DNA of 64,000 nucleotides from Thysanoteuthis rhombus (lineage: Eukaryota > Mollusca > Cephalopoda > Oegopsida > Thysanoteuthidae), in assembly GCA_963457665.1 (NCBI GenBank), contig OY735215.1, positions 30,369,041 through 30,433,040 of the forward strand, in the 5' to 3' direction. This document shows positions 1 through 64,000 of the stretch, piece after piece; position 1 is the first letter of the stretch; each line of letters starts with the position of its first letter. A program made the position numbers and the translations under genes. Under the pieces are notes generated by a model. It worked only from the letters and a program-made list of their open reading frames with translations. It did not search any database and was not told where the DNA came from.

Positions 1-18900: not shown

Positions 18901-20360
18901 ATCCCCACCCTCCTGATATGGCTGTCAGACCTATGCTGACTTCCTTCCATTGTTATGACCTCTCTCCCAACTGCTCACTTGAAATTTGTCTGTACATTTG
19001 AAAAAAAAAAAAAAAAAAAAAATACCCTTTTATTTCTCCCTTCCCTCCCCCAGTGGCTTCCTTACAATAACCTTTTCTTCCTCCCTTTGTTCCCCCCTCC
19101 TTCCTGTACAATTTGTCTTCTAAAATCCACTTAAGACGCTTCTGATCTCCACTGAAAATCAGTTCTAGTCAAATAAAACACATTTTTCAGAAAGTTTTCA
19201 TTTTCTTCACTTCCCTAAGTGACAAGCCATAGCTAAGCTGTGTTGTTGGCTTTGTATGTTTTTGTTCTTACATTGTTTGATATAATCTTTCTTAACCTCT
19301 TCTTCTTTTTTATTTCATTTTATTTATTTCAAAGTTATTTTAGTTGAAGCTCTAAAGTGACCTTGAAAAATATTTTTCTAAATCTTTATATATTCATTGC
19401 AGGAGGTGGGAAGTAAATTTTGCAATTGTCTTGTGATGCTGATTGACTTAGTTTCAGAAAGCTGCAAGAGGATTGATCTACACTTACTTCCCACCCACTG
19501 CTATTCCACATGTTTACAATGTCGGATGTTATTTTTTCTTTCCAGTCAACCCTGAAACCATTTGATCAAATCAACCTTAGTACTTGCACTTGAAATTTTG
19601 TCTGACTTTGATGCCCTCCCCCTTTTTTTTTCTTTCTCTCCTATAGGTTGGGTTTTGATAGTTTAACTCCTAGAAATTTTTTGTGAGTGGATAAAGAATA
19701 ACACTTGGGGAACTGAGTTGTTTTTTTGTTTTTTTTTTTCCCCGGACCAAATTATTTTTGGTAGCGGGCAAAATGGTGTTGATCAGAGAAAAAAAAAAAT
19801 AAGCCTCAGGTGGGATTTGAACCCACAACTTTTTCCATACAGTAGCTGAAGTGGTTAGAGCAGACCTAGGCGCTCATGTGGAAATGATTGATGGTTCAAA
19901 TCTCAACTGCGGCTTATTTTCTGATTAATGCCATTTCGCTCACTACCATGAGTAATTTGGTTAGAGCAAAAACTTTGTTCTCAAATTGTAATTCTTTATT
20001 CACACACACACACACACATAATGAATTCTGCAGTTTATTAGGTGCACACCGCAGCTTTTATTGTTGTATATGAAGTGTCTATTGAAGAATCAAGTTGGAT
20101 AAAAAATGGAGTGAAAGAAGCTAATTAATACCATATCAAATGATACATAGAATACTTTTTCGAAATTGACCGTTAGGTCTTTTAAAAACTAATGTTGAAT
20201 GAGCTAACAACATACCAGTGCATATTCTGCAGAGCTAGTGTCAATAAAAAAACATATCTATGAGTTGGGTAAAAAAACTTCTAGAAATGAAAATGCATCA
20301 ATGAAAAAAAATGCTGATTTGCATTAAATTCAAATCAAATTTTCTCAACCATAGCAATTT
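15991..20360. other. Intergenic, T-rich low-complexity DNA
   Basis: I see no gene. The plus strand is strongly pyrimidine-rich, with T runs at about 16063-16081, 16308-16333, 16970-17010 and 18770-18820, and adenine runs at about 18841-18865 and 19001-19022. Open frames here are poly-Phe/Leu shadows of these runs. Several AATAAA hexamers occur, so part may be alternative 3' UTR of gene 1. Confidence 0.5.
19800..19917 (+). repeat. tRNA-like SINE fragments, one in each orientation
   Basis: On the plus strand, GAAGTGGTTAGAGCAG (A-box-like, near 19847) is followed about 45 bases later by GGTTCAAATCTCAA (B-box-like, near 19893) and TGCGGCTTA. The minus strand reads GTGGGTTCAAATCCCACC and GAGGCTT at 19802-19826, a second B-box plus acceptor-like end pointing the other way. 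Acceptor-stem pairing is too degraded for a working tRNA. Confidence 0.5.
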
Positions 20361-20365
20361 GAAAA

Positions 20366-20700
20366 TACAGTGAACCCTCATTAAAACAGATCCCATGGAG
20401 AGAACAAAGAGTTCAAAATCACCATTACTATTATTCAAGAGATAGAAGAACCTATAACAAATAAGATATTTTCAGATGGCTCAAATCTCAATTAGACCTG
20501 AAGTAATTAACCTTATGTTATATAATTTCTTAGATATATCTTATGTAGTTATGTATCGTGTACAGTGTATGCTTTCCAATATCATATGTATACAATATTA
20601 ATCACTACCATTGGTTAACTCTGACAATCGGCTCAAACGGACACCCTCCCTTCTCCCTCTATCAGTCTATCTTTACAGGATAACTGTAGTGTTACCGAGT
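20366..20700 (-). mobile_element. Degraded short inverted-repeat element, copy A
   Basis: The left end reads CAGTGAACCCTCATTAAAAC, like the end of the element at 50.31 kb (GAACCCTCATTAAAAGAG). The stretch around 20610-20665, read on the minus strand, gives GAGCCGATTGTCAGAGTTAA, then TATTGTATAC-rich sequence. This matches 50358-50440 (TAGCCGATTGTCTGATTTAA) in the same order. It therefore belongs to the same family in opposite orientation. No coding frame remains. Confidence 0.55.
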
Positions 20701-22080
20701 TAGCATCTTGTCCTGGTCTGCTAATGTTCATTTAGTGCTGATGTCTTTACTAAAGGTAGGAGTCCACTTCTTTCTGCAGTTGGTCCCATCGGAAGATATC
20801 TTTACTTGAAAATTGTCTCTGGCATGCCATGACAGGATAATTAATGGATGTGTGTGTGTGCGCTTGGATAAACCACTCACTCTTAATAACTGAAAAGTTG
20901 TTGCACTCATTGTAAACCATGAGAGGGCAGCATAATACCTTCTTGCCACTCAAAAAAAAGCGGCATGAAATTATCTGATTACATTCAAAGTATTGTCGAA
21001 AGAAGAATTAAGAAATAAAGAGTATGTCTGGTGATGGGGTTCATAACAGGTTCTGTTAAAAATACACTGATCCAATCATTTTATGTAGATGACATTCTAT
21101 TCAGCTGAACCATGAGTAATAACAAATAATTGTAACATTGTGTATATTGTGAAAATCTACTGTGTACACTCACTTAGGAGAGGTTACTAAGCGTAGATAC
21201 AACTTTATGAATTTTGAAAGATTGGAGTAGATTTAGCTTTTACGAAACTTACATATTCCGCCTCTCCAGCATCCCTCTATATAAATTTGATATATTTTGC
21301 TTCCGTCCATTATTATGCATTACTATATCATCAGTTGTCTGTGATAGGATATGCAGTGAAACTTGTGCATATTTATTTGATCAAGCCTCATCTATTATAT
21401 TTCTCTGAGGGGGTTACTTGAATTTTCATCACTTTAACCTTCATGAATAGGTAATTTTTTCTCATTTAACTTTATCAAGTTGGATGCTATCTTGCACTTC
21501 AGCCGTCTGAAATAGCATTTTTACCAGCATAAAGGCTGATATGTAAATTTGAGTCTGGAAGTACTGTTTAAACAGAATTCTATCCTGCACACTTTATGAA
21601 GGCTCTCCTTTCCTTGATGGCTTCTAGGATTTAACCTTTTATCAAACTTGAAGGTTCCCATCTCTCCTACCTCCTATATAGACTTGAAATATATGACCTC
21701 AAACAGTTCCTTGTTAAGCATTACTAACGAAAATCAACATTTACTCCTAATCCCCAACCCTCTGAAACAAAAGCATTAATGTCAGGGTACAAGTTGTTAG
21801 TCCATTTGTCTCCATTCTATGCTTTTTTTAACAATTACTTCATAGAAATGATATCAATACTGAACTAGAGATTGCCTTCTTGCTTTTTGTAAATTTGAAA
21901 AAAAAATTTTTTTCTCCAATATCTAATATATTAGCTGGGATGTATTAAGTTTTTCATAGTGTAAATTGAAATAACAGAATTCTAACTTTTTACCTTGTTA
22001 GATTTTTACTTCCAAATGTCTCTTCTGAGTGAATATGATCAGCCTGTACATATTTAAGTATAAATCTATCACAACTGGTG

Positions 22081-22435
22081 TCAGTAGTGGCTTTACTGAG
22101 GTCAAATGTCAGGTTTGGAATGAGAATTGAGATGGCACTTCATTATCTGATTGATAAGGCTTATTCCTGTACATCAAGAAAATATTGATAGTTATTCTAC
22201 TGTTCTTATTGTAAAATCCGTTATTAGTTGAATCTAATACTTTCAATGGTTTGTGGTTTTTATGAATGAAAAACTCATTCTCAGCTACTATGATCCTGGA
22301 TTACGAATAAAACAAGGCAATTGACTGACTAAGATCAACAGTGGACTTGATAATCTCATTCTGTTGCATCTTGGCATCCTTATAGAATTGAAGTCCCAGT
22401 TTCTAAAATGATATGCAACTTGAGGTTCTGAGATA
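22081..22435 (-). repeat. Diverged dispersed repeat, copy 1 (possible transposon coding relic)
   Basis: The copy aligns along about 340 bp with 24115-24440 in the same orientation; blocks such as GTTTGGAATGAGAATTGAGA and AATAAAACAAGGCAATTGA recur with substitutions and small indels. On the minus strand, the frame matching the 115-codon frame of copy 2 begins LHIILETGTSIL, then hits a stop. It is decayed if it was ever coding. Confidence 0.6.
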
Positions 22436-24083
22436 GTGTCTTTGTTAAGTAACATTTATTTATTCTCTTTCATTCTGAAATTTTTTTTTTTTCCCTCTCT
22501 TTGGCTGTCAGTCTAGCACTTACTGTCTTTACACTATCCATGAGTCATAGTTAAGAACTTGTATGGAGTATTTTGGTAGGGGACACACCTATTTCAATTG
22601 TCAGTGAAAACACAACTCAATACTATAGAATAAATTTGAAATCTTAATTAGCTGATGAGTAGGTTTCAAGTCTTGATTTTGATCTTGATTTCAAACTGCC
22701 TAAAAAAACATTCTCCTGTATCAGACGAGGGATAGTGTTGGAAATAGAAGCATCTACCAATAAATCTCGCATATCCGACACGGATCAAACTTCTGATGAT
22801 TTTTGCCATTTTACTGATACTTTCTCCAGTTAGTACGTCTACATTAGTTAAATGTTAACTGAGTGAAATTTTTTATTTGTCACTGGCAAGATCCCTTTGA
22901 TCAATCCTTTATAGCGCTTGGAAGTAAGCTGTAAATCTATTTAGTGAATATGGATTTCCTCCAGAATAGATGTGTAGGATTGAACTCACTTGAATACCTG
23001 CAATTAATTGAACATAGCTCAGTTCTCATTAAAATCAACTAAGTGCTTCTTCTTTCTCTTCAAGTTACAGAATACTTGAAATTTTTCGATGTTCGGTTTG
23101 ATATTGACTAGGAAGGATATTTTTTAAATGATTCAGTTGGTTCACTTTCACATTTAAACAAAATGATTCTCATCCAATCTGATACTTGGTTATGCATTCT
23201 TCTTGTACGAGTGTACTTTCCCTAAGCAATTTGGATAAATACAAATGAGATAATTCGTCCCCTTTTATGGAATTGAATATGGTCAACTTGGCTTGCAAAG
23301 ATGACACCACCAGCACAGAAAGGAATGTTCACAGATTTTTTCTCTTTCTCTTATGAAAGAGTTGTTAACCAAATAAAGACTCATCTCTTTTTATCAAACC
23401 AAAGAGATAAAATAAGGATCTTTATTCAAGATGAATTTCCATATGTTGTAAATAGTTGAAGCACATTGTGCAACTTTGCGTTAGCATTGTCGATTTCTAT
23501 TCAGTTGGACACATTCCCTCGGGCTTAATGAATTGATACAGATTTATGGAAAATAATCATTGAATAATCTAATTCTGGCACTTCATTAAGCTTATAGTCT
23601 AACTCATGCACAAAAGACAGGGCACCCATTTAGAAGTGAGTTCTCTAGTTCTGTGAGATTGAACTGCTATAACCACTTGATTTGAAATTAGCTTTGAACC
23701 AAGTACATAAAAATTTTTTAACACAAGTTAGATTAGAGCAGTCTCTTGACTGAAGGAACCCTTGAAATGACATATCTCAAGGAGCCTCTGCAAAATTTGT
23801 ACTTCTAACATCAGTGGTTCAAAAATTTATGTATCGTGATATAAATTGATAAATATCAGAAATCTAACTCTAAGATTCCATTGTATTTGAAAGTAGCTTT
23901 ATAGAAATTTCCTTGGTATAAAAAAATTATAGCTGCTGGGGTTTTTTAGTTGAAAATTCTGTGGCTTCTAGTGTCAAATGTTAAGACAGGCTGCTACTTG
24001 TTATAATTATAAAAACCACAGGAAGTAAGTCAGATGCCTTTTTTCATTTTTCATTCTTGTATAAAGTTTTTGTAGAACCTTGG

Positions 24084-24440
24084 TCAAGAAAGTTTAGGTA
24101 TGAGCTGTAGGCTGAACTTGTGTCCCACTTCAGGTTTGAAATGAGAATTAAGATGGCTTTTCATGATCTGGTTGCTGAGGTTTATTCCTTTTGAATCAGA
24201 GAAAAATGTTGACAGTTTCTCTAGTGTTCCTAGTCTTGTAAAATCCATTAGAGTAGTTGAATCATAAATACCTTCAATGATTAGTGGTTTCCACTCATGA
24301 AAATCTTGGAATTTCCAACTATGATCTTTTATTTCAAATAAAACAAAGCAATTGATCAAGTGACTGTCAATTTTTTTTTTGTCAGTCCAATTTTGCATCA
24401 TCAAAGTTCCAGTTCCTTGAATGACATGCAACAGCTGTCA
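24084..24440 (-). repeat. Diverged dispersed repeat, copy 2, with a 115-codon open frame
   Basis: This is the partner of the repeat at 22.1 kb. The minus strand is open from 24431 to 24084. The frame starts MHVIQGTGTLMMQNWTD and ends with KPEVGHKFSLQLIPKLS. I do not recognise the family. Homology to copy 1 over the same span, with stops in copy 1, suggests a fragment of a mobile-element protein rather than a cellular gene. Confidence 0.5.
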
Positions 24441-27400
24441 AGGTTTGTATTGAAACACAGTAAGTAAAATGCTGAAAGACTAGACAGCCAAGATTAAATA
24501 GCAATGGTAGGTAATAGAGTATATTAAATCCCCAACTCACCTGTACATAAAAAATTGTTATATAATCATTATACTTGTATCCAAAATTTTTCTTTTTCTT
24601 TTGTCCTTCAAGTTAAATTCTTAATGTTGAGGTTTTGTTTTTCTTCTTCCCAACAAAGCTCTTTCTTAGCTAGAAAATTTGAGGTAGATACTTACTAGGC
24701 CTAGCCTGGCATAGGAAGCCCTGTTGTGGGATGTCTATTGAAGATCAATTGCTATAAGATACTAGTAACCTAATGACCATTTTCTAAGATAATTTGGTTA
24801 ATTGAGGGTGATCATTCAATTGCAATCTCAAAGATATGTGAAATTCATTCATTTGAGACTTATAAGCTTATTTTCTATCAATTTGATGGTGATATGTACT
24901 CCAGAATTTGTGGACTGAATTTATCAAATTTTATAGGGTTTTTGCAAATTAATGATAAAGCATTTAGCTCGACTGAGAAAATACAATTTTTAGTCAAGCA
25001 CAAGTTAGTTAGTCATTTCATCAATATACATATTTTCCAAGAAGTCTCAAACTGAATTTCTCGAACTAGATAGATGTTCATTAAAAGGTGAAATTCATAC
25101 TTACTGCTATCTTATTTCAGTGAAAAGCTGATCACAGTATATTACGTTTTTTTATATATCTTATTGACAAGATTTGAGTCAAAATCCTTACAATCGCAGT
25201 ATTTAAATTTGTCTTGTAACAATTCCAGACAGTAATGATAAAGCAGAATAAGAGTTGAAATGAATATCAGTACATTAGGAATCCTATAACTGAAATTAAC
25301 TAGACACTCTACTAGGGATAAGGATATCCTTTATTAATCAGTAGAAGCTTTTTTCAAGGAAAAAACGTATTTGTAGTGCAATAGAAAACCAGATGGCTAT
25401 TGATTGATGATCTTGTGCCAGACTTGACTGGGACAAAATTGAAAATAAAATGGGAGCTCCCTAACGAATCTAGGAGATCGTGTGAAATGAAAACTGTAAC
25501 AGGTAGGTGAAACTCTGGAAATGGAATAAAAGCTTTGCAGCGGAAGGGAGATAACTCCATTTTTTAAAAAAATGATAGCTTCAGCCTCGACCAACAACTT
25601 GACGTAGTTTCCATGACTTTGGCTATGAAAACTTATCTGGGGACACAAGCAAAAAATCAGCATGATCAGATTAGTGCCACCCCATACTCTAATTTAGGAT
25701 TAAAACAAAATGAAATCCATTTACTCAGATCATTGCTTGAGCACGCCTACTCTAAAAATTTTCAAAAAAAAACAAAAACAAAAAAACACACACACAATCA
25801 GGGGACCTTACTGCTCATGTATTGAGTTAGTCAGTTGGCATTGAGTGAGCTTCTGTAGTGTAAGACACTTGCATTCACATCGACTTAGCTAGTAAATCTT
25901 TTGCATTCTCATGTATGACTCTTCGTTGAAAAGGTGGCTTCAGGTTGTGGACAGGGTTAAGGAGAATGTGACGAAGCAGCTGATGGCGATTCCAAAAGAG
26001 GACTTTGCAAATTGTTCTGAAAAATTAATGAGATACTGAGATAAGTGTGTGAGGTTCCAAGGGGGGGGGAGTACTTAGAAGGCACCATTGCTCTAGGTAA
26101 GGATTTTTTCATTGAGCGGGATACTTCCCAGACAGACCTCATACAGTGAGCTAGCCTTATATCTTGTGTACAAACCTTGATTTGAAAATAGCTGTTTATA
26201 CAGTACATTGTTGAGATATCCTTAATCTATCCCATAATAAAACTATACAGAATTGTGTGACAAATTCTTACAACAAAAAGTTCATAATTTCACACATCTG
26301 TCATCGTTGTCATCAAGTAATTGCTTAACCATTGTATCTCCTTTACCAAAACTCAATGGTACCTTGTAATAGTATTTAAATTCCAGTAATTGAATACATG
26401 GAACCAACTCCTGGAGTTAATTCATCCTAAAATTAAACATTTCTGAGAGTTCATAGTTAATAATTATTTTCAGTTCTGCAATTTACCCTCCATTGTGTCT
26501 TCTAGCTCTTTCCTTCAACTAGTATTTAGCCAAACGGGGCATTTTCAACAGCCAAATAGCAAGAGTCAATTATTGAATTTCTTATACTTCCATTATGGAA
26601 CATTTCATTTTCTTCAACCGGAGCAGATCTTTTTGAAAAAGCTTATAAACTTTACAGCAGAAAAATATGTATGAAGTTTAATATTGTGAACATCTTTCAT
26701 GTTAGATGATATTCTCAAGCTCTTCTCTTCTAAGCTCGAAAGATGCAACTAGTAACCAGGGTTGAAAGCAGAAGTGGAATATTTCTCACAAAAAGATTAT
26801 CTCTTCTGAAATTGTTGTAAGTAAAGGGCTATTGGGTAAATTGATGAAGTATTTTAACAAAGCTAGATATTTTCAATATTATTAAAACATGATCCAGTTC
26901 CAATGATGCACCATGTAATTTCTACAGAGCCTTTCACTTTCATCTGAGGCAACCTAGAATGCAAGAAACTGGATTGCTCTTCAAATATCTTTTCATGAAC
27001 TCTGGTACACCTATTTCTCTTCAGTCAAAATGTTTCTATTTTCTGCTTGCTTTTGATCTGAGATTATTTGATATATTTCTTAGGCTATTTAAAAAAAATA
27101 AATAACTCAAGTACATTTTTTTATAAAGAATTTCATTATAAAAGCTTTATCTCCCAATATATATATCCTTGCAAGGACCTCAGACTAAATGGAAAAAACA
27201 ATTTAATTTAGAACAGCACCGATGAGATATTCAATATTTCCCACATTTTTCAATGGCCTGGGTGTTAAAAGAAAATATAAAATTTTCCCCTTGGCTAGAT
27301 ACTGGTTGTAGCAGGTATATTCTAACATTGTCAAAAGTGAGTGGCACAGGTCTTCTCTATTTGTTAGAAGATTAATGGATCAATATGAAGGTAACCTGCG

Positions 27401-29037
27401 ATAGTTGGGTAAAATGTATTTTAGAGTTGGTGTAAGAAATGTTACACGCTCTGAATTGGTAGGTAGATAGGCACAAGTACCTTCATAGAAATTGTTAACT
27501 ATATACAGAGGAAGATGCTTATTATGATCACTTTAGGACTGGGTCTTTTAAATAACAAAAACTGATAACATTAAGCAAAGGATATACAGATGAAGCTGTA
27601 TATTGGGAAACTTTATTGGAAGTGTTTGAGACTGACTGATTTTGATAACATTACCTGTGATTATAATAACTGGCTTCCTCTGTATTGGGAATTTACATAA
27701 TGCCTACATGAGATGTTCAATCTTAATACTAAGTGGACCCAAATTCAACTTGAAGTTACTAAAAGTTTGAATCCAAGAACCCTTAGTAGTTCATCTTCAA
27801 AGAAAATCATTTTTCAAATCTAATAGTAAACATCAACTTGAACAAAAAAGGGAAATACGATGCTCGGTAAAGAGAAAACTTCTGGCTCCAGGTTTCCACC
27901 AAAAGACGGAGATTTCAAAGAGGAAAAAAAAAAAAAAAGAAATAATAGCAATGACTGATTGCAGCAGGTGAGTAATTGTCATGCAAGTGAGGTTGTCAGA
28001 GCAAGGAAAAACATTTCGTAGATATCCCAGACAGTTTATTTGCATGAAAATATAAAATAAATACAAAAAAAGTAAAATATCAATTATTGTATGAGAATTA
28101 TAAAAAAATTCTTGTATAACTTTTTTTTTTTTTTTTTTTTCTTTTTGAGGCAGAACGTTAACTAGTTAAGACATGAGTTGATGTCAGATAGCTGTATCAT
28201 GCATCATAGTATCAGTGGGAAAGAAAAAGAAATTAGGAAAGTCAACGGTTTTAAAATCTTATGAAAAAAAAAAAAAAAAAGAAAAAAAGCTTCATTACAG
28301 GGGGCGGGGAGTAAGAATTAGCGAGAGAAAAATCATTCAGCTCCCAATATATAAGAGAACTTAAAAAGTGTCTTATAAGAATTTTATGGTTAAAATTGGG
28401 TTGGAGAAAAAAAAAAGATTAAAAAAATGAAATATAGGAAGAGACGATATCAGTGCAAGACGACAGAGTGGAACCTATTTGAAAACACAGTAACTGTTAA
28501 CTGTGCATCTTCAGTAAGCCATACTCTCCTCAAAATTATCACCCCTGAACCAAGGAGTAGGTGGGGCACTGAATTGAAGATTTCTCTGTAGGTGAGTGGG
28601 ATATGGCATCAGCAATAGGACCTGATAGGAAGGTTATGTTCTTTGGTCTTCACTAAGATAGGAACTAGTTTCACTCGACAGTATGTCACCAACAAGAAAC
28701 AATGACCACTTTGAGAAAGAGATGAGGACAATACCAAAAGTTTTGTCTACATTAACACCAATTCTGGGCAATTAGTATCATTCATTTTTCTTGGGGGAGA
28801 AAAAAAAAAAAAAAAAAGATTCAATTTTTGATAATATATCAATTTCATAAATTTTTAAAATCATTTTTTTGATTTAAAAATAGCTATATGTAAGCACACC
28901 TTGTTTAAAGGACTTAGGACATTTAGATGAAAGAATATTTTACTGCTTAGCTAATCAGAGGAAGTTAGGAAAGCTCCTAAAAATGAACATACTGAATATG
29001 TCACTTTTTATAGGTGGGTCTCAGATATACTATTTTA

Positions 29038-29060
29038 GTGTGTGTGTGTGTGTGTGTGTG
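29038..29060 (+). repeat. (GT)n microsatellite
   Basis: About eleven GT dinucleotides in a row lie in the intergenic region. No function is evident. Confidence 0.9.
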
Positions 29061-32000
29061 TTGCTCATCCTAAAATGGAATCTTTAAGGGACTTGGGGCA
29101 GAGGGGAGCATGGACTCGAATTGCAGTGAACAATTTCCATAAAATCAAGTCAGCATTTGGAAGTTGGAAGATATTTTTCATTTCCACACACACACGAAAA
29201 GAAAAACGTAAGCACACAAAACAAAGCGAAGGGAGAGAACTGTGTACGGTAAAAAGGCCTTCAGGCCAGAAGGTATCGTCCATGGTTTGAAGATTGCAAG
29301 TTAAGCAAAGAAGAAAGTGGTGGGAGTCTGTCAAGCATTTTAAGAATACGAAGAATGGATTTTCAAAGAAAAAAAAAAAAAAAAAAAAAAAAAGAGAGAG
29401 AGGGAAAAACCGAAATCAAGAATTATGAACAGTGAAGGACATATTTTTTCTTCAAATCTGAGTAAAGGAAACGTGAATACCAGACTTTTTTTCCATTTAT
29501 CTTTATTCATTCAATTTTTCGATCCAAACCTTTCCAAGAAAAATTTTCTTGTAAAAGTTGATAACTCGTTTATCAACGTGTCAAATGGAAAGATGGGAAA
29601 GGTGGGGGTGTTAACTCTGGAATAATTTCCAGAAAACATATATTAGATTTTGTAAAAGGGTGAACTCATTCTCAAAGAATTTAAAAATTGAAGACGACTA
29701 TGTGGACTGAAATTCATATGGAATAGCAGCAGAAAGAGTGAAAATAGCTGGCACAAGATAAAAATTCAGTGGGGACAACACAGGAACAATGTCCAGCTTG
29801 TAGAGTGCCTTTTCCACATGATGGATGAGTAAATTGGTAAGAGGAAGAGGAATTGGCGGAGATGTTCCAGGAACTGAGAAACTACAAGAAATAAATATGG
29901 TCTCTACATGTATGAACCATTTACATATTCCACCTCTCTAAGGAAGGTGAAGAAAGCAAGAACCTGGTAAAAAATAAATAAATAAACTTAGAGTGTATAT
30001 CCATATTTGTATATGTGTATATTGTCCTGAATGATTTATTTTGTTCAATTTATTTAAACACATCAAAAAAGCTGTCTGAGCAAATATATATCAAAATCAA
30101 ATTACTTTTTTTCTTACCTTTTCTAAAATATTAAAAAAAAAAAATGTTTCTGGACAAAATTATCTTTAATTCTTGAGAAAAATAGACTCTGGAAAGAAAG
30201 AAAATTTCTTTCAAAGTTACCTAAGTTTAAAACTATTATATAATTCCAATCCAAACTGTTTTGGCTTCATTAATGATAGCAGTTAATCTCTTAATCAAGG
30301 GACTTACATTTTGGAGGGTATTCTCGGTAAGTATGGTGGCCAATAAGGACTACGAAATGCTGTTAGAATGACATCCAGGCTGAATTACAAATCTAATTTC
30401 TTTGGGAGCGCTCATCAAATGATAAGACAAAGGGAAGAAAATACAAATGGATTCAGTCAAAGTTAGAACCAAACAACACTTTTGAACAAACAAATTGTTG
30501 TGTATCTTGTATTAAAATGAAAATAAAACAAGAAATTGAGTTTGATCAGTTAAATTAAATTCAGTTTTAGAGAAATTTATTTACTGAGAGTGGAACCTGA
30601 GAAGACAATGAATTTTGAACCAGAGATACTAAAAAAACTGCCAAGATAATAAAAAAGATGGGCTGGAATGAAAAGAATCCACAAGTCCAAATTTAGTACA
30701 ATACATTTTCTTTTTGAGTTGGAAAATTATATTTAAAAAAGTGAAAAGATATTCCCATGTCAACAATAATGGTGTAATGAATAATTTCGGAAAAAAAAAA
30801 AAAAAAAAAAAAAATGGGGAGGGGGTCTGCCCAAAAAATGAACAAACAGATTTGCTGAATTTTATTTGAGAATTTTTATATTGTAACTTTCAAATTATTT
30901 TTACCATTGTTGTTATTTTCAAGTTGTTTTCATTATTATTTTTTAAATGCATTGAACAAATGGAAAGAACCAAATTTTTAAATAGACAAAAAAAAATGAT
31001 AGTTTTTGGGTTTGTTTTTTTTTTTTTAATTCACATATCATGTAAATACAATGAATGAGGAAAATGTTTTTTTATATTTAAGGTAGAAAAAATGCAGCTT
31101 TAAGATAAAGGCTATTTGCATTAGTAAGCCTCTGAATTAGTACTTATTTTAATTTTCAGGTTTAGAAATCAAAGTTGAAGTTTATTCTTGCTCAAGGTTA
31201 CACCAGAATGATTGAATTAATTAGTTGATTTGTTAGTTATTATGATCAGACTTATTACGTAGCATAAATATAACTTTGAATTTTATTAACATCAAAAATT
31301 TCAGTCAGTGAATGGAACAGAAGACTGACACGAAGATTGAAGATCCAAAAATTAATTTGTTCTAAAAGGATAGGCAAACAAAACTCAAGGTTCGAACATA
31401 GTAACAAAATAAATCAATTCATTGTTAATAGATAGAGTAGAGGCTTACTGAGGTAAGTATGATTCTTCCAAATATACAAACAATCAGCACTTCATGCTTA
31501 CTAAACAAAATGATAAAAGAAAAAGATGCAACCAAACCCTTGCTATAATGCTTTGTAAGCAACATGATTGTAAAAAGAAAAAAAGAGTCAGGGTGTCTTC
31601 TGATGTTTTTAAAAGAAAAATGTATCTGTCCAGATGTTCATAAAAAAGTTTAGAAAGAATGAAAGCATAAATAAGTTTATTTTTGGTCTTAAATAACAGA
31701 CAAAGTCTTCCTTCCCAGTCCAGTAATGGAAAGAAACTACTCCACAAAAATCAGGCAATGAGGAACAAAGAAGGCTGTTCAAATTTCATCAACATTTTTC
31801 TTGTTCAGAATACAAAGAAGAAGCCTTTATTGAGAGTAGCCAAGAATGCAGAGGAATAAGTGGGAATTTACTACAAAGATATTTCAAACAAAAAAAACAA
31901 AAAAAAAAAAAGCAGTAAAGGTAATAATGAGAAGAAGGGAGAAAAGAAGGACCATTCTTGCAAATGCAAAAAAATCGTAGCACCTCCCTTTAATGTGAAA

Positions 32001-32561
32001 TTATGGCATTCGATTTCAAGGAGAGTTAACTCATGATGAACCAGGGGAAAAAAACGAAAGAAAGAAAGAACGCAACAGGTATAAGTCACTCAAAAGTTCA
32101 AAATAGATTGGTTGGAGGAATCGACCATTTTGAATCAGTCTCATCTGGGAAAAGAAAAAAAAAAAAAAAATACTGTTGTGACGATGACAACAACAACTAC
32201 AAGAAGAAAAGAAACGAGTAGAACCAGCACACTTGCAAGCCATTGAATATTGAGGCATCGGAATAGATGGACAAACAAGTAGCACTAGTGAAAAAGGAGT
32301 TGGTTATTTAAGAGAGGAGATCCTGTCCGGGTGAGAGGGCTAGCTGGTTGAGCATGAAGACATTGTGAGGGAGAACAGCACAGCTTTTTTTTTTTTTGGC
32401 TCAGCTGTCCAAGTAAAGCATAAGGAAGTGAGTGAGCTGTACTGACACACAGACAGACAGACAGACGCTGACAACTACAATTCCATCTAGACCATTAGAC
32501 ATAGGAATACAGCAAAGTTGTTCATCTTGGTTCAGGTTTTCAAGGACTTTCCTTTGTGAGT

Positions 32562-32686
32562 TTTATTTTTCCTTCTTTCCTTTATTACCTCTTTCTATAG
32601 TTAAACCATTATTCTTGTCTTTTTTTGTTTACTTAGTACTTGGCTGTCAGAATGAAGTGGCAGCCTTCATAGTAGTAGTAGTAATT

Positions 32687-32724
<38 letters not shown>

Positions 32725-32802
32725 GGTGATGGTGGGTGCACACCGGCCAGGTGAATGCATCCAGGGCCGGGAGGAGGAGAGAGAGGAAGAGAAGATGATG
32801 AC
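32562..32802 (-). other. 14-3-3 gene 2, probable 3' UTR start with AAT/TAC-type microsatellite
   Basis: The segment follows the TGA of gene 2 on the minus strand. It includes a (TAG)n/(TGG)n triplet microsatellite at about 32670-32735 on the plus strand. AATAAA on the minus strand occurs at 32567-32562 and 32586-32581, about 220-240 bases after the stop, and could end a short transcript. More distal signals are equally possible. Confidence 0.4.
32670..32735 (+). repeat. TAG/TGG triplet microsatellite
   Basis: This is an imperfect run of TAG and TGG triplets just 70 bp beyond the stop codon of 14-3-3 gene 2, inside its likely 3' UTR. Both strands are open by repetition (poly-Val and poly-Leu), which explains the spurious frames at 32432-32864. 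Confidence 0.9.
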
Positions 32803-32853
32803 TCAGTTTTCAACCCCATCACCATCACCGCCATCTGAATCCCCTGTCCACAG
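32803..32853 (-). CDS. 14-3-3 gene 2, last coding exon
   Basis: The acceptor GTATTTCAG is followed by codons for [16 protein letters not shown] and a TGA at 32805-32803. The tail is acidic and glycine-rich as usual for the family, four residues shorter than in gene 1, with WTG in place of the common WTS. Confidence 0.9.
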   Translation of the reverse strand: MWTGDSDGGDGDGVEN

Positions 32854-35800
32854 CTGAAATACAAACAGGAAAATTTTTTTCAACTCAACAGAATAAAAAA
32901 CAACAAAGATTTTGGCACATTTGAAAAGTATACATCATAAATCATTGAATTCATTAAAAATCATTTTAAAAAATATTCTACAATTTTTAGGTAGTGTAGA
33001 AAATATGGACCGAGAAAATCATATAAAGACGCACCACTGATTTTCCGGCACATGTTGAATTATCCATTTTGTCAGACTAACAGAGGTCATGTAATGATAA
33101 TTATAATAATAATTCACTTCTGAACCATCCACACATAGTGTAATTGTTAGCATGTATGCCTAACATGTAGAAGGTCCTGCTAAAAGTTTGGAAAACTCTT
33201 CATTAGGTCAAATATCCCTGTACACTCAGCAACTAACTGAGTACACTCTAGGCTGTGTGATTTGCGTTGAGGTATCCCTTCAGTAGACTTGCATCCTGCC
33301 AAGTATGTGGTCATAAAGACTTGTAGGTATTAAGTCCTAGGCTTGACCAGACTTGAAACTTGTAAAGATCACTAAGCTGATGCAGGCAACAGAAACCAGT
33401 TCTTCATCACCAACCATCATACTCCATTGGTACGGTCCCTCTCTCTCTACAGATGTTTTACAGTACCTTACACTAATTATGCATATCTTCCACCTTTGAA
33501 GCATTTGGATAGTTAAAAACTCAAATACTAAATATTCTATCAAGTTCAATACCCTTACCAAATTTCAGGTTTTCTTATACTTATTTGCTTTTTAGAATCA
33601 CTCTAAAGTATTGCAGTATTTTCTCCCTTTGCTTTTTTAAAAAAAATTTCTTTATATCACACCCAGCTGATGAGCCAATAGCATACATCACACCAAGCTT
33701 CTGTACTGAAACACTGTTGTGAAGTTTTCTTTACACCTCTACCTTTCTTGCATGAATATAGACTTGTGTTTGTGCTTTACTGATTCCTGACTTAGCTTAG
33801 AAACCATTAATAAAGGTAAATCTGAACTAATTAAACAAGGAATTTCATAAAATTTATCTAGCAGTAACAATCACTGTAATATCAGCAATTAAGAGATGGC
33901 TCCACAAAACTTTACCTGTGGCCACTTGGTGAACTTGTGTAAAAGCAGTGAGAAATGTATATGGTGAGAAATGTATATGAAGTGTATGCTTAAAATTTGT
34001 CCAGATTAAAAGATGTCTCTGACCATCAGTTGCCGGAAAATCGGTGGTATACTTCGTTATATATATAAAAACTTAATTTAACTCTTATGTGCAAAAGAAT
34101 TACAGGACTGAACAATGAACCAATCAAAGAAACAGAATTAAATCAACAATTTTCACCTCTATAATTAGTTTCAGAAGTTCAAAAGCTCAATACGGCAAGT
34201 ATAAAGGAAAGGTATAAAATTGCACAAATGTATAAGAAATTCTACTCGAAAAATCATTTTCCAGAAAATTGTACATCAGCCATGTGCTAATCTCCCAAAT
34301 CTTTATCAACAGTTCAGTTTGAAATGTGGTTTCTCTCAGGTAAGAGTAATCTGGAAGTGAGAGTTTTTGCTGATATTTCCTCCTCTATCATAGAACTCCA
34401 TAAGAATACGAGCAACCACAAGACATAGCTTTCTTCTCTATTTCTGGATTAACTCAAATCATGAAGTTTGTTCCGGACAATTTGACAATAATTGTTCTTC
34501 TTTTGTTTCAATTAAGTGATTTGCAATGGTAATCCATTTCATATTGAATGTTGCAAAAAAAATGAATTTAAATTGATTTGACTTACTGTTAAGTTATCTC
34601 GTAGAAGCTGCATAATCAGAGTGCTATCTTTGTAAGTATCATCAGTCAAGTTATCTAATTCTGCAATTGCATCTTCGAATGCCTGCAACAGAGGAATGCA
34701 AAGTGAATGAATGAACAAACAATCAATTGTTATGGTTAACAAGTTTCAAAAATGTACAATATTGATCAAAGGACTGAAAATGAAAATACAGGATCAGATA
34801 AAAATTAAAAGGAAGGAAGAAAAAAAAAAAGAAGTTAGCTTCAAGGGAGATGATCATCTCAAAAACAATGAAAAAGGTGATAAGAATTCTGCTCTCACTA
34901 TTTCTTGAGCCTTTCATTTTTCTGTTTAACATACATACAAACTATAATTTTTTTAATTGTTTAATAAAGGATGACAAAACTGAGGTTCACTATGTACATA
35001 CCACTGATTCTGGCCAATATGAGACTGTGAAAAAAGATTGTTTTAGCAATTGATTTGATTTCCTAGAAATCTCCTATTTGGCCCTTTTCAGAAATCAGTA
35101 AAGTTATTCATTAGGAAGATGCAATTTTTTTTGTTTGATATTTTTCAATCTATTCATTAGGTCAAGTTCAAAATATTACTCAATTCAGGGGATTACACCT
35201 CTATCCCACAAAATACATGCCTTTAAAAAACATATTTTGCCAAACAGATCATCTACTACATCTGATAACAAAAAAGAAACAGCCTTTTCTAAAAAAAATC
35301 ACTACTGTGGGTGGGTAGCACGTATGACACTAGCACCAGAACTTGGTGTGCCAATCCTGATAAAGCGGTCTACAATTTAGTTGAAGACATCACAAGTCAT
35401 TTATTGAATATATAATGTTCCTATTCATTTTGGTTCAATCTGTCACAATTACAGCTACGCATTGGTTTGCATCTAGGTTACACTCTGGTAGCATGGATAC
35501 AGTTCAGATCTGCATGTAAGTCGACCGTTATATGGTGAAGTGAAATATGCACACTCCACAACATAAAATACCTACAACATGATACACACACATTTACTAA
35601 AACTTCTACATTGTACATACATCTTCCTTGCTTTTCAAAAGACAAAGGAACAAATGTCATCCATTTAATTTCTTTGAATAAATTATTAGCTCAATACAAG
35701 GTGTCTGCTCTTTACCTGCTTGCCTCCCATCTGGAGAACCCGAAGCAAACATGACATTTATACACTACGTTCTCTTTAGCTATCAATAACATAATGGGAA

Positions 35801-38800
35801 ATTTTCATTGAGTTACAGAATTGTAAAGACTGAAATTCTTGTCATCCGCAGATAATAGGTTTCAAGTTCTTGTGGAGATGTATCAGCAATCAGATGTAAG
35901 TCGGTCAGGCATTAGTTGACATGACTGCATAAGAAATTTCTATCAAAAGTAGAAGCAATCAGATTGATAATAGAATCAGTGGGCACAGAATTTCAATCTG
36001 TACAAACTGGGGCCCAACCAAAGTGGGGCAAGGTCTTATGGGAAAAAATTGATGAGGAAAACATTTTTCCAGCAAAATTAGTATCAGTTATCAATGAAAT
36101 TTTTACCATTGAAATTGCCATCTGCAGTGGGGTGGGATGGGTCCTTTTTAACAATTTCACTATAATAATTCATAGAACAAAAATGTGGAGTAACTCTACA
36201 AAAGGCATGAGCAAACAATACACCACGGAATATCTTTTGAAAAAGTTCACCCCCCCCCCCCCGAAAATAGATGCAGCTTTTATCATCGCTAGATAGCCAT
36301 TTTGCAGGTCAGAGAATTATTTAGAGATTTCTTTTTCAAGTATTAAGTGATTACATCAGAAATGTCATTTTTTGAATAGTAAGATGAAGGATGGTATAAA
36401 TAATGGTAAATATTTAATCAAATTATAACCAATTTGAAGTTACCACCTCTTACCGACAATCCTCCAATGATAATACGCCACCTCTATAAAATTCGTTAGG
36501 TTTAGTGGTCACAAATTCAGTAAAGGCATAAATTATGGCTTTTCTATTATTGAAGCTTTTATTACATATGAAACTCAAAATGCTTAAAAAGATGTTAATA
36601 TTTTGGAAAAATGTCAGGTAAATATGAAAGAAACTGAAAGACTTCATATTCCAATTCACGGAGAGGTATGGAGTCTGGCACTGTCATGGCAAATTTCATT
36701 CAGTTCATTCTAGATCCACTTTCCTAACTTTCTAACCTATCCAATTGCCTTGAGATCATGTGATATGATTGCTGTTGAAATCTTTTAGTCTTCAGAAAAT
36801 GCTTGAACCATTGTTCATGGGCTTTTGATCAATGCTGTCAATTCATCATCATTAAGAACAGATTTTAGCCTCTAAAGTTTGTAAGTGATATCCATATTTC
36901 TAAACCTTAACTACTGAACCAATGCAGAATAGTTTGCTCTGTAGTATTTTCCTCCAAATCCTTTATTAATTCTATTTGCAGCTGGAGTAACATTATGTCC
37001 TTATTTGGAAGCGTACTTGAAAATAAGTCTAATTTCTTGGGTAGACACCACTGCGGTCAAAGGATCAAAAACCTCCTATTATAATGAATTACACCTCTAT
37101 ATACAATGATTCTGTACAAAAAGAAAAAAAAATGCAGTCATATTAGTAAATCTTTCACTTATAGTATTATTCCCCATGTTTACAAAAGACAAAAACATTT
37201 CACTAGTAATATCTCATAGAATAGAAAGAGATTAAAATTTACACACTCACAAGAAGAAAAGGTGTATTGACATAGATAAGTAGGGTGATAAGAGTACACT
37301 GGGACAGAGATCCTTTTGTAATGTAAAATGAGGAGACATAAAAACTCATGTGTGAATTCAAATTTGAACAATGAGCAGCTGCAATCATCAAAATCACTTC
37401 CAGACAAGAAACATAGGTACATATTGTGTTAGGACTTAACATTGTTGAAAATTCTCTGAGGTTATCTTAGAAAATAAACAGACATGATGCTTATGCCAAG
37501 TAATTGATAAAACATAATTAACATTATAAGTATGAATACTTTTTTTTTTTTCTTTCTTGAACAAATTTTCACACAAAAATTTCTTCATGATAGATTTGGC
37601 AGTGGGTTTGAAGCCTGTCAGTAATTTACTCTCATTATTCATAGGGTATAAGCATGGGGGCATACATGAAAAAAAAGTATTCATAGAAGCCCATTTCAAT
37701 ATGCTATGATAAAAATAAAAGATCTTCTCAAATTCTGACCTACTCTAATAAAGATAAAGAGAAGAATTCTCTCCAGAAAAAAAGAAAAAAAAAAAAAAAT
37801 ACTAACTCATTACACTAAAGAAAATATCTTGCTTTTCTCGTGCTTGGAATATATTTTCCAGACATACCGACACAGGTATTGTAATTACATCTCCTAGTAT
37901 TATTTTTCAGTCTTTCCACAAATAAAAAGAATCCCATCTTTATACAAATAGATTCATGATGTATGGTGTTTATTTACTCATTTATGGTGCAAGGAATGAT
38001 GAATGATTATTCAGATAATTGTAGACAAGTTTATTTTTAAAGATATTGCAGAAAGAACAGTTTCAAGCAAAATTCATTCTCTTCTTAAAATCCTATGAAG
38101 CTAAATTAAATAAGTAATAAAAAACAAAACAATTGGGAATTACAACTGAACTTTTCTTTCATATAATCTTTCCATTGAATGAAGATAGAAATAAAGAAAA
38201 TCCATAAAGGAATCCCCCTACAATTGCTACACAATGAAGCAGACTTGAAATCTTACGTGCACCTCTAAAGAAATAAAATCCTTGATAAATGATTCCTATT
38301 TCAAATTAGTTTTATCATGAAAATATCAAATTAAGAACTATTCATAAAAGAGTATATGTAAGTGTGTAACAGTATTTAGAGTACTAAGCTATAGGTTGAA
38401 AGGTAGAGAGTTGTATTCCCGGTGAAGAATTAGCATTCACATCGAAGAAAAATGGTTTAGTACTAAGGTAAAAGACTCTTATTATTTTCAGTCTGTCTAG
38501 TTATGTGAAATCTTGAACACTTCAATGGTATGAATATAAAAGCGGCAGATCTAATAATCTTCCTTATTGAAGCTCTCCATTTATGCATATGCTTCGATTA
38601 AACCATCTTCTGTCAGGCATGATTCTTGAAAGATATATTAAAAAGAATAATTTACTTAAAGCAAAAGACATCTAAATTGATTATCCAAATGATGGGCTGT
38701 TTTTTTTTTTTCTACTGTATCAACATAGGAATCCTAAGTGCTGTAGTTGATACGAGACCTTCATTCTTTCTATAAGTATTTATAGCTTTGAATTATCTTA

Positions 38801-41800
38801 AAATCTCATCCGTCTTTCAAGAGAGCTGATGGGGCAAACTGCTTTGAAAAACCCAAAGTGGAAATAAAGCAGAAATGCATAATCCCAAGATGGAAAAAAA
38901 AACAAAAAAAAACCAACAAATTACTGAGTCTTTCAAAGATAAAATGAACAGCATTTCTATAAAGATTAATAAAACTCAGGTATCAAAGTATGTCTTTTTC
39001 TAGAGTAGTAAACTTGTAAGGTTGGCCTAGGTGGATATAGTATATCTTGGTATTTCTGAATTTTCAATATTTTTCATCGTACATGATTTTCTTTTTGTTA
39101 CCTCTCATGAACATGCAGATAGATTTGTTCTTGACTGCATCATGGACATTTAAAAGATGAATAGAAGTTATGAGAAAGAAACATTTTTTGGACAATATCA
39201 TTTTACTACTTCAAAAAAAAAAAAAAAAAATTTTACATTCAATCTTTGTAATGAAGTAATAACAAAGGAACTAAAATTTATTACCATGAATCCATGAAAG
39301 GAAAAAAATGTCAGAAATCAGAAATTACTATATATATGGCTGATCTACAGAATCTGTATTAATGATACTTATGTATGGAAAAAAAAATCATTATTAGTTC
39401 TATGAGTAAATTCAACTGGTACATAATGGACTTAAGTTTTCAACAGATACACACTGAGCTAGTAATTTTTGATCTACTCATTTTTTTTCAATACAATTCA
39501 AAACGAGCAATGAATTTATTGGTCTCTCATTTTTTTCCCCTTGCTACTGTGTCAATCATACCACATTTGTTCAGACACATTCACTATAACAAGACATGGT
39601 TGAATGTTGTCAATAAGATTTTCACTGGATTCCTAATGTCCTGGGTAAGTATATGTGATCTAAGTTAAGCTTTCATATAAAATAATCTGCTTGCCCAATT
39701 AGTAGTGGAGCTGGCTTTTGTCCAACTTGAAAAATTCTCATTTTCAAGAAGAGATGGACCAACAGTGCTTTTATAATTCAGTCTGATGTAGACAAAGAGG
39801 GACATGTAAGCTAGAGCTGAGATATCACAGAGGTAAGTAAGTGAGTCATGGGGGCATTTTTTTTTCCTTTCTTCTCTACCTGAAAATAGCAGCAGCTGCT
39901 TCAGTTATGTCAGCTCTGCTCTCCCCATCAGATATTCACAGTAAAACAGCATTTATCTCTGTGGAGTACAAGATAAAAAGTAAAAGGGGAATATGCTTAG
40001 GCTTACGGATAAAAGGAACAGGTGCAGTACAAAATACATCCATTTTTGCAGTCAGAAGAGTGTTAAGAGCAGAGGATACCTTTCTTAGCAGTATCAATTG
40101 AAGAAGGATTCAATTTAGGAAACTGGGAAATTCGTTTTGAAATATGGATTAACACACCACGGGAAAATGTTCGGCACATGTCTGAGAATTGTGTTCTATA
40201 CTCAATGTTTTACTAACTCAACCACAATAGAAGACTGAGCAGTGAGAAATCAACCAAAAATCAACCTCCATCCAAGAAAACGTGTTGAAACAGATTTTAA
40301 GAATACACTGACCTCAAATTTCAACTTGTCTTAAAAGAGGTTGTAAAAGCAGGAGGTGGGGAGGACAGGGGGCATCAGAAGGGACAGACCGAGTGTTGCC
40401 ACTGCCACAAAGGAAGATATTTGATGGTCACATCAACCACAAATTTTCCCTTCAAGACTGGCAGTTGATAACAAAGAGAAATATACATCAGGCCAGCTCT
40501 TTTATTGCATAAATATCTACATATGACACTTTGATCTTAGCCCAAAATATAGATTTTTGGACGTCATTTTCGAAACTCTAAATTTTCTTCCAATTAGTTC
40601 TTAGTTAATTTAGTACTTTGGAAGAGCGTGTGGTGACCATGACTGTCTATCTTTTTATGGATTACCAGGTTTATAATGAAATTTTTTATATCAAACTGAT
40701 TAATCTAAAATCTATACGAGGTGTGGATGGTCTAATGCATAGCAGCATGGAAAATGGAATTGGCTAACAGAGTTCAAACTGAGACAGTTCGTGTTCACTT
40801 CACACTAATTCCCTTGGAAAAATCATGAATCTATCTCTTCACCTACTAGTTATGGATAAATAGCAGTGCAGACTGGGCTTTTCAGCCTTGAATGGCAACG
40901 AGTCTAGGATATGGACAACTCAGAATTCAAACCAGGGAAGTCCCAACCTTTGTCCAGCATTGTGAATGGCTGGCAACAAACACAGAAGAGAGTATGTTCC
41001 TGAAATGTAAAGCTGGAAGGTGATTCAAACAATGCATTCTCCTGATAATCATCTATGGAGCTGAAACATGGAACTTGGATAAAAAAAAATTGACCCTCAA
41101 ACTGAGAACCAAGCAAAGTGCATAAAAGAGAGAATCATGCTGAACATCACACGGAGAGATCACAAGATAGCACAGTATATTAGAGAAGAAACAGGAGTCA
41201 GAGATATAGAATCTATTAGCAAACTCAAATGGCAATGGGTTGATCATGTTGCAAGAGTGACAGACAACCGCTACACATCACGGCATATGTAAAACTGTGG
41301 ACAGTTAAAAAAAAATATATATATATAAAAAAAAAAAAAAGATGGTGTGATGAACTAGACAAATTTAGAATGAATCGGCTCCGATAGAGAGGGAGGTCTA
41401 CATTCAACGTCAGAAGCTAGAAGACTGATGATGATTAAGATAAAAATAAAAGAATTAAAAAAAACAGATGGATGATATAAAAGCGACTACAATCTCCATC
41501 TCCCGCAAAACCCGAGTACAAGTGGAAAATTTAAATCTAAAATAATTCAACTTGAATGTCATAGTTCTATTCAACAATCAGTAAACATCTCTTTGAAGGT
41601 CAATATTAGAACAACTCACCAATACAGGCTTTATCAAAACTTAGAGAAAATTAGTAATATCATTGAATTTTCTAGAGCCTGTGAAAAGAAGAGCCTTACA
41701 ATAATCAAACAGGAATATACCACTTTGTATTCACGTTTTCAGGATCAATTCTTGGCAAATTTCTGAGGACTTGTTTGAGGCTTTTTTATTCTATAATCTT

Positions 41801-44800
41801 TGATTGAAGTTCAGTTCTAATCGGAGCTCTTGGGTATTGCATTGACTAAGAATAAAAATGCAGAAATCTGAAATAAAGCAGTAGCTTTTTGGAACTTGGA
41901 TTCACATCCATTACTTCAGGATCTCATCTTTCACGGATAATACCACAGACCATTAGGAAACCAAAGCTGTCATGGTCAGGCAAGATTCTAATCAGTAGAG
42001 TTTTTCTACCACTATCTTCCTTTTGAATTATTCTAAGCTGTATTGTTGACTACTTAATAATCGTGATATCATCAGTTAATTTGAAATTCTCAGATGAAGC
42101 ATTTCCATTTTGGCACAAATATTTTTCATACAGTGACAGACTAGGATGAAAAACTTCCAACTCTTATTTATGCATCTGCATGTTCATAGTGTCTGGTGAA
42201 GACTGAGTGACAACAAGTCTCGAGTTTTCAAGTCTCCAGCCCTCCTCCCAGTGTTCTTGCAGAATGCAGCAATACAGTAGTTCATATAGTCTCAACCACC
42301 CCATGTTTGCTAACTCGTCTAACATGTTCATGCTAGATGTCTGACAGTCATTACTGAAGCCAGAGTGATTTTTGGTTTCAAATCTCTGGGTCTCTTCTCA
42401 GTATTCCTACAGACCTCAGCAATGTCATGGTCTAGACAGTTTCAACCCTGGGATAAATCAGAAGAAAAAGATGGTGACAGAAAGACACTATAGATGAGAA
42501 TCCTGCCAAACCATCAAAGCTTTGGTAGCCTAATGATATTGTCCATGAAAAATAAATAAAGGTATGGGAGTTCAATCCTCAACCAAAGCTATTTCTTTAT
42601 TCCTAATTCCTTAGTTTGGAAGATCAGAATTGAGATAATCATTATTCAATTTTCTTATATTTTAAAAAGTATATTCTTATTTCTATAAACATAGTACACT
42701 TTGATTCATCATCATCATCATCAGACTTATCATCAGTTGTTGGACATAGACCTTCCCAGGATTTGTCACATCTCTCTATTATGGGTAGTGCAGAGCCTAT
42801 ATTTCTTGAACCAGTCCAGTTTGTCGCGACATCTCGTATTCTGCTGGCCTCGGTTCCGCATTTAATCTCTGGGGATGCATGTTGTGAGTCCTGATATCCA
42901 TTGGTTGTCTGCCATTCTTGCAACATGACCAGCCCATTGCCATTTGAGTTTCCTAATGGTTTTGATCTCTTGCACTCCTTTTCCCCTAATATACTGTGCT
43001 GTCTTATGGTCTCTCCATGTGAGGTTGAGCAGGATTTTCTCAAGTGCATGTTACATAGTTCTTAGTTTACTGGTCAGTCTCTTGGTTTGGTTCCATGTTT
43101 CAGCTCCATAGGTGACTATCAGGAGGATGCACTGGTAGTATACTCTTCTTTTTAGGACTAATGGGATTTTCTTGTTCTTGAAGGTTGAGTTTGCTCTACC
43201 TAAGGCTTGCCACCCTAGAGATTCTTTTGAATACACAAACTCAAGATGAATCGAATAAATAAATTGACAAGCATGTAATCTGTTCCCATGAAAGTTATTT
43301 TTGTTACGTTTCTCTAAGGTTACATTATATATTTAGGTTTTCTCCCATTAACTTTAAATCTGTTTGCTATTCCTTGAAAAATTGCCAGTATGATTTGTAT
43401 TTTAACCAAGTACTTAGTGAATTTTGTTTAATAAAGTAAAAAAATCTCTTCCTGCTTTTCTCAGTTAATTATATTGTAATCAATTGGAAGTTAATCATGT
43501 TGATTATCAGTGCTGTTTAATGTTCTTTTATTGAGATTGGATCACTAAATACTTGAAATATCAACTGTACAAGACCCACTAAAATGTACGTGACCGTAAA
43601 TGCAAAAAGAAAATTCAAGTCATGCACTAAATCACTATTTCGCTGTGAAGACGTAACTGGCGTAGGGGGTGGAGTGGTGGTGGGGGGAGTCGAAAGAAAA
43701 AGAGGAAAAAACTAGAAAGAAAGGAGAAGACTTTCTCTCTGATACAAATCAAGTGAACGAACAAATGAGTAGAATGAAAGGGAGAGGCTGACAATGGGCA
43801 CAAGAAGTAGAGAACGCAAGGAATTCCCAGGCGATGAGATCATAACTGACAGAGCAGACTGCACATGAGAAATGCCATAAAACACAATAACACTTCATAA
43901 ATATCAAAAAGTGACATAAATACAGTCCCAAGTCTATAGATGCAATTTGCTCACCCCTTTTTTTTGTTACAAGTAATTATTAATTATTAGTCAGTACTAA
44001 CTGTTAATTACTTGGCACTGGGTTTTACATAAGTCAGGCATAATGAATTGAGCTAAATTATATATTTGTTATTTTTTTTGTTTCTTTATTGTACAGAAAT
44101 GTGTAGTAGTCCCTTGAATTTTGCGGCTGGGGGGTGGCACACAGACACCTCGCAAAATTGAAATTCTGCGAATAATTTTCCTCTCAACACACACACTTTG
44201 TCGTAACTGAGCAGAAACGATGACCATTTAAACATTTATTCAGTGGATCGGGGAGATCGAAGGGAGAAATAGATAAGAGATTAAGACAATGAGTAGGCAT
44301 CGACACGCTCACTGGAAAATTGACACCTTCCAAAAAAAGGTGAAAATAGTATGAAACTTAATTTAATCTTAGATTAGTGTCATTAGTAAAAAGAAAGATT
44401 GGCAAAAAGATTTGAGATAAGAATCATCGGTATACAGTGTGATATTTTTAATATAGATGATGTAAAATGTTGCGACATATGTTAATGAAATATTTGCAAT
44501 ATATTCATCCAAAATTACCTAGATTTTAAGAAATAAAACAAATCAACTGCTGTCTTTAACAGCAACTTTTGTCAAAAGCAACCCACCCCCAAACACTCTC
44601 TGTCTTATGTGAAGCTGCAATCGATCTCCCATAGGCTAATGAATTGCAACCATATCATACCTCAAGATAAAATATTAGGACTTTTTCTTTCTGGCAAATT
44701 CAAGAGAAAACTCGAGAAAAAAATATCTTAATATTTTCCCCAAAAGTCTGTAAGTATAGCTGCTCTTTTTTGATGAAAAAAAGGGGGGGGGGGGCAAATA

Positions 44801-47800
44801 ATCAAGTCCACAAGATTAGAGGGACTACTGTACACATAGAATATATTAGCTCCTTTCAGTTAGATTTTTTAAGCCTGTTTTTATTTCATTAACCACTGGG
44901 GGAAAGATGGTAGTTCACAATCAACTCACAGGGGCAACAGTCATTATGGAAGTGTTTTTGTCCATTTGGTCTGGTGTACAATGCTTTATTATTTTACTAA
45001 CATTGTTTTCAATCCCAAGAATTTGGTTTAAACAAAAGAACGAATGCACACATGCATGCACATTTAATCCTCACTGGGTGTCATATGAAAGTAATCTCAA
45101 GAAATATCAACATAGATGATTGACAATATCCAGTTTGAAAAAAACTTTCATGATTGTAATTAACCTTATTTTCATTCATGTGATCTACATTCCACTTGAG
45201 AGACACTGGGGACAGAAATGATTAACTTATGAAATAAAGAAAGAAAAATGTCTCATCTAACTGTTTATTTAAAGAAAATCTCCCCAAATCTTCAAGGTAT
45301 TTTAATTACAGTTCTTTTGTGATTGAAGAGTAGTATCTTCTTTTTGCTTCAATGAATAGAGGATTGCCCAAGTCCATTTGATATATAGAAACATCCAAAC
45401 AATTTTCATGCTTTAAAATTCTGAAATAAAAATAAGCTATTTATACTTCAATAATGGGATCTATTTTCTTTTCATTTACAGCACATATCTTTTATCTATA
45501 CTAATTTGATAATTCATATTTTTCGTTTACAGCCTTTTATCAGTATGTATGCTTATTGGGGATTCAGTGTGACCTTTTACTTATTTATTTTTTTTTAAAG
45601 CTAGATGTCTTACCAAACTAAATACAAAATTTATAATAGCAATTAACACATTTCACCTGACAAAGAAGATTTAATTGGAGATATCAATAGCAAGTTCAAT
45701 GTACTTATAAGTGAACTATTCTGCATTTAATTAATTTCAAAATAAATTGACAGAAATATAATGAAAGCCTGACTAATCAAGAAAAAAAAGAAATCACATT
45801 TAATACTCATTTATGTCATGTTCATTACCTTTTTTAGTCAGTCAGTCACAGAATGCACATTGACTACAGCAAGAACCGCGATGAAGAAAAAAAAACAAAA
45901 CAAAAAAACAAACTTACAGATTTTGCTAAAGTGCAGGCCTTTTCTCGGTTACTCTGCATTTCAAAATAGAAGACTGATAAATTGAGAGCCAAACCAAGTC
46001 GAATGGGGTTTGTGGGACGCAGGGTGCTCTGTGCTCCAGTGGCAATGTCCCATGCTTCTTGGTAGGCTGCCTGAGATTTGTCTGCAACCTCTGAAATAAA
46101 CAGCAAATATAAAAAAGAAGAAAAAAAAACAAAACAAAAAAAAAAACATATTTATACAACTTCTTTTCTCTGTGTGGAGCTAATAAAGACTTTGACTTAA
46201 CTCAGATTATGCATAAACTACTTGAGTGGAGAAGTGTTCTTTTTAGATATCTATAATTTGGAAACACGAATCATGGTAATCAAGAACATTTCTTCTGTGC
46301 AAACCATTTCCAGTGCTAATGAGTAAAAGGAGTAATTATGTATTTAGGTCAGAGACAGTCCAATTGGTTAAGTAAATGACCAGAACTATCAAAATGATGC
46401 AAAATAAAAACTAATTCAAAAAATTGAAATTCTAAATATCACAAAGGTTAAGGACACCTCATTTTAAGCGTAAAAGTGTTGATACATCGACTATACTACA
46501 CTGTAAAAATTATTTCCCTCAACTTCGGATACAATTTTTTTTTTGTAGCAACGAGTATATACTATTGATATCAGTACATTAGGGCTTTTTTCTTTTAATC
46601 AGGTAAAAAAGTTTAGACAGTTAAAATTAATAGATTACTTAAAATGCATCCTACATTTTAACATAATAAAATCCAATAGAGAACAATGTGCAAATGTTAC
46701 CACATAGAATAAGACTTTTTTTTCATCATTTTAAAATTATCAAGCATCTATAACAAAAATTCAAATTACCTAGAGAAATAGAAATGGAACAACCGTAGCC
46801 ATCAGAGTTAGTTCTATCCTTTTTTTATAGGCATGTATTTGTCTGTGTGTTCCAGTACTCTAGGCTATACCATACTACAGACTTGAAAATTAGCATCAGT
46901 ACTCCACTAGACACCTTCTAAAAATGTTTTTATTTCTGAGAGAAAAAAAAAAAAAGAAAAAAAAAGCTGTTTGGATCCCATTCAATAATAACGTCTATAT
47001 TCTTTCTCAATTTTTTTTTTTTTTTCAAAATTTTTTTTTTATATACTCCATTCAAGATGTCTATCAATGGAAAATTCCAGTAATGTCAGTAATAGAATTT
47101 ATTTAGACCATATTTATTCCTTGATTGAATTTTTTCTTACAGGACTTCAAATTTTGATGCCACAGTTGTTCAATTATTGACTGTGATGGCAAGTCTATGT
47201 AATATTTCCCAAGAATTTGATACCTTTATTTGTGACTATGTTTGAGGTTGGTTTTGTATCACCTAAAAATGCTATTTGAACTATAACAAGTTTATCGCAA
47301 TGTGAGAAAAACAAAAAAGAATTCTCTAAATCATGTTATGATCATTTCGATCAGCACTAAGAAAGAACTGGAATTGCTATAGATTGGCTAACATTCACTG
47401 CAAAGTTGCCAGGGTTCTTCCTGGCATTTACTCTAACAGGTAAGTTGAAGATCAGACACGTAGAAGAGGGGAATTCCAAGTATGGTGTTGGTGTAAAGAA
47501 TGAAGATTTTTTTCTGATGTTTGTCATTAAAAAGAAAATTGTTTATTCTTAATAAGCCAGAAAAATATTCATTCTTTCTCAGAAGCAAGAAGAAATGATC
47601 AATGCTCAAAATTTTTAAAAAACTCAACAATATCAAATGCAGAAAAATGTATGTCATGAGCAGAAATGTGAAATGTCTTTCAGTTCTTTCCTTGGCAAGT
47701 TAAGCTGTGTAAGCATGCCACCCAAATACAGGCATGCGTCACTTAACATCCCGGTTACATTTCGGCCAGTAGGACATTAGGTCTATGACATACTAGAGTT

Positions 47801-50800
47801 ACACAACTTGTACTGACTAAAGAGCCAAAATTATGCACTATATTGCAGTCTCATAGAATGTGCACTTTTTTAAATCCCATATATATTTTTTTCAAATATC
47901 ATCATTACACTGGCTACAAAGCTTATGCTAGCCTACGCCTGCTTATGTACCACCATCAGTTGTCTACAATTGCCAATCTACATTCTGCATTTTTAGCAGA
48001 AAATACTGTAGCATGTATACCTTCAATAAATAAAAAAATACTGTACAAGTAAGTACTGTCTGTATCACAGTACAGTTACATAAGTACAGCAATAGACATA
48101 CATTGGTAAACCCAGTATAAGCTTGCCTATGTTGACTAAATTTTGTTCACACCTATTCACATTGGACAGGTATAATGAATTTCAGTATATATATAATGTT
48201 TCAATACAATACATCTTTCAATGTAGAATGCAATCATTTTCATATCTAAAAGATGTAAAGTTAAATTTGATTTTATCTTATAGAAAAAGAACAAGTATTA
48301 GGTAAGCTTTTACTCCAAAAAATGCTATCTCAAAAATTGATGAAGGAATACATGGGGAGAAAAGAAACCATGTAAGAAAGGAGCAGTAGCATGTTTATTG
48401 ATACATTATTCTTTGAAAAAATATTGATGCATTAAAGTAACTGTTCAGTAGAAAATAGCAACAGGTATTGATAACAAGATATACCATAAAATTATGTAAG
48501 ATAAATTGTATAGAACGTCATCGAAACAGAAACACATCATAGCCAACCGTAGATGACATTTTTGTGGCCAAGCGCTAAATTAATCTTAATTCATGTGGTA
48601 AACCTTCATCCAAAATAGAACCTCTTTTCACTACTTTTCCTTTTTTATATTTTACACTTTTCTGGCTGAAAATTTTTGACAGGTTACCCCCACTCCATGT
48701 TGGGATTGAGATCATCGACATCTTCAGGGATTCCCATATTATCCCCAATATGACTTCTCAGGTCTGATAATCACTTAGTCATCAATAGCAAAAATGATGT
48801 CATGTTCTCTAACACCTGAAGGACCTGGTCAGAATCTTCTTGAGGAAGGGTTTTCTTTTCAGAAATATGTACCATGTTGTTTGTTTCATCACCATAAAGC
48901 AATCCATACATCCTCTCCTACACTCTGGTATCCTGTAACTCCAAATGCCATTATAACTCAGCCAAACATACCATCATCACCGTTTTTTTCCAGTCAGGGG
49001 ATATTCAAAAAATTCGAGGAGCCTAACATGCCCTGCTTCTTCTCTGTGGAGAAAAAACCTGGACCAGTCCCAGAAAGTGAAGAGGAGGAAAAACCGGTGG
49101 CTCTAGGTGGAACCTACTCAAGAGATAGATCAACCAGTGGCCCCACAATACTAAGGACTCATTCAAGGCTGCCATCGTGGACATGATGGCCAACATGAAC
49201 GAGAACCACCTGATCCAGGCATGCAGTGGCTTCAAAGACCACATCGAGTCTGTCCTTGAAGTTGAGGTTGGTTTTATAGAATAACCCGTTTCTTTATATC
49301 CATTTGAACATGTGTACCAATTTTCATGAAGATATATTGATTTATTTTCTATTGAATATCTTTGTTTTCCTTTATATTTTCGTTTGTTCTTAATCACCTG
49401 GTGCACTGTATGGTAATAAAATAATCACGTGGTACTGTAATGACAAAAAAGGCATGTGAAAACTTGCTCACATCTGAGTGCAGTGAGGGTGGCAGAACAT
49501 GGTGGGGGATAAGATTGTGCAGGTAGAGAAAAAAAAAAGTTCAAGAAGGTTTGGTAAAGTGGCAGACCAGCACCAGACACTACAGTTAGTAGGGCAGAGC
49601 TTAGACAAAATACTAGCAGTAGCAGTGTGGGCCGTATAACTATTCAAAGGCAGAAGTGAATCCGAACAAATTTTCAGACAAGAAAAAGCTTTGTCTATCA
49701 AAATATTTTACAGTATTATTTCAAATTGAGTGTGTCTTATTTTTCTACAGAGATATACAATGTGTATGTGTGTATATGAAATTGGTTTAAAACCAGCAAA
49801 ATTCTAAAACAATAATTAGAACCCACCATCACAGTCAATAACTGTTGCATAAAAATTTGTGAAGTCGTTTAAAAAATTCCATCAAAGAATAAATATAAGT
49901 CTGAATAAATTCTATGACATCAATGGTATTTTCCACTGGAAAACATCTAAATAAGAAATACCTTGATTCTCCAGAATGAGAATGAGGCCCCCAAAAGTAT
50001 TTTTTTCCAAAAATCAAAAGTCATTTTTATAAAGGGACTAGTATGAGTACTGATGCCAATTTTCAAATATGCAGACAAAATGGTACGGTCTAGAGCACTG
50101 AAACAAAAATAACAAAAACAAAACAAAAACAACAAAAAACAAAAACAAAAATACATGCATATATAACAAAGGATAGAACTCTTTGCCATCTTTAATGGCT
50201 ATAGTTATTCAACTCAAAATATATGACTAGTATATACTGAAATGGTCTGTACTTCAAATAGAAGACATAAATGGCTCAGCTGGAATCAGTCAACTAAGAA
50301 ATAATACATATCATGAACCCTCATTAAAAGAGAACAATTGTGGGAAGGGGGGGGGTCCATTTTAGCCGATTGTCTGATTTAACTGATGGTAGAGATTAAT
50401 ACTATGCACTTATATAATATTAGAAAGTGTATACATTGAAAATGATATATATTTCATAGTTATATGGTACATTTTATTAAATTATTCAAGATATATCAAG
50501 GCTTATTAGTCTGGATCTAATAAATCAAGATCTGACTTCTCTGAAAATTCCTAAACTGTTACAAGTATATCTACTTCTAAATATGGAGAAGTAATTGTAA
50601 TAGACACTTCCAGAAATGAACACTGTCCTGTATAGCTGACACGGACGGTCACACTCTTAACCAGGGTAGCCAGATGTGTCCAATTTCAGACATTGTATCC
50701 GTTTTTAGCTCAGTATGTCCAATTAATAGTTAAATAAATCAGACATCCAAAATTGTCAGAATTATGTCCAATTTAAGGCCCCACATGAATTCAAATTGAT

Positions 50801-51344
50801 ACTTCCAATACCAGAAGCTCTATACAAATCATCTTTCAGAAAAGGTTCATTAATATTATCTAATTATCAATTTTTGATTTGTCTCGAAGAAGAAAGATAG
50901 AAAGATTGATACCTTCTAATAATAAACACTATGACTTCATTGCAAGAATACATTAGCCAGAATTTTCCTGGAAAGTTCCTTCATTATTTAGGTTGCCAAA
51001 AAATAATTGGTGCACAAAATCTAATTTTAGTTTTTCAATTTCTAAAAGATTGTTCAAAAGAAAAAGTTCCAGATTATGACACAATAAAAGCGAGAGGTAA
51101 ATTAATCTTGAGTCCAGATGCATGATTTCTGAAACAACGTGATATTAACAGTCAACAAAAACCCCTGGATTTACAATATTGTGCAGTTATGTGGAAAAAT
51201 TAATAGTGAATTGTTCAATCTTTGGTAGAAGTTTACAATAGGGGGCACTGCTGTTGAAGTTCAATTTTTAGAAAATCATAGTACGACATTTTGTTCATTT
51301 CATCTGATATCCGGCCAGCTTAAGAGGGTCCATTTTAACAAAGG

Positions 51345-51396
<52 letters not shown>

Positions 51397-54300
51397 CACA
51401 CAAATAGAATGTATATTTGAGCCAATCCCAAGAAAAAAGTTTGAATAGCAAAATATTTAAAGAATATCAATTTTCACTAATATATACATAAAATCCATAC
51501 ACCATCAATAGTCCAAGTACTTCCAAAACATAAAATAAAATTCAACTATCTTACTATAATTCATCAAAAAGCAGAACTAAAGAATGGCTGGAGCTATGAC
51601 CACCAAATGTTCTGTGATTAATAATGGGATCCCAGAGCATGTTTTGGCGATTAGTTTTTTCAAAGTTCTCCTCAAAAAATAAGTGTTGTGTCTGCATTTT
51701 TGTTCTTCCTGATGATAATGATCGGCTTCCCATCTACTTATCTATATAACACTTTGATTCTGTTTATCAGTGCATTGTAGCCCGAGGTTCAAGTTATCCC
51801 TACAATGTGCTAACCAGAACAAAAACTTCAGGTGATTTGAAACTAAATAATCATAGTAGGAGGTATGCGTTTGTGCTCACTCTGATAATAATCATCTGAT
51901 TTCCATCTATTTTTTTATAATTTACCACATGTTCATCAAAGCTCACATAACTCAAGGAGGGCTAGAGCTATGTCCGCCGTATTTACTGCGATTACTAAGA
52001 AGACCACTGAGTACGTTTTTAGCTTATGAGTTTGAAAAAATGATAGAGTGGTTGTCTACATTTTTGCTCACTCCGATAACATAACTATCAACATAAAATC
52101 AGATGTTTGATTCCTAACTTTATATGTCCTGTAGGTATCCCAAACTGAGCATTGTAGCCAGAGTTATTGAATTAAGGTACAACTAACTAATATATAAAAT
52201 TTTTAAAATTTAGATCCCTTATAGGGACCAGTATATCATTTAAGCCTACCGTAGGAACTAGCTGAAAATTGATTACTATTATTACGTAATTATGTATTGA
52301 TAAAATGAAAAATTGCCCCTTAATAGAAAAATAGCATGAATGCACATGACTCAGTACATAGATGTGAAAAAAAAAAACCTTGTAAAAGAATACAAAATAG
52401 TTATGAATAAGGGAAATAAGATTAATTTTATTTACTGATGGTACCACACATTTCTTGGTAATATCAGTATAGCCTCTCTGGAGGACATTGTAAGTGATAA
52501 AAAAAGAAATTACAATAAATATAATGGTAATAAAGGGAGCTAATTTGTAAAACACTGCCTCTGACAACAGTGTTAATAAAGAAGGTGAAGCAAGAGACAT
52601 CAAGTAGTGCTGTGTCCACTATCTGCTGACCATTTCACACACTAATAGACAAGACCAGCAGGGTTGCCAAATTTGTCTGATTTGGGATATTGCATTCATT
52701 TTTAGCCTTGTATGTCCAATAAGAATTTAAACCAGTTTAAAGCTCCTCATGAATTAGGATTGATTTTTCTGAACCCAAAGAACTCTGTCTACAAACCATC
52801 TTTCAGAAATCTATAATTTAGGTTTATGATTTTATTAATTTTCGTTTCATCAGAAAATAGAGATAGAACAGTTGATACATTTGAATCACAATATAAAATA
52901 CAATCTTATTGCTGGAGAAATTTTAGATCAAAATATCCAGTGAGTGAGATCGAACATGAACAAATCTAGAGTCCAGATGCAGGATTTATGAAATAACATG
53001 ATCTTTTCAACAGGCAACAGTCATCCCTTCAATTCAAAATACCATGCGGTTATATGGAATGATTAATTATGTATAATTTAATCTTAGGTAAAAGTTTACA
53101 ATAGCGGAGGAGAATGGTACAATCTCTATAGCTAGAGAATTTTTTTTACCTAATTAAAGCACATAATTCTAAAGATTTAGTACGGTTATACATGCACGCA
53201 CTCACACAATTTGCATCCTCTATAATAATTACTTTTTCTCAAAAATTTTTCCACTATCTTGACCTTTCTTGATTTTCATTGCCAATTTTACATTACAAAA
53301 AATCTTTGGCATGACTTCGGGACATACATAGTTTCAATCATATATCATAAAAAATACCTGATATTGCCTATGAATATAAACTACCCTAAGAAATTGATAT
53401 ATTTTTTTTTCTTCTTTTTAGTTATTAAACTGGAATTATGTCAGACATTTATGCAGTATGGAACTATTACGTAAAACTAACTTAATTTTGAAATGTTTTG
53501 AGAGTGAGCTCAAATAACTCATTAAATCACAAGTCTCAGGTTTTTTCTTGAATAGTAAGTACAAATATTTTGAGACAAGCAAGTTCTTGGAGTCCATCAT
53601 CATTCTACACTTAATTGTTTTTGTTTTATAAGATCGAATTCTATTGGACAATCATACATATATTAGCACTAAAATACAAAATATTGATTTCATCATCGTC
53701 TTCAGCTTTCTGGTGTCTGTCATTGGACAGACCTTTCCTCAATATTCACCAGACCTCTCTGGCATCGCACTCTGAGATAGTTTTCAATCCTGCAATTTTG
53801 TCTTGGAGTTTATTTATGAATAAGAGAGCCAACTGCTTTGTTTTCCTTTTCCATAAATGTTTGCTCTTTAGTTTGATTAGTTCTTCTCCGGATCTGCTCA
53901 TTTTGTTAATACTGATAATGTCCCATTTGATATTTTTGATTAAAATTTTCAAGATCAGTTAGGTGCATGTCAGTTGAGAGTGTTCTGTTGTTGTAGGTGA
54001 CAATGATAATGTGTGACATTCTTGGGATTGTGTAAGGGTAGACACACTTGGAGCACATCCTAAACATCCACCCACAAAACCAAAGCAAGTGCTGACTTTT
54101 GGAACCAATAATCTAACAGGAGCGGCCAGTATATTTTTAGCAGTGGGATAAACCTTACTCTTCCGCACTGGGCCATGACGTATTGGATGGATCTAGCGGA
54201 TTGGTTACATCTGATGTCAATCAGAATAACCTCAGAGATCAGCACCCATTGTATCCCCACTTGACTAGAGATGAGACATGGGCGTATGCAGCATTGTAAG

Positions 54301-55679
54301 CTAAATGACTTCATTCCATATTTTATTAGTGGTATTACGTCAGAACGTTTTTGATATGTAAGAGGAACATTCCATAGCAAATCACCCGGTTTTAGGAACT
54401 TTCCCCCAGGTCACCCTCTCAGATTCTGCTGAAAACAATCACAGGCACTCCCATACCCAACTCATGGGGAAATCCAAAACATCAGGTCAACGACTCAAGC
54501 AGTTTCAAAATTAAATATCTTTGGAATTCCAACCTCAGACACCTACAGCTGGTATATACAGCCTCAAAACCTTATGACCAGGACCAACACCCTCTGTAGA
54601 ATGCAAAAGTGTGATCAGATCAGATGCATCTCATGGATATGCTATCCCACAAGGCCTCAAAAACAGAAGAAAATCTCAAACACAAAAAAGACACTGCACA
54701 CCCTGAGAGAGCCTTTAACCCAAACAGTATGCTAGATAAAGCACTCATAGCAGATCATGTACAAGTAGCAACCATACTCATCACTGTCATAGGAGTTTCA
54801 GAATGATAAAACTTCAAAGAATATTCTGACTTACATGCCCGCAAAATGATGAGCACATATATCTCAAATTTAATACCTAGGTTGATGATTATTTGTTTAG
54901 ATAACATCTAAATGCAAGTGAAAAATATACTTATTGAAATGGAAAAAATAATGTATCAAGATACAACCTCATTTCATCTTATGATATAAAAGCCATTGTC
55001 ACTTTTTTGCTTTCTGTCATACTGAAGCAGACAGAGAGGAAGCAAGTAAAGCTAAGCTCTATTATGTGTGTTCACATCTACATCACTACTACGACTGATG
55101 TCTGGGTAGTAGCATTGAAGATAATTCCACTAAATATAGCATCTCTGATATTTCAAGAATCAAACTGATGTTTTTTTCATATTAATAAAGAAATTTGTTT
55201 TTTCACCCCATATTGTTTCCTTATTGGCTTAAAATTAATCAAAAACTTCTCATATACCACACAGTCTCCCGCACAAAACAAGTAAACGGGGGGGGGGGGA
55301 ATATTCAACACTATTGCTCCAAAAATTGATACAGAATACAAAAATTTCCTTTGTATTAAGTGTAGGCAAGCTGAAACTGTCTTTAATAAGGAATAAAATC
55401 GGCCAGATTTTTTCATTTCTAAGTAACTTATCAAAGAAAATAACTATAATTAGTATCCAGAACAAATTACTTTTATCACACATCATATTATCAGATATTA
55501 ATCGACTAAAGTAGATTTTTATTGGATAATTTGGGAAGAAATTGATCAGATCTAGTCTAAAACAGCTAATCCAGCTGGTCTTCTTTTTGCCCACTCCATA
55601 ATTAACGTTCCCACCTAGAACTGTCACGCCATCCTTTTTTTCTAATCCCCACTTAAAAAGTGTGCACTCTAACATACAT

Positions 55680-55717
<38 letters not shown>

Positions 55718-56339
55718 ATACCTATTTGTATGATACATAAATATATCCTTCATTTTTTATGATTACTATGCTAGTTTATACTTGAGATTAAGTGGAGACA
55801 CCATTATGTAAAAATAAAATACAGTTGTATAAAAGATAACCATTGTATACAAACATTTTAAAAGAAACTACTGTATCACAATAATTGGTAACTGCTGAAA
55901 AGCAGTACATGTAGCAATATAAATATAAAAATCACTATAGAACTCTCAACACATTTTTCAAATGCTTTCTCCTTTCAGAAAAGAAATTATTAAAAATTTG
56001 GCAATTAAAAAAAGTAAAAACATCTGCAGTCAATTCTACTTCATTTAACAGTTCTGGGAAAAAAATCAGGTTTAAAAGCACTTGTAAATAAAGAATTTTG
56101 ATACTTCATCTCAAATATGGAAGTATTGTTTCATCAATTAAGTAAAGTGACTTACTGCAGTTAACAATGCAGCAAATTCAACAAAATAAAATGAATTATG
56201 TTCAGTGCTACTCACCCTTTCTGTCTTCTCCCTGAGCAATTTCAGCAAGATACCGGTAATAGTCGCCCTTCATCTTCAAATAAAATACTTTGCTTTCTTC
56301 CCCAGATGCTTTGGGAATTAAATATTCTGCCAGAAGATT
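32803..56339 (-). CDS. 14-3-3 protein, divergent paralog (gene 2; first coding exon outside the window)
   Basis: Coding exons on the minus strand are 56339-56216, 46090-45918, 34682-34587 and 32853-32803, all with GT-AG introns. They encode the C-terminal 60% of a 14-3-3 adaptor protein: [12 protein letters not shown] to [36 protein letters not shown] to [25 protein letters not shown] to [23 protein letters not shown] and stop. The phosphate-binding R-Y pair, the helix-7 N and E, and the C-terminal N and W are kept. Differences from gene 1 and from the family are [12 protein letters not shown] instead of [18 protein letters not shown] instead of VFYYEI, and three extra residues in the loop before PTNP. 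Exon 1 (about 104 codons) must lie beyond 64000. Intron positions and phases equal those of gene 1. Introns are far larger (1.7, 11.2 and 10.1 kb). Confidence 0.93.
33020..34065. mobile_element. Candidate DNA transposon/MITE with terminal inverted repeats
   Basis: GCACCACTGATTTTCCGGCA at 33031-33050 is matched in inverse by TGCCGGAAAATCGGTGGTAT at 34031-34050, 17 of 20 positions complementary, with weaker AT-rich pairing outside. The two ends enclose about 1 kb without a long open frame, so the element is non-autonomous. It lies in the last intron of 14-3-3 gene 2. The superfamily is not identified, and the target duplication is not clear because the flanks are AT-rich. Confidence 0.6.
33121..33340 (+). 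repeat. tRNA-Val-like SINE
   Basis: TAGTGTAATTGTTAGCATG (A box) is followed by an anticodon-arm-like ATGCCTAACATGTAGAAGG and TCCTGC. This tracks the middle of animal tRNA-Val(AAC) closely. The B box is degraded, so it is a SINE head, not a tRNA gene. A tail with CATCCTGCCAAGTATGTGG follows. It lies inside the inverted-repeat element. Confidence 0.5.
34587..34682 (-). CDS. 14-3-3 gene 2, coding exon 4
   Basis: The 96-bp exon has acceptor CTGTTGCAG and donor GTAAGT. It encodes [20 protein letters not shown], then [12 protein letters not shown]. Same length and phase as in gene 1. Confidence 0.94.
38350..38445 (+). repeat. tRNA-like SINE fragment
   Basis: GTGTAACAGTATTTAGAGTA resembles an A box (GTGGTGCAGTGGTTAGAGCA type). 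It is followed by CTAAGCTATAGGTTGAAAGG and a B-box-like GAGTTGTATTCCCGG. Order and spacing fit a decayed tRNA-derived SINE head. Confidence 0.45.
40722..40875 (+). repeat. Possible decayed SINE
   Basis: GGTGTGGATGGTCTAATGCA resembles a degraded A box and GAGTTCAAACTGAGAC a degraded B box about 45 bases later. AATTCCCTTGGAAAAATCAT resembles common SINE bodies. This is a weak call. Confidence 0.3.
41000..41435 (+). mobile_element. LINE 3' fragment (reverse transcriptase C-terminus), broken
   Basis: On the plus strand, [20 protein letters not shown] is followed by LKLRTKQSA, a stop, [15 protein letters not shown] and [19 protein letters not shown]. The A-E-T-W and K-W-Q-W-x-x-H-V-A-R blocks are typical of the region just after the reverse transcriptase domain in endonuclease-type non-LTR retrotransposons. 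An AT-repeat insertion at about 41309-41340 and several stops interrupt it. It ends near TCAGAAGCTAGAAGACTGAT with a GATGAT tail. It is truncated at the 5' end, the usual outcome of target-primed insertion. Confidence 0.75.
42525..42600 (+). repeat. tRNA-like SINE fragment
   Basis: TTTGGTAGCCTAATGATATT (A-box-like) is followed by ATAAAGGTATGGGAGTTCAATCC, whose end is B-box-like, then TCAACCAAAGC. This fits a decayed tRNA-derived head, lying next to the 3' end of a LINE fragment. Confidence 0.4.
42700..43225 (-). mobile_element. LINE 3' fragment (reverse transcriptase C-terminus), broken
   Basis: On the minus strand the frame reads [18 protein letters not shown], then [20 protein letters not shown] and [14 protein letters not shown]. 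After a frame change it continues with [16 protein letters not shown] and [18 protein letters not shown]. It aligns with the fragment at 41.0 kb but is a separate, better preserved copy in the opposite orientation. It ends at a (GAT)n tail at about 42705-42725. It is truncated at the 5' end and carries at least one frameshift. Confidence 0.8.
44104..44832. mobile_element. pogo/Tigger-like MITE
   Basis: The left end TAGTAGTCCCTTGAATTTTG and the right end, read on the opposite strand, TACAGTAGTCCCTCTAATCT, form terminal inverted repeats bordered by TA. TCCCTYGAAT-type ends followed by a GCGG/TGCGAA-rich subterminal region are characteristic of pogo/Tigger non-autonomous elements. The 0.73-kb interior has no transposase. 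It contains a G run near 44785. Confidence 0.6.
45918..46090 (-). CDS. 14-3-3 gene 2, coding exon 3
   Basis: The 173-bp exon has acceptor TTTATTTCAG and donor GTAAGT. It is nine bases longer than its counterpart in gene 1, giving three extra residues between the DIATG helix end and PTNPIRLG. The usually invariant histidine of [10 protein letters not shown] is asparagine here. Confidence 0.93.
48790..49284 (+). mobile_element. Tc1/mariner-type transposase relic
   Basis: The best-preserved part, about 49135-49284, reads [20 protein letters not shown], then [27 protein letters not shown] and stop. This has the layout of the transposase C-terminus in the Tc1/mariner superfamily (segment-length helix, H-L-I-x-A-C-x-x-F, then an E-x-x-G-F-I-E ending). 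Upstream, YNSAKHTI may mark the region of the second catalytic aspartate but stops and frameshifts intervene. It is inactive. Confidence 0.6.
50312..51347 (+). mobile_element. Inverted-repeat DNA element, copy B
   Basis: The left end TGAACCCTCATTAAAAGAGA, followed by GGTCCATTTTAGCCGATTGT, is answered on the right by AAGAGGGTCCATTTTAACAA and GGTTTCA at about 51319-51347 in inverse orientation. The element is about 1 kb and ends against an (AT)n microsatellite. A 64-codon open frame at 50931-51125 (ending [17 protein letters not shown]) may be a relic of a coding region. The left 150 bp match the element at 20.4-20.7 kb, and the interior matches 52.65-53.11 kb. Confidence 0.55.
51349..51392 (+). 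repeat. (AT)n microsatellite
   Basis: About twenty AT dinucleotides lie directly at the right end of the inverted-repeat element. Confidence 0.95.
51580..52180 (+). repeat. Degenerate tandem repeat, two full units and one partial
   Basis: Units share GGCTGGAGCTATGACC / GGCTAGAGCTATGTCC, then a GAGCATGTTTT / GAGTACGTTTTTAGC block, then a GTCTGCATTTTTGTTC / GTCTACATTTTTGCTC block, and end in a GATAATGATC-like stretch followed by ATTGTAGCC. Full units are at about 51585-51790 and 51955-52170. A partial unit lies at about 51850-51930 (TTTGTGCTCACTCTGATAAT). Divergence is high. Confidence 0.6.
52655..53110 (+). repeat. Second copy of the 50.6-51.25 kb repeat, internally deleted
   Basis: Matching blocks in the same order include GTATGTCCAAT, ACAAACCATCTTTCAGAAA (50.8 kb: ACAAATCATCTTTCAGAAA), GAGTCCAGATGCAGGATTT (51.1 kb: GAGTCCAGATGCATGATTT) and GGTAAAAGTTTACAATAG. 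It lacks roughly 120-150 bp of the interior including the open frame of the first copy. Confidence 0.65.
53690..54090 (-). mobile_element. LINE endonuclease-domain fragment joined to a LINE-like 3' end
   Basis: On the minus strand, [20 protein letters not shown] is followed, after a frameshift, by [40 protein letters not shown] and [17 protein letters not shown]. This is the start of an APE-type endonuclease domain of a non-LTR retrotransposon (family pattern: TYN-RTL, K-WDI-G-SE-R, GEEL-LKSGH, VGF-INK, D-I). It then runs into GACAGACACCAGAAAGCTGA and GACGATGAT, which resembles a LINE 3' terminus. The reverse transcriptase region is missing, so the copy is internally deleted. Confidence 0.7.
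55682..55714 (+). repeat. (AT)n microsatellite
   Basis: About sixteen AT dinucleotides lie in intron 2 of 14-3-3 gene 2. They explain the poly-YI stretch of an overlapping open frame. Confidence 0.95.
56216..56339 (-). CDS. 14-3-3 gene 2, coding exon 2
   Basis: The 124-bp exon has acceptor TTTTACAG and donor GTGAGT. It encodes [19 protein letters not shown], then [20 protein letters not shown], then RK plus one base. Its length and phase are identical to exon 2 of gene 1. Confidence 0.94.
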
Positions 56340-56682
56340 CTGTAAAACAGAAACCAAACACATATCAAAATCAATGACAGATTTTCAAGGTTTAGAGAAA
56401 AATTCAACTCATATTTATGAGAAATAATTACAAGTTTCAAATACTTCAGGATTGAATACATATGAAACAAAAGAATCTTTCCACTCTTAAATTCATGAAC
56501 CGCTGATAAACACTTGATTTGTTAATTAATACACCGCTGCCAACCACTTGGAAACAAACAACTCTCAAATAAACAATATAAGGACCAAAACACTTCTGCA
56601 CTGAAGACAACAATTGTTACACATTTAGAGAAGAAAAAAATTAGTATATCTCGGAATTTTTGAGATGAGGTATTATTATTTC

Positions 56683-56946
56683 CATTATTATTCGGACCAT
56701 CCTCATCTTTGTTGTTTTTTATACAACGTTTCGGCCGTTGCACTCTACGGCCTTCGTCAGGTATCATCTGGGAGATTTTTGGGAAGTAACGAACCGAACC
56801 CTTTATTTATCCGACGGGGGTATATCGACCGTACTCCCCTCTTTCAGCGTTAGTAGTATTGTTATACTGCCTCACACTAGGATCGAACCTAGTACCATCA
56901 GATTACTTAACAGTAATTTGTCTGATGCTGTAACCACTGCGCTATG
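56683..56946 (-). mobile_element. tRNA-derived SINE, left copy, opposite orientation
   Basis: This is the reverse complement of 56951-57214 with no mismatch found. It has the same A and B boxes and central block on the minus strand. Its 3' end at 56683 has no A tail and runs into AT-rich sequence (TATTATTATTT). Confidence 0.85.
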
Positions 56947-57214
56947 GACACATAGCGCAGTGGTTACAGCATCAGACAAATTACTGTTAAGTAATCTGAT
57001 GGTACTAGGTTCGATCCTAGTGTGAGGCAGTATAACAATACTACTAACGCTGAAAGAGGGGAGTACGGTCGATATACCCCCGTCGGATAAATAAAGGGTT
57101 CGGTTCGTTACTTCCCAAAAATCTCCCAGATGATACCTGACGAAGGCCGTAGAGTGCAACGGCCGAAACGTTGTATAAAAAACAACAAAGATGAGGATGG
57201 TCCGAATAATAATG
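56683..57214. repeat. 264-bp inverted repeat with 4-bp spacer (two head-to-head SINEs)
   Basis: Arms are 56683-56946 and 56951-57214 with spacer GACA. Every position compared pairs, and translations of the two strands across the arms are identical except at the spacer. Each arm is one tRNA-derived SINE lying head-to-head, so the 5' ends meet in the centre. The right arm runs into an A run (57215-57243); the left has no matching T run. The 11-mer GAAAAAAATTA occurs on both sides (56633-56643 and 57244-57254) and could be a target duplication of the whole unit, but it is AT-rich and may be chance. Confidence 0.95.

Positions 57215-57243
<29 letters not shown>
56951..57243 (+). mobile_element. 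tRNA-derived SINE, right copy with poly-A tail
   Basis: The A box TAGCGCAGTGG lies at 56953-56963 and the B box GGTTCGATCC at 57008-57017, so the head is a tRNA-type RNA polymerase III promoter. A body of about 190 bp follows. It includes CGAAGGCCGTAGAGTGCAAC and GGCCGAAACGTTGTA (57140-57174), a small hairpin-forming block of the kind seen as a conserved central domain in several animal SINE families. The element ends in a 29-base A run. Confidence 0.85.
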
Positions 57244-57245
<2 letters not shown>

Positions 57246-59559
57246 AAAAAATTATTGGTACATATAATTAATGTGAAAAAACCCAAAAAAAGCAAAACAA
57301 AAAAAAACAAGTAAAGCATTCATATCAACATTATCTGAAAGTTTCATAATATAAGAATTAATAGAGAAATCACACCTAAAGAGACATAGCCAATTTTTGT
57401 CCTTGCATGAGTGGGAGGTAGAAAAATAGCTGACATAATATGAAGTTGAGAGTTCAAGTATTTGTCTAACGAGAATATTCAAAGAGAATGCTTCCTAATT
57501 TCTTCAAATGAAATAATTTCCGTATCAAGGACCTTACATTCTACAGCTTCTAATGCCTGCTCTATGTCCAACCAAATTATTGGAACCTTTGGACAACTAT
57601 AAGTATGTCTTCCCCCTCAAATATCTTGGTTTTGTGACAAACAGTGCATTGGTCTTTGTTTAATCTGGAAAAAACTAAGGACACACAAGTAAATAAATAA
57701 ATGATAAAATTCAATTACTAGCTGGTGACATCTATCTAATTTTTTGTTAGAAAGTATGTTTTAGAGAACAAAAAAAAATTGCTTTAAAAAGGTAATTCAA
57801 AGAAATTTCAAGTTATCTCCATTGTGAAACAAAAGATAATGCATCTTGGTACAGTGATAGACTTTTTAATATAAGTATTCCTTCTAGTAATTCAAATATG
57901 AAAATTTTCATTGAAATCTATCTGTATATCTTTGTAATGGGAAAAAGTTTATTCTACAACCTTCATAATGTAAGCACCATTTTTAGTAGAAGGGTTATAT
58001 GTGAACTAGCATTATGTCTTCATGATTTCCTTGAATTAGAGTCAAATAATTTTTTTATTTAGTTTCTTACATCATAGCCAAACATGTAAATCAGTATGTC
58101 TGATTGGTCTGGTCCTATTATAACCTAGAAGTTATAATAGATTTGTCTAAATGAAATACTCTAACAGAGCAAATTAAACAATAAAAGGGTTGTAAAGGAG
58201 ATATTCTTCTTTGTTATGGCAACAGACTTTGTTGAAATTTTAATAGACAATTCTCACAGAAACGCTGATTGTTTGAAACTAAGATAAAAGGGGTAAAAAA
58301 AAAAAGAGAGTGTGTGAATGACTGTAAGAGAGAAAGAGTCATTGGTGTTAGTGAGCGAGTTAAAGTCTGTTGGCATAACAATATACAATTGTGTCACAGA
58401 GACGGTGTTCGTTTGAGTCAAAAACTGGTTGAAGAAATAAGTGTGTGAATGACTAGAACAAAGATTCGAGTAAGTGAGTTAGAGAAAGTGTGATGTAATG
58501 GATGAGTGGATTATAGGAAGAGAAGAGTGATTCGGTAAGTCTCTCTTTCTCCTCCCCTTTTTTTCATCTTTTAGATGTAGCTAACTTTGTGATAACATTG
58601 TAATACTCTCAACACACACATATGCACAAAAAAAATTTTTTTTTTAAATTTAAAAATACTTTCGCAGTAAAATCAAAATTGCTCAAAATTTTTAAATGGC
58701 CAAACCAAGAAATTTCATGTCTAAAATTCAAATAAAACCAATCTTTCAACTAGTAGCAGCTTTTACTTCAAATCTATCTCATATAATTTAGGTTTGAACC
58801 ATCTTTTGCATTGTATGTGTAGGTGCATTGTTGAGATTTGGGGAATGAATGTTTTCAAAAGTGATTTGCCTAAAATAGTACTAATCATTAGAGCCATTGT
58901 TTCTATAAAAAAATTAAAAAAAATTAAAAAAAAACTCAATAAATGATGAGAAGTACATAAATACATTAAAAAAAATAATATCAGAAAAATGACTTTTGAC
59001 CAAACAAACTAATCTGGGGTTCGAAAAGAACTTTTAGTTGAAAATCTATTGATAGGAAATCATTCATTCCATTTATAATAGATCCAAAATGTATAAAAAG
59101 AAATATGAATTTGTTTTTTTAGAGTTTAAAGGCCAACTAAATTATGGATTAAATAATGACATTCATTGTTGTATGGAGAATAAGTCCTAATAGTCCCGTA
59201 GTCTACTAGAGTCCCATAGGAGTTTTCAAGCCAACAAATGAAACCAATTGGACATGTTAGAGAGAACTTGAGTAAGAATATTTAGTATGGATATTCCAGA
59301 TCAAATAAATTGTGAATAAATTTCAGTGTCATTTTTTATAATGGCTGATTTTTGCCGTAGTGCCTTAGACTGAGAAAAGAGAAAAGAAAAAAAATAAGGA
59401 CCTTCCACGCCTCAAATAGGGGCATATTGTTTATCATTGGAAAGGAAATTTCATGCTTAGTCAGGTCAACAGAAGATCCATATGGCTCATGCAAGTCCCT
59501 TTATGTTATTGTCAACCAAGAATCTTGTTTTAAAATGAAATAGCTGTGTGGTCATAGCT

Positions 59560-60180
59560 ATAACATAAGAGAGATAATTGTTGATGGATTTAATAATTTC
59601 TTTTGTAGCCTTTTGCTTACCCTTGCACAGAATTTCAGAGAAAACTTTTGGAGACATCAAGAACCTCTGGAACAATTTTCTGGGTTGGACAGTTAACCAT
59701 GATATGGTGAGGTAATTGTGCATAGATCTGGTCAAAAATTTCATGACTCATGTCATAACCTCCTACTCACCCTTCCACGAAATTTAATTGAAATCTATAG
59801 GGAACTTCTCGAAATATTGTGTATTTTGGAGATATTGCATGGTATTGACAGATAGCTACAATGTAGGGGAGGTAATTGCACATTGATCTGCTCCCAAATA
59901 GAATCACTTTTCTCATCTATTGTCCACTCTTCCACAGAATTTCATTGAAATTCATTGAGAACTTTGAGATATATTGAGTGGACAGAATTATTTGAGATAT
60001 TTTATGGTTGCCAGCAGTTAGCTAGAACACAGGGGAGATAATCCTGCATGGATAAGATGGAAATGCATGGAAAATATTTTCTGAATTATTCCGGAGCCTA
60101 TTGCCCATGCTTCCAAAAAAATTTATTTGAAATTAATTTGGAACTTTGCGCTCAAAATTCTGTTACTCAGTCTGTCATGT
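59560..60180 (+). repeat. Interspersed/tandem degenerate repeat, cluster 1
   Basis: Units of roughly 150-190 bp share CCNTTCCACAGAATTTCATT, GAAATTCATTGAGAACTT, GGAGATATTG and then GGGGAGGTAATTGTGCAT and GATCTG. About three to four decayed copies are visible, at about 59612, 59770, 59925 and 60090. No coding potential is apparent. Confidence 0.65.
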
Positions 60181-60496
60181 TTATTGATTTCTATTTTTTA
60201 GTGGTTGAGATTGCATTTACACTAGGTGTAATTTAGGATTGATTTGAACCTTAGATATTATTTCAGCCATTAACTGTCAGAATCCTGGAATAGACATTTT
60301 AAGCGTTGGGAAAAACAAATTACAGGATTAAGTCAATATCTAAAAAAAACCTTTGCTATATCTTTTAGTTTTTTTTCTTTTACAGTTTTTATCCTGAAAT
60401 AAAGTCAAGATATGTTCCAATCTCAATAATAACTGAATTTCTCGGGTCAAGATTGAGTGGAATTTTTTTTCATTGTTTTTATTCAAACTCCAAAAT

Positions 60497-60530
60497 TTAT
60501 GTGACCATCTGTCTTCTTGATGTCCAGGTT
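60497..60530. other. No feature: unrecognised AT-rich stretch beside repeats
   Basis: Nothing recognised. The overlapping minus-strand open frame to 60751 includes a (GGTTCT)n hexamer run at about 60690-60715 (plus strand CCAGAA repeats) and a G run. Confidence 0.3.
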
Positions 60531-60684
60531 TGGGCTCGCACTCTAGTTAATTGATCCTGCCATACAGAGAAAGGTTTGCATTTTTCACCACTAACACTTC
60601 TATATCCTTTAATCACTATACATGTAGATGTCAAAAACCATGACAGACTGAGTAATAGAATTTTGAACATGAAAATGTGAGCCA

Positions 60685-60716
60685 CAGCCACAACCAGAAC
60701 CAGAACCAGAACCAAA
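60685..60716 (+). repeat. CCAGAA hexanucleotide microsatellite
   Basis: Four to five imperfect copies of ACCAGA lie immediately before a ten-base G run. Confidence 0.85.
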
Positions 60717-60759
60717 ACTAGTAAAAACAAAAGGGGGGGGGGGGTATTCAAAAAGAGGG

Positions 60760-61410
60760 AGGGGTTAATGTTAAAAAGGGAGAAGATGCACTTTGATTTT
60801 GATCAATAAAAGTGGAAAAATGCCCCCCCCCCCCCGATTGATCCCTAAAAAGTGAATAAAAGCATTCGCCTAATTTTGACCCCAGAAAAAGTTCCATGAT
60901 TTTCACCACCTAAAATGAAGAAAAAAAATTCAATCTTGACAGTAAAAATGGAAAAAAAAAGTTCCCTCTTGACGTCAACCCCTGAAAATGAACCCCCCTT
61001 AATTCAACTCCTGAAAATGAACCTGCCCCTAATTTGACCCCTAAATGATAAACACTCCCTCCAAGTTAGACCCACCCTTCCAAAAAAAAAAAAAAAAAAA
61101 AAAAAAAACTTTTGTGCCCTTAAGATGAAAAAACAATTTCCCCTAGTTTTTGCCCCTAAAAAGGTGGAACCCCCCCCCAAAAAACAGAACTTCCCCTACA
61201 ATACAATAAAGGTTGAAAATAATTTTTCCATCTGAATTTTGATTCCAAAATGTACAAAAATATTCCCCTTGATTTTGACCCAAAAAATAAAGAAATTTCC
61301 TAGATTTTGAATTCTAATTCTGAAAAATTCCCCTATATTTTGACCTGTAAAAGTGAGAAATGTTCCTCCTTGATTTTGACCCTAAAATGGTAAAATAAAA
61401 GTTCCCTTCA
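60760..61410 (+). repeat. Degenerate minisatellite (unit about 35-40 bp)
   Basis: Successive units combine TTGACCCCTAAAA-like, GTGAAAAAA-like and TTCCCCCTTGATTT-like blocks, for example CTAATTTTGACCCCAGAAAA, CTAATTTGACCCCTAAATGA and TTGATTTTGACCCTAAAATG. Fifteen or so diverged units can be followed, with C and A runs of varied length. Confidence 0.7.
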
Positions 61411-63469
61411 TATAATCTACACATTCTCCAATTACTAAACTTTATATTTTGGAAAATTGATTAATCAATGATGTAAAGTATAGTTACATGATAAATTGTG
61501 CAGCGGAACTTAAACCATATTACTATTCAAGGTATTCCTGTACAACCAATAAACAGCACAGTATGAGAAAAAAATCCTTCTTGAATAAAGAACACAATCT
61601 TATATCACATTTTTGTTTTGATTAGAAAGAAATAATAATAAATGTTCTTTTATTTCATCATCAAAAACAGATTGTTTTAGCATAATGAATAATCTAAATC
61701 AACTCCCCCAGAATGTGAACAAAAAAAAACAAAAAAAAGTTTTATGGGAGGTTTTCTAATACTAACTAGCTAAAAAGCTGTATAAGGCTCCCAGATATAC
61801 CCACAGAAATTTTCATGAAGTTATGTCGAGTACTTTTGCAGTAGGCTATTACCTAAAGACAGACAGACATTTTGTGAATTATGATAAGATGCTGTATGAT
61901 CTGATTTGTGAAGAAATATGAAAAATTTTACACCACAAATTATTCACTGAAGTAAATAGTTTGAGTAGAACTATAACTATGGATCCGTCTTATTTTGAAA
62001 ATCTTTATTCTGCTAGAACAAATTTGCATGCAAACCAAAAGCCCTGAATCTATAAGAAAAGTTAATCTAATTGATAACACCAAGTTCTAATGAAAATGCT
62101 GCTTACTGAAATAGTAGTTGAGCAGTAAAGTAGTGTGCGCAGGTTTTATTACATTGTTGCTGAAGCAAATCTGAAAAATGCTGTGTGTTTAATCATATAG
62201 TTATTCAAGTAATTAGAAATAAGTGCTGAACTCGAGAGGACAAATGAGCAAATTCCTTAAATCAAGGAAAGTGGAAGAATGATGTCAGAATGAAGTCATA
62301 AACCAAAATGGAGACTGCCAATGATGAATAAATAATTTATTTTTGAATTGAGGGCAAAGGGTAATGGAAATCATGCCATGCTAACGAGAAAGAAATTGCA
62401 CAGACGTGATAAATGTCTGAAAGTAATCGATATCCAAGAGAAATTATAAACAATTAAAACACCCAAAAAAGAGGGACAACGGTTAACTGACTCAAAGAAA
62501 ACTCTGAATGATATATTTGATACCCAATGATCACTATGCAGTTGCTGTAAATGTTTATCATAATTTATCATTTGGGTGTGTTTAAGCAGAGTACGTTCAC
62601 TGAATGATAATAGTAATAACTATGGAAAAAGAAAATATTGAATTGAACTGTTGCAAGTTTAAAATGACTTATATAGGTAAACAATGCAAGTTGTATAAAA
62701 ACAGGGGTCTCACCAACTAGCCAGTTCAAAATTTCTAGACATATTTGTGACAATAGGTAAGTCAACATGGGGTAACTGAATGGGTGATAGACAATCAAGT
62801 TTTTTTTTTGTTTGTTTTTTTTTCAAATGTGCCTCCCTTCCTCTCACGAGAGAGCCGATTTTTCCCTGACAATATACAAAATTCCAACATTTTCAGAAAT
62901 CTCAAAAACTTCCTGTTCATGGGAAACTTATTTCCTCCCCCCTGATATTTCCCTGACAAGTGAGAACCCAGAAAAATATTTGATACTTGAAAAAAAATTT
63001 TTTAAGTGAATATTCTTCATCTAACCATCATTCTGATTAAATGATTGAGCTTTAAACCTAACAAACATACTTATCCTATCCAGATATAAAATAAACATAC
63101 ACAAAAGTTTTCATATCTGCTAAAAAATCACAAAGATCATCAAGCTGAATATAGAGATACATCAGACAATTCAACAGATTACAAGTGAGAATTATAGTGT
63201 AGCATGAATATATGTTATGGTGAGAATTTTGTACATAACACATTCCAGTGAACAATAATCTATTTAGGAAAATCATCTTTGTACTATTGTTTGGAAGTGC
63301 AATTCTGAGATGAAATATGAATCAAATTTTTCTTTCAGACAAAAATAACCAACTGATAACACTAACCAAATGACAGGGGTAAAAGATATAAAATTTGGAA
63401 CAATTTACATTCATTGTTAAGTTATCAAAATATTATAAACTTTATATGATAAACTAGGAAGCACTCAGA

Positions 63470-63900
63470 GAGTCAACGCTATTGTCCGGGGGTGTAATTA
63501 TGCATTACGCACCCAAATTTAATCAGTTCTTCCGTAGCCTATTGTCTATCCTTCCAAACATGATATTTTAGCAATATGTGATTTAGACATAACCACGATG
63601 CAGGGGAGATGATTGTGCATATATCCGTTCCAAAATTTGATCAGTTCTCCTGTAAGTCTACTGTCCATCCCCATGACAGAATTTCATAGAAATTCATTGA
63701 GAACTTCTAGAGATATTGTGTTTACAGTCATGCATGAATACACGATTGGGAAGGGGTGGTGGTAAAATATCTCTCAATCAGAAAAAGAATCCAAGAACCG
63801 CCGCAGAAGTTCACTACCTCTTTCTCACTCAATGGCCCATCCTTCATTGAAATTCATTCAGTACTTTTAGAGATATATGTGGACAGAAAAAGAGACAAGC
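63470..63900 (+). repeat. Interspersed/tandem degenerate repeat, cluster 2
   Basis: Units are related to those at 59.6-60.2 kb, for example GGGGAGATGATTGTGCATAT, then GTCCATCC, ACAGAATTTCATAGAAATTC and GAACTTCTAGAGATATTGTG (63602-63722). A decayed copy precedes it (from about 63485) and another follows, ending GTGGACAGAAAAAGAGACAA. A single similar unit may exist at about 61780-61880. Confidence 0.65.
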
Positions 63901-64000
63901 AGATGCAACCAAAAACAAACCTCTTTTCAACTTCATAAACAGAGGTAAAAAAAAAAAAAAATGCCAGATCAAAGGAGACAACTATTTTAAATGAAAGATT

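What the first reader, a model, noticed from the sequence alone, without database searches (positions are those of the whole stretch)
56683..57214. 264-bp palindrome built from two head-to-head SINEs
The two arms pair over 264 bp with no mismatch found, around a 4-bp spacer. Independent SINE insertions would differ in age and would not meet exactly at their 5' ends. Identical arms imply a recent fold-back event (hairpin-templated synthesis, or reverse transcription that switched onto its own product), or an assembly or library artefact. The possible 11-bp flanking direct repeat would favour insertion as one unit. Transcribed in the intron, it would form a long double-stranded RNA.
Basis: partly seen in the sequence, partly recalled or inferred. 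Interest (0 to 1): 0.75.

Follow-up and report, generated by a model that had tools for sequence, protein, structure and literature searches.

The report
Palindromic insertion of a Penelope-like element
The perfect palindrome looks like a genuine jumping-gene insertion: a short piece of a Penelope-like retroelement was apparently copied twice, once from each cut end of the target DNA, and the two copies were joined head to head, which bears on how this class of element inserts.

Summary
Confirmed: 56683-56946 and 56951-57214 pair 264/264. The whole unit is 56644-57243 with 13-bp direct repeats (TSDs) at both ends. The arms are not two independent SINEs. Each is the pseudo-LTR (pLTR) of a Penelope-like element (PLE): a tRNA-like head plus the first codons of the PLE ORF, as two full PLE copies in the same genome show.

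The left arm has a "tail" that the right arm lacks. Of 45 distinct insertions with two opposed arms (from 102 fetched loci), 45 have one tailed and one untailed arm; 29 of them came from searches that did not ask for the tail. TSD scores reach 11 in 42 of 45, against 21 of 1980 mismatched flank pairs. Arms of one insertion share private variants. In ten clean loci, this one included, each arm holds sequence the other lacks, so neither copied the other.

Best reading: both cut target strands primed reverse transcription of one RNA (or two of one source) at two start sites about 32 nt apart, and the cDNAs were joined. Artefact unlikely; simple fold-back does not fit. Inverted PLE pLTRs with one-sided tails are published; the tRNA-like, SINE-like pLTR and the strict one-tail rule were not found in the open-access searches.

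The parts
56631..56643 (.). left copy of the 13-bp target-site duplication AAGAAAAAAATTA
56644..56946 (-). tailed arm: pLTR of the Penelope-like element, reference positions 313-11, read on the minus strand
56644..56682 (-). 39 nt beyond the part shared by the arms: GGAAA-site remainder and tail, ending at the distal start site of reverse transcription
   Evidence: start-site reading inferred, by likeness to PMC11167929
56944..56953 (.). hinge ATGGACACAT; ATG (56944-56946) fits both arms; unpaired spacer GACA is 56947-56950
56951..57214 (+). untailed arm: same pLTR, 264/264 to the left arm; with the hinge it starts at reference position 4 (56944)
57215..57243 (+). run of 29 A at the outer end of the untailed arm
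57242..57254 (.). right copy of the target-site duplication; its first two A overlap the A run
56953..56963 (+). A box TAGCGCAGTGG of the tRNA-like head, right arm (mirror at 56934-56944, minus strand)
   Evidence: box consensus recalled
57008..57017 (+). B box GGTTCGATCC, right arm (mirror at 56880-56889, minus strand)
   Evidence: box consensus recalled
56644..56767 (-). start of the PLE reading frame in the tailed arm: MIPDEGRRVQRPKRCIKNNKDEDGPNNNGNNNTSSQKFRDI
   Evidence: same frame runs on into the PLE body in L109 and L110
57130..57214 (+). start of the same reading frame in the untailed arm, MIPDEGRR..DGPNNN, then into the A run
56211..56306 (-). 14-3-3 exon of the gene in whose intron the insertion probably lies (context, not part of the unit)
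   Evidence: tblastn 81% over 32 aa

Best explanation
The palindrome is one insertion of a short non-autonomous transcript of a Penelope-like element, essentially its tRNA-headed pLTR. Shown by sequence: a TSD around the unit; both arms the same pLTR; the outer ends of the arms at two fixed sites, one per end; in ten clean loci, this one included, neither arm can be a copy of the other; arms of one insertion share private variants. Inferred: the PLE protein cut both target strands with a stagger of about 13 nt; each exposed 3' end primed reverse transcription on the same RNA (or on two RNAs of the same source), one at the distal, tailed site and the other about 32 nt upstream at the A-rich GGAAA site; both cDNAs ran to or near the RNA 5' end; their 3' ends annealed (here ATG with CAT) and were filled in. 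Also inferred: the RNA starts about 12 nt upstream of the A box and is a Pol III product.
For: 45 of 45 distinct opposed-arm insertions have one arm ending at reference 307-313 and one at 271-286; 29 of these 45 were not selected on the tail. TSD score 11 or more in 42 of 45, against 21 of 1980 mismatched flank pairs. Tailed arm cut short at 186-265 with the untailed arm full in L024, L025, L027, L030, L034, L036; tailed arm shorter by 7-21 nt at the hinge in L007, L012, L014 and the window. Two full PLE copies (C20, C5) have the same one-tail-per-insertion plan with TSDs read by eye. Variants private to one locus occur in both its arms in L013, L016, L018, L062, L067, L080; discordance 26 of 543 against mean 17.4% and minimum 11.6% in 5000 re-pairings. 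Junctions of 26 loci share 1-6 nt (18), abut (1) or carry 1-2 extra nt (7). A purified PLE cuts and extends both strands and starts at two internal sites that bound the tail (PMC11167929, main text).
Against: The in vitro study saw no difference in start site between top and bottom strand, so the one-each rule is not explained by it. 44 of 102 loci could not be used for the rule: 43 have no opposed pair of terminal arms and one no terminal arm. Several of the 28 hinge loci have only a 26-45-nt second arm (e.g. L020, L090, L094, L102, L103, L105), which fits a short snap-back or a later deletion instead. Of the 15 loci that the script called 'tailed short', eight also keep a head piece at the hinge, so they are better read as internally deleted arms, and L040 has other sequence between the arms. 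The A run at the untailed end (5 of 45 by automatic count) is unexplained. No GIY-YIG match was obtained. Transcription was not tested.
Confidence: 0.72

Rival explanations
1. Snap-back or self-priming: one cDNA, or an antisense RNA, folds back at the element's 5' end and copies itself, as proposed for inverted PLE pLTRs in Adineta vaga.
For: Head-to-head palindromic hinges; identical arms; shared private variants, which a copy would also show; published view (PMC3846280); loci with only a 26-45-nt second arm at the hinge.
Against: The tail is on one arm only in 45 of 45. In ten clean loci including the window each arm has sequence the other lacks. Both outer ends abut TSDs.
Confidence: 0.12
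2. Two RNAs, one per target end: two element transcripts are copied, one from each end, and joined. Same overall plan as the best explanation but with two templates.
For: Both arms cover the same sequence, which is easy with two templates; a PLE protein dimer is predicted in PMC11167929.
Against: Arms share variants private to their locus and re-pairing raises discordance from 4.8% to a mean of 17.4%, so two RNAs would have to come from one source copy; the strict alternation of start sites is not expected from two free RNAs.
Confidence: 0.25
3. Assembly or library artefact (fold-back chimera).
For: Arms identical; such chimeras are a known class (recalled); no reads are available here.
Against: TSD around the unit, unequal outer ends, 28 hinge places and graded arm lengths at many loci with different flanks.
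Confidence: 0.03
4. Two separate SINE insertions that happen to meet head to head.
For: The head is common: 1298 exact copies of its first 26 nt.
Against: One TSD surrounds the unit, arms of a locus share private variants, and hinges fall at the element's 5' end again and again.
Confidence: 0.01

Closest known systems
Penelope-like elements with inverted pLTRs in Adineta vaga (Pen2a_Av and others; PMC3846280, passages and Discussion read)
   Same: pLTR that holds the first codons of the ORF; inverted pLTR in front; about 30-nt tail on one of the inverted pLTRs; TSD; palindromes at the inverted junction; solo pLTRs reported
   Different: no tRNA-like head is described in what I read; here the head-to-head pLTR pair alone is frequent; the authors favour self-priming on an antisense template
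Poseidon element PAc of Anolis carolinensis (PMC11167929, abstract and main text read)
   Same: two internal start sites bounding the tail; both strands cut and extended; A/T-rich targets
   Different: in vitro no start-site difference between strands; joined double-ended products are not described; a hammerhead ribozyme is shown there, not here
tRNA-derived SINEs mobilised by LINEs (recalled)
   Same: short, many copies, tRNA-like head with A and B box, non-autonomous
   Different: the whole unit, head included, lies in the 3' end of an autonomous PLE, and insertions have the PLE pattern of inverted arms
Twin priming of human L1 (recalled)
   Same: the second target strand primes internally on the RNA; cDNA ends joined over short homology
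   Different: there the two parts split one sequence; here both arms cover the same sequence, up to complete overlap

Membership tests
Penelope-like elements (endonuclease-containing) | reverse transcriptase in one ORF | tested here: met
   RVT_1 E = 1.7e-9 in the 721-aa ORF part of L038; that the RT is telomerase-like was not tested
Penelope-like elements (endonuclease-containing) | C-terminal GIY-YIG endonuclease | tested here: inconclusive
   motif VYSIPCSCGHEYTGETCRP looks right (recalled), but no Pfam match up to E = 10 and only two weak unnamed PHROGs matches; two requests for PF01541 in the genome did not complete
Penelope-like elements (endonuclease-containing) | pLTR at both ends, 5' copy running into the ORF | tested here: met
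   C20 and C5 copies: 3' repeat 1-279 and 1-278; 5' direct repeat 177-313 and 188-313, partial, continuous with the ORF
Penelope-like elements (endonuclease-containing) | inverted pLTR with a tail of about 30 nt on one side only | tested here: met
   45 of 45 opposed-arm insertions; C20 and C5
Penelope-like elements (endonuclease-containing) | target-site duplication | tested here: met
   42 of 45 at score 11 or more, against 21 of 1980 controls
Penelope-like elements (endonuclease-containing) | hammerhead ribozyme in the pLTR (common, not required) | tested here: inconclusive
   core-like CTGACGA..GAAAC seen by eye; no hammerhead among Rfam matches up to E = 1 and E = 5
tRNA-derived SINE | internal Pol III promoter in a tRNA-like head | tested here: inconclusive
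   A and B boxes intact (consensus recalled); Rfam tRNA 25.2 bits, below its gathering score 29; ARAGORN finds none; transcription not tested
tRNA-derived SINE | 3' end shared with a partner LINE | tested here: not met
   the unit is shared over its whole length with a PLE; a LINE partner was not searched for separately
L1-type twin priming | the two inverted parts split one sequence with little overlap | tested here: not met
   arms overlap over 264 bp in the window; in 13 of 45 insertions both arms are full
microRNA precursor mir-2807 (Rfam) | specific similarity beyond being a long hairpin | tested here: not met
   59.4 bits, above its threshold 54, but another palindrome of this family (L110) matches other miRNA models, MIR7533 E = 1.2e-26 and MIR5998 E = 1.2e-20, both below gathering, so long hairpins of this kind attract such matches

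The most novel reading that the evidence does not exclude
Integration of Penelope-like elements is a symmetric two-ended target-primed reaction: both 3' overhangs of one staggered break prime on the same RNA, each at its own fixed start site, and the two cDNAs are joined at their 3' ends. In this genome a Pol III-type promoter inside the pLTR turned the pLTR into a SINE-like parasite of the PLE, whose usual insertion is an inverted double with the full palindrome as the limit case.
Probability: 0.5. Interest if true: 0.82.

Novelty: new variant of a known kind. Interest (0 to 1): 0.7.

Why it matters
How Penelope-like elements complete an insertion is left open in the 2024 in vitro study (later steps 'yet to be validated'), and the 2013 study explained inverted pLTRs by self-priming. 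A young family with many near-identical, TSD-bounded insertions lets these models be told apart from sequence: one tail per insertion, arms of either length order, private variants shared by the arms. A pLTR with a tRNA-like head would be a SINE-like parasite that depends on a PLE and not on a LINE. For genome projects it shows that such a perfect palindrome need not be an artefact; transcribed in an intron it could form a 264-bp double-stranded RNA.

Tried and rejected
microRNA: mir-2807 crosses the hinge on both strands above its gathering score; rejected because another palindrome of the family attracts unrelated miRNA models. Hammerhead ribozyme: seen by eye only, no Rfam match, not claimed. 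GIY-YIG domain: not confirmed. Poly(A)-tailed SINE moved by a LINE: dropped when the true 3' end was found beyond the poly(A) site. Snap-back as the general mechanism: dropped on tail asymmetry and arm-length order; it may still explain short hinge-only arms. Age by divergence, the origin of the A run, and other species: not worked out.

Rows dropped: of 102 loci L006-L107, one search kept 45, set 13 aside as repeats of the same insertion, 43 without an opposed pair of terminal arms and 1 without a terminal arm. The loci are top-ranked matches (40 of 2379 candidates scored, 40 of 2091, 40 of 546) plus the exact hinge places, so young copies are over-represented. Sixteen of the 45 were found through a query that held the tail.

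Literature: an open-access library only. Searches listed no paper whose title or abstract start describes a SINE moved by a PLE or a tRNA-like pLTR; I opened three papers (PMC11167929 main text; PMC3846280 passages and Discussion; PMC13282606 passages). Subscription papers were not searched.

On checking I recounted the 'tailed short' class (15 by script, 6 clean ones plus 4 with a shorter hinge end), the tail length and the box spacing; the odds of the best explanation were not changed.

Full report
Observation. The palindrome is as described: arms 56683-56946 and 56951-57214 pair without mismatch over 264 bp around GACA; fold z-score -59. The unit is larger than stated, 56644 to 57243, with direct repeats AAGAAAAAAATTA at 56631-56643 and 57242-57254.

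Unequal outer ends. Beyond the shared 264 bp the left arm goes on (minus strand) with 39 nt, GAAATAATAATACCTCATCTCAAAAATTCCGAGATATAC, up to the repeat. The right arm ends ..AATAATG and 29 A. Other copies show that the left ending is the full 3' end of the element and that the right one is the shorter of two usual endings.

Other copies. The genome that holds the window (2.73 Gb, 514 contigs) has 11 further loci that match nearly the whole palindrome on both strands, 28 exact hinge places including this one and 1298 exact copies of the first 26 nt of the head. Of the 40 loci scored for arm plus tail (40 of 2091 candidates), 24 have an inverted untailed arm in front. Two of the other 16 (L052, L069) have only a T run between TSD and head, and L059 has an inverted inner piece. 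So the inverted double is the commonest product among these best-matching copies, and the full palindrome is its limit.

One tail each. From 102 fetched loci I kept 45 distinct insertions with two opposed arms reaching the 3' region. In 45 of 45 one arm ends at reference 307-313 and the other at 271-286, with nothing between. Twenty-nine of the 45 came from searches that did not hold the tail. If the ends chose independently, 29 of 29 would have a chance of at most 0.5^29. TSD score 11 or more: 42 of 45, against 21 of 1980 mismatched flank pairs. Of the 28 hinge places, 17 have both arms reaching the 3' region and 17 of 17 follow the rule; the other 11 have at least one shorter arm. A tail-only search (loci not fetched) showed seven nearby inverted pieces: six end before the tail and one, at the 5' end of the C20 PLE, includes it.

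What the element is. Upstream of the head, some copies have a poly(A) stretch and an ORF. Its 721-aa part in L038 matches RVT_1 at E = 1.7e-9 and, weakly, group II-like reverse transcriptases in the PDB (4.8e-5). In two long copies, C20 and C5, the repeat stands at the 3' end (1-279, 1-278) and, shortened, at the 5' end, where it runs without a break into the ORF: MIPDEGRRVQRPKRCIKNNKDEDGPNNNGNNNTSSQKFRVILTNRYG... In front of it stands a short inverted tailed piece (312-260 in C20, 312-181 in C5). The 3' repeat has no tail, and 12-13-bp TSDs can be read by eye. This is the published plan of Penelope-like elements: pLTR with the first codons, tail reaching a few codons further, inverted pLTR, TSD (PMC3846280). 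L038 has 1115 nt of the element inverted in front at 100% identity, with a TSD of about 15 bp read by eye. A GIY-YIG match was not obtained, so the assignment rests on the RT, the pLTR, the tail and the insertion structure.

A tRNA-like head. A box and B box are intact, starts 55 nt apart (consensus recalled). Rfam tRNA scores 25.2 bits, below its threshold of 29, and ARAGORN finds no tRNA. Of the 90 arms in the 45 insertions, 53 begin at reference 1-11, where position 1 is 12 nt upstream of the A box. 39 of 45 units lack the 11-nt motif that precedes the head in PLE copies, and 6 have it; genome-wide 61 exact heads have the PLE context. I infer a discrete short template RNA, probably a Pol III product, so that the pLTR behaves like a SINE that depends on the PLE. 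Transcription was not tested.

Neither arm copied the other. In the window the untailed arm covers reference 4-284 and the tailed arm 11-313: each has sequence the other lacks. The tailed arm is likewise shorter by 19-21 nt at the hinge in L007, L012 and L014, and is cut at 186-265 while the untailed arm is full in L024, L025, L027, L030, L034 and L036. The script's count of 15 'tailed short' loci also holds eight whose short arm keeps a head piece at the hinge (L013, L084, L091, L095, L099, L101, L104, L107), which are better read as deletions, and L040, with other sequence between the arms. In 16 loci the untailed arm is the short one, in 13 both are full, in 1 (L089) neither.

Same template. 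Variants private to a locus occur in both arms in L013, L016, L018, L062, L067 and L080. Over 29 pairs, 26 of 543 comparisons are discordant, in six loci (L012, L014, L015, L016, L081, L082; largely deletions in one arm), against a mean of 17.4% and a minimum of 11.6% in 5000 re-pairings.

Joints. Of 26 close junctions 18 share 1-6 nt, 1 abuts and 7 carry 1-2 extra nt; the window shares ATG. At the outer end of the untailed arm the TSD often runs into the arm by a few A/T-rich nt, as expected if the target strand primed there.

Mechanism. A purified PLE cuts and extends both strands and starts at two internal sites that bound the tail (PMC11167929). Put together, the best reading is two-ended target-primed reverse transcription of one RNA, or of two RNAs from one source, with one start site per end, followed by joining of the two cDNA 3' ends. 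That one enzyme occupies the distal site so that the other must use the upstream site of the same RNA is an inference. It would explain the strict rule.

Against. In vitro no start-site difference between strands was seen. Some hinge loci have only a 26-45-nt second arm and fit snap-back or deletion. Forty-four of 102 loci could not be used for the rule. The A run at the untailed end (5 of 45 by automatic count) is unexplained; slippage on GGAAA is a guess.

Setting. A 14-3-3 gene runs on the minus strand with exons at 56306-56211, 46022-45921 and 34682-34587. The insertion lies 338 bp upstream of the first of these, probably in an intron, though the earlier exons were not found in the window. 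With 264 of 264 paired bases unchanged it is recent.

Novelty. Inverted pLTRs, one-sided tails and internal starts are known. A tRNA-like, SINE-like pLTR, solo palindromic pLTR pairs as a frequent product, and the one-tail-per-insertion rule were not found in the listings.

Noticed in passing
window 8535-14279 (+) and 56306-34587 (-): Two 14-3-3 genes in one window on opposite strands, tail to tail; the minus-strand one has its first exons outside the window or too diverged to find.
   Followed up: partly
window 10922-12548 (+) and 12374-13136 (-): Long overlapping open frames made of short repeated peptides in several frames; they look like a tandem repeat and not genes.
   Followed up: no
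L013, L084, L086, L089, L091, L095, L099, L101, L104, L107: One arm has lost an inner stretch but keeps its head at the hinge, as if palindromes were trimmed near the centre after insertion or the enzyme jumped during copying.
   Followed up: partly
L052, L069; also window 57215-57243: Runs of T (or A) at the untailed end; in L052 and L069 the run is all that stands between the TSD and the head of the tailed arm. Origin unexplained.
   Followed up: no
L011 (= L056) and L062: A third short inverted copy of the head lies between the two arms, as if the copying jumped back once more.
   Followed up: no
window 56907-56990: Rfam mir-2807 passes its gathering score on both strands of the hinge; long perfect hairpins attract miRNA models, a caution for automatic annotation.
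   Followed up: yes
L020, L090, L094, L102, L103, L105: Loci with one long arm and only 26-45 nt of a second arm at the hinge; possibly short snap-back products.
   Followed up: no
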